A model generated the notes under the pieces. The model saw only the letters and a program-made list of their open reading frames with translations. It was not told the DNA's origin and did not search any database. 64,000 bases of DNA, from positions 1,545,205 to 1,609,204 of the forward strand of contig CP098402.1 of assembly GCA_025916675.1 (NCBI GenBank), written 5' to 3'. The stretch is from Phycisphaera sp. Its GTDB lineage: Bacteria > Planctomycetota > Phycisphaerae > Phycisphaerales > UBA1924. The position numbers and the translations under genes were made by a program. Within the stretch, counting starts at the first letter, position 1. Each line of letters starts with the position of its first letter. Below, piece after piece: positions 1 to 64,000 of the stretch.

Positions 1-2
1 CC

Positions 3-260
3 GACGCGCCCGGCAGGGGGCTGAGCACGCCGTGGATCGTGCCCCGGCTCCGGCGTACCGAGGCGATGCTGCCAACACTGCTTGAGAAGTACAATACGGC
101 GCTGATGGGTTTCGGGGCCGCGCTGATCGAGCCAGACACGCCCGATGATTCGCAGAGGCTCGTGCCCCTCCCACTTCCGCAAACCGCGAGGGAGAGGCTC
201 GACCGTGAGGACAGGCAGACCGAGGCCGCATCGGTCTCGCACGCGGGCAGCCCGGCATGA
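3..260 (+). CDS. C-terminal part of a gene of unknown function (5' end outside window)
   Basis: The reading frame is open from the first complete codon at base 3 to a TGA at 258-260, so this is the 3' end of a longer gene. About 85 residues are visible. They contain a possible helix (TEAMLPTLLEKYNTALMGF) and a polar Arg/Glu-rich tail, and I recognise no family. The stop overlaps the ATG of the next gene as ATGA at 257-260. The two are therefore probably translationally coupled, and the upstream gene may belong to the same surface-sugar pathway as the cytidylyltransferase. That link is inference from position only. Confidence 0.6.
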   Translation, partial: DAPGRGLSTPWIVPRLRRTEAMLPTLLEKYNTALMGFGAALIEPDTPDDSQRLVPLPLPQTARERLDREDRQTEAASVSHAGSPA

Positions 261-1006
261 CTCCCCATCCACAAGCGATCGCCCTGATCCTGGCTCGCGC
301 TGGCAGCAAGGGCCTGCCCGGGAAGAACCGTGCGCCAGTTTCGGGGAAGCCGTGCGTCGAGTGGACGTTCGAGCACGTGCGAGCTTCGGCTGGCATCGGC
401 CGGGCCGGCGTGTCGACCGATGATCGAGAGATTGCAACTCTGGCGACGCAATCGGGGTTCGAGCACTGGCCCAGGCCCGGCGAACTTGCGAGCGACACGG
501 CCACCGTGGACGCCGCCGCACGGGCGGCGCTCGATCAAGCCGACGAGCACGCGATCGTGCCCGATGATGCCGCGATCGTGATGCTGTATGCCAATGTTCC
601 GGTCCGGCCGCCGGGCTTGATCGACCGAGCGCTGGCCGTGTTTCGCGAGAGCGGTTGCGACAGCGTGCAGAGTTATGCGGCCGTCGGCAAGTACCACCCG
701 ATGTGGACGGCCCGCGTCGATAGCCAGGGCCGGGTCCGCCCCTGGCAGGGCGATCGGCTGTTTGGCGGGGTGTATCGCAGGCAGGATCTTGAGCCCGCCT
801 TCGTGCCCGATGGCGGGGTGATCGTTGTCCGGCGGTCGTGCCTGGATGCGGCGAACGCAGAGCCCCAAAACCCACACGCGTTTCTCGGCCGCGACCATCG
901 TGGCGTGACGACCGAGCCGGGTGACGTCGTTGACATCGACAACGACGTCGATCTGGCTGTTGCCAACGAGATCCTCGGGCGTCAGCGGCGCCCCATACAC
1001 GCGTGA
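257..1006 (+). CDS. CMP-sugar synthetase-like cytidylyltransferase
   Basis: A 249-residue protein of the acylneuraminate/KDO cytidylyltransferase family. Such enzymes use CTP to make a CMP-activated acidic sugar in the cytoplasm for surface glycan assembly. The nucleotide-binding signature ARAGSKGLPGKN is at residues 13-24, the place expected for the family. An Asp-rich DIDNDVDLAVANE segment near the C-terminus matches the family's closing motif. Length is typical for NeuA catalytic domains. The ATG overlaps the upstream stop, and a sulfotransferase follows after 39 nt, which suggests a small cell-surface glycan modification group. The exact sugar cannot be read from the sequence. Confidence 0.85.
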   Translation: MTPHPQAIALILARAGSKGLPGKNRAPVSGKPCVEWTFEHVRASAGIGRAGVSTDDREIATLATQSGFEHWPRPGELASDTATVDAAARAALDQADEHAIVPDDAAIVMLYANVPVRPPGLIDRALAVFRESGCDSVQSYAAVGKYHPMWTARVDSQGRVRPWQGDRLFGGVYRRQDLEPAFVPDGGVIVVRRSCLDAANAEPQNPHAFLGRDHRGVTTEPGDVVDIDNDVDLAVANEILGRQRRPIHA

Positions 1007-1045
1007 ATCGCCGTGTGATGGGGCTCGGGCCTACAACAGTGTCCC

Positions 1046-1801
1046 ATGCGCGTGCTCTGGATCTTCTCGCTCCCTCGCAGCGGCTCGTCGGTGACGGCGT
1101 ACGCGGCGGCGCACGCGCTGGGCTGCCCGGTTGCCGACGAACCGCTGGGCCCGTGGGATCGCACGGCCGAACCCTACAACTATCCGCCAAGCCAGGCCGA
1201 ACTGGTGAAGGCCCACCTCGCGGGCCAGTGCATGCTGGAAGACCCCGCGACGATCGACCTCGCCAAGGAAGTGCTCCGCGAGATCGCCGATGGCAGCGAT
1301 ACGCTCGTGGTCAAGCACCCCCACCTGCGTCCGCCGCCCGAACAATTCTGGCGAGCATTCCCGGATCATCAGGCGGTGTGGCTGGCGCGTAACCCCCTGA
1401 CCAGGCTCAACAGCCTGTACGCGCGCGGCTGGACCGATGCGCTCCGGCCCAACTTCGAACTCGACCATTACAAGAACTTCGCAGCAAATTGGGCGGCTTC
1501 ACACGTGCCGCTCACGTTCGAGATGTTCCGGAGCAAGCCCGACAAGTTTTTCCGGCAGCTCTTCAAGGCGTGGGGATTGCCAAAAGATCCGGCCCGCGTC
1601 AAGGCAGCCGTGCAATACACTACCGGGCACTATCACGGCTCTTCGAAAGAGCTCGAAGACCGCGCGCCGTCGGCAGCGCCGAGCGAGCGCTCGCGTTCAC
1701 TCCCCGAACAGGCCGTACGGATGTACCTTGCCGATCCGCAGATGCGCGCCATGATGAAACGCAACCGCTGGCCGCGGGATGCGTCGGCGTATCTGGATTG
1801 A
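1046..1801 (+). CDS. Sulfotransferase family protein
   Basis: A 251-residue cytoplasmic protein that begins directly with the PAPS-binding loop: LPRSGSS at residues 9-15 after a short beta strand, the classic 5'-phosphosulfate-binding arrangement. A second motif, WLARNPLTRLNSLYARG near residue 112, fits the 3'-phosphate-binding region (R..P..R..S). The family transfers sulfate from PAPS to a hydroxyl on carbohydrates or other acceptors. It follows the cytidylyltransferase on the same strand with a 39-nt gap, so a sulfated surface sugar is a reasonable but unproven substrate. No signal peptide or membrane segment is visible. Confidence 0.8.
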   Translation: MRVLWIFSLPRSGSSVTAYAAAHALGCPVADEPLGPWDRTAEPYNYPPSQAELVKAHLAGQCMLEDPATIDLAKEVLREIADGSDTLVVKHPHLRPPPEQFWRAFPDHQAVWLARNPLTRLNSLYARGWTDALRPNFELDHYKNFAANWAASHVPLTFEMFRSKPDKFFRQLFKAWGLPKDPARVKAAVQYTTGHYHGSSKELEDRAPSAAPSERSRSLPEQAVRMYLADPQMRAMMKRNRWPRDASAYLD

Positions 1802-1805
1802 TGGC

Positions 1806-2951
1806 TTATCGCGATTCGACGAACCGCACGGGGATCGCGGCCCACGGTTGCCATGCGGCGGGATCGCCTTCCCACCACAGCAAGGAACTCTCGATGGCCG
1901 GCGCGGGTATCTCGCCCGTTCCGGGCAGATGCTCACTGAGGGGCACCAGGCGAACCCCGGTGCCCAAACGCGCCAGACCATCGAGCATGCCCAGCAAGGC
2001 CTCGGGGGAGGCCGAGGCCCGTGCCAGGAACACAGTCGGGGCGGTGGCCATGATGTACTCGAGATGGCCGAGCGGTCCATGACCGTTCGCGGTGGCGGGC
2101 CCTTCGCCGATCCCGTCCAAGCCAATCAGGCGGGAGTGGTCGGGTGTCGCCATCGCGGCTACCAACTCGGCTTTGGCCTCCTCGAGTCCCCAGGTGGGCG
2201 CGACCGCTTGCGCAGCGATGTCCACAGCAGCTTCACGAGCGGTGTCGGCTTCATCGACGGCGACAACCACCATGAGGCGGCCAGCCAGGGCGAGTTCGAG
2301 GGCCCGCTCAACGGGAATGTCCAATCGAGCGGTCAGGATCTCGGTGGCCGTTGGCTCGATCACTCGCGGAGCAAGGAGCGTCGCCGCCGGTGGCGCTTCG
2401 GCGAGGATGCTGCTCTCTTGACCGACATCCTCGGAGGTGACCAGCACTGGATCACCGGCATCGGGGTCACTCACAACAAGTTCTGGCCCAGGCTGTGGAG
2501 CGGGATGAGGCAGTAGTACGGGGACGAGCTGCCACGCGCCGAAAGCGAGCGCGAGCACCGCCGCGACGGCCATCGCCGGCTTGAACCAGCCGGGCATCGC
2601 CGAGATGGAAAAGCCCTCATCGTCGCAACCACGGTTGGTGGCGCGAGGCCCGATCGTCGCCATATCCGAGAGTGCAAGCAAAGCCTGACGCTCGTGCTCC
2701 TCAAGTACGGCCTGGGCAACCCATTCCGGCGGCGCGGGAGCCTCGAGCGAGCCAAGGGCGGCGCGATCGATCCGCATGGCTTCGAGGATCGAACCGAAGT
2801 GACCGTCTGCGGCAACGGCCTGGGTCACCCGATGCAATGGCGAGCCAGGAGTCGCCGAAGAGCGCGCCTTGGTGTCCGACTCGATCCACTCCAACACGTC
2901 GGCCTCGGAAAGGCCGTGTGGTAGATCAAGGTTGAACGGGCGGTTGCTCAT
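1806..2951 (-). CDS. Single-pass membrane protein, probable anti-sigma factor
   Basis: A 381-residue protein whose ATG overlaps the stop of the ECF sigma gene by 4 nt, the usual arrangement for a sigma/anti-sigma pair. It has a cytoplasmic N-terminal region of about 120 residues, one hydrophobic segment at about residues 126-147, a Pro-rich linker, and an Ala-rich outer domain of about 200 residues. No ZAS zinc motif (H-x3-C-x2-C) is visible, so assignment as the anti-sigma factor rests on topology and coupling. The large outer domain could sense a periplasmic or surface signal. It ends 5 nt from the convergent sulfotransferase. Confidence 0.6.
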   Translation of the reverse strand: MSNRPFNLDLPHGLSEADVLEWIESDTKARSSATPGSPLHRVTQAVAADGHFGSILEAMRIDRAALGSLEAPAPPEWVAQAVLEEHERQALLALSDMATIGPRATNRGCDDEGFSISAMPGWFKPAMAVAAVLALAFGAWQLVPVLLPHPAPQPGPELVVSDPDAGDPVLVTSEDVGQESSILAEAPPAATLLAPRVIEPTATEILTARLDIPVERALELALAGRLMVVVAVDEADTAREAAVDIAAQAVAPTWGLEEAKAELVAAMATPDHSRLIGLDGIGEGPATANGHGPLGHLEYIMATAPTVFLARASASPEALLGMLDGLARLGTGVRLVPLSEHLPGTGEIPAPAIESSLLWWEGDPAAWQPWAAIPVRFVESR

Positions 2952-3535
2952 TGTTGGTTGCCGCCCTTGCCTTGAGTGACGCCGGATTCGAGCCGCTCGA
3001 TCGCCTGACGCAGTGCCAGCCGGGCCCGGAAGAGCCGGCTCTTGATCGTTCCCATGGGTACGCCCAGCACCTCGGCCACTTGCTCGTACTCCAAGCCCTG
3101 GACGTCCCGCAGCACCAGCACAACGCGATGCTCGGGCTGGATCTGGTCGAGCGCCATCGCCACGTGGCGTTGGCGCTGCCCCGCATCCAGGACCTCATCG
3201 CTCCGTTGGACGCGCGAGCGGGCCTCAGGTTCCCCACCTTCGGGCCACGGAACACGCCCCTTCGACCGGACACGATCCGAACGAATACGGGTGTAACAGG
3301 CGTTCGTCGCAATACGGTGCAGCCAGGTGCCCAGGTTGGCGCGGCCGTCGAAGCGCTCCAAGCCCGTCAGGGCCTTGACCAGGGTCTCCTGGGTCAGTTC
3401 TTCGGCGTCATCGGCGTTGCCGAGGATGCGCAGGCACAAGGTGTAGATCCGTCGCTGGTACCGCTCGACGATCTCGCCCGCGGCGGCCCCATCGCCAGCC
3501 TTCGCACGCTCGATGAGTTGGGGCTCGTCGTCCAT
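2948..3535 (-). CDS. ECF-type RNA polymerase sigma factor
   Basis: A 195-residue sigma-70 family factor with two conserved regions. Region 2 lies at about residues 15-85 and includes LTQETLVKAL and a WLHRIATNACYTRIR stretch. Region 4 lies at about residues 125-185 with a VAEVLGVPMGTIKSRLFRAR helix-turn-helix. A short variable linker separates them and there is no region 1, as in ECF factors. A GTG three bases upstream of the chosen ATG is an alternative start. It is first in a two-gene operon with the membrane protein that likely restrains it. The divergent neighbour encodes a secreted dockerin-type protein, a possible target. Confidence 0.9.
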   Translation of the reverse strand: MDDEPQLIERAKAGDGAAAGEIVERYQRRIYTLCLRILGNADDAEELTQETLVKALTGLERFDGRANLGTWLHRIATNACYTRIRSDRVRSKGRVPWPEGGEPEARSRVQRSDEVLDAGQRQRHVAMALDQIQPEHRVVLVLRDVQGLEYEQVAEVLGVPMGTIKSRLFRARLALRQAIERLESGVTQGKGGNQQ

Positions 3536-3538
3536 CAC

Positions 3539-3903
3539 CCGCGGCGGATTCCCCGTATGCCGGGAGGTCTCGATCCGGCTCGCAGCAGTGTAGCCGGAGT
3601 CGCCGAATCCACACGGGCTGACAAATTTTCGATAGTTCGGGAGATCACGTATTGATTATTGAGCAGGAATGTGGAAACTATTGTTGGTTAAGGGACGTTT
3701 TCGGTCCCGCCGTGGGGAGTATCCAGATGTCGGTACGGTTACCGAACGCCGCAGCACCCTGATGTTTATGGTGTGGTCGGGTGCGTACCCGTTCACCCTC
3801 CGTCCGGCCGTGTGCTGCCCGCGCACGGCCACTTGCTAGCGGGTGTGATTGCTGCGGGTGCTGGAAGGCCCTCCACGGATACAAGTTGAAGGGGAGGTTC
3901 GCT
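3539..3903. promoter_or_regulatory. Divergent intergenic region with small hairpins in the leader of the secreted protein gene
   Basis: This 365-bp gap separates the sigma operon (minus) from the secreted dockerin-type gene (plus). Bases about 3620-3690 are clearly AT-richer than the surroundings and should hold the promoters. Three hairpins follow on the plus strand: GGGAC/GTCCC at 3692-3708, TCGGT/ACCGA at 3730-3745, and a strong 10-bp stem with one wobble pair at 3806-3830 (GGCCGTGTGC / GCGCACGGCC, loop TGCCC). The last has no T-tract, so it is not a terminator. I recognise no riboswitch class. A Shine-Dalgarno GGGGAGG lies at 3891-3897. Confidence 0.35.
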
Positions 3904-4743
3904 ATGCGGACTGTTTTATCAATTGCTCTGGCGTGCGGTGTTGCCGCTCCTGCTCTCGCCCAGACCACGCTCATCGATGACGACTTCGAGAGCTACGCGC
4001 TCGACAGCATCCTGACCGGCCAAGGTGGCTGGGATCTGTGGCCGGGTGGCGCCGACGCCACCGTCTCCAACGATCAGGCCGCCTCTGGCAGCCAGTCGTT
4101 CAAGGCCAACGACTTCGAAGTCGACATGATCTATCGCATGCGTGATGGCGCGGGGGTTCCGATTGCCCAGAGCGGCCAGTGGACGTTCACATGCCAGACG
4201 TACATGTCGTCGTCGGCCATCGGCGACTTCTACGTGCTGCTGCTGAACACCTACAACGACGCCGATCCGGGCAATAGCAACTGGTCGATGCAGTTGCGCC
4301 TGGGCACGATCGATCGACTGGTCGAGAGCGAGTTTGACGGTGCCACCACCGATCTGATCGTGGATGAGTGGGTTGAGGTCCGTGCCGAGATCGACCTGGA
4401 CGCGGACTCGTTCGATATCTACTACAACGACGTGATCTTGGCCGAGGACCTGATCTGGAGCGAGAACGTCTCCGGTGGCGGCCTCACGCAGATCGACGTA
4501 CTCGACCTGTACACGCCCAACGCCAACCCGTCGTACATCGACGACGTGCTGCTGGTCGAGGTCGATGCCGGCTGCCGGGCCGACATCGACGGCGACGGCG
4601 CGCTGACCATCTTCGACTTCCTGGCGTTCCAGAACGCGTTCGACGCCGGCGACATCGCGACAGCCGACTTCGACGGTGACGGCGTGCTGACCATCTTCGA
4701 CTTCCTGGCGTTCCAGAACGAGTTCGACGCCGGCTGCCCGTGA
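3904..4743 (+). CDS. Secreted protein with C-terminal dockerin-type repeat pair
   Basis: A 279-residue exported protein. The ATG at 3904 is chosen because GGGGAGG ends 6 nt upstream and because translation from it begins with a classic signal peptide, cleavage expected after APALA (about residue 19). The middle (about 25-215) is an acidic, beta-rich region resembling LamG/concanavalin-like folds; this is weak inference. The C-terminus (about 226-276) holds two Ca-binding dockerin-type repeats of the form D-x-DGDG-x-LTIFDFL-x-FQN, bracketed by Cys residues. Such repeats are common in secreted planctomycete proteins and probably mediate surface attachment or assembly. A strong terminator follows at once. 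Confidence 0.85.
   Translation: MRTVLSIALACGVAAPALAQTTLIDDDFESYALDSILTGQGGWDLWPGGADATVSNDQAASGSQSFKANDFEVDMIYRMRDGAGVPIAQSGQWTFTCQTYMSSSAIGDFYVLLLNTYNDADPGNSNWSMQLRLGTIDRLVESEFDGATTDLIVDEWVEVRAEIDLDADSFDIYYNDVILAEDLIWSENVSGGGLTQIDVLDLYTPNANPSYIDDVLLVEVDAGCRADIDGDGALTIFDFLAFQNAFDAGDIATADFDGDGVLTIFDFLAFQNEFDAGCP
4582..4734 (+). repeat. Near-identical 69-bp direct repeats encoding the dockerin-type units
   Basis: Units at 4582-4650 and 4666-4734 match at 65 of 69 bases, separated by 15 bp (period 84). The four differences are at unit positions 4, 12, 20 and 56. Each encodes one D-x-DGDG-x-LTIFDFL motif. The high nucleotide identity, including at third codon positions, suggests recent duplication or ongoing gene conversion. 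Confidence 0.9.
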
Positions 4744-4834
4744 TTCCCTCTCCGCTTCGTCTGTGATTCGGATTCGTACTGCCCCGCCGCTCGCGTGAGC
4801 GGGGCGAAGTCCTGACAGACTTCCTTTCTCGGGT

Positions 4835-4874
4835 GCGGGCGTGCGTCCCTTTGCGGGTCGCACGCCCGCTTTTT
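4835..4874 (+). terminator. Intrinsic terminator after the secreted protein gene
   Basis: Perfect 11-bp stem GCGGGCGTGCG (4835-4845) / CGCACGCCCGC (4859-4869), followed directly by TTTTT (4870-4874). A weaker bulged hairpin (GCCCC...GGGGC, 4781-4805) precedes it. It lies 92 bases after the stop codon and insulates the downstream aminopeptidase gene. Confidence 0.9.
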
Positions 4875-4958
4875 GGTGCTCCCACTCCTACACTGACGCC
4901 CCACTTTCCAAGCCATTCCTGCCTTTCCAGGCGGTCTGACCCAGACAGGAGCCTCCCC

Positions 4959-6443
4959 ATGTTCGATGCGATCAGTCTGAAGAAAACCGGCCAGCCCCAG
5001 GCCATCGTCGTGGGCGTCTTCAAGGGCAAGGGCCTGGGTGCCGCCGCCAAGAAGCTCGACGCCGACGGCTCCATGGCCGCCGCCGCAAAGCGGGGCGAGG
5101 CCACGGGCGACCTGGGCTCCATCGCCGCCGCGTACCCCGCGAAGGGCAAGCCCGCCGAGCGTGTGCTCCTGCTGGGACTTGGCGATGCCAAGACACTGAC
5201 CGCCGACAAGCTCCGCAACGCGATCGCCGCCGCGGGCCGGCAGCTCTCGGGCGCCAAGGTGACCACCGTGCAATTCGAGCTCGACGACGCCATCGGCGCC
5301 GCCAAGCTGGATGATGGCGACGCCTTCGCCGCGGTGGGCGAGAGCCTCGGGCTCTTGAGCTGGCGCTGCGAACACTTCCGCGGCTCGGCCAGCCCGTCGA
5401 GCGCCAAGCCCAAGCTGGCCGTCATCGAGTCCAAGGCCGCCCGCACCAAGGCGCTCCAGCTCGGCCTGGGCCTGGCCGAGGGCGCGAACTTCGCGCGCAC
5501 GCTCAGCCAGACGCCGCCCAACGTTGCCACGCCAGCCTGGATGGCAGCCGAGGCTAAGAAGCTGACCAAGCACGGGCTCAAGGTCAGCGTCGTGAAGGGC
5601 GAAGGTCTCAAGCGTGAGAAGATGGAAGGCCTCATCAACGTCGGCAAGGCCAGCGAGAACGAGCCGCACCTGATCCGCATCGAGTACCGCCCCGCCAATG
5701 CCGCCAAGTCGGCCAAGCCCATCGTGCTGGTTGGCAAGACCATGACCTACGACTCGGGCGGCCTCTCCATCAAGGTCGGCGGCGGCATGGTCGGCATGAA
5801 GCGCGACAAGGACGGCGGCTGCGGCGTCATGGGCGCCATGCTCGCCATCGCCAAGACCATCAAGCCCAAGGTCCCCGTCGTCGCGCTGCTCTGCTCGGCG
5901 GAGAACTCGATCAGCGACGAAGCCTACCGCCCCGACGACGTGCTGACCTTCCGCAACGGCGTCACCGTCGAGGTCACGAACACCGACGCCGAGGGCCGCC
6001 TCGTCCTGGCCGACGGCCTGTGCTACGCGTGCGACAAGGAGAAGCCCGCCGCCATCATCGACGTGGCCACGCTGACCGGTGGTGTTGTGGTGGCGCTGGG
6101 CAGCACGTTCTCGGGGATGTGGTGCGACGATGACAAGCTCCGCGACAAGGTGCAGAGCGCCAGCGACGCCAGCGGGGAACGCGTGTGGCGTCTGCCGCTG
6201 CACGACGAGTACCGCGACATGATGAAGAGCCCCATCGCCGACATCATCAACAGCAACCCGAATCGCAAGGCCCACCCCATCCAGGGCGCCGCGTTCCTGA
6301 GCTACTTCGTCGACGAGAAGGTCCCCTGGTGCCACCTCGACATCGCCGGCACGCACGCGGTCGAGGGGGATGAGGGGCCGTACATCAAGGGGCCGACGGG
6401 GTTTAGTGCGCGGTTGTTGGCGCGCCTGGCGCAGAGTTGGTAA
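4959..6443 (+). CDS. pepA: Leucyl aminopeptidase (peptidase M17)
   Basis: A 494-residue cytosolic di-metal aminopeptidase that removes N-terminal residues from peptides. The ATG at 4959 follows an ACAGGAG ribosome site. An N-terminal macro-like domain (about 1-170) precedes the catalytic domain. The first metal/catalytic motif is GKTMTYDSGGLSIK, supplying the Lys and Asp ligands and catalytic Lys; the second is NTDAEGRLVLADGLCYA (about residue 341 on), supplying Asp and Glu ligands and the bicarbonate-site Arg. Length is normal for M17 enzymes. It is flanked by a terminator upstream and a convergent glycosyltransferase downstream, so it is probably monocistronic. Confidence 0.95.
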   Translation: MFDAISLKKTGQPQAIVVGVFKGKGLGAAAKKLDADGSMAAAAKRGEATGDLGSIAAAYPAKGKPAERVLLLGLGDAKTLTADKLRNAIAAAGRQLSGAKVTTVQFELDDAIGAAKLDDGDAFAAVGESLGLLSWRCEHFRGSASPSSAKPKLAVIESKAARTKALQLGLGLAEGANFARTLSQTPPNVATPAWMAAEAKKLTKHGLKVSVVKGEGLKREKMEGLINVGKASENEPHLIRIEYRPANAAKSAKPIVLVGKTMTYDSGGLSIKVGGGMVGMKRDKDGGCGVMGAMLAIAKTIKPKVPVVALLCSAENSISDEAYRPDDVLTFRNGVTVEVTNTDAEGRLVLADGLCYACDKEKPAAIIDVATLTGGVVVALGSTFSGMWCDDDKLRDKVQSASDASGERVWRLPLHDEYRDMMKSPIADIINSNPNRKAHPIQGAAFLSYFVDEKVPWCHLDIAGTHAVEGDEGPYIKGPTGFSARLLARLAQSW

Positions 6444-6487
6444 CGCTCTACGACCGGTACCGCCTAATCCCGCACGACAGGGAGGCC

Positions 6488-8662
6488 CTAATCCATCGCC
6501 CCCACGCCCAGCGTCCGCAGCACCAGGCTCTTCAGCGGTGCATGCAGCGGTGTGCGCTTGAAGGCGCGGTTGATGCGGTCGATGGCCTGGTACCGGGGGT
6601 TGCGCAGGTAGACCGACTCGTGCTGGCGCAGCTCGCCGGCGAGGATGCGCAGGGCGATGTCGGGGTGCTCGGCGAGATTCGGGTGGCGGTGCGTGATGAG
6701 GGCGCGGAAGCGGGCAAGGTTGGGCTCGCCGATCTCGTGCCGCATCGAGTCCTCGCGCTGGCGGTAATAGATGAGCCGCTCGGGCATCGTCTCGCACCGG
6801 TAGCCGCGTGACGCGAGCGCACAATAAAAATCCCAGTCCTCGTAGCTGGTCAGCCAGGTGTCGTAGCCGCCCACGGCGTCGAGTACGGCCTTGTTGATGA
6901 GGGCCACGCAGCACGAGCACACGTTGGCCGCGGGCAGCATGTCGCGCTCGAGGCCGAGCGGCAGCCAGATCCACGGGGCGTCCTCGGGCGTCTCGGGGAA
7001 CGCCGCGACGATCGAGGTCACCATCGCCAGCGGGCGGCTGGAATGGCTGGGTTGGTTCGCCGCATGCAACGCCTTGGCGACGAAGGTCGGGTCGAGAAGA
7101 TCGTCGGCGTCCAGCGGGACCACCCACTTCGCGCGCGCTTCGGCAATGCCGAAGTTGCGGGCATCGCCCAGCCCACCGTTGCGTTTGCGCACGACGCGGA
7201 CCGACCCGTCGCGATCCAACTGGTCGATCATCGCGATGCTGGCGGGGTCGGTCGAGCCATCATCCACAACGACAATCTCGGTGTTCGCGTGCGTCTGGGC
7301 CTTGGCGCTCTCCAGGGTCTGCGGCAGCCACATAGCCATATTGTAGAAGGGGATGATGATCGAGGCGTCGGGGACCGCTTTGCCATTGGGCGAGCCGTTG
7401 CTGGTGACGCGGCTGGTGGAGAACTCGGTAGTCTTCACCATGCGCCCGCGAGCGGCGTCGATCGCGGCGCTCGTCTCGCGCACGATGCGGGCGGGCTCGC
7501 ACATGCTCGCGACGCGCTGGGGCCCCACCGTCTTGACCTGCTCACGCAGGGCGTCGTCAGTGAGTGCTCGCCGGAGCGTGTCCTTGAGGCTCTCGATATC
7601 GCCACTCTCGAACAGCAGCCCGCTCACGCCGTCCTCGATCTGCTCGCTCATGCCGCCGGCGTTCGAACCCACGACGAGCTTGCCGAGCGCGAGGGCCTCG
7701 AGGCACACGTTGGGATAATTCTCCCACAGCGACGGGAAGCAGCACACCGCCGCGCCGCGGATGGCCGGGCCGAGCTCGACGCGCGGGCGCGGGGCGTCGA
7801 AGCGGAAGTGGTCGGCGTGGGCACGCGACGCGAGCTTCTCCAGATGCCGACGCACCGAGCCGCAGGCCGGGCCGGTCATCGTGTCGCCGCCGATGAAGCG
7901 GACGTCAAAGTCCAGCCCCTCGTCCATGAGTTGCTGGGCGGCGGGCACCAGCAGATGGACGCCCTTGCGCCGCTCGCTGCGACCATAAAACAGCACCGTC
8001 GGACGCTCATACTTCTCGGCCTGGCCCTTGCCAAGCTCGTCGATGGTCGCCATGTCGAACGCGTAGGGCACGACGAAACCCGGCTTGCGATCCTTGGCGA
8101 CGTCGGGCCCGTAGCGATCGCGGACGCGCTCGAGCAGACTCGTACACGGGGAGATCAGCGCGTCGGCGTCGCGGATGGCCTGGGTCTCGATCGCCAGGAT
8201 CAATGCGGTCTCGCGATCGAGCATGGCGTCGGCGTTCAGCTCGATGCAATCGGCCAGCGGCGTGTGCAGGCGGACGGCCATGACCGCGCCGGCGTAGGCA
8301 CCCAGCGTCCGCCGGGCCTTGAGGGCAAGCCAGCCCTCGCCGCCGAAGTCGGGGAACTCGATGTAGTCGAAGGGGTGCTTGGCGTGCAGTTCGCTGAGCT
8401 TCTCGTGGACGGCCATCGAGTGCTGCTCGAACTGGCATCGGAAGCCATCCAGCAGGCACTGGCCGGCGTGGACGTCCACCGCGTGGAAGCGGACGCCCTT
8501 GTGGGTCTTCGGGCCGTCGTCGAGCAACCCCGGGTGCGGCTCGCTCAGCACATGGACCTCGTGCCCCGCGGCGGCCCAGGCCCGGGCCATGAGCGAGACA
8601 TAGACGCCGATGCCCGCGCCCCAGAAGGGCAAAACCTCTTTGCTGACCAGGCAGATTCGCAT
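6488..8662 (-). CDS. Two-domain glycosyltransferase (GT4-GT2 fusion)
   Basis: A 724-residue cytoplasmic protein joining two glycosyltransferases. Residues about 1-385 form a GT4 (GT-B) enzyme: a Gly-rich start (WGAGIGVYVSLMARAW), a donor-site region with FYGRSERRKGVHLLV, and the E-x7-E type segment PSLWENYPNVCLEALALG. After a Ser/Asn-rich linker, a GT2 (GT-A) domain begins at about residue 415: SIIIPFYNM, VVVDDGSTD and the metal-binding PLDADDL. The fusion suggests sequential transfer of two sugars in surface polysaccharide synthesis. The ATG at 8662 is chosen because GT4 proteins typically start MRI-; a GTG five codons upstream is an alternative. No other glycan genes adjoin. Confidence 0.85.
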   Translation of the reverse strand: MRICLVSKEVLPFWGAGIGVYVSLMARAWAAAGHEVHVLSEPHPGLLDDGPKTHKGVRFHAVDVHAGQCLLDGFRCQFEQHSMAVHEKLSELHAKHPFDYIEFPDFGGEGWLALKARRTLGAYAGAVMAVRLHTPLADCIELNADAMLDRETALILAIETQAIRDADALISPCTSLLERVRDRYGPDVAKDRKPGFVVPYAFDMATIDELGKGQAEKYERPTVLFYGRSERRKGVHLLVPAAQQLMDEGLDFDVRFIGGDTMTGPACGSVRRHLEKLASRAHADHFRFDAPRPRVELGPAIRGAAVCCFPSLWENYPNVCLEALALGKLVVGSNAGGMSEQIEDGVSGLLFESGDIESLKDTLRRALTDDALREQVKTVGPQRVASMCEPARIVRETSAAIDAARGRMVKTTEFSTSRVTSNGSPNGKAVPDASIIIPFYNMAMWLPQTLESAKAQTHANTEIVVVDDGSTDPASIAMIDQLDRDGSVRVVRKRNGGLGDARNFGIAEARAKWVVPLDADDLLDPTFVAKALHAANQPSHSSRPLAMVTSIVAAFPETPEDAPWIWLPLGLERDMLPAANVCSCCVALINKAVLDAVGGYDTWLTSYEDWDFYCALASRGYRCETMPERLIYYRQREDSMRHEIGEPNLARFRALITHRHPNLAEHPDIALRILAGELRQHESVYLRNPRYQAIDRINRAFKRTPLHAPLKSLVLRTLGVGAMD

Positions 8663-8815
8663 GCGGCGGGGGCTCACTTAGCAGGGAAACGGGCAGGATG
8701 GGCACGGGGAGTCCCATCGTAGGGCGACGCCCCGCCAAAGCCCCACCAGCCGGGTCTATCATCGCGCCCGAGGGCCCACGGACTGGCCCCCAGCACCTGT
8801 GATCGCGGAGCCGAA

Positions 8816-10105
8816 ATGCCGTACACCATGCGACCGGACGAGGGCTATGGCCTCGACGTGGAAACCACCGGCTACCTGGCCGACCACCCCGACACCGGCG
8901 ACCGCTGGACGCTGAACTTCGGGCCCCAGCACCCGGCCACCCACACCACGCTGCGGCTGGTGCTCGAGCTCGACGGCGAGCGCGTCGCCCGCTGCACGCC
9001 CCACATCGGCTACCTGCACAGCGGCTTCGAGAAGCTCGGCGAGGCCCTGGACTACAACCAGTACGTCACCATCGTCAGCCGGATGAACTACCTGAGCCCG
9101 GTCTCCAATGACATCGCCTGGCACGGCGCGGTCGAGACGCTCTTCGGCATCGAGATCACGCCGCGGTGCAAGGTGCTCCGCACGATCCTGGCCGAGCTCG
9201 GCCGCATCCAGGACCACCTGCTGTGCGTGGGCGCGGCGGCGCTCGACCTCGGTGCCATCACCGGCTTCCTCTACAGCTTCAACCCGCGCGAGAAGATCTA
9301 CGACATCATGGACTTCGTCGCCGGCCAGCGGTACCACCCCGACTGGACCCGCGTGGGCGGGGCGATGCAGGACCTGCCCGACCAGGAGGTCTTCCAGCGG
9401 ATGGTCAAGGCCTTCTGTCACGAGGATTGCCTCGTCGCCATGAAGGACCTCGAGACACTCGTCGAGCGCAACCGCATCTTCATGGACCGCTCGCGCGGCA
9501 TCGGCATCCTCTCCAAGGAAGACGCCATCGCGTGGTCCATCGCCGGCCCGCTGGCCCGGGCCTCGGGCGTCGCGCGAGACCTGCGCAAGGACGCCCCCTA
9601 CCTCTGCTACGCCGACAACTGGGACGGCCAGGGCGCCGAGGCCGTGCGCTTCCAGGTGCCCGTGGCCGACCAGGGCGACGTGTACACCCGCTTCCTCGTG
9701 CGCATCGAGGAGATCAAGCAAAGCGTCAAGATCATCGACCAGCTCATCGACAACATCCCCGGCGGCTCGATCGACGTCTTCAGCGACTCGAAGATGGTCA
9801 AGCCACCCAAGGCCGAGGTGTACGGCTCGATCGAGGGCCTCATCCAGCACTTCGAGCTCATCATGAGCAATCGCGGCTGGAAGCCCCCGGTCGCCGAGTG
9901 CTACGACGCGCAGGAGACCGCCAACGGCGAGCTTGGCTACTACATCGTCAGCGACGGCGGCCCGCGCCCCTGGCGCGTCCGCACCCGCCCGCCGACCTTC
10001 ATGAACTACGCCATCATGGCCATGATGACCGAGGGCCACATGCTGGCCGACGTGGTGGGCATCCTGGGCAGCATTAATGTGGTGGCGGCGGAGCTGGATC
10101 GGTAG
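8816..10105 (+). CDS. nuoD: NADH-quinone oxidoreductase subunit D
   Basis: A 429-residue 49-kDa-type subunit of respiratory complex I, part of the peripheral arm where quinone is reduced. The family signature GPQHPATH is near the N-terminus, and the Tyr of the quinone pocket is kept in RMNYLSPVSND. HIGYLHSGFEK and the closing GILGSINVVAAELDR also match. These features argue for a real complex I subunit rather than a hydrogenase large subunit; the hydrogenase CxxC metal ligands are absent. GGAG precedes the ATG by about 6 nt. No other nuo gene is in the window: the neighbours are a glycosyltransferase and a zinc-ribbon protein, so this is an isolated nuoD. Confidence 0.93.
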   Translation: MPYTMRPDEGYGLDVETTGYLADHPDTGDRWTLNFGPQHPATHTTLRLVLELDGERVARCTPHIGYLHSGFEKLGEALDYNQYVTIVSRMNYLSPVSNDIAWHGAVETLFGIEITPRCKVLRTILAELGRIQDHLLCVGAAALDLGAITGFLYSFNPREKIYDIMDFVAGQRYHPDWTRVGGAMQDLPDQEVFQRMVKAFCHEDCLVAMKDLETLVERNRIFMDRSRGIGILSKEDAIAWSIAGPLARASGVARDLRKDAPYLCYADNWDGQGAEAVRFQVPVADQGDVYTRFLVRIEEIKQSVKIIDQLIDNIPGGSIDVFSDSKMVKPPKAEVYGSIEGLIQHFELIMSNRGWKPPVAECYDAQETANGELGYYIVSDGGPRPWRVRTRPPTFMNYAIMAMMTEGHMLADVVGILGSINVVAAELDR

Positions 10106-10109
10106 AAGA

Positions 10110-10140
10110 AGGCATCAGGCACTGGGCACCGGGCATCAGT
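10110..10140 (+). repeat. Short GGCATCA/GGCACTG-type repeats after nuoD
   Basis: Within 35 bp of the nuoD stop the sequence repeats GGCATCAG, GGCACTGG, GGCACCGG, GGCATCAG in register. A related complementary array (TGCCTAA units) sits at 14233-14266. These look like copies of a small dispersed intergenic repeat; function unknown. Confidence 0.5.
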
Positions 10141-10153
10141 CCGAGCCGCGTGC

Positions 10154-11530
10154 GTGAGCACGCGGACCCGTCTTCGCATCCTCGGTCCGATCCACGCGGT
10201 ATCGTTCCCCGTGGGCGACTGGATCTTCACAACCCTGACGTGGCTCCTGCTCGCGCTCGGCCTCCTCGGCCTGGCGTGGGCGATGCTGTGGGATCGTTCC
10301 CGTGGCCGCAAGCGATGCCCGAAGTGCTGGTATGTCGTCGAGGGCGTGCCCGAGGTTGACAGCGCGACAACGTGCCCCGAGTGCGGAAAGGCGACACGCA
10401 AGCCTCGAAAGTTCCGCAAGACACGGCGGCGCTGGGGGTTCGCGGCGCTCGCGATGATCATGCTTGCGGGCAGCTACGCGAGCCACGCTTATCCGATCGT
10501 CCGCGACCACGGCTGGTGGCGGGCGGTGCCCGACACCGTCCTCATCGCCATGGTGCCGTACGTCGAGGAGCCCACGGGGTCGCCACTCGGCGCTCCGGGC
10601 ACCGATCCACTGCTCGGAGAAGTGTGGCACCGGTCCTCCACCAATCCATCGAGCAAGCACCACGCCTGGTGGTCGGCCGGCGACCTCTGGCCTTGGGAAC
10701 GCTGGTTGCTTCGCCATCGGAGCCGCACGCTGCTCGGGCGGGCGTCGACGCCCGCCGGCCAGCAACTCGCCGCCCGCCTGTTTACCATTTCCACGGACGA
10801 CCCCGTGCCGCTGACGGCTGAGGCGCACAAGGGCGCCGTCGCCCTGGCGTGGTCGAAGCTCCGATACGAGACCTGCGACACCTACGTCGACGTAGGCGTC
10901 TTCGTCGACCTCAAACCCTATTCGTTCCGGCCGCGCTTCGAGCCGGATCTCTACCCCGAGGTCTTCCTGACGGCGTTCGAGCGCGGCGTGCGCATCCACC
11001 AGGAAGTACTCGACCTCCATCTGCCGCAGAAGTGGTACGGGTTTCTGCATGTGGTGTGGCGCGGGCCGGACGGCCAGTCTTTTTTGTGGCGGAGGGCCGG
11101 GGACGAGCTCCGGCCGCTTGGTTACTTTCCCAGCGCGGCTCCGGTGACCCACATGTGGGAGGCGCTCGACCCAACCGAGCACTGGACCTCGATCCTCGAC
11201 CACTCGACCGATCCGCGGCTGGTGGGCGTCGAGGTCATCCGCGGCCGGCCGTGCTACCACGTGCGCGACGCGGGCGTGCCGCCGGAGCACGCGACCCAGT
11301 TCTGGATCGACGTGGAGACCGGCGTGGTGCGGCAGCTGATCTATGGGAGCGGCATGATCCACTACGAGTCCACGTTCGGCGCCGAGCTCGATCCCTCGTG
11401 GTACGCCTTCGACCCCGAGCACCCCGAGCGCAGCCCGCTCATGCAGAGCCTCGAGATCACCAACACGATGCTCCCCGGGCACGAAATCCACGAATTCAAG
11501 CGCTGGGGCACGCGCAACTGGGGCGGCTGA
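10154..11530 (+). CDS. Membrane protein with zinc ribbon, function unknown
   Basis: A 458-residue protein starting at GTG 10154. A hydrophobic segment (about residues 19-45) is followed by a zinc ribbon CPKC...CPEC (about 54-78) in a basic stretch, a second membrane segment (about 95-115), and a long soluble region. That region contains HVWEALDPTEHW-like and DPRLVGVEVIRGRPCYHVR segments with many aromatic residues, and it looks like a periplasmic or external domain. The CPxC...CPECG module recurs in the next intact plus-strand gene and is common in planctomycete membrane proteins of unknown role. No enzyme family is recognised. Confidence 0.7.
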   Translation: MSTRTRLRILGPIHAVSFPVGDWIFTTLTWLLLALGLLGLAWAMLWDRSRGRKRCPKCWYVVEGVPEVDSATTCPECGKATRKPRKFRKTRRRWGFAALAMIMLAGSYASHAYPIVRDHGWWRAVPDTVLIAMVPYVEEPTGSPLGAPGTDPLLGEVWHRSSTNPSSKHHAWWSAGDLWPWERWLLRHRSRTLLGRASTPAGQQLAARLFTISTDDPVPLTAEAHKGAVALAWSKLRYETCDTYVDVGVFVDLKPYSFRPRFEPDLYPEVFLTAFERGVRIHQEVLDLHLPQKWYGFLHVVWRGPDGQSFLWRRAGDELRPLGYFPSAAPVTHMWEALDPTEHWTSILDHSTDPRLVGVEVIRGRPCYHVRDAGVPPEHATQFWIDVETGVVRQLIYGSGMIHYESTFGAELDPSWYAFDPEHPERSPLMQSLEITNTMLPGHEIHEFKRWGTRNWGG

Positions 11531-11587
11531 CCCCCAAGGGGGTTCCTCGTGCGCCCGGTTCCATCCGGGCCCGCTCGATCCGATCGA

Positions 11588-11980
11588 CTACGCGGCCTTG
11601 CCACTCGCGCCAGAAGGCGTCGAGACCGCCTCGACCACCTGCTGCCCGTTGCCCCCAACACCAAAGAAGACGTTGAACGTCGCCGCGTCGCCGCGCTGGG
11701 TGCCGCGGAAGGCGGTGATGCGGTAGGTCGAGGTGGCCGTGCCCGCCGGCAGCGTAGCGTCGACGAACTCGCGCTCGCCGGCGACCAGCACGAAGCCGTA
11801 CGTCCCGCTCGCGTCGTCCTGGCGCAGCACCTCGTAGCCCACCCCACCCGCGGTGCCGCCCTGGGCGCCGGGGTTGTCGCACTTGAAGCGCACCCGCAGG
11901 GCCCCGGTCTCGAGGATCTCGGTCACGAACTCGTACGGCTTGCCCGGCGCGGGCCGACACCCCGTGCCAATGATCCCTTG
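11588..11980 (-). pseudogene. Probable gene remnant: C-terminal beta-sandwich-like domain
   Basis: The minus-strand frame ending at 11588 encodes a coherent protein-like segment: FVTEILETGALRVRFKC, then VGYEVLRQ, AGEREFVDATLPAGT and a FRGTQRGDAATFNVFFG ending. It resembles a fibronectin-III-like domain I associate with planctomycete hypothetical proteins. A GTG at 11926 could start a 112-residue product. However, the conserved-looking sequence continues upstream of that codon (PGKPYEF...) and then runs into the 5' end of the opposite-strand gene at 11992 with no credible start. I infer a 5'-truncated remnant, with a short intact gene as the alternative. Confidence 0.45.
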
Positions 11981-11991
11981 GAGGCCCGCCC

Positions 11992-12516
11992 ATGCCCCAA
12001 TCCCGCCAACACCGATCGATGATCGCCCGCGTCGCGCTGTACGCGTGGCTGGGCCTTGCGACCATCGCGTCGGCGTGGCCGTTCCTCTTCTCCACGGTCG
12101 TGTGGGAGCCCAGCGGTCACGCCATGTGGGGCGCGCAGTGGGGCTCGCTGTCGAGGCTCACCACGAGCAACCACCGCTCGACGCTCGGGCAATCCGGAGG
12201 CGATCTGGGCAAGTCCATCCTGCGATGGGACCCGGGCGTGCGCCAGGGGGCGAACTTCTCGCTGTTTCGAGGGCCTACCAGCGGCTCGTCTGGGCGGAAC
12301 CAGCCGTGGTTCGTTGAGTTCCCACCGTGGGCGGTGCTGCTGGCCCCCACGCTGCTGGTCCTCGGCGGGTACCGCGGCGCGCAATTTACCATCGGTCGAC
12401 GCCGCGCGCAACGGGCCCGGCGCGTCGGCCGCACGCCCTGCCCCGCCTGTGGCTACGACGCGACGGGGTTCAAGGTGTGCCCCGAGTGCGGGGCGGCGCT
12501 CGAAGCGGAGGCGTGA
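11992..12516 (+). CDS. Small membrane protein with C-terminal zinc ribbon
   Basis: A 174-residue protein. The ATG at 11992 has a TTGGAGG site ending 7 nt upstream. It has one membrane segment near residues 10-32, an outer loop of about 80 residues, a second membrane segment (about 100-122), and a basic link to a zinc ribbon, CPACGYD...CPECG (about 146-168), presumably cytoplasmic. The ribbon is the same type as in the protein at 10154-11530, although the topology is reversed. No function is known. The adjoining remnant and inverted repeat suggest this stretch has been rearranged. Confidence 0.7.
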   Translation: MPQSRQHRSMIARVALYAWLGLATIASAWPFLFSTVVWEPSGHAMWGAQWGSLSRLTTSNHRSTLGQSGGDLGKSILRWDPGVRQGANFSLFRGPTSGSSGRNQPWFVEFPPWAVLLAPTLLVLGGYRGAQFTIGRRRAQRARRVGRTPCPACGYDATGFKVCPECGAALEAEA

Positions 12517-12523
12517 TCGGGCG

Positions 12524-12977
12524 GTCTTGGGTGTTCGGGTTGTGCTTTTGGGCTTTCTCGTACGCTCGACGCTCTGGCGGAGCGGAAGACCGCTGCGCCA
12601 GAGCTGCGTTCTGTTGGGTTGTTTTGAGCGGTCGCTTCGCTCCCTTGGCGGCCTGACGGCCGGGCCCTTGCGGGCCGCGCCGGGACATGCGCCCTGCGCC
12701 CGAAGACGGGCTGGTGCGGATGCCCCGTCGCCGAAGTACCAACACGCGTTCGGCTTCACATTTGACTCTTGACGCCGAAGCATCCGCCGAGCGAGGTCTT
12801 CCGAGCGACAGCGCATGCGGGAGGCGCGGCCGCTTCTGTGGCCCGGCCGTCAGGCCGCAAGCGAGCAACGCGAGCGCCCAAGAACAACCCCGTTGGGCGA
12901 GCGCTGGCGCAGCCGTCTTCGGCTCCGCCGAGCGGCGAAGAACCAAAAAACCACCCACCAACACAACCCAAGAGCCC
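12524..12977. repeat. Long imperfect inverted repeat with AAGA-loop hairpins
   Basis: The 528-bp gap between the zinc-ribbon gene and the DUF4112 gene is mostly one imperfect inverted repeat with arms of about 155 bp (about 12524-12680 and 12821-12977). The best core is a 19-nt exact inverted match, 12648-12666 against 12840-12858. Each arm holds a hairpin with the same loop but different stems: GCGG-AAGA-CCGC at 12582-12593 inside a 9-bp outer stem (12571-12579/12596-12604), and GCCG-TCTT-CGGC at 12912-12923, which is AAGA on the other strand. A third, GCCCG-AAGA-CGGGC, is at 12698-12711. Stem changes that keep pairing suggest selection on folded structure. I see no credible gene here. Confidence 0.75.
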
Positions 12978-13044
12978 GAGACCCCAGAGTGAAACCCGCT
13001 TCACCCCCGCACAAACCGCCGACCCGCGCCCGTACGCTCCACCC

Positions 13045-13434
13045 ATGCCCAGCCCCACCCCCGAACGCGCCGCCCTCGCCCTGCGCCGCGTCCGCGCGGT
13101 CTCGAGGTGGATGGACACCCGCTTCCGCGTCCCGGGCACGGGCTACCGCTTCGGCCTGGACCCCATCATCAGCCTGCTGCCCTTCGCCGGCGACGCGGTG
13201 TCGGTGGGCATCAGCGTGTACCCGCTCATGGAAGCCCGGCGCGCGGGCGTGCGGCGTAGGACGCTGCTGAAGATGGCCGCCAACCTGGGCCTCGACTTCC
13301 TGGTCGGTTTAGTCCCGCTCGTCGGCGTCGTGCCCGACGCGTGGTACAAGGCCAACACGCGGAACCTGGAGCTGATGGAGAAGGAACTCGGCGATGTGGC
13401 GGGCGACATCGCGCATACGGTTGCCAATGGCTAA
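13045..13434 (+). CDS. DUF4112 family membrane protein
   Basis: A 129-residue small membrane protein of the DUF4112 family. Hallmarks are the N-terminal RVRAVSRWMDTRFRVPGTGYRFGLDPIIS-type region (seen at residues 14-43) leading into a hydrophobic LLPFAGDAVSVG segment, and a second hydrophobic segment LDFLVGLVPLVGVVPDAWYKAN with the family's D-x-W/F-x-K-x-N motif. Function is not known for this family. The ATG at 13045 is preferred because the sequence upstream is inverted-repeat DNA. The stop overlaps the start of tpiA by 8 nt, so the two are co-translated. Confidence 0.85.
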   Translation: MPSPTPERAALALRRVRAVSRWMDTRFRVPGTGYRFGLDPIISLLPFAGDAVSVGISVYPLMEARRAGVRRRTLLKMAANLGLDFLVGLVPLVGVVPDAWYKANTRNLELMEKELGDVAGDIAHTVANG

Positions 13435-14188
13435 GCGCACCCCCTTTATCGGCGGCAACTGGAAGATGAACACCTCGCGCGGCGAGGCGCTCGAACTGGC
13501 CGCCGACGTCGCCCGGGCGGCCGGGTCCGACGGCCCGCAGGTCGCGATCTACCCGCCCTTCGTCTGGCTCGAGACGATCCGCTCGAGCGTCGGCGGCTCG
13601 GGCGTGATGCTGGGGGCCCAGGACTGCTCGGCCCACGACAACGGCGCCCGCACCGGCGACGTCTCGCTGGCCATGCTCAAGGAGTGCGGCGTCTCGACCG
13701 TGCTCATCGGCCACAGTGAGCGGCGGCACGGCCTCCAAGAACCCGAGGAACTGATCGCCGCCAAGCTCCGCTCCGTGCTCGACGCCGGCATGACCGCCGT
13801 GCTGTGCATCGGCGAGACCCTAGAAGAACGCGAGGCGGGAAGGACTGACCCGGTGAACGAAGCCCAGCTCCGCAGCGCCCTGGGCGACATGCACGTCGTG
13901 CGCAACGACCACCTGGTCGTCGCCTACGAGCCCGTCTGGGCCATCGGCACCGGCAAGACCGCGAGCGCAAGCGACGCCCAGGCCGCCCACGAACGCATCC
14001 GAGCGGTGCTCTCTGAGATTCTGGGTTCGGACGCCGCGGCGGCCATCCGCATCATCTACGGCGGCTCGATGAAACCCGACAACGCCGCTGAGTTGATGGC
14101 AAGCCCCGACATCGACGGCGGCCTCATCGGCGGGGCGTCGCTGAAGGCCGAGGATTTTCTCGCGATCGTCGACGCAGCAAGGGCATAA
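13427..14188 (+). CDS. tpiA: Triosephosphate isomerase
   Basis: A 253-residue cytosolic enzyme of glycolysis that interconverts dihydroxyacetone phosphate and glyceraldehyde 3-phosphate. All landmarks are present: GGNWKMN with the catalytic Lys (about residues 9-15), GHSERR with the catalytic His, the AYEPVWAIGTGKTAS segment with the catalytic Glu and loop 6, and the phosphate-binding YGGSMKPDNA and DGGLIGGASL near the C-terminus. ATG 13427 is the natural start and overlaps the DUF4112 stop by 8 nt. Expression probably depends on the upstream gene's transcript. Confidence 0.97.
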   Translation: MAKRTPFIGGNWKMNTSRGEALELAADVARAAGSDGPQVAIYPPFVWLETIRSSVGGSGVMLGAQDCSAHDNGARTGDVSLAMLKECGVSTVLIGHSERRHGLQEPEELIAAKLRSVLDAGMTAVLCIGETLEEREAGRTDPVNEAQLRSALGDMHVVRNDHLVVAYEPVWAIGTGKTASASDAQAAHERIRAVLSEILGSDAAAAIRIIYGGSMKPDNAAELMASPDIDGGLIGGASLKAEDFLAIVDAARA

Positions 14189-14213
14189 GAAAACCGCGTG
14201 CAAACGCACGCGG
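14187..14213 (-). terminator. Intrinsic terminator for ahcY in the convergent tpiA/ahcY gap
   Basis: Perfect 8-bp stem CCGCGTGC (14194-14201) / GCACGCGG (14206-14213). Read on the minus strand, the hairpin is followed by TTTTCTTA, so it terminates ahcY transcription. On the plus strand no T-tract follows, so it may stop tpiA only weakly. Confidence 0.75.
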
Positions 14214-14232
14214 CTGGTATTATCTGCACTAT

Positions 14233-14264
14233 TGCCTAATGCCTAATGCCTGATGCCTCCGGCA

Positions 14265-14266
<2 letters not shown>
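14233..14266. repeat. Heptad TGCCTAA/TGCCTGA array
   Basis: TGCCTAA, TGCCTAA, TGCCTGA, TGCCTCC occur in a row, followed by GGCATCA, the reverse complement of the unit. It lies just after the ahcY stop. The related units near 10110-10140 suggest the same dispersed short repeat. Confidence 0.5.
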
Positions 14267-15755
<1,489 letters not shown>

Positions 15756-15844
15756 GTTTCGTGTTCCTCTTCCTTGACTGTGAATCGGTGTAATGCGTTC
15801 GTTCACACGCCGCCGGCTGGCCGGGGCGCGAGCTTTCATACTTG

Positions 15845-16798
15845 TTACGTCTGGCAAATAGCCGTGGCAGCAAAGACCTCCGGGCCCCGCGCATCGGGCG
15901 AGCTCGGGAGCGGGCGATGGCCGACGAGTGTCAAGCCAGCCGCGTCGCACCAAAGACCGAGTTGGGATTCCGAAATACCCAGCCAGCAATGCCCCATCTC
16001 CAGCCGGAACTCCTCGCGGCCGTGCGGCTGCATGTCGACGATTAGCACCCGGCCGCCCGGCTTGAGTACACGCGCGGCTTCTTGTAACGCGGCTTGCGGG
16101 CTCTCCAAGTGGTGGAGCACGAGCCCCAGCACGACCAGATCAATGCTGCCGTCTTCCAGTGGCAGGTTCTCGGCTTCGCCGAGTTCCAGTTCGATGTTGC
16201 CCGGCTCGCCTAGTCGCGAACGCGCCGCTTCGAGCATCGTCGGCTCGCGATCGATCCCGATGACCCGCTCGGCCACGGGCGCGAGCATGCCGGCAAACAC
16301 GCCCGTGCCGCAGCCCACGTCGGCAACGACCATTCCCGGTGCGAGCAACGAGGCCAACGCCCCACCGGCGTAACGCTCGCCGAAGAGTTCGCGGCTGACA
16401 TCGTCCCACTGCGCGCCCACACGACCGAAGAACGCCGCCGACCCTGGCCGACGATCGGCGATCACCGCACGCAGCCGCCGTATGTCGGCGTCGGCCTCGT
16501 CGCCACGCCCCGCCGTCTCGCGCACCTGCGTCCACACGCCGCGAAGCTCGGGCGGCAGGTCGTCGCTCACGCAGCGATAAAGCGTGGCCGTTCCGGCCGC
16601 CCGTCGCTGCACCCAGCCGTGGTCGGCCAGCAGCTTCAGCCGGCGGCTCACCGTCGATTGCGGAAGTTGCACCACCTGGGCGATCTCGCCGACGGCCAAC
16701 TCCTCGGCCTCGAGCACCCGGAGCATGCGCAAACGCACCCCATCGGCGATGGCCGAGAGCGCGGCGGCGATGTCGTTGAGTGCGTCGGTAGTCTTCAT
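15845..16798 (-). CDS. ArsR-type regulator fused to a SAM-dependent methyltransferase domain
   Basis: A 317-residue protein. Residues about 1-90 form a winged helix of the ArsR type ([19 protein letters not shown], then [19 protein letters not shown]). Residues about 130-300 form a class I methyltransferase fold with [15 protein letters not shown] as motif [13 protein letters not shown] as motif II, and [14 protein letters not shown]. No metal-binding Cys motif is visible in the winged helix. The gene precedes ahcY, the SAH-recycling enzyme. Proteobacterial SahR regulators of methionine metabolism have, as I recall, a comparable design, so the SAM fold probably senses SAM or SAH. A GTG start at 16828 is possible. 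A 9-bp palindrome spans the start codon. Confidence 0.85.
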
Positions 16799-16816
16799 CC
16801 GTGTATCCGGATGAAG
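16793..16816. promoter_or_regulatory. Candidate operator: 9-bp perfect inverted repeat at the regulator's start
   Basis: CTTCATCCG (16793-16801), spacer TGTATC, CGGATGAAG (16808-16816). It includes the CAT that is the regulator's start codon on the minus strand. A symmetric site at this position is what an autorepressing dimeric ArsR-type protein would need. Binding is inference. Confidence 0.5.
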
Positions 16817-16866
16817 TGTAGAAAGCACCGGCCGAAAGGCAAAGAGGGTGCCCTAAAAATAAGTAG

Positions 16867-17604
16867 TTACCCTCCCGGAGAGGGCTCAGGCGGGGGTGCA
16901 TCAGGGGCCAGGATGCCCTCCTCGACCGCCTCGTACGGCACCCGCACGAAGGTCCGCCCGGGAGTCTCTCCCAAGGCCCGGATTCGTTCGGCCACCTGGG
17001 CGTTCGTGTAATCGAACCACAGGGCCATCGCGTAGCGTTCCAGGGCCTTCTCGGTGTCGCCGATTCCGTGGTAGAACTCGGCGAGCTTGAGCTGCGGCTC
17101 AATATGAAGCCCACGATCGACCCGGGCACCCGCCAGCAGGGCCCGCTCGGCCTCGTCCGGATCGCCGATTTCCTCGGCATACCGCCCGAGGCGTAGGTAT
17201 TCCTCGACGGTGCCCGGCTGGCGGGTGCGGTCGCGCAGCAAAGAAATCAGCCGCTCGTGCTCGCCCGCGCTGTGCAGGGCCTGGATCAACAGTTCGAGCT
17301 TCTGCTCGTCCATCGGGTCGTCGCGATAGACACGCTGCAGCGGAACGATCGCCTCACCGGGGCGTTCTAAAGCCAGAAGGGCCTTGCCCCTTCCAAGGTC
17401 GGAAGCCAGCGGCACCGGATGGATCTCGGCATACGCCTCCCACTCGGCCAGCGCCTTGGCGTAATCGCCGGCCGCGTAGGCGTTGTTAGCCGACTCACGA
17501 ATCTCCCCGGCCGAACGCTCCTGAGCAGCGCATCCGGCGAGGTTCAGGCACATGAGTCCGGCGACAAGGATGACGGCAACGGTGTTGAATAGCTTGATCG
17601 GCAT
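16867..17604 (-). CDS. TPR-containing lipoprotein, function unknown
   Basis: A 245-residue protein starting MPIKLFNT with a lipoprotein signal peptide ending LNLAGC (Cys about residue 22), so it is predicted to be lipid-anchored. The rest is helical and tetratricopeptide-like: NNAYAAGDYAKALAEWEAYAE, KALLALERPGEAIVPLQRVY and FYHGIGDTEKALERYAMALW are typical TPR helices. A Pro-rich tail closes it. It lies 68 nt upstream of the ArsR-methyltransferase on the same strand and could be its operon partner. TPR lipoproteins often scaffold envelope complexes; no specific role can be assigned. Confidence 0.75.
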   Translation of the reverse strand: MPIKLFNTVAVILVAGLMCLNLAGCAAQERSAGEIRESANNAYAAGDYAKALAEWEAYAEIHPVPLASDLGRGKALLALERPGEAIVPLQRVYRDDPMDEQKLELLIQALHSAGEHERLISLLRDRTRQPGTVEEYLRLGRYAEEIGDPDEAERALLAGARVDRGLHIEPQLKLAEFYHGIGDTEKALERYAMALWFDYTNAQVAERIRALGETPGRTFVRVPYEAVEEGILAPDAPPPEPSPGG

Positions 17605-17669
17605 AGGGTCGATTATCGGCGCTCCACATGGCCCGCGGCTACCCCAGAGCGCCAACGATTCTTCAGAGC

Positions 17670-18041
17670 ATGCCAGATCCCAAACGTTTTCCAACCGTCC
17701 TGCTCCGCCACGACCTGCCCGGCGGCTCGCACCACTTCGACTGGATGCTCGCCCTTGACGACCACGGCTCGTTGCTGACGTTCCGACTCGATCGAGACAT
17801 CAGCCTCGATGCCGAGCCATTCGAGGCCGAGCAACTGGCCGGTCACCGTCGGGCTTATCTCGAGTACGAGGGCGAGGTTTCGGGCAACCGAGGGACGGTG
17901 GTTCGCGTCGCCTCGGGGCATTGCGACATCCACGCACGCACCGATCATTCGATCGAACTCTCGCTGCATTTGGGTGTTCGGCATGAGAATTTGGGTGGAA
18001 TCCGCCAGAAAAATGGGCGTTTTTTGTTTGGTTCACGGTAA
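17670..18041 (+). CDS. LigD phosphoesterase (PE)-domain-like protein
   Basis: A 123-residue protein reading from ATG 17670 (MPDPKRFPTV). It contains LLRHDLPGGSHHFDWML, matching the RHD..GxHxDxML start of the DNA polymerase/ligase N-terminal 3'-phosphoesterase domain, then LLTFRLD and the AYLEYEGEVSGNRGTVVRV signature that I associate with small stand-alone planctomycete members. The His and Asp residues of the first motif would bind the catalytic metal in LigD-PE. No ligase or primase domain is attached and no Ku gene is near, so a role in end-joining repair is uncertain. The start lacks a clear ribosome site. Confidence 0.65.
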   Translation: MPDPKRFPTVLLRHDLPGGSHHFDWMLALDDHGSLLTFRLDRDISLDAEPFEAEQLAGHRRAYLEYEGEVSGNRGTVVRVASGHCDIHARTDHSIELSLHLGVRHENLGGIRQKNGRFLFGSR

Positions 18042-18071
18042 ATTTGATGCAAGATTTTGGTCCTTTTCGCG

Positions 18072-18077
18072 TATAAT
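18072..18077 (+). promoter_or_regulatory. Candidate -10 box TATAAT
   Basis: A consensus TATAAT lies in a short AT-rich stretch directly after the LigD-PE-like stop. No good -35 is at 16-18 bp; a TTGATG at 18044-18049 is 22 bp away. It probably drives the small gene at 18197 with a leader of about 110 nt. Confidence 0.4.
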
Positions 18078-18196
18078 GCACGCAGACCGCTGATGGGAAG
18101 CCACGGTCGGCTTCGCGTCGCCCGGCCGCGTGGGGTTGCCGGGTCAGTGGACGGGGCCGCCGATGAGCGGGCGACGACCCCGATGGGGCACGGCTC

Positions 18197-18520
18197 ATGC
18201 TCGATCAGAATCAAACGACCAATCGCGAGTTCAAGGGCGAGAGCAAGCCCAAGATCCGCACGCTGGCCAAGCTCGGCGCAACGCCCGAAGACGAGACCGG
18301 CTGGAAGCGGCATGCGCAGCTGACCGGTCAGGGTGCCACGCACGTGAAGAGCTTCCATTGCAAGCTCCAAGGCGACGCTCTGGCCCACCTCGACCAACAA
18401 ATCAACGCCTGGATCGAGAGCCATGAGGATTGCGAGGTCAAGCTCGTAACCACCGAGGTGGGCGAATGGAGCGACAACCTCGGCAAGGCGTGCCACATCA
18501 TCGTCCAAGTCTGGGTCTAG
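18197..18520 (+). CDS. Conserved-looking small protein, function unknown
   Basis: A 107-residue acidic/basic mixed protein with no signal peptide or membrane segment. It has a charged N-terminus (KGESKPKIRTLAKL), a middle HVKSFHCKLQGDALAHLDQQ region, and a C-terminal pair of strands (CEVKLVTTEVGEW, CHIIVQVWV), a plausible small alpha/beta fold. I do not recognise the family. There is no Shine-Dalgarno sequence before the ATG. A TATAAT box about 120 bp upstream suggests its own promoter. Confidence 0.6.
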   Translation: MLDQNQTTNREFKGESKPKIRTLAKLGATPEDETGWKRHAQLTGQGATHVKSFHCKLQGDALAHLDQQINAWIESHEDCEVKLVTTEVGEWSDNLGKACHIIVQVWV

Positions 18521-18587
18521 ATCCGGCCTGGATGCAACTACCCGCTTCCACTGACCGTGTTCGACCCCGCACGCCGATATCAGCGGC

Positions 18588-20387
18588 GTGTGCGGCATTG
18601 TGGCCATAGCTCGCGGCGCGGGCGCAGCGTTATCCGTTTCGGAACGGCAAGCAGTACGCATGCGCGACACGCTCGCGCACAGGGGGCCCGACGGTGCCGG
18701 GGTGTGGTCGATGCCGGGGGTCTTCCTGGGCCAGCGCCGCCTGGAAGTCATCGCGCCGGGTGAAGCGGGCCGTCAGCCGATGGCCTCGCGCGATGGCCGG
18801 TGGGTGATCGTCTACAACGGCGAGTTGTACAACGATCCGCAACTCCGCAAAGAACTCGCCACACTCGGCCAAGAGCCGGATTCACCCAGCGACACCGCCA
18901 CAATGTGCCAGGTGCTCAGCGCCTGGGGGCCACAGGGGCTACGCAAGTGCCGGGGCATGTTCGCGATTGTGGCGTACGACACGGTCGAAAATCGTCTGGT
19001 TCTGGCGAGAGATCCGCTGGGCATCAAGCCGCTCTGCTACGCCATCACCCAGCCGCCCGACGGTGGCGGTCCCGAGTTGGTCGTCGCCAGCGAGGCCACC
19101 GCGCTCTTCGAGCACCCCCACCTCTCTCCCAGCGTCGACCCACTCGGGCTCACCGCGTACCTGACCACCATCCGCCTGAGCACCGAAGGCCGGACGCTGT
19201 TCGCCGGCGTGTCGATGCTCCGTCCGGGACAGGTTCAAGAAATCGACCTTCGCGACGCCACCCTCACACCGCAAGAGTGGGAGTTGCCCATCGAGGGTGG
19301 CGACCCAGACAATCTTCGCGCACTCGTCGAAGAATCGGTCTCCCAGCACCTACGTTCCGACGTTCCCGTGTGCGTCCTGCTCAGCGGTGGGCTCGATAGC
19401 ACGATCATCGCCGCCACCACCCGCCTCCACCGGCTGCGACTGCCAACGTTCGGCGCGGGCGACGGCAGCGATGATCCCGAGGCCGATGCCGCGTACGCGC
19501 GACGGCTGGCCGGGCAATGGAACCTGCCCCACCGCTCGATCCGCATGACCCAGGACCGATTCGTCGCCGGCGTGCGCATGCTCGTCGAGCGCACCGGCCA
19601 GCCGGTCAGCACGCCCAACGAGACCGCCATCCACGCCCTTGGTTGCGCGATCCGCGCGGGTGGGTGCAAGGTCGCGCTGACCGGGGAGGGAGCCGATGAG
19701 CTCTTTGGTGGTTACCACGGGCCGCTGCAACAAGCCGCCGAATACCTCGACAACGGCGGCGACGACCCGGCCATCGCGTTCCTTCTTGGCAACGCCTGGG
19801 TGCCGCCGCAGATGATGCCCCGCGTGCTGAGCCCGAAGCTCGCGCGCATCGCAGAGTTCGCGGGGTGGCTCGTGCAGGCGTACCGCGACGCGTACCAGCT
19901 CGAAGCGGCCAGACCGGGGCCCACGCTCGCACCGCGCGACGAGGCCATGCGCACGAGCATGCGTCTGATGCGACGTACGAACCTCACCGGCTTGCTCCAA
20001 CGCGTGGATAGCGCCCTCTCGCAATCGGGAGTCGAGGGCCGCACGCCCCTGGCCGATCGCGTGGTTGCCGCGTTCGCCGATGGGTTGCCGTTGAGTCAGA
20101 AGTTCGATCCCACGCTGCCACCGCATGAGGGCACGAAGATAGCGCTCCGCCGGGCGTTCGATGGCGTCGTGCCAGCGGAGATCCTGAACCGCCCCAAGGC
20201 CAGCTTCCCGCTGCCGTTCCAGGGCTGGCTCGGGCCGCTGTTCGACGACCTTCGCGACGAGCCGATCATCGACGAGTTCTTCAACCGAGACGCCTGGGAC
20301 CTGGTCGCACAAGACCCCGAGGCCAACTGGGCGCAGGCCTGGCCCATGGTCAACATCGGGCTGTGGGCCAAGCGATGGTTTGGGTGA
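18588..20387 (+). CDS. asnB: Asparagine synthase (glutamine-hydrolysing)
   Basis: A 599-residue class II glutamine amidotransferase that makes asparagine from aspartate, ATP and glutamine. Translation from GTG 18588 places Cys at residue 2 (MCGIVAI), the N-terminal nucleophile of the glutaminase domain; this fixes the start although no ribosome site is visible. RGPDGAG and IVYNGELYN follow. The synthetase domain has the pyrophosphate loop LLSGGLDSTIIA and the GEGADELFGGYHG motif. Length is near that of AsnB enzymes. AsnB-like paralogues also act in surface polymer modification, so the free-asparagine role is likely, not certain. It is convergent with the PilZ gene. Confidence 0.9.
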   Translation: MCGIVAIARGAGAALSVSERQAVRMRDTLAHRGPDGAGVWSMPGVFLGQRRLEVIAPGEAGRQPMASRDGRWVIVYNGELYNDPQLRKELATLGQEPDSPSDTATMCQVLSAWGPQGLRKCRGMFAIVAYDTVENRLVLARDPLGIKPLCYAITQPPDGGGPELVVASEATALFEHPHLSPSVDPLGLTAYLTTIRLSTEGRTLFAGVSMLRPGQVQEIDLRDATLTPQEWELPIEGGDPDNLRALVEESVSQHLRSDVPVCVLLSGGLDSTIIAATTRLHRLRLPTFGAGDGSDDPEADAAYARRLAGQWNLPHRSIRMTQDRFVAGVRMLVERTGQPVSTPNETAIHALGCAIRAGGCKVALTGEGADELFGGYHGPLQQAAEYLDNGGDDPAIAFLLGNAWVPPQMMPRVLSPKLARIAEFAGWLVQAYRDAYQLEAARPGPTLAPRDEAMRTSMRLMRRTNLTGLLQRVDSALSQSGVEGRTPLADRVVAAFADGLPLSQKFDPTLPPHEGTKIALRRAFDGVVPAEILNRPKASFPLPFQGWLGPLFDDLRDEPIIDEFFNRDAWDLVAQDPEANWAQAWPMVNIGLWAKRWFG

Positions 20388-20403
20388 GTACAGGTCCGGT
20401 TGA

Positions 20404-20766
20404 TCAGCCCGCCCGCGAGCGGGCAACGTCTTCGCAAGCCGCGAACAGGCCGGCGAGCGCGTGCTTGGAATGGTCGCTGAGGTCGACGAACTTCAAGCCC
20501 AGCTCACGCGTGAACATGGTGGGACGCGACGACCACGCCACGGTGACCTTGAGCGGCAGCACCTCGGTCATGCCGTGGAGTTGCACGTCGAACTCTCCGT
20601 AGGTCTCCAGGGGCGGCCAGGGCTTGCCCCGCAGCCGCATGCCGCCGGGCCCGATATCCACGACCCGCCCCAGCTTGGTCCGGAGATGGCGGATCTCGAT
20701 CCGACCGACGGTGCGACGGTTGGATTCCTTGAGCCAGTGGGCGTGTGTTCGCAAGACGTCGTTCAT
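20404..20766 (-). CDS. PilZ domain protein (c-di-GMP receptor)
   Basis: A 120-residue single-domain protein. The PilZ signature is present: RRTVGRIEIR (the RxxxR c-di-GMP-binding loop, about residues 17-26) and DIGPGGMRLRG (the D/NxSxxG strand, with Gly in place of Ser, about 37-47), followed by beta strands and a C-terminal helix. The family binds cyclic di-GMP and relays it to partners, often pili, motility or exopolysaccharide systems. In this window the partners could be the PilM-PilB cluster at 52.8-58.2 kb, but nothing adjoins directly. Confidence 0.82.
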   Translation of the reverse strand: MNDVLRTHAHWLKESNRRTVGRIEIRHLRTKLGRVVDIGPGGMRLRGKPWPPLETYGEFDVQLHGMTEVLPLKVTVAWSSRPTMFTRELGLKFVDLSDHSKHALAGLFAACEDVARSRAG

Positions 20767-20900
20767 GGCACCAGCAGATCGTCAAAGCAGGGCTCGAGCC
20801 AGATGGGCCTTGCCCCAAGCGCCAGCCTTTGGGTCGGCGTGGGCCGGTCATGACGGCTGCACCGGCTTGATCGGCCCCGCCCTGCGGTCTATGACAGGCG

Positions 20901-21278
20901 ATGCCCGACCCAAGCCTGCTCGAAGCCTTCCCCACCCCCGTCGACACGCCATTCGTCATCGAGCACGTGGCCGAGGAATTCACCTCGCTGTGCCCCAAGA
21001 CCGGGCACCCCGACTTCGGGGAGGTCGTGGTCGTCTTCGAGCCCGCGCCTGGCAGCTCGGGCGGCCTGTGCGTCGAGCTCAAGAGCCTCAAGCTCTACCT
21101 GCAATCGTTCCGCAACGAGGGCATCTTCTACGAGGCCGTCACCAACCGCATCCGCGACGATCTGGCCGCCCTGATGCACCCCAACTGGATGCGCGTGACC
21201 ACCAACTGGCGTGGCCGGGGCGGCATCCGTTCGGTCATCCGTGCCGACCACGGCACCGTGCCGCCGAATCTGGCCTGA
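20901..21278 (+). CDS. queF: NADPH-dependent 7-cyano-7-deazaguanine reductase
   Basis: A 125-residue type I QueF, a cytosolic T-fold enzyme that reduces the nitrile preQ0 to preQ1 in queuosine biosynthesis. The catalytic Cys lies in SLCPKTGHPDFGEV (about residues 29-42), and the QueF signature ELKSLKLYLQSFRNEGIFYE follows. The final TNWRGRGGIRSVI segment is also typical. Length matches the short unimodular class. Other pathway genes, queC and queE, lie about 17 kb away on the opposite strand, so the pathway is split in this genome. Confidence 0.95.
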   Translation: MPDPSLLEAFPTPVDTPFVIEHVAEEFTSLCPKTGHPDFGEVVVVFEPAPGSSGGLCVELKSLKLYLQSFRNEGIFYEAVTNRIRDDLAALMHPNWMRVTTNWRGRGGIRSVIRADHGTVPPNLA

Positions 21279-21328
21279 CTCCACGCCTAGGTTCTCCCCT
21301 CACCCAGCAGCCGAAAGCGAGCCCGACC

Positions 21329-22315
21329 TTGGCCGATAAACCCAACCGCACCCTCCTGTCAGATGTCGGCGAGGGCGAGCACGTCAGCGGCCCGTACGCC
21401 ATCATCAACGCCCAGCTCGGCAAGACCCGGACCGACAAGCTCTACCTGCGCTGTTTGCTTTCGGATCGTTCGGGCACCGCGCCGGGCCGCATGTGGTCGA
21501 TCGACGAGTCGACGTACAACCGGCTGCCGGCCGAGGGCTTCGTGTGGGTGGAAGGTGACGCCCAGGCCTACCAGGGCGAGATGCAGATCATCATCCAATC
21601 GGTCGACCCATTCGACCCGAACGAGGAGATGATCCGCGAGCTGCTACCCGCCTCGAAGCGCAACCCCGAGGAAATGTTCGCCGACCTTCGCGCGATCTTC
21701 GACACGTTAGAGCACCCCGCCGCCAAACGCCTCGCGCAGGCGTTCTTCGACGACGAGCCGCTGATGTCGGCCTTCCGCACCGCCCCGGCCGCCAAGGTGC
21801 TGCACCACGCGTACTTGGGTGGTCTGCTCGAGCACACGCTCCAGCTCTGCAGCCTGGCCGACCGCATGCTGCCGCTCTATCCCGACCTCAACCGCGACCT
21901 CATCCTGCTCGGACTGCTGCTACACGACATGGCCAAGACGCGGGAGCTGAAGTACGACCGCGCGTTCGATTACTCCGATCGCGGCCTGCTCGTCGGCCAC
22001 ATCGTCGACGGCGTCATCCTGTTGCGCGAGAAGGCCTACCAGGACGGTGTCGACCTACCGCCCGAGGCCATCATGGTGCTCGAGCACATCATCCTCTCGC
22101 ACCACGGCGTGCCCGAGTACGGTGCGGCCAAGGTCCCCGCCACGCCCGAGGCGATCTTCGTCTCGAATCTCGACGACCTGGACGCCAAGACCGAGATGGC
22201 CCTGGTGGCCGCCAAGCGGGATCGCGTGGACAAAACCGACCTCCGCGGCAAGTTCACCGAGAAGCACTGGGCCCTCAACACCCGCGTGTACCGGCCCGAC
22301 CCTCTGCGCGAATAG
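21329..22315 (+). CDS. YhaM-like 3'-5' exoribonuclease (OB fold plus HD domain)
   Basis: A 328-residue protein read from TTG 21329 (LADKPNRTLL), the best in-frame start after queF. Residues about 10-100 resemble an OB-fold nucleic-acid-binding domain (YAIINAQLGKTRTDKLYLRCLLSD). Residues about 140-310 form an HD domain: LHHAYLGGLLEHTLQL, LLLHDMAKTREL with the His-Asp pair, and later EHIILSHHGVPEYGA. This architecture is that of YhaM-type exonucleases that shorten RNA or ssDNA 3' ends. The start has no strong ribosome site, so the N-terminus is uncertain by a few codons. Confidence 0.8.
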   Translation: MADKPNRTLLSDVGEGEHVSGPYAIINAQLGKTRTDKLYLRCLLSDRSGTAPGRMWSIDESTYNRLPAEGFVWVEGDAQAYQGEMQIIIQSVDPFDPNEEMIRELLPASKRNPEEMFADLRAIFDTLEHPAAKRLAQAFFDDEPLMSAFRTAPAAKVLHHAYLGGLLEHTLQLCSLADRMLPLYPDLNRDLILLGLLLHDMAKTRELKYDRAFDYSDRGLLVGHIVDGVILLREKAYQDGVDLPPEAIMVLEHIILSHHGVPEYGAAKVPATPEAIFVSNLDDLDAKTEMALVAAKRDRVDKTDLRGKFTEKHWALNTRVYRPDPLRE

Positions 22316-22344
22316 AAATCGCCCGCCCGGGCATACACTTGGGC

Positions 22345-23058
22345 ATGAGCGAGGAAGTCGCCATCCAGGTCAATTTTGGCAAGCCCATGCCGGTGTTCCC
22401 GCTGGGCGTTGTCGCGCTGATGCCCCAGCAAGTAGCACCCTTCCACATCTTCGAAACCCGCTACCGGCAGATGATCGGCGACGCCCTGGACGGCTCGGGC
22501 CAGATCGCCATGGCCACCTACGACACGAGCGATCTCGAGGTGTTCGACCACAGCGGCGATTCGCTACCCCTGCGGCCGGCCGTGTGCATCGGCCAGGTCT
22601 TCCAGCACGAGAAGCTGCCCGACGGGCACTACAACATCCTGCTCCAGGGCATCTGCCGCGCCAAGATCGTCGACGAGATGGCCCCCGACGACGAACGGGC
22701 GTATCGCACGGCGTACCTCGAACCGCTCGACCTGCCCGGGCATCCTCAGCTGGGCCTGGACACCGCACGCCAGAAGCTCACCGAGCACCTGACCGCCTGG
22801 CCGCTCCAACAGCTCCGCACCGCGGCATGGGTCGTCGAACGCCTCGAAAACGAGCAGATCCCCGATTCGGCCGCCTTCGAACTCGTGTGCTTCTCGCTGT
22901 TCACTGATCCCGAGTTGCGCTACCAGTTGCTGGCCGAGCCCGACGCCAAGCGCCGCGTGCGCTTGGTCGAGCTTGCCCTCAGCGACATGGCCCGCATCAT
23001 CCGCAACGCCGCTTCGCAGCACCCCGAACGCTGGCCCAAGGGCGTGAGCTGGAACTGA
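22345..23058 (+). CDS. LON substrate-binding (N-terminal) domain protein
   Basis: A 237-residue protein with the Lon N-terminal fold only: MPVFPLGVVALMPQQVAPFHIFETRYRQM is the typical opening (PLxxxxLxPxxxLPLxIFExRYxxM), and GICRAKIVDE matches the following core. There is no AAA+ or protease domain. Such stand-alone proteins may deliver substrates or regulate proteolysis; the role is unproven. A C-terminal helical extension (about residues 130-237) is present. The ATG at 22345 is 29 nt after the exonuclease stop, so the two may be cotranscribed. Confidence 0.85.
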   Translation: MSEEVAIQVNFGKPMPVFPLGVVALMPQQVAPFHIFETRYRQMIGDALDGSGQIAMATYDTSDLEVFDHSGDSLPLRPAVCIGQVFQHEKLPDGHYNILLQGICRAKIVDEMAPDDERAYRTAYLEPLDLPGHPQLGLDTARQKLTEHLTAWPLQQLRTAAWVVERLENEQIPDSAAFELVCFSLFTDPELRYQLLAEPDAKRRVRLVELALSDMARIIRNAASQHPERWPKGVSWN

Positions 23059-23073
23059 GCTGCAGAAACAGGC

Positions 23074-24183
23074 CTACACGTTGAACAGGAAGTGGCACAC
23101 ATCCCCATCCTGCATCGCGTAGTCCTTGCCCTCCACGCGCATCTTGCCGGCTTCCTTGATGGCCTTCTCGCTGCCGTACTGATCGAGCACATCAACGCCG
23201 TAGATGTTGGCCCGGATGAACCCGCGCTCGAAGTCGGTGTGGATCACGCCGGCCGCCTGCGGCGCGGTCGCGCCCTGGCGGACGGTCCAGGCCCGGATCT
23301 CCTTCTCGCCCGCGGTATAGAAGCTCTGGAGGCCCAATAGCCGGTAGGCCTCGCGCGCCAGCTTGCCCAGCGCGGGCTCGTCCATGCCATAGTCGGCCAG
23401 CATCTCGGCCTTGTCCTCGGGCTCGAGCTCGGCCAGCTCACTTTCGATCTTTGCGCACACCGGCACGAAGGCGTTGCCCTCGCCCTCGGCGTGGGCTTTC
23501 ACTTTCTGGGCCAGCTCGCCCTTGCCGGCGGCGTCGCTCTCGTCGACGTTGGCGATGTACAGAATCGGCTTGGCCGTGATGAGCCCAAGACCGCGCCACG
23601 CCTTGCGCTGCTCGGCATCGATGATGGAGTCGGCGATCACGCGAGCGGGCTTGCCCTCGTCGAGCACGGGCTTGATCTTTTGGAGTACGGCGTACCGGGC
23701 GATAGCCTCGGGCTCGCGGCTCTTGGCGGCGCGCTCTGCCTTGGGCAGGGCGCTCTCGACGGCCTGCAGATCGGCCAGCAGCAGCTCGTTGTTGATCGTC
23801 GAAATGTCGCGCATCGGGTCGACCGAGCCGTCGACGTGCAGAATCTCCTCGCCGCCCGGCGCCTCCTCGAAGCAGCGGACCACCTGGGCGATGGCGTCGA
23901 CCTCGCGGATGTTGCTCAGGAAGGCGTTGCCCTTGCCCGCGCCCTCGCTGGCACCACGGACCAGGCCGGCGATATCCACCAGCCGCATGGCCGCGGGGAT
24001 GACCTTCTGCGTCTCGATGTGCTTGTGGATGCGCTCGAGGTTCGGATCGGGGATCGGCACGATGCCCACGTTGGGCTCGATGGTGGCAAAGGGGTAGTTG
24101 GCCGCCAACGCGCCGGCGTTGGTTAGGGCGTTGAAGAGTGTGGACTTGCCAACATTGGGCAGCCCGACGATGCCTGCGTCCAT
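23074..24183 (-). CDS. ychF: Ribosome-binding ATPase YchF (OBG-type P-loop protein)
   Basis: A 369-residue universally conserved P-loop NTPase that binds the ribosome and hydrolyses ATP. The P-loop GLPNVGKST is at residues 6-14, followed by [11 protein letters not shown] (switch I) and [20 protein letters not shown] (G3/switch II). A helical insert precedes the C-terminal TGS-like domain, which ends with the conserved [18 protein letters not shown]. Length is normal. The start at 24183 ([10 protein letters not shown]) is the standard one for the family. It is divergent from the intron-containing tRNA gene 173 bp away. Confidence 0.95.
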
Positions 24184-24335
24184 GGGTTCGATTCCGATTG
24201 CTTGGGGCCTGCGATGCGGGAAAGGGGCAAAGGTATGCACGCCCGCGTCCGGCTCGCGGTTATCTACCCGCCCCACATGCCCGATTGCTGGCCATAGCCC
24301 GAGTTTGGTGGTCTACTTGTCAACGAGGCCCGGGG

Positions 24336-24341
24336 TACACT
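24336..24341 (+). promoter_or_regulatory. Candidate -10 box upstream of tRNA-Arg
   Basis: TACACT lies 15 bp before the mature tRNA 5' end; the same hexamer is the -10 of the tRNA-Ile promoter in this window. The best upstream element, TTGTCA at 24317-24322, is only 13 bp away, so the -35 is uncertain. Confidence 0.35.
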
Positions 24342-24356
24342 GTCGCCTGAACGCGA

Positions 24357-24725
24357 GCGCTCGTAGCTCAGCAGGACAGAGCAACGGTTTCCTTCGTCAA
24401 AGAGGGGCCCGGCCCGGAAACGGGCCGAGGCGAACCGGGTGAACTCGGGGAAACCCTAGTCGCTCCCGTTGGGCGATGGGCAATCCCGAGCCGAGCCGTC
24501 GGCGGGGTCTGGAGCCAAATCCAGAGCCGGCGGAAGGTGTAGAGACCAGCGGGTGAGCCGCCCCGGCAATACCCCCGCACCGAAGGTGGTTGACGCCACC
24601 GGAGGAAGCGCCCGGCACCCTACCCAGACGCGCATGTCTGGCGGGTGAAGAGATGGTCCGGTCCGTGGTGAAAGCCGCGGGTGTGCCGAAACCGTAGGTC
24701 GGAGGTTCGAGTCCTCCCGGGCGCG
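24357..24725 (+). tRNA. tRNA-Arg(CCU), interrupted by a group I intron
   Basis: Exons 24357-24393 and 24689-24725 join into a 74-nt tRNA. The acceptor stem is GCGCTCG/CGGGCGC with discriminator G and no encoded CCA. The D arm is GCTC-AGCAGGACA-GAGC. The anticodon stem is ACGGT/ACCGT, the loop TTCCTAA with anticodon CCT (24391-24393), the variable loop AGGTC, and the T arm GGAGG-TTCGAGT-CCTCC. Every stem pairs only after the 295 nt between U36 and A37 are removed. The product would decode AGG. If no other CCU-tRNA exists, cell growth would depend on splicing. Confidence in the tRNA identity is high. Confidence 0.95.
24394..24688 (+). ncRNA. Group I self-splicing intron (IC3-like) in tRNA-Arg(CCU)
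   Basis: A 295-nt intron between anticodon positions 36 and 37. P1 pairs exon UCCU plus intron UC (24390-24395) with GAGGGG (24402-24407), giving the obligatory U-G wobble exactly at the 5' splice site; the last intron base is G (24688). P2 is CGGCCCG-GAAA-CGGGCCG (24410-24427). P4 is CTCGGG/CCCGAG (24444-24449/24485-24490). P7 is GACCA/TGGTC (24544-24548/24654-24658). P9 is CCGTGGT-GAAA-GCCGCGG (24663-24680). The core GGTGTAGAGACCAG (24536-24549) resembles the Azoarcus tRNA-Ile intron, with covarying P7. Extra hairpins are at 24508-24525, 24585-24600 and 24624-24641. There is no endonuclease gene inside. Confidence 0.95.
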
Positions 24726-24799
24726 TTGAGAGAATGAGAGCCGGCGAACGGATTGCCGGCACGAGACCCGGACGGAGCCACAGCCTCGCGGAGGCGAGC

Positions 24800-25216
24800 A
24801 TGGCCACTCCCAGATTTGTTGTTACCGCGTGCACCGGCGCGATGCTGGCCCTGACGCTCGGCGTCCAGGGCTGCTCGACACCCGCCGCACATCACCGCCA
24901 CCAGCCGCCAAGCTTCGCCCAAGCCGCGCCCACGATCACCACCGAGTCGTGGGCCACGGTGCTGCCCTTGCCCGGCATCGAGCAAGACCGGGTGGCCTAC
25001 GCACGCCGCGACACCGCGCTGGGCATGCCGTCACCGGGCTACACCAGTGTGGCCGGCTCCTGGCGGGCCAACGAGCGACCCTCGCTCACGCGATACCAGT
25101 TCATACCGCTGTCGCGGTCCCCGCACACGTTCCTGTTTTTCACCGCGCCGGCGCAGCATGAACGCCGTGCGCCTCGGGTCCCCAGGAGGGCCCATCCGTG
25201 GCGCACGGCGTGGTAG
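24800..25216 (+). CDS. Small lipoprotein, function unknown
   Basis: A 138-residue protein with a lipoprotein signal peptide (MATPRFVV..., lipobox LGVQGC, Cys about residue 24) followed by a His/Pro-rich linker and a short region with no recognised domain. It ends in a basic Arg/Pro-rich tail. ATG 24800 is preceded by GGAGG at 24790-24794. That ribosome site lies inside a small hairpin, GCCTC-GCG-GAGGC (24783-24795), which could limit translation. It starts 74 bp after the tRNA-Arg gene and may be read through from it. Its low-complexity composition makes it less certain than its neighbours. Confidence 0.55.
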   Translation: MATPRFVVTACTGAMLALTLGVQGCSTPAAHHRHQPPSFAQAAPTITTESWATVLPLPGIEQDRVAYARRDTALGMPSPGYTSVAGSWRANERPSLTRYQFIPLSRSPHTFLFFTAPAQHERRAPRVPRRAHPWRTAW

Positions 25217-25256
25217 CTGAACTATCGGATCGGCCCCACATTCGGGCCGGCCGGCC

Positions 25257-26210
25257 TTAGTCGAACGAGTTGCTGTTGCTGGGCAGCTCGACCGAGCGCA
25301 GCTTCAGCGTGGTCTCGATGCGGAAGTTCGAGCGCGTGTAGTGCCTCTCGGCGAAGAACACCTTCAGCTCGTACTCGCCGCCGTCCTCCAGGAAGTTCAG
25401 GCGGCTCAGATCGACCGTCTGGCTGACAGCGCCGTGGACGCCGCCGATGTCGATCACCATCTTGCCGTCGATGAACACCCACACGTCGTCGTCGCCGAAG
25501 AACGTGAACACGTTGTTCGCGTCCTCGTCGTAGACAAACTTGGTGGCCAGCTCATACGTGAAGTGGTAGTTGTGTCCCCAGCGATCGCCCGCCGGGTTGC
25601 CGTACAGTTCCTCGTCGATGGGGAAGAAGCCCTGGATGCCATCCTGGCTGCTATCGTCATGGGCGTGGAAGACGTAACGATCGGTGCCCGCCTCGCGGGT
25701 CAACGTGATGCCGGCCGGCTTGGCCAGATTCACACCGGGGACCGTGCGGAACCACTGGTTAAAGCTCTCTTCACTCGTGAAGACGCTCCCACTCTGGGCG
25801 TTCAGCGTGCCCGTGGTGTCACCTTCCATGACGTCCATGTAGTCCACTTCCGAGGCGAAGGGGAACATCCGCCGGCCCTGGGGGTCCTTGAAGCTGCCGT
25901 CGATCTTGAAGCCATTGCTGCCGTCGCGCAGCGTGGGCTTGCCATCGTCATCCAGCTCGAAGCCCACGAAGCCCACACGCAGTCCGGTGTTGTACCGCTG
26001 GAAGTCGGGGTGCCCACCCTCGGTATGGGGGCGGAAGTCACGGACCGTACCGGTCAGCACCAGTTCGCTGGGCAGATCGGCGTACGGATCGTCCGACTGT
26101 CCCACCTGGGCGTTCGCCACGGTTGTGCCGCACGCCAGAGCCACGATGCCGGCCACGCCGACCGCGCCAGCGGCCCGCACGATCCGGCGAGAAGATTGAC
26201 CATTTCGCAT
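25257..26210 (-). CDS. Secreted fibro-slime domain protein
   Basis: A 317-residue exported protein. The signal peptide spans about residues 1-36 (ends TTVANAQ). The start at 26210 is chosen because GGAGG (26216-26220 on the complement) is 5 nt upstream. The mature part matches the fibro-slime domain first seen in Dictyostelium prespore and slime proteins and in bacterial surface proteins: LTGTVRDFRPH, HPDFQRYN, an FTYELATKFVYDED strand, VFTFFGDDDVWVFIDGKMVIDIGGVHG and LKVFFAERHYTRSNFRIET. The DDDVW/IDGK core is PA14-like, suggesting carbohydrate or surface binding. It stands alone, divergent from murA across a 297-bp gap. Confidence 0.85.
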   Translation of the reverse strand: MRNGQSSRRIVRAAGAVGVAGIVALACGTTVANAQVGQSDDPYADLPSELVLTGTVRDFRPHTEGGHPDFQRYNTGLRVGFVGFELDDDGKPTLRDGSNGFKIDGSFKDPQGRRMFPFASEVDYMDVMEGDTTGTLNAQSGSVFTSEESFNQWFRTVPGVNLAKPAGITLTREAGTDRYVFHAHDDSSQDGIQGFFPIDEELYGNPAGDRWGHNYHFTYELATKFVYDEDANNVFTFFGDDDVWVFIDGKMVIDIGGVHGAVSQTVDLSRLNFLEDGGEYELKVFFAERHYTRSNFRIETTLKLRSVELPSNSNSFD

Positions 26211-26507
26211 CGTTGCCTCCATGCCGGGTCACCCGGCCAAAAAACTCACCCCACCATGGGGCGTCACAATCCACCTACAGCCTCGATTGCGCGCCCGACC
26301 GCGGCCATCCGCTGCCATGAAAAGAGGCCGTCTGGCGTGCGGGATGTGCGGGCTGGGAAATCCCCGCGGGCCATGCGGGACGGTTTCCAACGCTCGACGC
26401 CCTTGGGCGTCGATGTAACCGACAGGGTCGCTCGATTTTCGGACGCCCTGGTGGCGTAGGCTGCCGCCTTCTCAATCCAAGAGTTCGTACGAATCGGAGA
26501 CGCACGC
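26211..26507. promoter_or_regulatory. Divergent region between the fibro-slime gene and murA
   Basis: The 297-bp gap contains two clear hairpins. GCCGGG-TCA-CCCGGC at 26223-26237 lies just upstream of the minus-strand ribosome site and could affect translation of the fibro-slime gene. CGACGCC-CTTG-GGCGTCG at 26395-26412 lies about 95 bp before murA and has no T-tract. I see no gene and no clear promoter hexamers here. Confidence 0.4.
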
Positions 26508-27863
26508 ATGGACGCGTTTGTGATCGAGGGCGGCAAGCCCATTTCCGGCAGGTTCGAGGTCCACGGGTCCAAGAACGCCGCGCTGCCCATGCTGGCGGCC
26601 GCCCTGCTCACCGATGGGCCGGTCGAACTCTCGGACGTGCCGCACCTCGAAGACATCACCAACATGCTCCGCCTGTTGGGCGAGCTTGGTGTTGAGGTCA
26701 CCGAGCAGCCGGGCAAGGACAGTGGCGGCCGGGCCGTGCATACCCACGTCACCGACACCAGCCTGAGCCACGCCCGGTACGACATCGTGCGGACCATGCG
26801 GGCGGGCGTGTGCGTTCTCGGCCCCATGCTGGCCCGCCGTGGCGAGGCACGGATCTCGATGCCCGGGGGCTGCGCGATCGGCCCTCGCCCGATCGACCTG
26901 CACCTGAAGGGGCTTGCGGCCCTGGGGGCATCCATTAGCTTGGCCAACGGCGACGTGGTCGCCAAGGCCCCTGCCGGCGGACTGCGGGGGGCCACCGTGT
27001 TCCTGGGCGGCCCCTTCGGCTCGACCGTGCTGGGTACGGCCAACATCATGAGCGCCGCCACGCTGGCGCGCGGCCGGACGGTCATCGAGTCGGCCGCCTG
27101 CGAGCCCGAGGTGGTCGACCTGGGCCGGTTGCTCCAGATGATGGGCGCGAAAATCTCGGGCCTGGGCACGCCCCGCATCGTCATCGACGGCGTCGAGCAG
27201 TTGGGGGGGGCGACCCGCCGCGTGATGCCCGATCGTATCGAGGCGGGCACCTACGCCATGGCCGCCGCGATGACCAAGGGCGAACTCACCATCGCCAACT
27301 GGCCGGTGGATGCCCTAGTCGGCCCGTTCGAGATGCTGCGCGACGCGGGCGTCGAAATCGAACTGAGCGAACACGAACCGCTCGACACCACCGGTGGAGA
27401 TTCGATCCGCGCCACCGCGTTCGTGCGCCGCACGGGATCGCTTCGCCCGGTCGAGTTGACCACGCAGCCGTTCCCGGGCTTCCCGACGGACTTGCAGGCC
27501 CAAGCCCTGGCGCTGCTCACGCTGGCCGACGGCAACTCGATTATTACCGAAAAAATCTTCCCCGAGCGTTTCCTGCACGTCGCCGAATTGTTGCGCATGG
27601 GCGCGCACGTCATCCGCCACGGCCCCACCGCTGTCGTCAGCGGGGTACCCAAGCTGGTTGGCGCGCCCGTGATGGCCAGCGATCTGCGGGCCTCGGCCGG
27701 TCTCGTGCTCGCCGGGCTGGCGGCGCGCGGCCGCACGGTGGTCCGCCGGGTGTACCACCTCGATCGCGGCTACCAGCGCATGGACGAGTACCTGACGGGG
27801 CTCGGTGCCGACATCCAGCGCATCAGCGAGAAGGCCCTGGAAGAGGTGGCCGTCCCCGCTTAG
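26508..27863 (+). CDS. murA: UDP-N-acetylglucosamine 1-carboxyvinyltransferase
   Basis: A 451-residue enzyme that transfers enolpyruvate from PEP to UDP-GlcNAc, the first committed step of peptidoglycan synthesis. GSKNAALP with the catalytic Lys is at about residues 20-27, and the reactive Cys is kept in MPGGCAIGPRPIDLH, so fosfomycin sensitivity is expected. The TTQPFPGFPTDLQAQ motif, the Asp-containing SADL-like ASDLRASAG motif and the YHLDRGYQRM tail are also present. Its presence supports a peptidoglycan-making cell. The stop overlaps the convergent Trm112-like gene by 4 bp. Confidence 0.96.
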   Translation: MDAFVIEGGKPISGRFEVHGSKNAALPMLAAALLTDGPVELSDVPHLEDITNMLRLLGELGVEVTEQPGKDSGGRAVHTHVTDTSLSHARYDIVRTMRAGVCVLGPMLARRGEARISMPGGCAIGPRPIDLHLKGLAALGASISLANGDVVAKAPAGGLRGATVFLGGPFGSTVLGTANIMSAATLARGRTVIESAACEPEVVDLGRLLQMMGAKISGLGTPRIVIDGVEQLGGATRRVMPDRIEAGTYAMAAAMTKGELTIANWPVDALVGPFEMLRDAGVEIELSEHEPLDTTGGDSIRATAFVRRTGSLRPVELTTQPFPGFPTDLQAQALALLTLADGNSIITEKIFPERFLHVAELLRMGAHVIRHGPTAVVSGVPKLVGAPVMASDLRASAGLVLAGLAARGRTVVRRVYHLDRGYQRMDEYLTGLGADIQRISEKALEEVAVPA

Positions 27864-28057
27864 CCCGGCTTCTCGGCGGCGGGCGCGACCAGCACCGGGA
27901 TGCCGCCCCGCACCGGATATCGCAACGGCTCTCCGACGACACGCACCCAATGGCCGCCCTCTTCCAATTCCAGTGGTTTGCCCGTGATCGGGCACCGCAA
28001 CTGCTCTGGCAGGCGAACCGGGGGGGGAGCGGGTTGGGCGCTCCGCTCACTCTTCAT
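27860..28057 (-). CDS. Trm112-like zinc-ribbon-type small protein
   Basis: A 65-residue protein of the Trm112/UPF0434 type: LPEQLRCPITGKPLELEE followed by RYPVRGGIPVLV. The usual second Cys of the CP-x-C knuckle is replaced by Thr (CPITG), leaving one Cys, so metal binding may be lost. In other organisms Trm112 proteins activate methyltransferases. The ATG lies inside the HPr coding end (11-nt overlap), and the stop overlaps murA's stop tail to tail by 4 bp. It is last in a five-gene minus-strand row. Confidence 0.75.
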   Translation of the reverse strand: MKSERSAQPAPPPVRLPEQLRCPITGKPLELEEGGHWVRVVGEPLRYPVRGGIPVLVAPAAEKPG

Positions 28058-28322
28058 CGAAGCCCCGATCGAAGAGGTCGGCCAGGGCCTTGCACGCCTC
28101 CTCGGCGTCGTCGCCGTTGGCGACGACCTCGATCTCGACGCCCTGGGTGGCCGCCAGCAGCATGATCTGCATGATCGACTTGCCGTCGATCTCCTGATCG
28201 TCGCGGCGCAGCAGTATGGCGCTCTTGAACTGCTGGGCCACGTCGGCCACCGCCGTCGCCGGGCGCGCGTGCAGCCCCAGCCGGTTCGTGACGGTCACCT
28301 TGGCGGCGCACTCCTTGGCCAA
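28047..28322 (-). CDS. HPr-family phosphocarrier protein
   Basis: A 91-residue HPr/NPr protein that relays phosphate from Enzyme I to EIIA proteins. The active His is in NRLGLHARPATAVADVAQ (about residue 18), and the regulatory-Ser region reads GKSIMQIMLLAA, so a Ser-46-type residue is present and HPr-kinase control is possible. Translation starts at TTG 28322 with GGGAG about 7 nt upstream. The gene lies 29 nt after an EIIA gene; no Enzyme I or sugar permease is nearby. The context is that of a regulatory (nitrogen-type) PTS rather than sugar uptake. Confidence 0.92.
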   Translation of the reverse strand: MAKECAAKVTVTNRLGLHARPATAVADVAQQFKSAILLRRDDQEIDGKSIMQIMLLAATQGVEIEVVANGDDAEEACKALADLFDRGFDEE

Positions 28323-28351
28323 TCCAATTCTCCCGAGCGAAGCGACGGTAT

Positions 28352-28834
28352 TCAGCCGGGCAGCTTCTGGTGATCGGCCTCGTGCAGTAATTCGATGATG
28401 TCCTCGCGCGTGGTCGCCTGCCGCAGGAACCGCCGGAACGTCTCGTTGCCCAAGCTCTTGAAGATGACCTCCATCGCCTTGAGGTGGTCTTCGGGGCTAC
28501 TGCCGGGGCTCAGCAGCAGCACCACCGAGTACACCGGCTGGCGGTCGAGGGCGCTGAAGTCGACGCCCTTGCTGCTGCGTCCGACCGCGGCGGCCATCTT
28601 GGTCACGCCGGGATGCTTCACGTGCGGCACCGCCACACCCCGGCCGAAGCCCGTGGAGCCTTTGCGCTCACGCTCGAGCACGGCGGCCACGAGCGCGTCG
28701 CGATGCTCGGCGTCGGCAGCACCGGCTTGGACCAGCGCGTCGATCATCTCGGCGATCACGTCGTCGCGTTCGGTGGCATTCAGTTCTGCCACCACGGCAT
28801 CGGGTGCCACGATCTCGGTCAGCTTCAAGGCCAT
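28352..28834 (-). CDS. PTS EIIA protein, nitrogen/fructose type
   Basis: A 160-residue PTS_EIIA_2 domain protein. The phosphorylated His lies in GFGRGVAVPHVKHPGV (about residue 70), the family's GxGxAxPH motif. LLLSPGSSPEDHLKAMEVIFKSL and a terminal EDIIELLHEAD helix fit PtsN-like proteins. It follows hpf with a 2-nt gap and precedes HPr, as ptsN does in the rpoN-hpf-ptsN clusters of proteobacteria. It probably acts as a phosphorylation-dependent regulator of potassium, nitrogen or stress functions, by analogy. Confidence 0.9.
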   Translation of the reverse strand: MALKLTEIVAPDAVVAELNATERDDVIAEMIDALVQAGAADAEHRDALVAAVLERERKGSTGFGRGVAVPHVKHPGVTKMAAAVGRSSKGVDFSALDRQPVYSVVLLLSPGSSPEDHLKAMEVIFKSLGNETFRRFLRQATTREDIIELLHEADHQKLPG

Positions 28835-28836
28835 GT

Positions 28837-29154
28837 CTAGTGCGCCTGCCGCTTCTGGACCTTGACCTTGTCGTGCAGGTCGGTGAGCTGGCGGATGCCC
28901 TTGTGCTGCACCGAGTCGATGACGCCGTACAGGTCGCCCCCATTGTCCTTGCTTACCAGATCCTCGTGGTGCTCAACGTCCACAATCAGTTCGACCTCGA
29001 ACGAATCGCCCGATGAGCTGTTGTGGTGCTCGATGGTCCAGGTCACCGACTGGATGCGGTCGAAAAAGCGGGTGAGCTTCTCGGATTTCTCCTCGGCGTG
29101 CTGACGGATGGGGTCGGTGATCGTCATGTGCCTGCCGACGACTTCGATGCGCAT
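28837..29154 (-). CDS. hpf: Ribosome hibernation promoting factor (short type)
   Basis: A 105-residue Hpf/RaiA-type protein that binds the ribosomal A/P-site region in resting cells and shuts down translation. MRIEVVGRHMTITDPIRQHAEEKSEKLTRFF-type start (seen at residues 1-31) and the VELIVDVEHHEDLVSKDNGGDLYGVID region match the family fold. It lacks the C-terminal dimerisation domain of long HPFs, so 100S formation would need another factor. An AGAAGGGA ribosome site precedes ATG 29154. It is 58 nt downstream of the DUF502 gene and 2 nt upstream of EIIA. Confidence 0.88.
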   Translation of the reverse strand: MRIEVVGRHMTITDPIRQHAEEKSEKLTRFFDRIQSVTWTIEHHNSSSGDSFEVELIVDVEHHEDLVSKDNGGDLYGVIDSVQHKGIRQLTDLHDKVKVQKRQAH

Positions 29155-29212
29155 GGTCAAATCCCTTCTGGCCGGCGTCCTTCCGGCCCGCTCAAGCATA
29201 CTCACCCGAGCG

Positions 29213-30082
29213 TCAGCGTTGCGGTTTGGCGGTCCTGGCCGCCTCATCGGCTTCCGAGGGGTGAGGGGTCTCGTCCGCTGGCTCGGGCTTTTTCGTGCCC
29301 GGGGGGGCAAACCGGTCGGGCACGAGCGTGCCGCCGGTGATGAAGAACCGGATCGCCTCATCGATGGACATCGGCACGTCGATGGCCTCGTCACGAGGCA
29401 CCGTGATGGCAAACCCGGTAAACGGGGTGGGCGTCGAGGGGATGAACACCGCGATGCACGGCACCCCTGTCGCCTCGTGGATCATGGAGATCGAGTCGCT
29501 GGTTACCAGGCCCAGGGTCCACAAGCCGCGGCGGGGGTACTGCACCATCACGACACGGCGAAAGGCCACCTTGCGGTCGCCCATGATCAGGTCGACGACC
29601 TGCTTCACGTGGGGATAGACCTGCTTGAACCCCGGGATCTGAGAAATCAGGCGCTCCACGCGGGCGTAGAAGCGGCGGCCCAGGTAGTTACCCAGCAAGA
29701 GGCCGGCGAGGTAGATGAGCATGATGGCCACGAGCAAGCCGGCGCCCCGGAGATACCAGTGCTGGTTCCAGAAGTCACCGAGTTGCTTGCGCACGAGGTG
29801 CTCGCGCACGACAGTCGTCGAGCGGCCGCGGAATGGCCGGCCCTCGGGCGAAGCCAGGAATTCGTCGATCTGTCCCGGCTCGACCACCATGAACTGGGGC
29901 CGGCTGTCCTCGGGCGTGACACGGGGCGCGATCTCGACCACCACCACCCGGATGCCGCGGTTGATCGGCTCGGCCACGTTGTTGTACAGGAACACGAACG
30001 CCTGCCAGAGCAGCCACAACGTCAGGATGGAAGGCAGGAGGACGGCGAGCCCGCGGCCGAAGAACCGCTTGAAGTCGTCCAT
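29213..30082 (-). CDS. DUF502 family membrane protein
   Basis: A 289-residue integral membrane protein. The start at 30082 (MDDFKRFFGRG) follows an AGGAAAG site. Hydrophobic segments lie at about residues 12-35 (LAVLLPSILTLWLLWQAFVF) and about 115-140 (LLVAIMLIYLAGLLLGNYLG). DUF502 landmarks include FKQVYPHVKQVVDLI and the VFIPSTPTPFTGFAITVPRDE segment. The family is found widely, with no settled biochemical role. It heads the row DUF502-hpf-EIIA-HPr-Trm112 on the minus strand. The C-terminal tail is Pro/Glu/Ala-rich. Confidence 0.88.
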   Translation of the reverse strand: MDDFKRFFGRGLAVLLPSILTLWLLWQAFVFLYNNVAEPINRGIRVVVVEIAPRVTPEDSRPQFMVVEPGQIDEFLASPEGRPFRGRSTTVVREHLVRKQLGDFWNQHWYLRGAGLLVAIMLIYLAGLLLGNYLGRRFYARVERLISQIPGFKQVYPHVKQVVDLIMGDRKVAFRRVVMVQYPRRGLWTLGLVTSDSISMIHEATGVPCIAVFIPSTPTPFTGFAITVPRDEAIDVPMSIDEAIRFFITGGTLVPDRFAPPGTKKPEPADETPHPSEADEAARTAKPQR

Positions 30083-30260
30083 GAAGCTTTCCTGGCGTGC
30101 CACGCGACCGATTCCCTTCAGCGTGAAGACGGGTCCGGCCAGACGCCAGGGGTCGGCTTTGGATGAGTGGGCTGATCGCACCCAAGAACGACCGCGAGGA
30201 CCGGAACATCCGCGAGGGCGGGAACGCCGACGCTCCGAGCCGGCTCCTGGTCCGGAGGAA

Positions 30261-30333
30261 TGGGCCTGACAGGACTTGAACCTGTGACCTCACCGTTATC
30301 AGCGGTGCGCTCTACCGACTGAGCTACAAGCCC
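30261..30333 (-). tRNA. tRNA-Ile(GAU)
   Basis: On the minus strand: acceptor GGGCTTG/CAGGCCC with discriminator A, D arm GCTC...GAGC, anticodon stem CACCG/CGGTG with loop CTGATAA (anticodon GAT), and T arm ACAGG-TTCAAGT-CCTGT. The gene is 73 nt with no encoded CCA and no intron. It stands alone rather than in an rRNA operon. Confidence 0.97.
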
Positions 30334-30342
30334 GGACCGCCG

Positions 30343-30370
30343 AGTGTATCGGCTCGTTGGCGCGAGTCAA
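30343..30370 (-). promoter_or_regulatory. Sigma-70-type promoter of tRNA-Ile
   Basis: On the minus strand TTGACT (30365-30370) and TACACT (30343-30348) are 16 bp apart. The -10 lies 9 bp before the mature tRNA 5' end, so transcription should start almost at the tRNA. Confidence 0.75.
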
Positions 30371-30445
30371 CGAGTTCAGCCGCCCCTAAAGGCCTGTTGC
30401 GGCGTAATGTTGCACCCAAGGAGGGGCGTTCGGTCGCCCAAATAC

Positions 30446-31795
30446 ATGCCAAACATATCTCTCAGTCGATTGCGGAAGGCCCTCCCGCTTGCCACCCGCG
30501 TCCTGGTCGGGGTTCTGCTCCTGGGCGGGGCCATTGGCCTTCTCCAGGTTCTTAAGGCCACCAAGGCCGAACCCGCTCTCAGCGAGAACGCCGGGTTGCC
30601 GCCGCTCGTGCGGACCGTCCAAGTACAGCGCGTCGTGACGGCTCGGCCTTGGACGGGCTACGGAACCGTCCGGGCGATGTCGTCGGCCCGGGTCGCGGTG
30701 CAAGTCGCCGGGCGGGTGGTCGAGCGACCGGACACGATCGAGGCCGGGCTGGCCGTATCGGAGGGCGACCTGCTGCTCCGTATCGATCCGACGGACTTCC
30801 AGCGGCGGGTGGCCGCGCTGGAAGGGCTCATGGCCGCCCTGGAGGCGGAGTTGGATCAACTCGACATCGAAGCCGAGTCGCTGGACGACCAGCTCACGCT
30901 CGTACTCGAAGAGGAGGACATCGCGAGGCGTGAGTACCAGCGTGCCAGGGGCGTCTTCGAAGATCGGGGCGCGGGCAGCCAGGCCGAAGTCGACCAGAAG
31001 CTGTCCGCCCTGCGCCGGGCCGAGCGTGAAGCTTCCGCCCTTGACCAGCGATCGCGGTCGATCCCCTCCAGGCGGGCGGCGGTCCAGGCCAACCTCGCTT
31101 CGCAAGAGGCAGAACTCGGCGTCGCACGCGAGAATCTTGAGCGTGCCACAGTCATCGCTCCGATCGATGGCGTGCTCCAGGACGTGTTCCTCGACACGGG
31201 CGATTATGCCCAAGTTGGTACTGAAGTCGCCCGGATCGTCGACCTAGCGCGGCTCGAGCTGCCCCTCTCATTGCCCGCGTCGGCCGCTGATGACATCGCC
31301 ATCGGCGACGAGGTCGAGGTCTCGCTGGAGTCGGGATCTGCCGCACGCTGGAAGGGCCGCATCAGCCGCCTCGCACCCGAGGCGGATGCCCAGACCCGCT
31401 CGATCCGCGTCTTTGTTGAGGTCACGCAAGAACTGGAAACCGACCAGAGCGGCATGCTGGCACCCGCCACGGGCCAGATGCTCCGACCTGGCATGTTCGT
31501 CGTCGGGCGTGTGCGGCCCAGCCAGCCTCTGGCCCACCTGCTCGTACCACGCCGGGCAGTCGTGCAAGGGGGCGTGCTCGTGGCCGAGATGAACTCGCCC
31601 GCGCGCGCTGAGCGCGTTGAAGTCGAGACGCTCTTTGCCTTGGAGGGCAGCTTCGACGGCGCTCCCGAGGGCGAGACGCAGTGGTATGCGGTGCAAGCCG
31701 AGATCCAGGAAGGCCAGCGTGTGCTGGTCAGCAACCTCGACGATCTCCGCGATGGCTCGCCCATCCGTCTGGGCGAGGCCGGGGACACGCCATGA
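30446..31795 (+). CDS. RND efflux periplasmic adaptor (HlyD/MFP family)
   Basis: A 449-residue membrane-fusion protein that links an inner-membrane RND pump to the outer membrane. An N-terminal anchor (about residues 14-36) is followed by a barrel/lipoyl half (VAVQVAGRVVERP), a long coiled-coil hairpin (about 115-250, many Glu/Arg heptads), and the second lipoyl half ATVIAPIDGVLQDVFLDTGDYAQVG with the beta-barrel. A GGAGG-like site lies about 20 nt upstream of ATG 30446, so the true start could differ. The stop overlaps the pump's ATG (ATGA), so the two are coupled. Confidence 0.9.
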   Translation: MPNISLSRLRKALPLATRVLVGVLLLGGAIGLLQVLKATKAEPALSENAGLPPLVRTVQVQRVVTARPWTGYGTVRAMSSARVAVQVAGRVVERPDTIEAGLAVSEGDLLLRIDPTDFQRRVAALEGLMAALEAELDQLDIEAESLDDQLTLVLEEEDIARREYQRARGVFEDRGAGSQAEVDQKLSALRRAEREASALDQRSRSIPSRRAAVQANLASQEAELGVARENLERATVIAPIDGVLQDVFLDTGDYAQVGTEVARIVDLARLELPLSLPASAADDIAIGDEVEVSLESGSAARWKGRISRLAPEADAQTRSIRVFVEVTQELETDQSGMLAPATGQMLRPGMFVVGRVRPSQPLAHLLVPRRAVVQGGVLVAEMNSPARAERVEVETLFALEGSFDGAPEGETQWYAVQAEIQEGQRVLVSNLDDLRDGSPIRLGEAGDTP

Positions 31796-34700
31796 GCCTG
31801 CCAGCCTTTGGCGTCCGCAAGCCGGTCGTGGCCAACTTGGTCATGTTCGCCATCATCGGCGCGGGTGTGCTGCTGGGCATGGGGTTGCGGCGCGAGTTCT
31901 TCCCCGAGGTGAGCGCGAACCGCGTGGTCGTTTCCGCACCGTACCCCGGCGCTTCGCCCGACGAGATCGAGCGTTCGCTGGCGATCAAGATCGAGGACCG
32001 CGTCTCGGACCTTCGCGATGTGGTGGAGATCAACACAACCGTCACCGAAGGCAGCGCCCAGCTCATCATCGAGTTTCAGGATTCGATCGACATCGATGAG
32101 GCCGTCAGCGACGTGAAGCGAGAGGTCGACGCCCTCCAGGATCTGCCCGAGCAGTCCGAACGCATCATCGTTGACAAGCTCGAACCCAATCTGCCGGCCA
32201 TCATCGTCTCGATCTTCGGCGACACAAGCGAACGGGCCCTCAAAGAAGCCGCCCTGGCTATCCGCGAGGATCTGCGCGCCCTGCCCGGCATGGCCGACGT
32301 CACCATCGACGGCATCCGCACCGACGAGATCCGCGTCGAGGTCAGGCCACAGGCGATGGTCGAGCACCAACTGAGCCTCCCCGCGATCGCCGATCGTGTG
32401 CGCGCTTCCATGCAAGAACTCCCCGGCGGCACCGTCCGCACCGGCACACAGACGCTCTCGGTACGCACCGTACGAGTCGAGGAAGATTCACAGCTCATCG
32501 CCAACATCGTGGTCAAGAGCGGGGGTGGCCGGGTGCTGCGGCTTGGCGACATCGCCGAAGTGACGTACGGCTTCCGCGACACCGACCTCATCACGCGCTT
32601 CGAGGGCAAGCCCGCCGTCTCGCTGACCTGCTTCCAGGTGGGCGACTCGGACGTGGTCACGATCGCCGAGATCGCCAAGGCCTACACCGCCGGCATGCGG
32701 GGCGACCCGATCGAGTTAACAATCGGGGAGCGCATCTCCAAAGCCATGCGGGCGATGCAAAACCAGCAACTCGAGAGGCAGGGCAAACCCCTCGACCTCA
32801 GCCCGGTGTCCGACCGCCTTCTCGCCTATGAGGAAGGCCAGAAGTGGATCGGCCGCCTGCCCGGCGAGGCCCGAATCACCACCGACTTGGCACGGTTCGT
32901 AACAGGCCGGCTCAATCTCCTCACGCGCAACGCGCTACAGGGCGGCGCGCTGGTGTTCCTGGTGCTCGTGCTGCTGCTCAACTGGCGGGTGTCGTTCTGG
33001 GTGGCCATTGGCCTGGTCATCTCGCTGGCGGGCACCATCGCCATGATGCGCCTCACCGGCATCACCCTCAACCTGCTCACGATGTTCGGGCTGATCATCG
33101 TCATCGGCATTCTGGTCGACGACGCCATCGTGGTGGCCGAGAACATCGTCGCGCGCCACGAAGAGGGCATGTCACCCACACAGGCGGCCATCGAGGGCGC
33201 GGGGCAGGTGTCCTGGCCAGTCGTAACCACCGTGCTGACCACCGTGTTCGCGTTCCTGCCGCTCGCGCTGATCGAGGGCCAGATTGGCGATTTCCTAGCG
33301 GCGTTACCCATCGTGGTGGCCGTCTCGCTGCTTGTCTCGCTGATCGAGTCGCTGTTCATATTGCCAAGCCACATGGCGCACACGCTGCGTAAGTCCGACA
33401 AAGCCGAACGCACCGGCAAGGTCTCCCGCCTCTCCCGCTTCGAGGCTCGCTACGACCGCGCCCGCGATGGCCTGTTCACCCATGTGCTCATCCCGCACTA
33501 CACCAGGCTGCTGGTCAAGTGCCTGAGGTATCGCTATCTCACGCTGACGGTGGCGATCTCTGCCATCGTTGTTTCGGCGGCCATGGTCGTGGGTGGGAAA
33601 TTGGAGTTTATTTTCTTCGAAGTCGAAGACGCCGAGTCGATCAACGTTACGCTGCGCATGCCCATCGGCACGCCCGTGGGCGAGACCGACGCCATCGTAC
33701 GTCGCATCGAGCAATCCTCGCTCGCCCAACCCGAGGTGGCCAGCGCGTACTCGTCGGTGGGTGCCATCGGCGACGTGAACGGCGAGGGCGGCGACATCGC
33801 CCAGCCCCACCTGGGCCAGATCTTCCTCGAGCTCAATCCCGTCGAGCAGCGCGACCGCACGAGCAACGACGTGATCCTGGCCATTCGCGACCAGCTTGGC
33901 GAGCTGCCCGGCGTCAAAAGCCTGCGCTTCGAGCCCATCGGCGGCGGACCGGGCGGCGTGGCCATCAGCCTGGGCATCGTGGGTGACAACACCGAGCAGG
34001 CAACGGTGGTCGCCGATCGCCTCAAGGACATGCTCGACGAGATCGAGGCGGTCTTCGACATCGAGGACGACGCCGACGCCGGCCAGCGCGAGCTGCGATT
34101 CGATCTCAAAGACGGAGCAACAGAACTCGGCTTCACGCGGGCGCTCCTGGGTGAGCAGATCCGCGGCGCGGTCTTCGGGCTCGAGCCCCACACCTTCGCC
34201 GGCAATCGCGAGGACGTCAAGGTCCGCGTCACGCTGCCCAAGGCCACCCGATCGAGCCCGGTCGCCATCGAGGACACCTATGTGTTCGCGCCATCCGGCC
34301 AGGCCGTGCCGCTGATCGAGGTCGCCACGATCGAGGAAGGCCGCGGCTACGCCACCGTGCGCCGGCTCGACCGCGAGCGCATCATCACCGTCAGCGCCGA
34401 CGTCAACCGACAGCTTGGCAACCCCGAGGAGATCGTCGCGTCGCTACGGTCGAAATTGGTCGAGCTGGAACGCGAGTTCCCCAGCGTGCAGATCGTCGAA
34501 CGTGGGCGGCAGAAGGATGTGGCCGAGAGCTTCGCGACGCTGCCGCTGGGCATGGCGGTCGCAGCAGGGCTCATCTTCGTCACGCTCGCGTGGCTGTTTT
34601 CCAGCTACCTCCAGCCGCTCATCGTGATGGCGGCGATCCCATTCGCGACGGTTGGCATGATCTGGGGCCACATCGCCCTGGGCTTCGCGATGACGTTCCT

Positions 34701-35109
34701 CTCGCTCATCGGCTTCGTCGCGCTCTCGGGCATCGTGGTGAACGACTCGCTCATCTTCATGGAGTTCTTCAATGAACGCCGGCGCGGTGCCGCGGGCTTG
34801 CCACTCGCGCTCGTTCGTGCCGGCCGCGCCCGCTTGCGACCCATCCTGCTCACGACCATCACCACCGTGCTGGGCCTCACGCCGCTCATGCTCGAGCAAT
34901 CGTTCCAGGCCCGGTTCCTGATCCCGATGGCCATCACGATCGCGTGCGGGCTCATGTCGGCTACGGCCATCATCTTGCTGGTGCTGCCATCGATGCTGGC
35001 GATCCTGAGTGACATCAAGGCCCTGACGCGCATGGCCTGGACGGGTTCGATGACCAAGGAAACCAATGGCAACGGAGAGCCCGAACAACCCGCCGCCACG
35101 GGCCCTTAA
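31792..35109 (+). CDS. RND family efflux pump permease
   Basis: A 1105-residue inner-membrane proton-driven exporter of the AcrB/HAE type. The duplicated layout is clear: TM1 at about residues 14-34, a large periplasmic domain, a TM2-TM6 block starting near residue 380 (GGALVFLVLVLLLNWRV) with GILVDDAIVVAENI, a second TM block with FEARYDRARDGLF before it, and a closing TM set (GIVVNDSLIFMEFFNERR). The paired Asp of the proton relay is present in VDDAIVVAEN. An extra Gln/Arg-rich stretch of about 50 residues (about 300-350) precedes TM2. Substrates are unknown. It overlaps the following hydrolase by 44 nt. Confidence 0.92.
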   Translation: MSLPAFGVRKPVVANLVMFAIIGAGVLLGMGLRREFFPEVSANRVVVSAPYPGASPDEIERSLAIKIEDRVSDLRDVVEINTTVTEGSAQLIIEFQDSIDIDEAVSDVKREVDALQDLPEQSERIIVDKLEPNLPAIIVSIFGDTSERALKEAALAIREDLRALPGMADVTIDGIRTDEIRVEVRPQAMVEHQLSLPAIADRVRASMQELPGGTVRTGTQTLSVRTVRVEEDSQLIANIVVKSGGGRVLRLGDIAEVTYGFRDTDLITRFEGKPAVSLTCFQVGDSDVVTIAEIAKAYTAGMRGDPIELTIGERISKAMRAMQNQQLERQGKPLDLSPVSDRLLAYEEGQKWIGRLPGEARITTDLARFVTGRLNLLTRNALQGGALVFLVLVLLLNWRVSFWVAIGLVISLAGTIAMMRLTGITLNLLTMFGLIIVIGILVDDAIVVAENIVARHEEGMSPTQAAIEGAGQVSWPVVTTVLTTVFAFLPLALIEGQIGDFLAALPIVVAVSLLVSLIESLFILPSHMAHTLRKSDKAERTGKVSRLSRFEARYDRARDGLFTHVLIPHYTRLLVKCLRYRYLTLTVAISAIVVSAAMVVGGKLEFIFFEVEDAESINVTLRMPIGTPVGETDAIVRRIEQSSLAQPEVASAYSSVGAIGDVNGEGGDIAQPHLGQIFLELNPVEQRDRTSNDVILAIRDQLGELPGVKSLRFEPIGGGPGGVAISLGIVGDNTEQATVVADRLKDMLDEIEAVFDIEDDADAGQRELRFDLKDGATELGFTRALLGEQIRGAVFGLEPHTFAGNREDVKVRVTLPKATRSSPVAIEDTYVFAPSGQAVPLIEVATIEEGRGYATVRRLDRERIITVSADVNRQLGNPEEIVASLRSKLVELEREFPSVQIVERGRQKDVAESFATLPLGMAVAAGLIFVTLAWLFSSYLQPLIVMAAIPFATVGMIWGHIALGFAMTFLSLIGFVALSGIVVNDSLIFMEFFNERRRGAAGLPLALVRAGRARLRPILLTTITTVLGLTPLMLEQSFQARFLIPMAITIACGLMSATAIILLVLPSMLAILSDIKALTRMAWTGSMTKETNGNGEPEQPAATGP

Positions 35110-35908
35110 ACTCGCCCGCGGCATCATGCGCATCGGCGTGATCATCGCGGTCATGGGAGTGCTGCTCTTGGCCATCGGCCTGATCTTCTCACCCGACCGG
35201 GCCATGATCTTTCCGGCTTCCATCGCCGGGCCGTTGCCACCACCGCCCAATGGCGTCCAGGCCATGCAGACCGACGCGGGGGTGGTGTGGTTCCTGCCGG
35301 CCACAACCACCGAACCCGCCCCGGCCATCATGCTCTTCCACGGCAACGGCGAGAATATCGCCAGCACGCTCTCGACCGCCAAGGTGTACCAGTCGCGAGG
35401 GCTGGCGGTTGCGCTCGTCGAGTACCCCGGTTACGGCGGCACACCCGGCAAGCCAACCCAAGCCTCGGCCACCACAGCCGCAGTCGCCGCATACGACACG
35501 ATCAAGGCACGCGATGGCATCGACGCCGATCTCGTCTTTACCCACGGCTTCTCACTTGGCGGGGGTGTCGCAGCGCAGCTCGCCCGGCGCCGCCCGCTTG
35601 CGGGGCTGATCCTCGAGTCAACGTTCTCGAGCCTGACGGCGATGTACCGATCGATGCGCGTCCCGGGGTTTCTGTGCCGCGATCCGTTCCGCACCGACCT
35701 GGTTCTCGCGAACTTCGATCGCCCCGTGCTGCTGATTCATGGCAAGCAGGACACCATCGTGCCGCCCATCCATAGCCAGCGCCTGCATGAGATCGCGTCC
35801 GATTCGGTGTACCTGGAAACAGACGGCGGCCACAACGATGGGCCGTCGGACCCAGAGGCCTACTGGAGGGCCATCGACGACCTGATCGCCCGTTCTACGG
35901 AGCCTTGA
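35066..35908 (+). CDS. Membrane-anchored alpha/beta hydrolase
   Basis: A 280-residue serine hydrolase. A membrane segment at about residues 22-44 is followed by the hydrolase fold: FHGNGENIAS (oxyanion region), the nucleophile elbow GFSLGGG, HGKQDTIVP carrying the acid, and DGGHND with the catalytic His. It resembles BEM46/YfhR-type membrane hydrolases; the substrate is unknown. AAGGAA precedes ATG 35066. The first 44 nt lie inside the RND pump gene in another frame, which implies coupled translation. A start at the Met of MRIGVIIAV is an alternative. Confidence 0.85.
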   Translation: MATESPNNPPPRALKLARGIMRIGVIIAVMGVLLLAIGLIFSPDRAMIFPASIAGPLPPPPNGVQAMQTDAGVVWFLPATTTEPAPAIMLFHGNGENIASTLSTAKVYQSRGLAVALVEYPGYGGTPGKPTQASATTAAVAAYDTIKARDGIDADLVFTHGFSLGGGVAAQLARRRPLAGLILESTFSSLTAMYRSMRVPGFLCRDPFRTDLVLANFDRPVLLIHGKQDTIVPPIHSQRLHEIASDSVYLETDGGHNDGPSDPEAYWRAIDDLIARSTEP

Positions 35909-35909
35909 G

Positions 35910-37454
35910 CTAGCCCCGCAACCGAACCACCGCGCTCTGGCGGCGACCGCCGCTGACGAACTCGACACGCACACCGGTGCTCAGGTCTGCCTTCTCCATC
36001 ACGCCGATGAGTTGCTCGACCGTTCGGACTTCCCGGCCGTTGACGCCCAGGATCACGTCGCCCTTGGTAATATTCAGAGCGCTCGCTGGCGTCTCTGGAT
36101 CAACCTCGATCACCAGCACGCCCTCGCTCGGCATGCCGGGGAAGAGCAACGGCACGCTCTGATCGATCGTCGACCCCTGGACCCCGAGTACGCTGACCGC
36201 CTGGGCCCGCTCCATCGCTTGTTCGAGTGCGCGTCGCTCTGCCTGGTGCTGCTCGCGATACGCGAGGGCTCGCAGCTGATCGCTCCCGGTAACCTCAGCC
36301 TCGAGTTCGAGGGTCTGGCCATCACGGACAATCTGCAACGTGATCGGCGTCCCGGGACGCGTCAGGCCTACGAGGTTTCGCAAGCGGTTGAAGTTCTCGG
36401 TTTGGCGGCCGTTGATCGCGATGATGATGTCGCCGGGCCGGATGCCAGCGAGATCGGCCGGACCGTTGTCAATCACCGTTTGCACGTACACGCCAATCGG
36501 CAGGTCTTGTCCGGTATCGGCCGCAACATCCGAGGTATTGACCAGGTCGCTCACGCCCAGGAAGCCCTGCTCGAGCTGGCCGGTTTCTCGGACGTTCTCA
36601 AACACGCTGGTGGCGATCGCGCTGGGGATGGCAAAGCCGATGCCCACCGAACCCCCGCCATCGGACGAGGCGATCATCGAGTTGATGCCCACGAGCTCGC
36701 CGTGCAGGTTCACCAGTGGCCCACCACTGTTGCCGGGGTTGATGGCCGCGTCGGTCTGGATGAACTCCTCGAAACGATCGACACGCTGCCGTGTTGCCTG
36801 GCGTGGTGCCAGGCCACTGCGGCCCTTGGCGCTCACGATGCCCGCCGTCACGGTGTGGTCGAGCCCGAACGGGCTGCCCACGGCTACGACCCAGTCGCCC
36901 ACTTGCAACCCATCACTATCGGCAATGCGGGCTGGGATCAGGTCTTTGGCCTCGAGTTGCAAAACCGCGAGGTCGGTACCGGGGTCCGAGCCGACACGCT
37001 GGGCCGGCACTGTCCGCCCATCGGACAGCGTGACCAGGATTTCATCGGCACCCTGCACCACGTGGTGATTCGTCAGAGCGAACCCGTCGGCGGTGACGAT
37101 CACACCGGAACCAACACCAGCGGGCAAGGTTTCTTCCTCTCGCACGATGCGGCCGAACTGGTCACGCACCGTGCGATACACCCGCCGGGCGGTCTGGATG
37201 TGGATCACCGATGGCTCGATGTTCTGCGAGGCGTGGCGGAACACGCGGCTGAGGCTGCCCGCGAAGGCAACATCAGCCTGGACGTCTGCCGGCACGTTGG
37301 CACCAGCCTGATCCTTCGGCGTGGCGAAGACCAGACCCGTATCGGCCTCGTCGCCCCGCTGCCCCGCTCCCGCGTCCTTGGGGAGCAAAGAAACGGCAAT
37401 CCCGGTGACGGCCACCATCACGGCAGCGCACAGCACGGTCATCCTGATCGACAT
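35910..37454 (-). CDS. HtrA/DegP-type periplasmic serine protease with two PDZ domains
   Basis: A 514-residue trypsin-like protease/chaperone for envelope quality control. It starts with a signal sequence/anchor (about residues 5-25). The catalytic triad is His in ALTNHHVVQG, Asp in DPGTDLAVL and Ser in NPGNSGGPL. A first PDZ follows (GVYVQTVIDNGPADLAGIRPGDIIIAINGR) and a second near the C-terminus (VLVIEVDPETPASALNITKGDVILGVNGR). A Glu/Arg/Gln-rich linker separates the PDZ domains. ATG 37454 is chosen because AGGAGG sits 5 nt upstream; a GTG two codons earlier would overlap that site. Confidence 0.93.
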   Translation of the reverse strand: MSIRMTVLCAAVMVAVTGIAVSLLPKDAGAGQRGDEADTGLVFATPKDQAGANVPADVQADVAFAGSLSRVFRHASQNIEPSVIHIQTARRVYRTVRDQFGRIVREEETLPAGVGSGVIVTADGFALTNHHVVQGADEILVTLSDGRTVPAQRVGSDPGTDLAVLQLEAKDLIPARIADSDGLQVGDWVVAVGSPFGLDHTVTAGIVSAKGRSGLAPRQATRQRVDRFEEFIQTDAAINPGNSGGPLVNLHGELVGINSMIASSDGGGSVGIGFAIPSAIATSVFENVRETGQLEQGFLGVSDLVNTSDVAADTGQDLPIGVYVQTVIDNGPADLAGIRPGDIIIAINGRQTENFNRLRNLVGLTRPGTPITLQIVRDGQTLELEAEVTGSDQLRALAYREQHQAERRALEQAMERAQAVSVLGVQGSTIDQSVPLLFPGMPSEGVLVIEVDPETPASALNITKGDVILGVNGREVRTVEQLIGVMEKADLSTGVRVEFVSGGRRQSAVVRLRG

Positions 37455-37568
37455 GCGCACCTCCTGTACTCAGGGACTGTATTGGCCAAGCCCCCGCCAT
37501 GTTCACCCTTGATGGGACGCGCGAGCGGGTTCTTGCTGTCGATAGCAATTTGTTCGGATGTTATTGGG

Positions 37569-38279
37569 CTAAGTTCCGCGCCGATTACCGAAAAGCTCGA
37601 TATGGAGCCTGTGGCAGTACCGCCAGCCTCGAGCCAGGCAGGTTTCCACAAGCCAGCCAAGCCCGGCAGGGTCGGGGCTAGCCACGCCCTCGGGCATCAG
37701 CAACACGTCCCGGGCAGCGACATGGGGCAGCCGCGACAGCACGGCCTCAATCTCGGGCAGGTCGGCCGGCGAGGCAACCACAAACTTGAGCTGCCGCTCG
37801 CGGTGATCGACCAGCAAGGCGTTCAATGCGTCGAAGTCCAATCTCTTCTTCTCGTGCCGGATGGCCAACGCCCCGCTCGGATCACGCGGGTCGTCGACGG
37901 GCGTGCTGTTGGCCAGCTTCGGGCTCAGGCTCAGCAGGTCGCAGTGCACCGGCCGGTGGACGGTGCCGGCGGTCTCGATGGTCACGTGGATGCCCATCTC
38001 CGCCAGGCCGCGCGAGAGGTCGGCGATGGCCTCGAAGATCATCGGCTCGCCTCCGGTCAGCACGGCGTGAGAGAGGCCCGACGTCCTGGCCTCGCCCAGC
38101 AAGTCCCTGACCCGGCGCTGCTCGCCCTTGGGCTCCCAGCTCGCGTAGGGCGTGTCGCACCACGAGCACCGCAGGTTGCACCCCGCCACGCGCACGAACC
38201 ACGAGGGCACGCCGGTCAGCTTGCCCTCGCCCTGGATAGAGACGAACGTCTCGGCGATCGGCAGCGCGGGCCCGCTCAT
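37569..38279 (-). CDS. queE: 7-carboxy-7-deazaguanine synthase (radical SAM)
   Basis: A 236-residue radical SAM enzyme that makes the deazapurine ring of queuosine from carboxy-tetrahydropterin. The cluster motif CNLRCSWCDTPYAS is a standard C-x3-C-x2-C near residue 34, preceded by ETFVSIQGEGKLTGVPSWFVR, the family's substrate-pocket opening. TGGEPMIF and IETAGTV are also typical. The ATG overlaps the queC stop as ATGA. It is the last gene of the coupled row GNAT-trmB-queC-queE; HtrA follows 114 bp later. Confidence 0.94.
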   Translation of the reverse strand: MSGPALPIAETFVSIQGEGKLTGVPSWFVRVAGCNLRCSWCDTPYASWEPKGEQRRVRDLLGEARTSGLSHAVLTGGEPMIFEAIADLSRGLAEMGIHVTIETAGTVHRPVHCDLLSLSPKLANSTPVDDPRDPSGALAIRHEKKRLDFDALNALLVDHRERQLKFVVASPADLPEIEAVLSRLPHVAARDVLLMPEGVASPDPAGLGWLVETCLARGWRYCHRLHIELFGNRRGT

Positions 38280-38965
38280 GCGTACCTCGTCGGGTCTTGC
38301 ACGCCGGCGGCCTCGAACCCCCGCCGCCGCAGGATGCACGCGTCGCAGCGCCCGCACGCGATCGGCCCGTGCTCAACCTTGGTGGGGTCATAGCACGAGG
38401 TCGTGAGCGCAAAGTCCACGCCCGCGTCCAGCCCGGCGCGCACGATCTCGGCCTTGCTCATCTCCAACAACGGCGTGCGTACGCCCAGGGGGTGGTCTTC
38501 CTGCGTCCCACGGCGCGTCGCCAGCGTTGCCGCCTTCGCGAAGGCATCAACGAACTCGGGCCGGCAGTCGGGGTAGCCCGAGTAGTCCACGGCATTGACA
38601 CCGATGAACACGTCGCTCGCGCCCAGCGTCTCGGCAAGGGCCGTCGCGATCGAGAGGAACACGAGATTGCGGGCCGGCACGTACGTGGAGGGGATGTCGC
38701 CCTCGCCCGGCTCGGCACCGCCCTTGGGAACATCGCCTCCAGTCGTGAGCGAAGATCCGGCGAAGGGCCCAACATCCAACGAATACACGGTGTGCGACGC
38801 GGCCGCGAGCTGGCCGGCGACGAGGCGGGCGCAGCGGATCTCCGCCTTGTGCCGCTGGCCGTAGTCGAATGTCAGCGCGTGGCACTCGAATCCCTCACGC
38901 CTTGCCAAGGCCAGGCAGGTCGCGCTATCGAGCCCACCACTGAGCAGGACCACCGCCGCGGTCAT
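38276..38965 (-). CDS. queC: 7-cyano-7-deazaguanine synthase
   Basis: A 229-residue ATP-dependent enzyme converting 7-carboxy-7-deazaguanine plus ammonia to preQ0. The PP-loop VVLLSGGLDSATCLALA opens the protein (about residues 4-20). HALTFDYGQRHKAEI and STYVPARNLVFLSIA follow, and near the C-terminus a zinc site CYDP...CGRCDACILRR has the expected four Cys. Both ends overlap neighbours: the ATG with the trmB stop (ATGA) and the stop with the queE start (ATGA). The product feeds QueF, encoded at 20.9 kb. Confidence 0.95.
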   Translation of the reverse strand: MTAAVVLLSGGLDSATCLALARREGFECHALTFDYGQRHKAEIRCARLVAGQLAAASHTVYSLDVGPFAGSSLTTGGDVPKGGAEPGEGDIPSTYVPARNLVFLSIATALAETLGASDVFIGVNAVDYSGYPDCRPEFVDAFAKAATLATRRGTQEDHPLGVRTPLLEMSKAEIVRAGLDAGVDFALTTSCYDPTKVEHGPIACGRCDACILRRRGFEAAGVQDPTRYA

Positions 38966-39696
38966 CTCGCGCTCGCGTTCTTGCGCAAGATTGCCCCGCG
39001 AGCGGTCGCGCCGAGCTCGGTGAACTTGCGCTCGAAGTTGCTGCCAATCAGCCCCCCCTCGGGCGCCGAAGGCAGCTTGGGCAGGTCCTCTCGCGTGAAG
39101 GGCGGCGACGCAAACCCATCGGGCACGCCCTCGCACCACCGGGCGAATTGCCGCTCGTAGAACGCCCACAACTCGTCGTGGTCGGTCGCGACCCGAAGCT
39201 CCCCGTTCGGGCGCAGCACACGCCAGCAGTCGGCCAGGAAGCCATCCTGCAGCACCCGGTTCTTGTGGTGCTTGCGCTTGGGCCAGGGATCGGAGTAGTA
39301 CAGGTGGAGCGTGTGGACGCACCCGTCGGCCACCCGCCACTTCAGGAACGCCACCGCGTCGTCCCGCAGCACCCGGGCGTTCACGATCGCCCCGGCTTCC
39401 CGATGCCGGCGCACGCGGTCCGCCGTGTAGAAGTACACGTCGGGATCCTGCTCGATGGCCAGGAAGTTGCTCTGCGGCCTCGCTTGTGCGGCCTCGACCA
39501 GATACCCGCCCTTGCCGGGGCCGACCTCGATCTCCAATGGGTGATCGGAATGCTCGAACCATCGCGATGGATCGTGCCGGGCAGACTCCGGCCGTTCGAG
39601 CAGGTCATCGGGCAGCGTGCCCAACTCTTCCTTCGAGACACCCACCACACCCGGCGCGGCGTCGAGGGTCTTGCCACGGCCCAAGTCGGTGCCCAT
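38962..39696 (-). CDS. trmB: tRNA (guanine-N7-)-methyltransferase
   Basis: A 244-residue SAM-dependent enzyme that methylates G46 in the tRNA variable loop. EVGPGKGGYLVEAA is motif I of the SAM fold, and FLAIEQDPDVYFY follows. The diagnostic TrmB motif YSDPWPKRKHHKNR is present, with FERKF near the C-terminus. An N-terminal extension of about 45 residues precedes the fold. The ATG shares one base with the stop of the GNAT gene (TGATG), and its own stop overlaps queC. It therefore joins a tRNA-modification operon with the queuosine genes. Confidence 0.93.
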   Translation of the reverse strand: MGTDLGRGKTLDAAPGVVGVSKEELGTLPDDLLERPESARHDPSRWFEHSDHPLEIEVGPGKGGYLVEAAQARPQSNFLAIEQDPDVYFYTADRVRRHREAGAIVNARVLRDDAVAFLKWRVADGCVHTLHLYYSDPWPKRKHHKNRVLQDGFLADCWRVLRPNGELRVATDHDELWAFYERQFARWCEGVPDGFASPPFTREDLPKLPSAPEGGLIGSNFERKFTELGATARGAILRKNASAR

Positions 39697-40298
39697 CAGT
39701 TGGCCCCCGTTTGCGATGTGAGAGTCTTGCTCATGATGAGGCTCTGGTAGTTGGTGTACGGCCAGTGCCACGACTGGACCACGCGGTAGCCCCGCCGCTC
39801 GTAATACCCACGCAGCGGCACGTCAGGCTCGGCCATGCTGAGCGCCAACTCGGACGCCCCCAGTGCGAGAGTTTCCTGCTCGACACGCCCGAGCAATGCC
39901 ACTCCCACACCGGCACGCTGCAGCCCTGGATCGACCGCGAACTGCGAGAAGTGCGTCACGTCCTTGCGAAGGAACCATGGCGGAAACGCGGCGTCCTCGC
40001 GTTCCTGAAAGAGGATCGCCCCGAGCAATCGCGTTGCAAAACCGGCCGATGGCGGGCCATCCGAGGGCTTGAGCGCGACGAACGCCTGGCCCCGATAGCA
40101 GCGCTGCCGGGTGATCTCGACCGATTGGCGGCCGGCCAGGGGGTCCATCCCCCGCTCCCGCTGGCCCGCGTACGCCCGGTGCAACAGGTCCGTGATCGGG
40201 GCGATCGGGTCGGTGGCCAGCAACGCGCGGACCTCCACTGGGGTAGCGCCTTGCCGGCCAGGCATGGCCCGGGGTTGGTTGGTGTCAGGGCGGGCCAT
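39696..40298 (-). CDS. GNAT family acetyltransferase
   Basis: A 200-residue GNAT-fold protein. The acetyl-CoA-binding motif A reads SQFAVDPGLQRAGVGVALLGRVEQE (about residues 117-141), with the Q/RxxGxG/A core as QRAGVG. The closing YYERRGYRVVQSW strand is typical. Substrate is unknown. As first gene of a four-gene coupled operon with trmB, queC and queE, it may acetylate a translation component, but that is inference from context only. Its N-terminal 20 residues are low complexity, so the start may be internal. Confidence 0.8.
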   Translation of the reverse strand: MARPDTNQPRAMPGRQGATPVEVRALLATDPIAPITDLLHRAYAGQRERGMDPLAGRQSVEITRQRCYRGQAFVALKPSDGPPSAGFATRLLGAILFQEREDAAFPPWFLRKDVTHFSQFAVDPGLQRAGVGVALLGRVEQETLALGASELALSMAEPDVPLRGYYERRGYRVVQSWHWPYTNYQSLIMSKTLTSQTGAN

Positions 40299-40359
40299 CC
40301 GGCGTCTGGGAGCCTCCGAGGCTGAGTCGTGCGAGAAACGGTAACGCTAGACTCGCCAG

Positions 40360-40821
40360 GTGCCCGCAACGAATCACAACCCAGCATCTATCGACGCACA
40401 GGCGACATCCATCGAGGTGCGTATTCGATATTGCGAATGCGATCCCATGGGCGTAGCCCACCACGCCAGTTATGCGCCCTGGCTCGAGATGGCCCGCACC
40501 GAGGCCCTCCGCGTGAGCGGGAAGACGTACGCCCAGATGGAAGCCTCGGGGGTGTTCCTGGTCGTGACCAGACTCGAACTGGCCTATCGCCGCCCTGCGC
40601 GGTACGACGACGTGCTGCGCATCTCGTGTGCCGCAAGCATCGCAGGGCGGGCCCGACTGCGGCACGAGTATCGGATCGAACTCATCGAAGCCGGCGACGC
40701 ACAACACGGTCGGACCAACGACCAACCACTGGCGACCGCCACCACGGAACTGGCGTGTGTTGATGCCACGGGGCGGCCCTGCCCGATGCCTCAGTGGCTG
40801 GTGGACGTGGTCCGAGGCTGA
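40360..40821 (+). CDS. Acyl-CoA thioesterase, 4HBT/YbgC type
   Basis: A 153-residue hot-dog-fold thioesterase. The active-site segment YCECDPMGVAHHASYAPWLEMAR has the catalytic Asp followed by the G-x3-H/N-x3-Y pattern of YbgC-like enzymes, and ELAYRRPARYDDVLRI follows as the second strand. Such enzymes hydrolyse short or aromatic acyl-CoAs; YbgC also associates with the Tol-Pal envelope system, which is not seen here. The GTG at 40360 is weakly supported and an internal start is possible. The AsmA-like gene begins 40 nt later on the same strand. Confidence 0.85.
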   Translation: MPATNHNPASIDAQATSIEVRIRYCECDPMGVAHHASYAPWLEMARTEALRVSGKTYAQMEASGVFLVVTRLELAYRRPARYDDVLRISCAASIAGRARLRHEYRIELIEAGDAQHGRTNDQPLATATTELACVDATGRPCPMPQWLVDVVRG

Positions 40822-40861
40822 CCTGCACCGCGCGGAGATCCGATTGGGCGACACCAACGAC

Positions 40862-43800
40862 ATGCCACAGACCACACCGAAACGCCGCTCGCGGCGTCGG
40901 CGGTGGTTGTGGCGCGTGTCGTGGCTGGCTTTGATCGTAAGCCTCCTGGGGGCAACCGCCATCGGCCTGCTCTTTACGCCTGCGGCGGGCGTGATCCTGC
41001 GCCCCAAGCTCGAGCAGGAACTTGGTGTCCGGACCGAGGGTGGCTCTTTGCGGATGGACCTCGGCGGCGACATCATTATCCGTGATGTGACCTTCCGCAC
41101 ACCCGACGTTGCCGGTGGACCGGTCGGCGAGGCGTCCCGGTTCCTCGTCATCAAGCATGGTCGCATCCTGCTGTGGTGGCGCGGCAAGCTGCGCGGCCAG
41201 TCGCTGGTGCGCCGCGTCGAGGTGTTCGACGCTGATGTCAGGCTCAGCAAGCCCTTCGACGACTTCGATCTCAACATCCTGGCGATCGAGCCGCCACAGA
41301 AGGCGGGCCCGAGCGGGCCGCTGCCGAGCATCATCGTTCACAGGGCCCAAATCCTGCTCGGTGAGCACAATACCAGCGGCGACATAACCGAGCTGCGCAC
41401 GCTTCCCATGGTCGCATCGCTGAGAAACTCTCGCGATGAACCAGGAGCCTATGACGTCACGGCTTTCGAGGATCCGAAACTCAGCACGAGCGCGAAACCC
41501 CTGCGGTTCGAGGGCAGCCTGGGGCCGAATGGTTTTTCTGGCAAACTCGGCGGCATCGATATGGCGGATTTTCCGCCCGAGACCATACCTGTCCAACTCC
41601 GTGATACGTATACCGAGTTAGCCGTGGCCGGGCGTACACGCGGCGCGACCGTGCGATACAACCGGGCGCTCGACGTTCTCGAATTGGTGCTCGATTTCCA
41701 GGAGGCGTCACCCTTTCCGGCACCGTTCACCGAGGATTCGGATATCAGCGCGCGTCTCGACCTTCGGTTACCCGTGCCTACCGACGAGCAGGGCACGCTC
41801 CAGCCGCTCATTCCGGCCAGCGGCAGCGGGCAGCTCCGCCTCGTGCAGCGACCCGCCCCGGTCAATGGCACGGGCGTCTCGTGGCGCAGCGTGCAGGCAC
41901 CCGAGGAACCGGGCGAGATCGGGTTGGGCCAACGCACGTTCATGATCGAGGGCCGGCTCAACAGCACGATCGAGGACGCGAACGCCCAGATCGACATGCG
42001 GCTGTGGATCGGTGGTGCCACGCCGCTCTATGAGTTCGAGGTCGCCACGGCCGAGCCGTACGAGTTCAGCCTAGCTACGCCCTGGCTGCACCGAGAGACG
42101 CCCGTGCTGCAGACGGTTTCCAAGGTTCTCGACATGCTTGAACCCGCGGGCACCGTCTCGCTCATCGCACGAGTGTCGCAGGTAGCCGAAGGTGATGGCG
42201 TGCGGCAGAGCGTCGAGGGCCGCGGCACCATCCGTGACGCGAGCATGCGGTTCGAGCACTTTCCGTATCCGATAGGCGGGGTGTCCGGCACCATCGAACT
42301 CGATGATGGCCAGATCCGCCTTGTCGGGCTGCGCGGCTCGACACCTTCGGGTTCGGAAGTGCTCGCGTCCACGACCATCACGCTCGACCAGGTCGCCACA
42401 GGCGTCGACGTCGACGTGCAAGCCTTTGGCGTGCCCTACGACGAGACGCTCCGGCAGACGCTCGACGAGGTCGCCCCGGAGATCCGTGAGATCATCTTGA
42501 ACGAGGACGCGCTGGCCTCGGCGTACAGCGATGGGCTCGTTCGCGAGCCCGGAGCGATCGGTCGAGCGCCCGCCTTTGCCTTGGGCGGTGAGGCCGACGC
42601 GCACGTGCGTGTGATCCGTCGGCCGGGCGTCAATGGCAGCACGACCGTCAACGTCGAGGTCCGCACGAGCGGTTTTGGTCTTGTGCCAGAGGCCTTTCCG
42701 GTTCCCGTCATTATCGATGACGCGCTGTTGACCATTGACTTACCGTCGGAGCTGGAGACGTTGGCCATGGGACGCCCCCAAGCGGTCCGCATCGAGGCCC
42801 AGGACGCACGGGCGACAACGGTCGCTGGCGGCGAGGCCAAGCTGTCCGTCGTCGTGAGCGTCCCGATCGATGTTCCGTCGGATCAGGACCGAGCCACGAC
42901 CGTTGACGTGACTGTCGATGCCCAGAACGTGCCCGTCCACGAACCGCTGCTTGCCGCCGTGCCGGGTGGTAGTAGCGAGGGCGAGCAGCCGGACGGACCC
43001 CGCGGCTTGCTCCGCGCTCTGGGGCCGAAGGGCGAAATCAACGCCCTGGTGCGGATCTTGCGCGACGAATCGGGCGAGATTGACTGGTGGGCCGAGATCG
43101 TACCGCAAGATGCCTCGCTCGTGCCCGCCCCGCTCGATGCCCGGCAGCCGTTAGCCATCGAAGGCCTGATGGGTACCATCCGCGTGGATGGCGACGGCCT
43201 CCGTGGAGAAGTTGCCGGCATGACCAGACGAGGCGGCGCCGTTCGCGCAAACTTTCGAGCCAACTTCGGGCGGGACAGCGCGATCGTCGTGCTGACCTCA
43301 GAAGACCTGAATCTCGAATGCCCCGTGGAAGACGCCGTTGCCGTCTTCGCTCCCGAGCTCGCACGTTCACTGCTCGCAGCACGCGATACCTTCGATGTGC
43401 GCGGCATAGCCGACGTCTCGACCAGTGTGCGCAAGGCCGGCGAAGACGTCTCGGCCGAGGTCCGCGTGTCCCGAGTAGACCGGCTGCGCTTCGACTGGCT
43501 CGATGGCCGCATGGGCCTGGACAACGGCCGTGGCACGATCATAGTCTCGACCACCGACGAGGGGCCGCTGGTCAGCTTCGATCGCGTGCTGGCCGAAGGC
43601 AGCTTCGAGAACGAACCCATCGGCCGCGTCCGCTTGCGAGGCGAGATGCCGATCGATGCCCTACGCGATGCCGGCAGCCGGTTTACCCGACCTACCACGC
43701 TGGATCTCGAAGTCCAGGGCGGACGCCTCGAATCGAAACTCCTCCGCACGCTCGCCGGCAACCGCAGCGCGTCGGGGGCCGAGTCGCTCCTGGGTCTCTG

Positions 43801-45295
43801 GGATATTCGCGGCGAGTACGACGCCTTGGTGGCCCTCGAAACACCGGCGTATTCCGGTGATGGGCCGGGTGCCAAACCTCTTCGGGCCTTCGAACTCTCG
43901 CCCTACGACGCCTCCATGATCCGCAACGGCACGCGCATCGACGTGCCCTGGGTCAGCGGCGTGGTTGCCGGCCAGGAACTGGCACCCAGCGACGATGGCC
44001 CGGGTGGAACCGCCCGATACGCGGGCGAAGTCGACTACCTGACCCTCGGCGGCGACGACTGGTGGGTCTCGCTCGACGGCTATTGGCGTGCCGACGGCGG
44101 CAGCGAGAGCGAGTTCGAAGTCTCGCTCGATGGCCAGATCCGCGAATCGGAAGATGGCGTCACGCACGCGCACGGTTTGCCGGCGCCACTGATCGGCATA
44201 TTGCCCCCGGGTGTCGGTGCCACACTCGACACCATGAACGTCGAAAGCACGGGAGAAGTGACGGTCGAAGACGGCCGCTTGCGCGTCAAGTCCCATCGGC
44301 GAACGGACACGCGCATCGAGATCGATGCGGCCGTAGCTATGGAACGAGTCGAGATCGGTTTACGGCCAACCGCCGAGAGCTCCGAGGAAGACGGTACCAC
44401 ACGCCCCATCGCGATGTTCGATCGGGGCGTCCTCGACGTCCAGAGCGACACCGCCCACGCCCAGCGTCGCGCAACGATGGATATCTCTGCGGATCAAGGG
44501 CAGATATGGGGTCTTGGCGTAGGTGATGTAGAGTTGCACGCCGACGTGAATCTCGATGGCACGATCGACCTTTCCAACGTCCGCGCCGATGCGGGTGGTG
44601 GACGCGTCGCCGGCCGGGGCCGTGTCATCCTGCCGCCGATCGAAGGTGATCCTGCTCGATTCGAACTCGACTTGGGTGGTGCGGGGCTGCACACCGAACG
44701 GCTCCTGGCGGCCGTCCAGGAACGCGAGACCGAACAGACCCGCGGCGCGGGCGACCTTGACCTGTCTCTGGGCCTCGCGGGAGAGTTTGGTGATATCGAC
44801 AGCCTCCGCGGCCGGGGCTCGATGCGCATCCGCGGCGGCTCGCCCGTCGAACTGCCGCTTCCCATCCGCGCGGCCGTTGAGGCGATGAATGTCAACTTCG
44901 GTGCCGACCGCTACGACGCCGTAAACGGCGAGTTCTATCTCCAGGGCCAGACCATGACCTTCACTCGCCTAGCGGTGAGCTCTGACTCGGTGATCCTCAA
45001 TGGCCTGGGCACCGTTGGCCTCCGCGGCCGCGAGCTTGACATGAGCATCACCAGCCGCCCCACCAACGACACGATGTTCCGGTCGTTCGTGCGGATGATC
45101 CGCGAGGTCATCGTGGCTATCGAGCTGCGCGGCACGCTGGACGACCCCGCGCCGGCGCCGAAGCCCCAGGCACTCGTCGGCCCGCTCGACCGGTTCCGCC
45201 GCATGCTGCAGGGCGGCCTGACCTACGAAGAGTGGACCAAGGAACGCCTGCGCCGCTTTGACCGTGAACAAGGCGAGCCCACCAGCGGATGGTGA
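40862..45295 (+). CDS. Giant AsmA-like envelope protein
   Basis: A 1477-residue protein. It begins with an Arg-rich stretch (KRRSRRRRWLWR) and one membrane helix (about residues 19-41), then a long beta-rich periplasmic region. The N-terminal motif LEQELGVRTEGGSLRMDLGG is typical of AsmA proteins, and the C-terminal LRGRGSMRIRGGSPVELP ... GEFYLQGQTMTFTRLAVS block matches the AsmA_2 C-terminal domain. AsmA/TamB-like proteins are thought to form lipid-transport grooves between membranes. Length is far above the 600-700 residues of enterobacterial AsmA and nearer to TamB/YhdP. Its outer-membrane context is inferred, and no TamA partner is in the window. Confidence 0.82.
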   Translation: MPQTTPKRRSRRRRWLWRVSWLALIVSLLGATAIGLLFTPAAGVILRPKLEQELGVRTEGGSLRMDLGGDIIIRDVTFRTPDVAGGPVGEASRFLVIKHGRILLWWRGKLRGQSLVRRVEVFDADVRLSKPFDDFDLNILAIEPPQKAGPSGPLPSIIVHRAQILLGEHNTSGDITELRTLPMVASLRNSRDEPGAYDVTAFEDPKLSTSAKPLRFEGSLGPNGFSGKLGGIDMADFPPETIPVQLRDTYTELAVAGRTRGATVRYNRALDVLELVLDFQEASPFPAPFTEDSDISARLDLRLPVPTDEQGTLQPLIPASGSGQLRLVQRPAPVNGTGVSWRSVQAPEEPGEIGLGQRTFMIEGRLNSTIEDANAQIDMRLWIGGATPLYEFEVATAEPYEFSLATPWLHRETPVLQTVSKVLDMLEPAGTVSLIARVSQVAEGDGVRQSVEGRGTIRDASMRFEHFPYPIGGVSGTIELDDGQIRLVGLRGSTPSGSEVLASTTITLDQVATGVDVDVQAFGVPYDETLRQTLDEVAPEIREIILNEDALASAYSDGLVREPGAIGRAPAFALGGEADAHVRVIRRPGVNGSTTVNVEVRTSGFGLVPEAFPVPVIIDDALLTIDLPSELETLAMGRPQAVRIEAQDARATTVAGGEAKLSVVVSVPIDVPSDQDRATTVDVTVDAQNVPVHEPLLAAVPGGSSEGEQPDGPRGLLRALGPKGEINALVRILRDESGEIDWWAEIVPQDASLVPAPLDARQPLAIEGLMGTIRVDGDGLRGEVAGMTRRGGAVRANFRANFGRDSAIVVLTSEDLNLECPVEDAVAVFAPELARSLLAARDTFDVRGIADVSTSVRKAGEDVSAEVRVSRVDRLRFDWLDGRMGLDNGRGTIIVSTTDEGPLVSFDRVLAEGSFENEPIGRVRLRGEMPIDALRDAGSRFTRPTTLDLEVQGGRLESKLLRTLAGNRSASGAESLLGLWDIRGEYDALVALETPAYSGDGPGAKPLRAFELSPYDASMIRNGTRIDVPWVSGVVAGQELAPSDDGPGGTARYAGEVDYLTLGGDDWWVSLDGYWRADGGSESEFEVSLDGQIRESEDGVTHAHGLPAPLIGILPPGVGATLDTMNVESTGEVTVEDGRLRVKSHRRTDTRIEIDAAVAMERVEIGLRPTAESSEEDGTTRPIAMFDRGVLDVQSDTAHAQRRATMDISADQGQIWGLGVGDVELHADVNLDGTIDLSNVRADAGGGRVAGRGRVILPPIEGDPARFELDLGGAGLHTERLLAAVQERETEQTRGAGDLDLSLGLAGEFGDIDSLRGRGSMRIRGGSPVELPLPIRAAVEAMNVNFGADRYDAVNGEFYLQGQTMTFTRLAVSSDSVILNGLGTVGLRGRELDMSITSRPTNDTMFRSFVRMIREVIVAIELRGTLDDPAPAPKPQALVGPLDRFRRMLQGGLTYEEWTKERLRRFDREQGEPTSGW

Positions 45296-45338
45296 GCTTG
45301 GCGGTCAGCCACCGACCGGGTTGCTACCCTATGTGCCC

Positions 45339-46418
45339 ATGCAGGACGGCACGACACAACCTAAAACTACATCCGCCAGCACACCCCAGCCGCGCACCGA
45401 TTGGCAGGACGTTGGCAAGCGTATCGACCAGTTGGTTGATCTCGTCGCGCCGGAGGCCACCGAGCCATTCGACCGAAAACTCGTAGCCGAACTCGTAGCC
45501 GCCGGGCTCAAGCTGCTGCCCGACGGGCGCAACCGCGGCGAATTGAAACTCATGACCGCGGCCATGAAGGAACTGCGGTACGCCTACCGAGTTTTCGGTC
45601 GCTACGAGCACGCCCAGAACATCACCATCTTCGGCTCGGCCCGCACGCCCGAGGACCACCCCGACTACACCGCCTGCGTCGAGTTCTCCAAGGACATGGC
45701 CGAGGCGGGCTGGATGGTCATCACTGGCGCGGGCGACGGCATCATGAAGGCCGGTCACGTGGGCCCGGGCAAGGCCGCCAGCTTTGGCGTCGCGATCCGC
45801 CTGCCCTTCGAGACCACCGCCAACACGGTCATCCACGGCGACGAGAAGCTCATCCACTTCCGCTACTTCTTCACCCGCAAGCTCATGTTCCTGTCCCAGG
45901 CCAAGGCGGTCGCCCTGTTCCCCGGCGGCTTTGGCACGATGGACGAGGCCTACGAGACCCTTACCCTCATCCAGACCGGCAAGAGCGGCATGATCCCCAT
46001 CGTGATGCTCGAGGGCGAGGGCGGCGGTTACTGGGATGAGTTCCACGCGTTCGCTCGCAACGCCCTGCTCAGCCGCCAGATGATCGGCGAGGACGACACC
46101 GCCCTGTACTACCACGCCAAGGACCCCCACGACGGCGTGCGGCACGTGCTGGACTTCTATCGGAATTACCACAGCTCCAGATACGCGGGCGACGAACTGA
46201 TCATCCGCGTCCGCCGTCGCCTCGAAAACGAGCACATGGCGACACTCAACGAGGAATTCGCCCGATTGGTCAAGTCCGGGCAGATCCGCCAGGGCGGCCC
46301 GCACGAATACGAGGACGAATTCCTGGAACTGCCCAGGATCACGTTCACCCACACCCGACGCGACTTCGGGCTGGTTCGCAAGCTGATCGACCGGATCAAC
46401 GAGCTCGACGCCTCGTAG
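45339..46418 (+). CDS. LOG-family (TIGR00730-type) Rossmann protein
   Basis: A 359-residue protein with the lysine-decarboxylase-like/LOG fold. NITIFGSARTPEDHPDY and AGWMVITGAGDGIMKAGH lead into the signature LFPGGFGTMDEAYETLTLIQTGK (PGGxGTxxE). Smaller relatives release cytokinin-like bases from nucleotides; larger ones such as PpnN cleave purine/pyrimidine nucleotides. The length (about 360) and extensions at both ends are closer to the PpnN-like group, so nucleotide 5'-monophosphate nucleosidase activity is plausible. ATG 45339 is favoured over a GTG at 45258, which lies inside the AsmA-like gene. Confidence 0.82.
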   Translation: MQDGTTQPKTTSASTPQPRTDWQDVGKRIDQLVDLVAPEATEPFDRKLVAELVAAGLKLLPDGRNRGELKLMTAAMKELRYAYRVFGRYEHAQNITIFGSARTPEDHPDYTACVEFSKDMAEAGWMVITGAGDGIMKAGHVGPGKAASFGVAIRLPFETTANTVIHGDEKLIHFRYFFTRKLMFLSQAKAVALFPGGFGTMDEAYETLTLIQTGKSGMIPIVMLEGEGGGYWDEFHAFARNALLSRQMIGEDDTALYYHAKDPHDGVRHVLDFYRNYHSSRYAGDELIIRVRRRLENEHMATLNEEFARLVKSGQIRQGGPHEYEDEFLELPRITFTHTRRDFGLVRKLIDRINELDAS

Positions 46419-46424
46419 ACCACC

Positions 46425-47504
46425 ATGCCGCGACCGAACCGCCGCATCGCCGTTCAGAAAAGCCTGGCCCTGGTGGCCGGCCTCGTGCTGTCGTGCTCTT
46501 GCGGATGCACCAGCCACTTACGCATCCCCGATGCCCCACCCCCGATTGATCTTGAGCCTGTGACATCCATGGCCGGGTACGGCATGGAATTGCGGCTGTG
46601 GGCCCTGGATGCGACATCGTGGAGACGCTCGCAGAACAACGCCGAACTCGAGAAACTGTACCAAGCCTGGCTGGCAATCGAGGCGCAACGAACCGCCGAC
46701 GAGCAGGAAGCCCAGGACGCCAGGCAACCTGCCGACGAGCCGCAGCCCGCGGGCCCGCCCATCGACAATCCAGACGATGGCCCCCGGACCTTCGAGGAAT
46801 TCGTGATGGCGCAGCGCGTCGACTCGCCCGAGCGGCCTGGGCTTGAGGCGCTCGCCAGGTACAGCGAAACGCGCGGCGCGCTCGATCAACGAGCGATCAA
46901 CGTTTGGGAGAGCAACGGGCTCGAGTTCGCGCTCGTGCCCATCGGCGAGTTGGCCAGCCTCCGATCCTTGATGGGTGTGCCCGGCCCCCTCGAGCGCACC
47001 TGGTGGGGCTCGACCACCGCATGGTCGCACCTGGCCAAGGGCATACCCGCCGGCAACCGCCACATCGAAACCGATATGGGACCACTCGTGCTCGGGCCGG
47101 GCCGGCTCGCCATCGTCGGCCGTGCATGGCCCGCGCCTGGCGTGAGCGAGCCGGTGCTTCGGCTGGAACTCTGCCCACAGTTCCTGCCCGTGCGCACGTC
47201 GGCCTCGCGCCTCGAAGCACGCCTGTCGGCCCGGCTCACTTCGGACAACACGCCGCCCAGCGCCCTCGACGAGGGCCCGGTGTTCGAGCGGCTCATTTTG
47301 CGTGGGTCAATCCCGCGTGGGTACGCGCTGATCATCGCCCCGACCGTGCGCGGGGAGATCCTCGGCCGCTTCGGTCCGGACGTGCCCACGTCGACCTTGG
47401 CCGAAGCCCTCCTGTCCTCGGTCGGGCCCGATGGCGCTCCTAGGCCGGTGGCGTTAGTGGTGGTGCCCGTGCTGCCCCAGTGGTTCTCACTCGGCGGGGG
47501 CTGA
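46425..47504 (+). CDS. Lipoprotein of unknown function
   Basis: A 359-residue protein with a lipoprotein-type signal sequence (SLALVAGLVLSCSCGC, anchor Cys about residue 28). A Glu/Gln/Pro-rich disordered stretch spans about residues 85-125. The rest has mixed alpha/beta character (ALVPIGELASLRSLMGVPGPLERTWWG, FERLILRGSIPRGYALIIAP) without a recognised domain. It starts 7 nt after the LOG-family gene, so the two are likely cotranscribed. No catalytic motif is visible. Confidence 0.7.
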   Translation: MPRPNRRIAVQKSLALVAGLVLSCSCGCTSHLRIPDAPPPIDLEPVTSMAGYGMELRLWALDATSWRRSQNNAELEKLYQAWLAIEAQRTADEQEAQDARQPADEPQPAGPPIDNPDDGPRTFEEFVMAQRVDSPERPGLEALARYSETRGALDQRAINVWESNGLEFALVPIGELASLRSLMGVPGPLERTWWGSTTAWSHLAKGIPAGNRHIETDMGPLVLGPGRLAIVGRAWPAPGVSEPVLRLELCPQFLPVRTSASRLEARLSARLTSDNTPPSALDEGPVFERLILRGSIPRGYALIIAPTVRGEILGRFGPDVPTSTLAEALLSSVGPDGAPRPVALVVVPVLPQWFSLGGG

Positions 47505-47617
47505 CCCCTACGAGGCGTACAGGGTCCGAGCCGAGCAACATCCCAAGCTACCATGCCGGGCCCGTCCTGCTGGTCGGGTGATCCCTATCGCCCCGTCCGG
47601 ACCGGAGACCCAGGACC

Positions 47618-48598
47618 TTGCAACACCTTGCCTCGCTGCTGTGGCTGCTGCTCGGACTGACGCTGCTCGTTGGTGGGGCCGAGATCATGCTCCGCGGCGC
47701 CACGTCCCTCGCCAAGCGGCTGGGCGTCTCGAACTTCATCATCGGGCTCACCGTGGTCGCCTTCGGTACCAGCATGCCCGAGTTGGCCACCGGCGTCGGG
47801 GCCGTCCTGAAGGGCGAGAGCAACCTGATCGTGGGAACGGTCATCGGATCAAACATCGCCAACATCGGGCTCGTGCTCGGGCTGGCCGCCGTGATCAAGC
47901 CGGCCCGGGTGCGCGGCGGCGTGGTCCGGCGAGAAGTACCCATGCTGATCGTGGTCACGATCAGCATGGTGTTCACCCTCTTCGGCGGCAGCATCTCGCG
48001 CACCGAAGCCATGTTGCTGATCGTCGGATTCGTCGCATTCATCGCATGGACGCTCTACGCCTCGAAGCACCTCGACCCCGAAGACTCCGCGTTGGTCATC
48101 GAGGCCCAGGGTGAGACGCCCGACGAGGACGCAAAGCAGCCAAACGTGGTGCTGAACCTGCTCTTGGTCGTGTTGGGCTTGGGCGCGATGGTCATCGGAT
48201 CGGAACGCGCGGTGCTGGGCGCGACCGACTTGGCGACCGCTCTAGGCGTGCCGGCGTTCATCATCGGGCTCACGCTGGTCGCCATGGGCACGTCGCTGCC
48301 CGAAGTTGTCACAACGGTGCTGGCCGCGTTCAAGGGCCACTCGGACCTGGCCGTAGGCAACGTGCTCGGGTCCAATATCTTCAACGTCCTGTGCGTCGTG
48401 GGCGTCAGCGGTCTGGTCGGTGAACTCGAAGTACCCGCGATCGCCATGCAACGCGACGCGTGGGTCATGCTGGGGCTGACACTCATCCTGCTACCGATCA
48501 TGATCACGCGATTCAGCGTGAGCCGGGCCGAGGGTGCCGTGCTGATGACCGCCTATGCGGCTTACATCACCCTGGTTGTCTTGATGCAGTCCGCATAA
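47618..48598 (+). CDS. Calcium/sodium antiporter, CaCA family (YrbG-like)
   Basis: A 326-residue inner-membrane cation exchanger with about ten hydrophobic segments in two inverted halves. Each half carries the alpha-repeat: VAFGTSMPELATGVGA with IGSNIANIG in the first, and VAMGTSLPEVVTTVLA with LGSNIFNVL in the second. The Glu in each PE supplies ion coordination. A cytoplasmic acidic loop (about residues 150-180) joins the halves. The start is TTG 47618, with GGAG about 12 nt and CCAGGA about 3 nt upstream; an alternative start is not obvious. Confidence 0.92.
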   Translation: MQHLASLLWLLLGLTLLVGGAEIMLRGATSLAKRLGVSNFIIGLTVVAFGTSMPELATGVGAVLKGESNLIVGTVIGSNIANIGLVLGLAAVIKPARVRGGVVRREVPMLIVVTISMVFTLFGGSISRTEAMLLIVGFVAFIAWTLYASKHLDPEDSALVIEAQGETPDEDAKQPNVVLNLLLVVLGLGAMVIGSERAVLGATDLATALGVPAFIIGLTLVAMGTSLPEVVTTVLAAFKGHSDLAVGNVLGSNIFNVLCVVGVSGLVGELEVPAIAMQRDAWVMLGLTLILLPIMITRFSVSRAEGAVLMTAYAAYITLVVLMQSA

Positions 48599-48712
48599 CA
48601 CGGTCCGATGCCAATCTTTGACGATTCGCGCGGTTTCGCCGCAACTGAGGCCAATTCAGGCGTTCCGGATGCCGATGGTGTCCAATGAACGTCTGAGTAC
48701 CCGGAGGGGCCC

Positions 48713-50014
48713 ATGCTGCGCGTATCGATCCACGAAGCCGCCGACGGCATGCGTCTGGCCATGCCCGTCTACCACCCCAGGCGCGGCGGTCCGGTGCTGC
48801 TCAAGTCGGGTGTCACGCTGGATGGCCGCCTCATCGCGCGCCTGCGGGAAATCGAGCTGCGCGAGATCTGGATCCACTATCCGGGCATGGGGTTCCTGGG
48901 CGGGTTTGTGAGTCCTGCCATCCTGCAAGCGCGTGCCGGGCTGAGCCATCAGGTGCTCAGCGCCCTTGATACCGTGGCCGGCAATGCCAAGGCAAAGCTC
49001 GAATATGCTGCCTACAAGCGCGCCATTGTTGGGCTCATCGAGCAATTGCTGCGCGCGCCGACCGCCGCGTACTACGTCGAAGAACTCTCCACCGCCGACA
49101 CGCCACACGGCCGGCACGCCAACTCGGTGTGCTTCTTGAGCTTGCTGATGGGCCTGAAGCTGGGCGACTATCTCATCGCCGAACGCTCGAGGCTCCACCC
49201 CGCGCACGCCAAGGATGTGACATCCCTGGGCGTGGGCGCGATGCTGCACGACGTGGGCATGCTGCGGCTGCCCACGCAGACCCTGCGAAAGTGGAACCGC
49301 GAGCACGACGAGACCGACCCACACTGGCAACGGCACGTGAAGCTCGGTTTCGATATGGTGCGCGAGGGCGTCGACCCGTCCGCCGCCGCGGTCGTACTCC
49401 ACCACCACCAGGCCCATGACGGCTCGGGATTCCCGCGGCGTAAGCTGTTGGGCGGCGGTGCCATCCCGCTGGTAGGCCAGGAGATCCACGTGTTCGCGCG
49501 CATTGTTGCCGTGGCCGACGAATTCGATCGCTTGCGTGACAGCGGCGATGCGCCAGGCGCCGATTCGGTCCCGCAGGCCCGCCGCGCGACGGTATCTGCC
49601 CTTCGCGAGATGGCACTGGGCGAGACCTCAAAACGGTACGACCCGATGGTCATCCGGGCATTGGTTGCGTCGGTGCCGGCTTACGCGCCCGGCTCGATCG
49701 TCACCCTGAGCAACGACTCAAGGGCCGTCGTTTGCAACTGGCGCCCGGATGATCCCTGTCGGCCGCGGGTGCTACCCATCGAAGGGCTGGAAGCCGCGGT
49801 CGACGCCAGCCCCGATGACTCGGACCTGCTCGACGCCGGCGAGGAACCCAAGGGCCTGATCGATCTGTCCTGCACGCCAGACCTGTACATCTCGCACGCC
49901 GAGGGGTTCGATGTTTCGGACGAGAACTTCCTGCTGCCCAGCACCAGCGAGTTCGACCTGCGCAGGGCCGACCGCGAGCGGATCAACCGGGCCGAAACCC
50001 TTGATGCCTCCTAA
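48713..50014 (+). CDS. HD-GYP domain protein (probable c-di-GMP phosphodiesterase)
   Basis: A 433-residue cytoplasmic protein. An N-terminal domain (about 1-120) precedes the HD-GYP domain: HGRHANSVCFLSLLMG, then GAMLHDVGMLRLP with the HD pair, and VVLHHHQAHDGSGFPR, where the GYP loop reads GFP. Metal-binding residues of HD-GYP enzymes are kept, so cleavage of c-di-GMP is likely; the Y-to-F change is a known type of variation but could alter activity. An acidic C-terminal tail of about 100 residues has no recognised domain. GGAGGGG precedes the ATG. Confidence 0.87.
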   Translation: MLRVSIHEAADGMRLAMPVYHPRRGGPVLLKSGVTLDGRLIARLREIELREIWIHYPGMGFLGGFVSPAILQARAGLSHQVLSALDTVAGNAKAKLEYAAYKRAIVGLIEQLLRAPTAAYYVEELSTADTPHGRHANSVCFLSLLMGLKLGDYLIAERSRLHPAHAKDVTSLGVGAMLHDVGMLRLPTQTLRKWNREHDETDPHWQRHVKLGFDMVREGVDPSAAAVVLHHHQAHDGSGFPRRKLLGGGAIPLVGQEIHVFARIVAVADEFDRLRDSGDAPGADSVPQARRATVSALREMALGETSKRYDPMVIRALVASVPAYAPGSIVTLSNDSRAVVCNWRPDDPCRPRVLPIEGLEAAVDASPDDSDLLDAGEEPKGLIDLSCTPDLYISHAEGFDVSDENFLLPSTSEFDLRRADRERINRAETLDAS

Positions 50015-50023
50015 GAAGCGGAA

Positions 50024-51763
50024 TTAGCCAGCCGGCTGGACCTGCTCTGCGGGCTGCTCGGCTTCCGCCGTCGTCGCGACCTGCTCGGTCTTCTCGACAG
50101 CCTCGCCAGCGTCTTCCGTACTTGCTTCGACGGTCGTGGCTTCCTTCGTCTCGGCCTCGGCAGGCTTCGCCTGCGCGGAGCGTCCCGGACGGCCCTCGCG
50201 TTGGGCTGGCGCGGGTTGGCCGTTCTCGTCGAGTGTGAAGCCGACCGTTTCCAGCCTGGACTCATCCCATTCCTGGCTGAGCACCTCGCCCTGGTCGGGA
50301 TCCCGAACCAGGACACGGTCTCCCGCGGAAATCCCTGCAAGGACTTCGGCCTCGGTCTCGCTGCGACGCCCCAGGCGGATGGGCACTCGTTCGTAGCGGG
50401 CACCATTGGGCAAGTAGACGTACCGGAGGCGGCCTTCGCTGAACACCGACTGCACTGGGATCGTCAACGCATCGTCGACCTGATCCAGCACGATGGTGGC
50501 TTCTGCTCGCATCGAGGGCTTCAGATCCTTCGCCGATTCGCCGGGCTGGAGCAAGATGCGCACCGTGTATTCGCGCAGGTTCGGATCGCGCCAGCTCCCA
50601 CTCTCGGCGAGCACACCGATGGAATCAACCGTGCCCGGCAAGACGCGAGAGCCGAGCGCTTCGATCTGCACCATGGCGGGCTGGCCCGGACGTAACCGCC
50701 CTGCCAGGGACTCATGAACCCGTACGGACGCGACCATCTCGGTCGTATCGGGTAGCACGAGCACGACCTGGTTCGGCGAAATCTCGGTGCCGGGCTCGGG
50801 GGGGTCGTTGTTCCAGCGGCCCTGGCGTGTGTTCGAGTTGTACACAACCAGCCCGTCGTTTGGTGCGTGGATCACACAGAAGCTGAGTTGCTCACGAAGC
50901 TTGGCTAAACGCTCCTCGCGTAGCTCGAGCTGGCGGCGCGCGTTCTTACGGTTCGCCTCCCGGCTGGCCAACTCGATGGCATTCTGCTTTCGCACGCGCT
51001 CGACCTTGGCCTCGGCTTCGGCAACGTCACTCGTGCGCTGCTTCTCGTCGCGAGGGCGTTGGTAATCTCGGTAGGTGTCGAACGCGAGCTGGGCCTGCTT
51101 TACGCGAGATTCGGCTTCGAGTAGTTGGATCACTTCTTGATCAAAATCGTTCTTGCTCTTGAAGTCCTTCTCGAACAATGTCTTGCTCTGCTCGTGCTTC
51201 TCACTGAGCCGGGTGGAATTTCGCTTGGCGCTATCCAAGTCGGCCTGGAGCCGCTCGGTCTCCTTGAGGTCGTCGCCATCACGCCACTGCTGGAGCGCGA
51301 GCTCAGCGAGTTCCTTCTCCAGGTTGGCCGCACGCAGATTCGATTCGTTGTCGCTGACCCGGATGAGATAAGCGTTCTCAGCGGCTTCCAGATCGGCACG
51401 GGCCGTCTCGACGCGGCTCTCTTCTTCGGTGATCTGTTCCTCGATCGACTCGCTGTTGAGCGTGAAAAGCACGTCGCCCTTCTTGACGCGTGTGCCCTCC
51501 TTGGCGATGGTCGTCAGCGTCGCCCGGCTGTCGAGCTTGTTGCGAATCTCGACCTGCTGGCGGGCCTCGAGCTCCCCCGTGGCGATCGTCTGGATGTCAA
51601 AGTCACGAACTGAAGCCTCGACCAAGTCGCTCGAGCGGACCGTGTCCATGTCAGCTAATTGTGTCGAGCCGTACCAAAGCCCGCCACCAACCACGGCCAG
51701 CACCACGACTGCCCCCGCAGCCTTCACCAAGATGCCGCCTCGCCTTGCTCGTACCTGTCCCAT
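50024..51763 (-). CDS. MacA/HlyD-like efflux adaptor
   Basis: A 579-residue membrane-fusion protein. The N-terminal membrane anchor lies at about residues 12-36 (ILVKAAGAVVVLAVVGGGLWYG). A lipoyl half (ATGELEARQQVEIRNKLDS ... EGTRVKKGDVLFTL), a long coiled-coil hairpin (about 105-300), then FCVIHAPNDGLVVYNS and barrel domains follow. The C-terminal 65 residues are Ala/Glu/Thr-rich and probably disordered. MacA-type adaptors work with MacB ABC exporters, but no ABC gene adjoins: it lies between the convergent HD-GYP gene and the divergent futalosine hydrolase. ATG 51763 follows a GGAAGGTGG site. Confidence 0.87.
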   Translation of the reverse strand: MGQVRARRGGILVKAAGAVVVLAVVGGGLWYGSTQLADMDTVRSSDLVEASVRDFDIQTIATGELEARQQVEIRNKLDSRATLTTIAKEGTRVKKGDVLFTLNSESIEEQITEEESRVETARADLEAAENAYLIRVSDNESNLRAANLEKELAELALQQWRDGDDLKETERLQADLDSAKRNSTRLSEKHEQSKTLFEKDFKSKNDFDQEVIQLLEAESRVKQAQLAFDTYRDYQRPRDEKQRTSDVAEAEAKVERVRKQNAIELASREANRKNARRQLELREERLAKLREQLSFCVIHAPNDGLVVYNSNTRQGRWNNDPPEPGTEISPNQVVLVLPDTTEMVASVRVHESLAGRLRPGQPAMVQIEALGSRVLPGTVDSIGVLAESGSWRDPNLREYTVRILLQPGESAKDLKPSMRAEATIVLDQVDDALTIPVQSVFSEGRLRYVYLPNGARYERVPIRLGRRSETEAEVLAGISAGDRVLVRDPDQGEVLSQEWDESRLETVGFTLDENGQPAPAQREGRPGRSAQAKPAEAETKEATTVEASTEDAGEAVEKTEQVATTAEAEQPAEQVQPAG

Positions 51764-51963
51764 GGGCCACCTTCCCGAGGGCTCGTACCCCTGAGATGTT
51801 CTCGAAAATTCCGAATCGGATGCCGAATCGCACCAGATTGGCCGATCCATCGGCAGTCGGTATTCTTGCACACTAGCGTTGAACCACTCAGAGCCCCGAT
51901 AGGTTCCAGCCTGTCACCGAAAACCCGCAAATATCTGGGGCCTCCCGGATCGATTCACAGACC

Positions 51964-52683
51964 ATGATCACGCCTCCTAAACCATCTCGTGATGCCCCCT
52001 GGCTCCTCGTTGTCGCCGCCCCCGCAGAAGCACGGGCGGTGCTTGCCGGCATTGGGCTCGATGCCGATGCGGCTGCCGAGTGGGAGCCACGCGAGACAGA
52101 TGATGGCCTTGCCGTACTAACAACAGGTGTCGGTAAGGCCAACGCGGCCGCTGGGGTCGGTATTGCGTTACATTCTCGGACGTATGGAGCTGTGGTGAAT
52201 CTCGGCATCGCCGGGGCACTTCCTAATGGCAAGCCGCTGGCCATCGGGAGTACTGTCGCGGCCACACGATCGATCTATGCCGACGAGGGGCTCGCTCTGC
52301 CCGACGGGTCGTTTGTAGGGTGTTCGCAGATGGGTTTTCCGCTTGGCCCCTTCGACGATCGGGGCGTGCCGGCGTCCCCCGGGCTGTTGGATTGCCTGGG
52401 TCCGCTCGTGTCGACGACGGCCCCCGTGGCGACCGTGTCGACATGTTCTGGGACCGACGCCCTGGCCAGCACTGTGGCCGAACGCACGCTCGCGGTCGCC
52501 GAGGCGATGGAAGGGGCTGCGGTTGGCCAAGTGGCCGCAAAGCTCGGCGTGCCATTCATCGAGCTCCGGGTTATCAGCAACACGACCGGAAACCGTGAAT
52601 GCCAGGTCTGGTCGATCGGCGAGGCTCTGGATGTGCTCGGCGAGTTGGCCAGGGATGTCGGTGCCGCCGCCCTTGCCCGATAA
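51964..52683 (+). CDS. mqnB: Futalosine hydrolase
   Basis: A 239-residue nucleoside-phosphorylase-fold hydrolase that removes hypoxanthine from futalosine in the alternative menaquinone pathway. TTGVGKANAAAGVG and VNLGIAGALPNGKP form the substrate pocket. EAMEGAAVGQVAAKLGVPFIELRVISNTTGNR carries the Glu of MEGA and the catalytic Asp/Asn region typical of MqnB as distinct from MTA/SAH nucleosidases. It implies that this organism makes menaquinone by the futalosine route. It stands alone; the other mqn genes are outside the window. Confidence 0.85.
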   Translation: MITPPKPSRDAPWLLVVAAPAEARAVLAGIGLDADAAAEWEPRETDDGLAVLTTGVGKANAAAGVGIALHSRTYGAVVNLGIAGALPNGKPLAIGSTVAATRSIYADEGLALPDGSFVGCSQMGFPLGPFDDRGVPASPGLLDCLGPLVSTTAPVATVSTCSGTDALASTVAERTLAVAEAMEGAAVGQVAAKLGVPFIELRVISNTTGNRECQVWSIGEALDVLGELARDVGAAALAR

Positions 52684-52809
52684 CTCACCGAATGGGTCCG
52701 AGCGCACGATTGTGCGGGCGGGGCGGATCTGAACAGGCTACCGAACTGACAAGCGAGGCTGGATTTGCCCCCTGCAAGGACCGATTCCATGGGCTGACCG
52801 TGGATTTGC

Positions 52810-54144
52810 GTGGCGATGCTGCGCGTGGGCCAAAGTGCGGGTCAGGGGGCCGTTGTGGGCATCTCGCTGAAAACACTCTCCGCGATCGGCTCGACCCGCC
52901 TCATGAGCGGGTCGGTGTCGCCCATCGCCTTCGAGTTCGGGACCGCCGAGCTGAAGGTGCTCCAGATCACGACCGGGGCGAATCCTCACCTCGTGGCCGC
53001 CGCAGCGCTCGAGATGCCTTCGCGGCTTCGTCGTGACGCCCAGGCCCGCATGGCCTACCAGATCGAGGCGCTGCCCAAGTTAGTCAAGGCCGGTGGATTC
53101 AAGGGGAAGCGGGCGGTGTGCTCCATGCCCAGCGCCATGTCGTTCTGCAAGCACCTCAAGATCGTCAAGGCCGATGGCGTGGGGCTCGACACGCTGGTGA
53201 GGGCCAAGATCCAGTCCGCCCTGGGCTGCGACCCCAACGCGTTGGTGTACCGGTGGGTTCCCGTCGAGAGTACCGGCACCGGCAGCCGCGGCGAGGTCAT
53301 CTGCATGGGTGCGGGCCGCGACGTGATCCAGCGGCTGATGCGTGCCCTCAAGGCTGCCAAGCTCGAGCCGGTCGCGATGCACAGCGACTTCCAGGCGATC
53401 ATCACGGCCATGCACGCGTGCACCCGCCACTTGGAGGGCCACGAGGACAAGCCCACGCTCTACCTGGAATTGGGTGCCGGTGGCTCCCGCGTTCTGGTCG
53501 GCGACGGCGAGCGGCTGGCCTTTGCCAAGTTCGTCGAGATCGGCGGCAAGCACCTGGACGAGGCCATCGCCCGCGAGCAGAACATCGACCTCGAGCGTGC
53601 CCGCTCGATCCGCCTGAACCTCCAGACGCTTGTGCCCGAGGCCGTTGCGGCCCCCGCGGCGTCCAAGGACGAGAGCGTCGACCAGGCGGTTGGTGGTTCG
53701 GGCCTGGCGATGCTTGAGGCCGCCCTGAAGCGCTCCCGCGCCACGCCCAGCAGCGAGACCAACGGCGACAGCGCCGTGATGGCCGCCCTGGACGAGAGCG
53801 CCGCGGGCATGGAAACGCTGGACGAAACGATGTCGCGCACGGGCACCGACCTGACCGAGCCGCTGGAGATCCTCACCGACGAGGTCCAGATGTGCGTCCG
53901 GTATTACAACGGATTATGCCCGCAGCGCAAGATCGAGCGGGTGGTGTTCTTAGGCGGGGAATCCCGGCAGATCGCGTTATGCACGCATATCGCCAAGCGG
54001 CTGAAACTGCCGGCGCAGATGGCCGACCCGCTCGCTCGTGTTACCCGGACCGGAAATGAGCCCTGCATCGGCACGGACCTCAGCGGAAGCCAACCCGGAT
54101 GGGCCGTGGCGCTTGGCTTGTGCCTTCGCCCAACCGATCTTTGA
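52810..54144 (+). CDS. pilM: Type IV pilus assembly protein PilM-like
   Basis: A 444-residue actin/FtsA-fold cytoplasmic protein that builds the inner platform of type IV pili and related secretion systems. It shows the two ATP-binding halves: IAFEFGTAELKVLQI (phosphate-1), LYLELGAGGSRVLV (phosphate-2) and RVVFLGGESRQIALC (adenosine region). A Ser/Glu-rich insert spans about residues 290-350. The start is GTG 52810 or ATG 52816. It opens the row pilM-pilN-pilO-pilP-like-pilB. In other bacteria PilM binds the cytoplasmic tip of PilN; here PilN's N-terminal peptide would have to do this. Confidence 0.87.
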   Translation: MAMLRVGQSAGQGAVVGISLKTLSAIGSTRLMSGSVSPIAFEFGTAELKVLQITTGANPHLVAAAALEMPSRLRRDAQARMAYQIEALPKLVKAGGFKGKRAVCSMPSAMSFCKHLKIVKADGVGLDTLVRAKIQSALGCDPNALVYRWVPVESTGTGSRGEVICMGAGRDVIQRLMRALKAAKLEPVAMHSDFQAIITAMHACTRHLEGHEDKPTLYLELGAGGSRVLVGDGERLAFAKFVEIGGKHLDEAIAREQNIDLERARSIRLNLQTLVPEAVAAPAASKDESVDQAVGGSGLAMLEAALKRSRATPSSETNGDSAVMAALDESAAGMETLDETMSRTGTDLTEPLEILTDEVQMCVRYYNGLCPQRKIERVVFLGGESRQIALCTHIAKRLKLPAQMADPLARVTRTGNEPCIGTDLSGSQPGWAVALGLCLRPTDL

Positions 54145-54171
54145 TCAGACGCGGATCTACGGAGGATCGTC

Positions 54172-55053
54172 ATGCTCGGACCCTCAGGCGACAACAACCA
54201 GCAGGGCGGCGCCCTTGGCGGAGGCTTCCTCCCCGAGGACTATGTCCAGCGCAAGGCCGAGGGGCGGGCCAACATTATTGGCCTGACGCTCTTCTGCGCC
54301 GTGATGGGCACGGTGGTGGCGGCCTTCTTCGTCACCAACCGCAACTGGAAGTCGGTGCATGACGAGCGTGAGGCCATCGCCGTGCAGTACACGGCCGCCG
54401 AGCCCGAGATCGAGCTGCTCATCAAGCTGGAAGAGCAGAAGGAGCAGATGCTCCAGAAGGCCGAGATCGTGACCGCGCTCATCGAGCCGGTCCCGCGCAG
54501 CATCCTGATGGCCGAGCTGGTCACGCGGATGCCCGACGAGATGACCCTGCTGACGGTGGAACTCAAGGGCCGCCGGGTGGCTGAGGCTGCCCCGATCAAG
54601 GGCCAGACCGCCCAGCAGCAGCGCACCAGCGTGCGAGGCCGCCAGGCCGGTTCGCTCGGCGGCACCAGGACCGGCGCCAGCGCCGAAACGGACGAGAAGG
54701 CCTCGATCCTGCCGCCACGCTACGAGTACACGCTCACGCTCACCGGCGTCACGTCGACCAACGAAGAGGTGGCCGACTATTTGGAAGCGCTCAAGATGTC
54801 CCCGCTGCTGCGGCGTGTGGAGATGCACTACACCGAGCGGCAGAAGATGAAAGACCTGGAGCTGCGCAAGTTCCAGATCAGCGCCGAGATCGACCCGCGG
54901 GCCGATGCGCGAGGCATCGAGCCGCCGTCGTCGGCCGACGCGCTGGCCAACGGCACCACACTTCCTACCGAAGAACCCTCCGACCTGCCCGAAGGCGAGC
55001 CAGAGGGCGAAGAAGCGATCGTGATCGAACCCGACGATGGGGAGGGTCTGTAA
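54172..55053 (+). CDS. pilN: PilN-like inner-membrane alignment protein
   Basis: A 293-residue bitopic protein. It has a Gly/Asn-rich cytoplasmic N-terminus (LPEDYVQRKAEGRANI, the place of the PilM-binding peptide), one membrane helix (about residues 35-55), a coiled coil (about 60-95), then a ferredoxin-like fold (VPRSILMAELVTRMPDEMTLLTVELKGR ... YEYTLTLTGVTSTNEEVADYLEALKMSPLLRRVEM). The C-terminal 40 residues are acidic and probably disordered. Its position between pilM and a pilO-like gene supports the call. It is longer than typical PilN (about 200 residues) because of an inserted Thr/Gln/Arg loop and the tail. Confidence 0.8.
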   Translation: MLGPSGDNNQQGGALGGGFLPEDYVQRKAEGRANIIGLTLFCAVMGTVVAAFFVTNRNWKSVHDEREAIAVQYTAAEPEIELLIKLEEQKEQMLQKAEIVTALIEPVPRSILMAELVTRMPDEMTLLTVELKGRRVAEAAPIKGQTAQQQRTSVRGRQAGSLGGTRTGASAETDEKASILPPRYEYTLTLTGVTSTNEEVADYLEALKMSPLLRRVEMHYTERQKMKDLELRKFQISAEIDPRADARGIEPPSSADALANGTTLPTEEPSDLPEGEPEGEEAIVIEPDDGEGL

Positions 55054-55054
55054 C

Positions 55055-55591
55055 ATGAAGTTTGGTGTTCGTGAACTCGTCCTTCTCCTGGTGCTCTTTG
55101 CCGTCCCGCTGGCCAGCTACTGGTTCGTGTTCAGGCCGCAAAACACCCAGATCGAGCGTGCCCGCGAGGAGATCGCGCTGCGGCGCGAGAAGCTCGAGAA
55201 GCTCCAGCAAGAGAGCGCCCGACGCGGCACGCTGGAAGCCGCGACAACCCAGATCGCCGAGCGCATCGAGACCATCGAGAGCCGCCTGCCCACCAACAAG
55301 GAACTGGGCAACGTCGTTCGTCAGATCTCGGAATTAGCCGGCAAGGCGGGGCTGCAGCAGCCCTCGATCATCGCCGAGAAGCCCGTGAAGGCGTCGCTCT
55401 ACATGGAGCAGCCGCTCAAGATCGAGATGGTGGGCGACTTCCGTGGATTCTACAAGTTCCTGTTGGAACTCGAACGGCTCGATCGCATCACCCGCCTGCC
55501 CGAGATGACCGTGAGGCGGTCGGACAAGGTCGATGGGCACATGGTGGCCGAGTTCACCCTGAGTATCTACTTCCAGGATGAGGAGGCCTGA
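55055..55591 (+). CDS. pilO: PilO-like inner-membrane alignment protein
   Basis: A 178-residue bitopic protein: a membrane helix at residues 7-26 (ELVLLLVLFAVPLASYWFVF), a long coiled coil (about 30-85, RAREEIALRREKLEKLQQES), and a small alpha/beta domain (IEMVGDFRGFYKFLLELERLDRI) typical of PilO. PilN and PilO form heterodimers that couple the cytoplasmic platform to the secretin. ATG 55055 is one base after the PilN stop with GGGAGGG upstream. Its TGA shares a base with the next ATG (TGATG). Confidence 0.87.
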   Translation: MKFGVRELVLLLVLFAVPLASYWFVFRPQNTQIERAREEIALRREKLEKLQQESARRGTLEAATTQIAERIETIESRLPTNKELGNVVRQISELAGKAGLQQPSIIAEKPVKASLYMEQPLKIEMVGDFRGFYKFLLELERLDRITRLPEMTVRRSDKVDGHMVAEFTLSIYFQDEEA

Positions 55592-56196
55592 TGAGCACCG
55601 ATCCCACACAACTACCCGAGAGTGCCGGCGAAGAGGTCAAGATCGTCGAGAGCTATGGGACCGACGGCAGCAAGCGGCTGCCGATCCAGATCGGCATCGT
55701 CGCCGGCGTGCTGCTGGTCACTGGCGGCGTGATCTACTGGATGCACGTCCGCGGCATTGCGCCCGGCAAATTGCTCAAGCCCGTCGAGATGCGGTACACG
55801 ATCGAGCAGACCCAGGCCCGCCACTACGAGGGCGAGGATCGCATTCTCAAGAGTCTGTCGCTCGCCGGCCCTCCGCCCCAGATCCCGTTGGAAGAGATCC
55901 ACGAGAACCCGTTCCGCCTCGACCGCGCTCCCCAGGAAGACGCGCCCATCATCTCCGCCGGGCCCGTTCAGGCCCGAGACCAGGTGCTGGTAAAGGCCGA
56001 GCAGATGCTGGGCTCGATGAAGATCGAGATGGTGCTCAACAGCGAGACGAACCCGCTTGCCAAGATCAATGGCAAGGTGTACCGCATCGGTGACAAGATT
56101 GACGGCGTGCTCGAGGTCGTCTCGATCTCGGGCCGTGCGGTGACATTCCGCGCGAAGACGCTGATGCGCACGCTCGAGATGGAAAGCCAGCGCTAA
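55591..56196 (+). CDS. PilP/GspC-like pilus or secretion protein
   Basis: A 201-residue bitopic protein with a membrane helix at about residues 32-50, an acidic/proline linker containing ENPFRLD, and a small C-terminal beta domain: NSETNPLAKINGKVYRIGDKIDGVLEVVSISGRAVTF. That domain resembles the HR/PilP beta-sandwich, in which an NPxAxINGK-type hairpin docks with the secretin. Call by position (after pilO, before pilB) and fold; sequence similarity to known PilP is weak, and GspC/GspB are alternatives. The 1-nt overlap with pilO indicates coupled synthesis. Confidence 0.6.
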   Translation: MSTDPTQLPESAGEEVKIVESYGTDGSKRLPIQIGIVAGVLLVTGGVIYWMHVRGIAPGKLLKPVEMRYTIEQTQARHYEGEDRILKSLSLAGPPPQIPLEEIHENPFRLDRAPQEDAPIISAGPVQARDQVLVKAEQMLGSMKIEMVLNSETNPLAKINGKVYRIGDKIDGVLEVVSISGRAVTFRAKTLMRTLEMESQR

Positions 56197-56223
56197 GCAC
56201 TCTTTTCGGGGGATGCTCGACAG

Positions 56224-58233
56224 ATGAGCAAGTACAACATCGACGACATCCTCAGCGAACTGACCGATTCGGGCAAGCCCGAAGGCCAGGACAAGGGCAA
56301 GGGCAAGGGCGCTCGCCACCGGATCGACGAATCCGAGCAGGCGTTCAGCCCGCTGCCCTCGATGCCCGCCAACCAGGGCGACGCGGGACGCGGGGCGGTC
56401 GAGAGCGACCCGGCCGTCAAGCAACGGCCGAAGGACGCACCCGACGCCCGGGTGGGCAAGGCCATCAGCGACGTCTACGCCCCCGATGAGGCCGCGGCGG
56501 GCGACGAGTACGACACCACGGAACTCGCCCAGCGCCTGGTCGTGGCCCACGCCGTTTCGGGCGAGGACATGTCGCAGGCGCAGGCCATCGTGAAGCAGAC
56601 GCCCGGGCGGCGGCTGATCGAGGTGCTCATCGAGCGCGGTGCCGACGAGGAAGCCGTGCAGCGGTGCGTGGCCGAGAACGCGAACCTCCCCTTCGAGCGC
56701 ATCGATCTGGACTCTGGCCTCGACGGCGGATTCGATGGGGCGATGCTCCAACGGTTGACTGGGGACTACTGCCGCGATCACCTCGTTCTACCCCTGCGCA
56801 CCGAAGGACAGCGCGCGGTCGTGGGTGTCGTGCGGCCCGACGACGTGTTCCTCTTCGATGAATTGCGCGAGACACTTGGAGTGGTCGGCGTCAAGATCGT
56901 GGTGGTCACGGGGTTCGACATTCGCGGGGCCCTCGAAGTTGCCGGCATGGGCGAGCACGAGGAGGAGCCCGAGGACGTCGACCTCAACGAGATCCTCGAT
57001 CAGGTCGACGAGGACGACGTCCAAGTCGAGAAGAAGGATTCGCAGGAAGTCGACCTGGAGCAGAAGGCCGGCGAGAGCCCGGTCATCCGCTACGTCAACT
57101 ACATCATCCAGCAGGCCATTAAGGACGGGGCCAGCGACATCCACATCGAGCCGGCCGACAAGAAGCTCAAGGTGCGGTTCCGCATCGACGGCGTGCTCTT
57201 CGAGGCCATGAACCCGCCCGGTTCGATGTCGGCGGCCATCACCAGCCGCCTGAAGATCATGGCCAACCTCGACATCTCCGAGCGACGCATCCCCCAGGAC
57301 GGACGCATCCGCTGCTCGGTGGCCGGCCGCAAGCTCGACTTGCGTATGTCGACCCTGCCCAACACGTATGGCGAGAAGACCGTCATGCGTATCCTCGACA
57401 CCAAGAGCATCAACGTGCAGCTCGAGGACCTGGGCTTCTCCGACGACACGCTCCAGGTGTGGCGGAGCCTCGTGACGGCTCCGCACGGCATCACGCTGGT
57501 GACCGGCCCGACCGGTTCGGGTAAGACGACCACGCTGTACGCCTCGCTGCGGACGCTCGACAAGAACAAGATGAACATCTCCACCGTGGAAGACCCGGTG
57601 GAGTACCACCTCGACGGCGTCACCCAGACACAGACGCACGAGAAGATCGGCATGTCCTTCGGTAAGGCCCTCAAGGCCCTGCTGCGTCAGGACCCCGACG
57701 TGATCATGCTCGGTGAGATCCGCGACATGGAAACCGCCATGACGGCGGTGCAAGCCGCGTTGACTGGCCACTTGGTGCTCAGCACGTTGCACACCAACGA
57801 CGCGCCTTCGAGCATTACTCGATTGGTCAACATCGGTCTGGAGCCGTTCCTGGTGGGTGCCGCCGTCAATGGCGTGCTCGCCCAGCGGCTGCTCCGCCGC
57901 CTCTGCAAACATTGCAAGGCCGAGGAACGGCCCAGCGAGGAGATGGCCGAGTACCTCGAGATGCAGGGCATGAGCACCGACAAAATCTGGACTGCAAAGG
58001 GCTGCGACCGCTGCCGCGGCACCGGCTACTCGGGTCGTGTCGGTATTTACGAGCTTCTGGCGGTCGACGACCGGCTGCGGGACGTCGTCGCGGGCAACCC
58101 CAACGTCAGCGAGTTTCGCCGCATGTGCATGGAGCGCGGCATGGTCTCGCTGCGGATGGACGGCATGAACAAGGTCAAAGACGGGCTGTCGACCGTCCAA
58201 GAAGTGCTCCGCGTCACCGACGGCAACCACTAA
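56224..58233 (+). CDS. pilB: Type IV pilus/type II secretion assembly ATPase (PilB/GspE)
   Basis: A 669-residue hexameric AAA-type motor that drives pilin assembly. An N-terminal Lys/Gly-rich and acidic region leads to an MshEN-like domain (about 95-250), which in some relatives binds c-di-GMP. The core has the Asp-box region (RIPQDGRIRCS), Walker A GPTGSGKTTTLYASL, Walker B VIMLGEIRD and the His box (TGHLVLSTLHTND). A zinc site near the C-terminus has CKHC and CDRC pairs, as in GspE/PilB. It ends the pil row; the membrane protein PilC, secretin and prepilins are not in the window. Confidence 0.95.
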   Translation: MSKYNIDDILSELTDSGKPEGQDKGKGKGARHRIDESEQAFSPLPSMPANQGDAGRGAVESDPAVKQRPKDAPDARVGKAISDVYAPDEAAAGDEYDTTELAQRLVVAHAVSGEDMSQAQAIVKQTPGRRLIEVLIERGADEEAVQRCVAENANLPFERIDLDSGLDGGFDGAMLQRLTGDYCRDHLVLPLRTEGQRAVVGVVRPDDVFLFDELRETLGVVGVKIVVVTGFDIRGALEVAGMGEHEEEPEDVDLNEILDQVDEDDVQVEKKDSQEVDLEQKAGESPVIRYVNYIIQQAIKDGASDIHIEPADKKLKVRFRIDGVLFEAMNPPGSMSAAITSRLKIMANLDISERRIPQDGRIRCSVAGRKLDLRMSTLPNTYGEKTVMRILDTKSINVQLEDLGFSDDTLQVWRSLVTAPHGITLVTGPTGSGKTTTLYASLRTLDKNKMNISTVEDPVEYHLDGVTQTQTHEKIGMSFGKALKALLRQDPDVIMLGEIRDMETAMTAVQAALTGHLVLSTLHTNDAPSSITRLVNIGLEPFLVGAAVNGVLAQRLLRRLCKHCKAEERPSEEMAEYLEMQGMSTDKIWTAKGCDRCRGTGYSGRVGIYELLAVDDRLRDVVAGNPNVSEFRRMCMERGMVSLRMDGMNKVKDGLSTVQEVLRVTDGNH

Positions 58234-58247
58234 TTTTCTCGATGAGC

Positions 58248-58280
58248 TTGACCTGTTGCCAGGATGCAATATATTTGCAT
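58248..58280 (+). promoter_or_regulatory. ars promoter with overlapping ArsR operator
   Basis: TTGACC (58248-58253) and TATATT (58270-58275) are 16 bp apart. An inverted repeat ATGCAA-TATAT-TTGCAT (58264-58280) covers the -10, an ideal place for ArsR repression. The expected transcription start is at or next to the ATG at 58282, so the mRNA is probably leaderless. Confidence 0.8.
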
Positions 58281-58281
58281 T

Positions 58282-58671
58282 ATGGCGTCACTATCCAAAT
58301 CTAAGCAGCCCGCCTCCCCCCGCCAGGCCGCCCGCCGGAAGGGCCCGGTCGACGGGCTGCTCGACCCCGAACTCTTCAAGGCCCTGGGTGATCCCACACG
58401 GGTTCTGCTCTTGCGCTGCATCCTCAAGTGCCGCCGGGGCTGCTCGGTGAGCGAGGTGGCCGAGTGCTGCGACGTGGACTTCTCGGTCGTCGCCCGCCAC
58501 CTGTCGCTGCTGGCCCGCGCTGGCGTGCTGGATTCGAAGAAGGAAGGCCGGACCGTGACGTACACGCCCAGGTGCGCCGAACTTGCCGCCACATTCCGAG
58601 ACCTCGCCGACGCGATCGACGACTGCTCACCCTCGACCTGCTGCGACAACGGTTGCTGCGAGGGCGAGTAG
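58282..58671 (+). CDS. arsR: ArsR-family arsenic-responsive repressor
   Basis: A 129-residue winged-helix repressor. LFKALGDPTRVLLLRCILKC and VSEVAECCDVDFSVVARHLSLLARAGVLDSKKEGRTVTYT are the ArsR fold. Cysteines are unusually rich: one at the end of the first helix, a CC pair in the second, and a C-terminal CSPSTCCDNGCCEG tail that could bind As(III). ATG 58282 directly follows the operator palindrome. It is the first gene of arsR-arsC-acr3-arsM, transcribed from a promoter it should repress. ArsR and ArsC are separated by 1 nt. Confidence 0.93.
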   Translation: MASLSKSKQPASPRQAARRKGPVDGLLDPELFKALGDPTRVLLLRCILKCRRGCSVSEVAECCDVDFSVVARHLSLLARAGVLDSKKEGRTVTYTPRCAELAATFRDLADAIDDCSPSTCCDNGCCEGE

Positions 58672-58672
58672 C

Positions 58673-59125
58673 GTGGCCCGCTTCGTCCCGCCCCGAGTGA
58701 TGTTCCTATGCACGGGCAACTCCTGCCGCAGCCAGATGGCCGAGGGCTGGGCCAGGCACCTGCTCGGCGATCAGATCGAGGCGTGCAGCGCGGGCACCGA
58801 TCCTCAGGGCTTAAACCCCCTCGCGGTGCGTGCGATGGCCGAAGCCGGTGTCGACATCTCCGGCCATTCGAGCAAGTCGATCGCGCAGTGCGAGCCCGAC
58901 ACGCTAGACCTCGTGGTCACCGTGTGCGATCACGCCCATGAGCACTGCCCGCTGTTCACCGGCCATACCCGCGTGGTGCATCGCGGGTTCGAGGATCCGC
59001 CACGCCTAGCCGCCGATGCCCACAGCGACGAGGAGGCACTGCCCCACTACCGCCGAGTGCGAGACGAGATCCGCGCGTTCGTCGAGACCATGCCGAGCTT
59101 GTTTCCGCAGCGAGATCGCCGATGA
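58673..59125 (+). CDS. arsC: Arsenate reductase, thioredoxin-coupled (low-MW phosphatase type)
   Basis: A 150-residue enzyme reducing arsenate to arsenite. The P-loop [17 protein letters not shown] has the CX5R nucleophile motif of low-molecular-weight phosphatases. The two relay cysteines are in CDHAHEHCP, as in the thioredoxin-dependent ArsC of pI258 type. GTG 58673 lies 1 nt after the arsR stop; an ATG at 58700 is possible but would remove part of the first strand. The TGA overlaps the acr3 ATG (ATGA). Confidence 0.93.
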
Positions 59126-60207
59126 CCCCTGATCGTCCCAAGCGTCTGAGCGTTCTCGACCGCTTCCTCACGCTCTGGATCTTCCTGGCAATGGCCACCG
59201 GCGTGCTTATCGGCAAGTTCGCCGCTGGCGTGCCCGAGGCCCTTGATGGCCTGAGCGTGGGCACGACCAACATCCCCATCGCCATCGGCCTGATACTCAT
59301 GATGTACCCGCCGCTGGCCAAGGTGCGCTACGAGAAGCTGCCCGAGGTCTTTAAGGATTGGAAGATCCTCGTGCTCTCGCTGGTGCAGAACTGGATCGTC
59401 GGCCCCGTGCTCATGTTTGTGCTGGCGGTCATCTTCCTGCGCGATCAACCGGAATACATGACCGGGCTCATCCTCGTGGGGCTTGCTCGGTGCATCGCGA
59501 TGGTGCTGGTCTGGAACGACCTGGCCAAAGGCAGCAGCGACTACGCCGCCGGGCTCGTCGCGTTCAACAGCATCTTCCAGGTGCTCTTCTTCGGCGTGTA
59601 CGCCTGGGTGTTCATCACCTATCTGCCGCCGTTGCTCGGGCTGGAGGGTGCCGTCGTCAACGTGTCCATCGCCGAGGTCTTCCAGAGCGTGCTGATCTAT
59701 CTGGGCATCCCATTCTTCGCCGGCATGCTCACGCGGTTCGTGCTGCGGCCAATCAAGGGTGACGATTGGTACAACGGCGCGTTCATCCCCAGGATCGCGC
59801 CGCTCACGCTCATCGCGCTGCTGGCGACCATCGTGCTGATGTTCTCGCTCCAGGGCCAGCGCATCGTCGAGTTGCCGCTGGACATCCTCCGCATCGCCAT
59901 CCCGCTGACGATCTACTTCGTCGTGATGTTCCTGATCAGCTTCTTCATGGCCCAGAAGGTGGGCGCCGACTACCCGAGAGCCGCCACGCTGGCCTTCACC
60001 GCCAGCGGCAACAACTTCGAGCTGGCCATCGCCGTCGCCATCGCCGTTTTCGGCCTGGGCTCGGGCGTGGCGTTCGCCACGGTCGTGGGCCCGCTGGTCG
60101 AGGTGCCCGTCCTGATTGGCCTGGTGAGCGTTTCGCTCTGGCTGGGCCGCCGTTTGTATGCCAATACAACACACCCACCGGCTTCGCCGGAAGGAGAACC
60201 GTCATGA
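59122..60207 (+). CDS. acr3: Arsenite efflux permease, ACR3 family
   Basis: A 361-residue membrane protein with about ten helices that exports As(III) using the proton gradient. The essential Cys lies in [18 protein letters not shown], and [19 protein letters not shown] is the second family signature. [18 protein letters not shown] is also conserved. The ATG overlaps the arsC stop and the stop overlaps the arsM ATG (ATGA both times), so the operon is tightly coupled. Confidence 0.95.
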
Positions 60208-61088
60208 CAACCAACCCCGACACTGTCCGTGATACGGTCCGCGAGGGCTACGCCAAGATCGCGCGCGATGGCCAATGGTCCAGCGTCCAGAGCACCCCGA
60301 CCGCCGGCGGATCGTGCTGCGGCGCAGGCGGCGGTGGCGGTGGTTGCTGCGGCCCCACCACGCTCACCGCCGATCAGGTCGCCTCCGCTGTGGGCTACGC
60401 CAACGACGACCTCTCCGCCTTACCCGAGGGCGCGAACATGGGCCTCTCGTGCGGCAACCCGACCGCCATCGCTGCGCTCCAGCAGGGCGAGGTCGTGCTC
60501 GACCTGGGCAGCGGCGGCGGCATGGACTGCTTCCTGGCGGGCCCGCGCGTCGGTGCCACCGGCCGCGTCATCGGGGTCGACATGACCCCCGACATGCTGA
60601 GCAAGGCCCGCAAGAACATCGAGAGCTACAAGAGCCAGAGCGGCCTTGACAACGTCGAGTTCCGGCTGGGCGAGATCGAGCACCTCCCGCTGGCCGACGC
60701 CAGCATCGACGTGGTGCTGAGCAACTGCGTGATCAACCTCTCACCCGATCAGGCCCAGGTGTGGCGTGAGGTCGCCCGCGTGCTCAAGCCCGGGGGTCGT
60801 GTGGCGATCAGCGATCTGGCGCTCCTCAAGCCACTGCCCGAGTCGGTTGTAGCCGACGTTGAGGCCCTTGTCGGTTGCGTGGCCGGGGCGAAGCTCGTCG
60901 ACACAATCCGTGCAGACATGGAGGCGGCGGGCCTCGCCGACATCCAACTCGCCAGCAAGCCCGAGTACGTCGAGGCCATGACCACCTGGCAGGATCCGCT
61001 CTACCAGAAGATCATCGCCGCCCTTCCCAAGGGCTCGAAGATGAGCGAGTACGTGACCAGCCTCGACATCGCCGCTCGCAAGCTGTGA
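60204..61088 (+). CDS. arsM: Arsenite S-adenosylmethionine methyltransferase
   Basis: A 294-residue enzyme that methylates As(III), ending in less-bound or volatile species. The N-terminal region carries CC pairs around a Gly run (SCCGAG, GCCGP). The SAM fold has [15 protein letters not shown] as motif I and [15 protein letters not shown] as motif II. The three As-binding Cys positions fit [16 protein letters not shown] and a later VGCVAGA. ATG 60204 is preceded by AAGGAGA and overlaps the acr3 stop. With reduction and efflux encoded alongside, the operon offers a complete route for inorganic arsenic. Confidence 0.94.
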
Positions 61089-61128
61089 GGCGTTCTCAGA
61101 CGAGTGCCGATCGCGCTAGACTCGCCCC

Positions 61129-62682
61129 GTGAGGTTCGACACCAGCCAGCACATGCGTCTCGGGCAGCAGATGAAGCTGTCGCCCAGGGTCATCCAGTCG
61201 ATGGAGATCCTGCAGATGCCCCTGGCCGACCTCGAGCAACGCATCGAGGAAGAGCTCGAGGGCAACATGGCCCTTGAGATCGTCGAGCACGTCGCCGACA
61301 AGACGGCCAAGAAGGACGAGACCGACCGCCCAGACCGCGAGCTGACCATCACCGACCAGGGCAACGCCCAGGACGACTTCGCACGCCTGGACAGCTACCA
61401 GACCGACCAGCCCGACGCCGCCGACAACTCCTTCGACGGCCCCAGCCGGGCGAACCTGGAGCCCGGCGCACCCAGCCGTATCAACTCTGGCGAGCGCGAC
61501 GGCAAGATGGACGCCATGGCCGCCGCCCCCGCCCGACAGGCTTCGGTCAGCGAGCAGCTCCGCGACCAGTGGGCCCTGACCGAGATGGACGCCGAGCTGC
61601 GATCGGTGGGCGGCTACCTCATCTCGTTCATCGACGAGGACGGCTACCTCCGCACCCCGCTCGAGGACATCGCCCGCCAGGCCCCCGAGCCCCTGGCCGA
61701 GTCGGTCGGCGGACGCGACAAGCTGCTCGAGCAGCTCCCCTGGGTGCTCGAAGAGGCCCAGCTCGCGCTCGAACCGACGGGCGTAGGTGCACGAGATGCC
61801 CGTGAGTGCCTGCTGCTCCAGCTCGATGCCGTCCAGATCGACCCGGACTTTAACGAGGACGAGGCCACCGACGACGCGATCGAATCCGCCCGCTGGCTCG
61901 TAGCCGATCACCTCGACGACCTGATGAACAACCGGCTGCCCAAGATCGCCGAGGCAACCACGCTGACGATGGAGGAGATCAAGACCGGCGTGCAACTGCT
62001 CCGCCGCCTGAGCCTCGCGCCTGGGAAGCGGCTGGCCCCCGATCGCAGCGAGCCGATCATCCCCGACGCCATCGTGGAGTACGAAGAGGACAACGACAGA
62101 TACGTCGCGTACCTCAACGACCGAAACTTGATGAACCTGCGCATCAACCGAGAGTACTCGGAGATGGTGCGCACGCGCGAGCTCGACAAGCAGGGCCGCG
62201 ACTTTGTCCGCAAGAACCTGAGCAACGCCCAGTGGCTAGTCGACGCTATCGGCCAGCGGCGTGACACGTTGCTGCGGGTCATCCACGCCGTGCTCGACGC
62301 CCAACGGGATTTCTTCGACTATGGGCCCGAGAGCCTCAAGCCCCTGCCGATGACACAGGTAGCTGAGCAACTTGGCATCCACGTCGCCACGGTCTCGCGC
62401 GCGGTGTCCGACAAGTACCTGCAAACCCCGCGGGGTGTCGTTCCGCTGCGTCGCTTCTTCACCGGCGGCACCCAGAACGACGCGGGCGACGACGTGAGCT
62501 GGGCCGCCATCAAGGCCGCCATGCAGGACGTGGTCGACAACGAGAACAAGGCCAAGCCGCTGAGCGACGAGGCCATCGTGCGGGAACTCAAGAAGCGCGG
62601 CATCGAGATCGCCCGCCGCACCGTCGCGAAGTACCGCGACCAGCTCGAGATCCCCGCGGCGCGGATCCGCAAGACGTTCTAG
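61129..62682 (+). CDS. rpoN: RNA polymerase sigma-54 factor
   Basis: A 517-residue sigma-54. Region I at the N-terminus is Gln/Leu-rich (MRLGQQMKLSPRVIQSMEILQMPLADLEQ), the activator-contact region. An acidic Asp/Glu-rich region II spans about 60-130. The core-binding region III follows, then a helix-turn-helix (MTQVAEQLGIHVATVSRAVSDKYLQTPRG) and the RpoN box ARRTVAKYRDQL. GTG 61129 is the natural start. It stands alone here, 40 nt after arsM; the hpf/EIIA/HPr genes usually found near rpoN are 32 kb away. No enhancer-binding activator is in the window. Confidence 0.96.
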   Translation: MRFDTSQHMRLGQQMKLSPRVIQSMEILQMPLADLEQRIEEELEGNMALEIVEHVADKTAKKDETDRPDRELTITDQGNAQDDFARLDSYQTDQPDAADNSFDGPSRANLEPGAPSRINSGERDGKMDAMAAAPARQASVSEQLRDQWALTEMDAELRSVGGYLISFIDEDGYLRTPLEDIARQAPEPLAESVGGRDKLLEQLPWVLEEAQLALEPTGVGARDARECLLLQLDAVQIDPDFNEDEATDDAIESARWLVADHLDDLMNNRLPKIAEATTLTMEEIKTGVQLLRRLSLAPGKRLAPDRSEPIIPDAIVEYEEDNDRYVAYLNDRNLMNLRINREYSEMVRTRELDKQGRDFVRKNLSNAQWLVDAIGQRRDTLLRVIHAVLDAQRDFFDYGPESLKPLPMTQVAEQLGIHVATVSRAVSDKYLQTPRGVVPLRRFFTGGTQNDAGDDVSWAAIKAAMQDVVDNENKAKPLSDEAIVRELKKRGIEIARRTVAKYRDQLEIPAARIRKTF

Positions 62683-63998
62683 CGTCGCGTCTGCTTGTCG
62701 ATGACCAGCCGGATGCGGATCGCGTTGCCGATCACCAGGAAGTCGCTCACCGCCATGGCACCCGCCGCGACGACCGGGCCGTGCTCGCCCAGCAGGCCGA
62801 ACGCTGCAGCGGGGATGGCCGCAGCGTTGTACACGAACGCCAGGAACAGGTTCTGACGGATGCCCCGGTGCGTCGCGCGACCGATTCGAACGAGGTCGAC
62901 TACAGCAAGAGGGCGATCACCGGGGATGATCGCGTCGGCGGCCTCGAGCGCGATGTTGCTCCCCGCGTCGATAGCGACACCGATTCCGCCCGCCGCCGAC
63001 GCCGCGGCCATGGCGGGTGCGTCGTTGATGCCGTCGCCGACCATCATCACCGTGTCACGCTCGGCGGCCTCGCGGACGCGGTCGACCTTGTCCTGTGGTG
63101 AAAGGCCGGCGTGGACGTGCTTGCGATCGAGCTTGATGCGATCGGCCAGGCGATGGGCGGGGCCCTCGCGATCTCCGGTCAGCACACGCGGCTCGATGCC
63201 CAGTTCGCCAAGCTCGCGTACGAAGTCGCCCGCGCCAGAGCGCAGTTCTTCGCGGAAACGGACAACACCGACGAGTTCACCATCGAGCAGCACGACCGAC
63301 GCCGGGCCGTCGTCGAGCGACACGTCGTCGAGCGGGTGGCCTTCTCGCCGGGCGGCATCGACCGAGACCAGCATGGCACCGTGGCCATCAACCAGACCCA
63401 CCATGCCCATGCCGGCTTGTTCCTCGGCGTTCTGAGCCGACTCGTAGTCGATCCCACGGGCTTCGGTCGCACGCACGATCGCCTTCGACAACGGGTGCCC
63501 GGATCGGCACGCCAGCGTCGCGGCGGTCGCGAGTAACTCGTCCTCGGTCTCGTCCCGCACGACTGGCTCGCCGCTGGTAATCGTGCCGGTCTTGTCGAGC
63601 AGCGCCACCTTCGCAACCGCCGCCCGCTCGAGTGCGCTGGCCGATCGGACGAGGATGCCCCGCCGCCCGGCCGCCCCGGTCCCGACCATGACCGCCAGCG
63701 GGGTCGCGAGCCCGAGCGCGCAAGGGCACGAGATCACCAGCACCGTTGCCGCCGTCACGACCGCTTTCGAGATGCCACCGCCGGGCACCAGCAGCCACGC
63801 AACGAAGCTCACCAGCGCGATGGAGATCGAGAGCGGCACGAAGATCGAGGAGACCTTGTCGGCCAACCTCTGCACATCGGCTTTGCTCGCCAACGCATCG
63901 GCCACGAGCGCCACCATGCGACCCAGCGTACCGCTCGCTCCATCCGTCGTGGCGCGGACGATGGCCGGCGTGCCCACCGCCACCGAGCCGGCCATGAC
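62679..63998 (-). CDS. P1B-type metal (copper) transporting ATPase, 5' end outside window
   Basis: At least 440 residues of the C-terminal part of a heavy-metal P-type ATPase; the N-terminal metal-binding domain and first helices lie beyond the window. Visible landmarks are the CPC metal motif in ISCPCALGLATP, the phosphorylation site DKTGTIT, the SGHPLSKAIV (HP) motif of P1B ATPases, VLTGDRE and the VGDGINDAPAM hinge. A CPC motif with these loops fits Cu+ or Ag+ export (CopA/CtpA-like); the subgroup cannot be fixed without the last helices' full pattern. Its stop overlaps the rpoN stop by 4 bp, tail to tail. Confidence 0.92.
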   Translation of the reverse strand, partial: VMAGSVAVGTPAIVRATTDGASGTLGRMVALVADALASKADVQRLADKVSSIFVPLSISIALVSFVAWLLVPGGGISKAVVTAATVLVISCPCALGLATPLAVMVGTGAAGRRGILVRSASALERAAVAKVALLDKTGTITSGEPVVRDETEDELLATAATLACRSGHPLSKAIVRATEARGIDYESAQNAEEQAGMGMVGLVDGHGAMLVSVDAARREGHPLDDVSLDDGPASVVLLDGELVGVVRFREELRSGAGDFVRELGELGIEPRVLTGDREGPAHRLADRIKLDRKHVHAGLSPQDKVDRVREAAERDTVMMVGDGINDAPAMAAASAAGGIGVAIDAGSNIALEAADAIIPGDRPLAVVDLVRIGRATHRGIRQNLFLAFVYNAAAIPAAAFGLLGEHGPVVAAGAMAVSDFLVIGNAIRIRLVIDKQTRR

Positions 63999-64000
63999 CG

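Follow-up and report, generated by a model that had tools for sequence, protein, structure and literature searches.

A 295-nt segment in the anticodon loop of the single tRNA-Arg(CCU) gene of a Phycisphaera genome is almost certainly an autocatalytic group I intron. The gene lies on the + strand at 24357-24725 of the window (the whole 64,000-nt stretch of contig CP098402.1 that was analysed) and is split after U36. Based on established group I chemistry, we infer that the intron splices in the cell, and by analogy this planctomycete intron is predicted to work like other small group I tRNA introns. With it, bacterial tRNA introns gain a planctomycete case that is spread over a whole family, with clear presence and absence data at one site. 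It also shows how such genes escape annotation, given that the Rfam group I model (RF00028) scores the intron under its cut-off and ARAGORN misnames the tRNA. A hairpin motif shared with other introns, P7.1, offers a way to trace how one kind of ribozyme reached several tRNAs, phyla and phages, and opens the role of the hairpin to testing.

Identification of the intron and its boundaries

When the insert between U36 and A37 is removed, as the initial annotation had proposed, the joined exons form a complete cloverleaf with anticodon CCU that ARAGORN calls tRNA-Arg(cct), 74 nt. The tRNA fold alone is insufficient to set the boundary, because all joint shifts of the two cuts from -6 to +6 still gave a tRNA-Arg, with ccg from -6 to -1 and cct from 0 to +6. 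The boundary is set by the U/G rule and by the TTCCTAA anticodon loop of uninterrupted relatives. In all 22 full homologues described below, CCU stands directly 5' of the intron, and the terminal G, another feature read from the window sequence at the outset, is followed by AA. The features of the gene and intron are listed in Table 1. Upstream, at 24300-24356, TCTACTT and GGTACACT, or close variants of them, recur before the gene in genus-mates; this recurring stretch may be a promoter.

Table 1. Features of the interrupted tRNA-Arg(CCU) gene, its intron and the neighbouring gene; positions are those of the window, and paired percentages are alignment cells.
Feature	Position	Strand	Remarks
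ychF	23074-24276	-	Pfam YchF-GTPase_C 1.4e-37; longest frame, true start may lie inside
5' exon, tRNA-Arg(CCU)	24357-24393	+	Acceptor strand, D arm, anticodon stem 5' strand, loop to U36
P1	24390-24407	+	Exon UCCU and intron UC (24390-24395) with GAGGGG (24402-24407); U36.G at the splice site
Group I intron, 295 nt	24394-24688	+	RF00028 match, homologues, covariation
P2, GAAA loop 24417-24420	24410-24427	+	98.1% paired; two-sided changes in 6/7 pairs
P3 5' strand	24435-24441	+	Partner 24609-24615; 99.4% paired, hardly varies
P4 enclosing P5	24444-24490	+	P4 (24444-24449 with 24485-24490) 99.2% and P5 (24454-24480) 84.1% paired
P6 and extension	24491-24537	+	P6 100%, next stem 97.7%, tip 67.0 and 44.4% paired
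P7 5' strand, GACCA	24544-24548	+	Partner TGGTC, 24654-24658; 99.1% paired, hardly varies
P7.1 hairpin with inner 3-bp stem	24549-24578	+	Outer stem 100%, inner stem 97.1% paired (alignment A2)
Variable second hairpin before P3	24585-24600	+	Weak, 50.0 and 81.3% paired; absent in L063
P3 3' strand	24609-24615	+	Pairs with 24435-24441
P8	24616-24647	+	Outer stem 99.1%, inner stem 64.2% paired
P7 3' strand, TGGTC	24654-24658	+	Pairs with 24544-24548
P9 hairpin, GAAA loop	24663-24680	+	Outer half 95.5%, inner half 74.2% paired
Intron terminal G	24688	+	G in 22/22 homologues
3' exon, tRNA-Arg(CCU)	24689-24725	+	A37 to discriminator G73; CCA not encoded

The RF00028 search that the initial annotation had called for, run on the 701 bases around the intron, gave a match at 24381-24680 over the full model length (E 4.6e-6), yet its 31.3 bits are about 19 under the gathering score of 50. 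Across the 3.6-Mb single-contig host genome it was the sole match at E <= 0.001 (E 5.6e-6). Because the score is under the cut-off, the intron is absent from a default Rfam scan of the window, which reported only a tRNA-Ile at 30261-30333. RF00028 had matches in 10 of 294 genomes of the phylum; under stricter filters, it recovered two of the six intron-bearing family genomes in this draw. A passage in PMC6125680 judges a single Rfam model unlikely to cover the diversity of group I introns. ARAGORN overlooks the interrupted gene when run without introns; with introns allowed, it misplaces the intron and calls the tRNA Gly(gcc), and it was right for only 2 of 15 named tRNA-Arg(CCU) records.

The structural tests of group I identity made here found the U.G pair, the terminal G, a P3/P4/P6/P7/P8 core and the P3/P7 pseudoknot, and the stretch folds better than 100/100 dinucleotide shuffles (z -2.97). 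No Pfam match was found in the reading frames overlapping the intron, which, judged by its sequence, contains no recognisable endonuclease gene. The RF00028 match, though under the cut-off, and the covariation in 22 homologues uphold the reading of the window as a tRNA-Arg(CCU) gene with a group I intron in its anticodon loop.

Intron structure and subgroup

A P1-P9 structure was written from the window sequence and applied to an alignment of the 22 full homologues from the family (A1). Standard pairs occupy 89.7% of 1847 cells, compared with 79.7% in shuffles and 34.7-47.7% when the structure is slid by 1-3 columns. Two-sided changes occur in 45 of 87 pairs, a number reached by 0/500 shuffles. 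In the outer stems of P3, P4, P6, P7 and P8, 97-100% of cells are paired; P3, P4 and P7 give little covariation of their own because they hardly vary. The hairpins P2 and P9 and the helices P4 and P7 had all been recognised in the initial annotation, and the paired fractions in Table 1 agree with it. The loop of P2 is a GNRA loop in 22/22 rows, as read by eye. P5, with two-sided changes in 7 of 10 pairs, is a single hairpin with no P5abc domain. By analogy, P7 would be the guanosine-binding helix. In the 30 bases 3' of P7 there is one hairpin only, and neither P9.1 nor P9.2.

The U-G wobble at the 5' splice site, also proposed from the window alone, is kept as U36.G in 23/23 introns (the 22 and that of G504, a genome of another family of the order), and the next two pairs vary yet stay paired. 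Three rows are off by one base in the P1 of A1, and U36.G was therefore counted by script.

P7 and P3 are separated by 60 bases in the window intron, the first 30 of which form the P7.1 hairpin, an insertion relative to RF00028. In an alignment of the P7-P8 region of 23 sequences (A2), two-sided changes occur in one pair of the outer stem of P7.1 and two pairs of the inner stem, and the unpaired strands UGAG and RAUA are kept, as are the stems.

Alpha-proteobacteria such as Agrobacterium have tRNA-Arg(CCU) introns of subgroup IC3, to which the tRNA-Ile(CAU) intron of Azoarcus also belongs. The IC3 plan, as in Azoarcus, is not known to include a hairpin between the P7 5' strand and the P3 3' strand. 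The intron described here shares with the Agrobacterium and Azoarcus introns its small size, the lack of an endonuclease, the anticodon-loop position, GNRA loops on P2 and P9 and the absence of P5abc, and with the Agrobacterium intron the same tRNA. It differs from them in the P7.1 between P7 and P3, the planctomycete host and the extended P5 and P6. The core looks IC3-like, and the missing P5abc agrees with the initial leaning towards IC3, but the conserved P7.1 is extra to that plan; we therefore did not file the intron as IC3.

Published descriptions of the subgroups bear on this choice. IC3 is given as lacking P5(a-d) in a passage of PMC11835236, and a section of PMC3984707, in which Azoarcus and IC3 are named, distinguishes group I classes by features such as P7.1 and P7.2. 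Subgroup IA2 has P7.1, P7.2, P9.1 and P9.2 according to a passage in PMC4227781. Our intron may resemble IA2 in having hairpins between P7 and P3 (P7.1 is conserved; the second is variable and absent in one homologue), but unlike IA2 it has one hairpin after P7 and lacks P9.1 and P9.2.

Presence and absence in the family, and decoding of AGG

A blastn search of 150 family genomes with the tRNA and intron as query gave matches in at least 101, and the match covers the intron in at least 23 (L042-L064). It is full in 22; L064 begins at a contig end and is hence a partial homologue. With an exact pattern for the CCU anticodon arm in its uninterrupted form, 106 of the 150 genomes gave a match, and a reversed control pattern had zero matches in the rows shown. 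By this pattern the uninterrupted tRNA is absent from 23/23 intron-bearing genomes, and none of the 150 has both. The remaining 21 have neither; many of these genomes are incomplete, and the pattern would miss a CCU tRNA of divergent sequence. A looser tally (up to three mismatches; 216 of 251 genomes) was dropped, as it also caught other tRNAs such as the host tRNA-Thr(tgt).

Within the genus of the window (g1), the intron is present in 7/7 sampled genomes. It occurs in one of three genomes in each of the genera g216 and g258, and the other four are uninterrupted. In 1.5-kb flanks, ychF is beside the gene in the seven g1 genomes and L053, and also in the uninterrupted L230, L243, L244 and L259, so that the interrupted and uninterrupted states share one neighbour.

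The host genome has 46 other tRNAs above the Rfam cut-off, plus two weak matches (20.7 and 19.5 bits) that gave no tRNA in ARAGORN. None of the 46 has a CCU anticodon by ARAGORN, and the arginine types among them are acg, ccg and tct. An intact second tRNA-Arg(CCU), which the initial annotation had named as evidence against its reading, was not found in this 99.97% complete, single-contig genome. An extra ARAGORN call in L023, Gly(gcc) with a 289-nt intron, was taken as spurious. The lowest-scoring of the 46, at 46.8 bits, is a tRNA-Pro to which ARAGORN assigns the anticodon AGG (L087; G000:C1:3235344-3235418, - strand).

Given these counts, the host can probably obtain tRNA-Arg(CCU) only if the ribozyme excises itself. 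In the six window genes with Pfam support, 4 of 148 arginine codons are AGG. A tRNA-Arg(UCU) could read AGG by wobble. With such a tRNA present, AGG decoding probably depends on splicing only in part, and the initial statement that AGG decoding depends on splicing was too strong.

Predicted splicing and alternative explanations

We expect splicing to proceed as in other group I introns, with or without the aid of a protein. In the folded pre-tRNA, the UCCU at the end of the 5' exon would pair with the GGGG guide of the intron to form P1, with U36.G at the junction. A guanosine bound in P7 would cut after U36, and the freed U36 would then attack behind the terminal G and join A37, giving a normal tRNA-Arg(CCU).

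If instead the tRNA gene had decayed to a silent state and its intron were dead, tRNA-Arg(UCU) alone would read AGG. The presence of that tRNA and the rarity of AGG would allow this, but by reading, the window and 22/22 full homologues have exons that make up an intact tRNA, the intron pairs are maintained by two-sided changes, and a second, uninterrupted CCU gene occurs in 0/23 intron-bearing genomes. We regard decay as highly improbable. A protein-spliced intron as in archaea or eukaryotes, or some other insertion in a tRNA gene, has hardly any probability at all. Protein-spliced introns likewise lie in the anticodon loop adjacent to the anticodon, but the full P1-P9 set, the P3/P7 pseudoknot, the U.G at the 5' site and the terminal G speak against it; to our knowledge, the relevant splicing endonuclease is not expected in bacteria, which we also count against it.

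An autocatalytic intron could in addition be a switch, with splicing that responds to guanosine nucleotides or stress and a P7.1 that senses or binds a protein. The intron lies in the only CCU gene of the genome, and P7.1 keeps unpaired strands as well as stems. The rarity of AGG and the presence of tRNA-Arg(UCU) count against such a switch, and the same P7.1 motif is found in tRNA-Phe and phage-contig introns, which speaks for a structural role. We consider a switch very unlikely, and an autocatalytic group I intron remains by far the preferred reading.

Probable movement between genomes

Intron and YchF distances correlate, with r 0.71 for 22 genomes (p 0.0001), r 0.52 for 16 genomes with one from g1 (p 0.003) and r 0.23 for 14 family genomes (p 0.04); with one genome per genus the relation is weak (13 genomes, r 0.20, p 0.08). 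Three genomes of three genera (G308, G366 and G341) have the intron in a different tRNA backbone, and the exons of the three are identical. This suggests some lateral transfer between genera, in which the tRNA may or may not have moved along with the intron. Between G366 and G341, the intron distance is 0.105 and the YchF distance 0.401, the latter a soft value because the YchF of G366 is divergent and has one in-frame stop. For G308 and G341, the distances are alike (0.225 intron, 0.215 YchF). No shared blastn match was found among the flanks of these three genomes, and one 28-base match links L059 to the g1 flanks.

The intron is also located in tRNA-Arg(CCU) in G504 and in G091, which belongs to a distant family. 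The initial annotation had offered transfer and ancient shared insertion as alternatives. Given its presence throughout the sampled g1 genomes and the lateral signs between genera, both seem to hold in part.

A wider set of introns with P7.1

On sequence evidence, P7.1 is what the Phycisphaerales intron has in common with many other group I introns of tRNAs and phages. A model of the P6-P7-P7.1-P8 region (R1) matched 24 of 251 genomes of the order, namely 22 of the family, G504 and G503. The G503 match (L113) is weak (E 4.1e-4) and was taken as chance, as no P7.1 motif and no tRNA could be seen by eye. In the phylum, R1 matched 10 of 392 genomes: seven of the family, G091, G658, with an intron in tRNA(CAU), and G188, with an intron that by eye lies in tRNA-Asn(GUU).

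A sequence pattern for P7 and P7.1 found 71 named genome records and 12 viral contigs. Variants were missed, G334 and G091 among them, because the pattern was derived from the Phycisphaerales family. By reading, 30 of the 71 record titles name Patescibacteria groups; the other hosts include Phycisphaerales, Isosphaeraceae, other Planctomycetales, Kuenenia, Myxococcales, Deltaproteobacteria and Methylomirabilota. The introns occupy five types of tRNA and three sites of the anticodon loop: 34 in tRNA-Phe(GAA) and 4 in tRNA-Leu(UAA) between 33 and 34, 15 in tRNA(CAU) (14 by a first typing) and 15 in tRNA-Arg(CCU) between 36 and 37, and one in tRNA-Asn(GUU) between 35 and 36, with two untyped. For 4 of the 15 tRNA-Arg(CCU) records (L136, L170, L173 and L175), a second typing put another register first, and the first typing was kept. 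The free base R in the 5' strand of P7.1 covaries with its partner. Of 72 distinct sequences, two lack a recognised partner strand; the other 70 have 50 G-C, 13 A-T, 7 G-T and no A-C (Fisher p 1.6e-9, relatedness ignored).

The 12 viral contigs (L188-L199) carry introns with the P7.1 motif. In the one contig tested, L189, the frame 3' of the intron matches a major head protein (PHROG 267, E 2.3e-20), with only a sub-cut-off capsid match in Pfam, and a frame inside the intron resembles an HNH endonuclease (PHROG 5046, E 1.9e-13), with no match in Pfam. By eye, the downstream frame is similar in the other viral contigs. With the Phycisphaerales intron itself as query, plasmid and phage records gave no match.

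A core tree of 91 sequences and 158 columns places the tRNA-Arg(CCU) introns in one clade of 22 (SH-like 0.999). It omits L142, for lack of a recognised end; G334 and G091, which the pattern missed; L186; and the 15 named tRNA-Arg records, which are other copies of the same introns. Two of three introns without P7.1 are placed among the tRNA-Phe introns (0.989 with three of these), a position at odds with P7.1 as a clean marker of a single lineage. The tree is weak and its alignment short, and we do not lean on it.

We tentatively suggest, with slightly less belief than doubt, that P7.1 (GCRGG, UGAG, mostly CCCAAC and RAUAA, CCYGC) marks an unnamed lineage of introns. Its members would lie at three positions of five or more types of tRNA, in Patescibacteria, Planctomycetota, Myxococcales-like and other bacteria, as well as in phage genes beside a head protein. 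The Phycisphaerales form would be a GC-rich branch with an inner P7.1 stem, located in the one CCU tRNA that its hosts were found to have. If such a lineage exists, the phage endonuclease frame beside the head protein may be a vehicle of its spread.

Related introns have been described elsewhere. A passage in PMC8172020 reports that some tRNAs with group I introns, which are hard to detect, occur in genomes including those of CPR. The introns found here in Patescibacteria tRNAs have the P7 and P7.1 motif in common with the Phycisphaerales form; they differ in being shorter and mostly in tRNA-Phe(GAA), with splicing between 33 and 34, and most are without an inner P7.1 stem of the Phycisphaerales kind. 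The tRNA(CAU) introns of Planctomycetales and Kuenenia share the P7.1 motif and the splice position between 36 and 37, but the tRNA is another one, P7 is GACTA and there is one more base before UGAG. A passage in PMC11915505 describes tmRNA group I introns across 21 phyla, some with endonucleases in the P7.1 region. These resemble our case as group I introns in a tRNA-like RNA with the U/G boundary rule and a P7.1 region, but they sit in the T-loop rather than the anticodon loop. CPR rRNA group I introns are the subject of PMC11270868, the main text of which does not contain the word tRNA. By title or the start of the abstract, none of the open-licence matches listed concerned a planctomycete tRNA intron, which is no proof of novelty.

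Other group I introns were observed in the course of this work. In other Planctomycetota, tRNA-Arg(UCU) is split after U36 by group I introns without P7.1 (L032 and L033, by reading), and ARAGORN names the tRNA of L033 Pyl. Group I introns lie between U35 and U36 of tRNA-Asn(GUU) in L035/L116 (G188) and L168, also by reading, and L035 has a different hairpin in the place of P7.1. The group I intron of L036 adjoins a tmRNA match that is weak (18.5 bits) and does not reach the cut-off, and those of L034, L038, L039 and L041 lie within Planctomycetota 23S rRNA genes.
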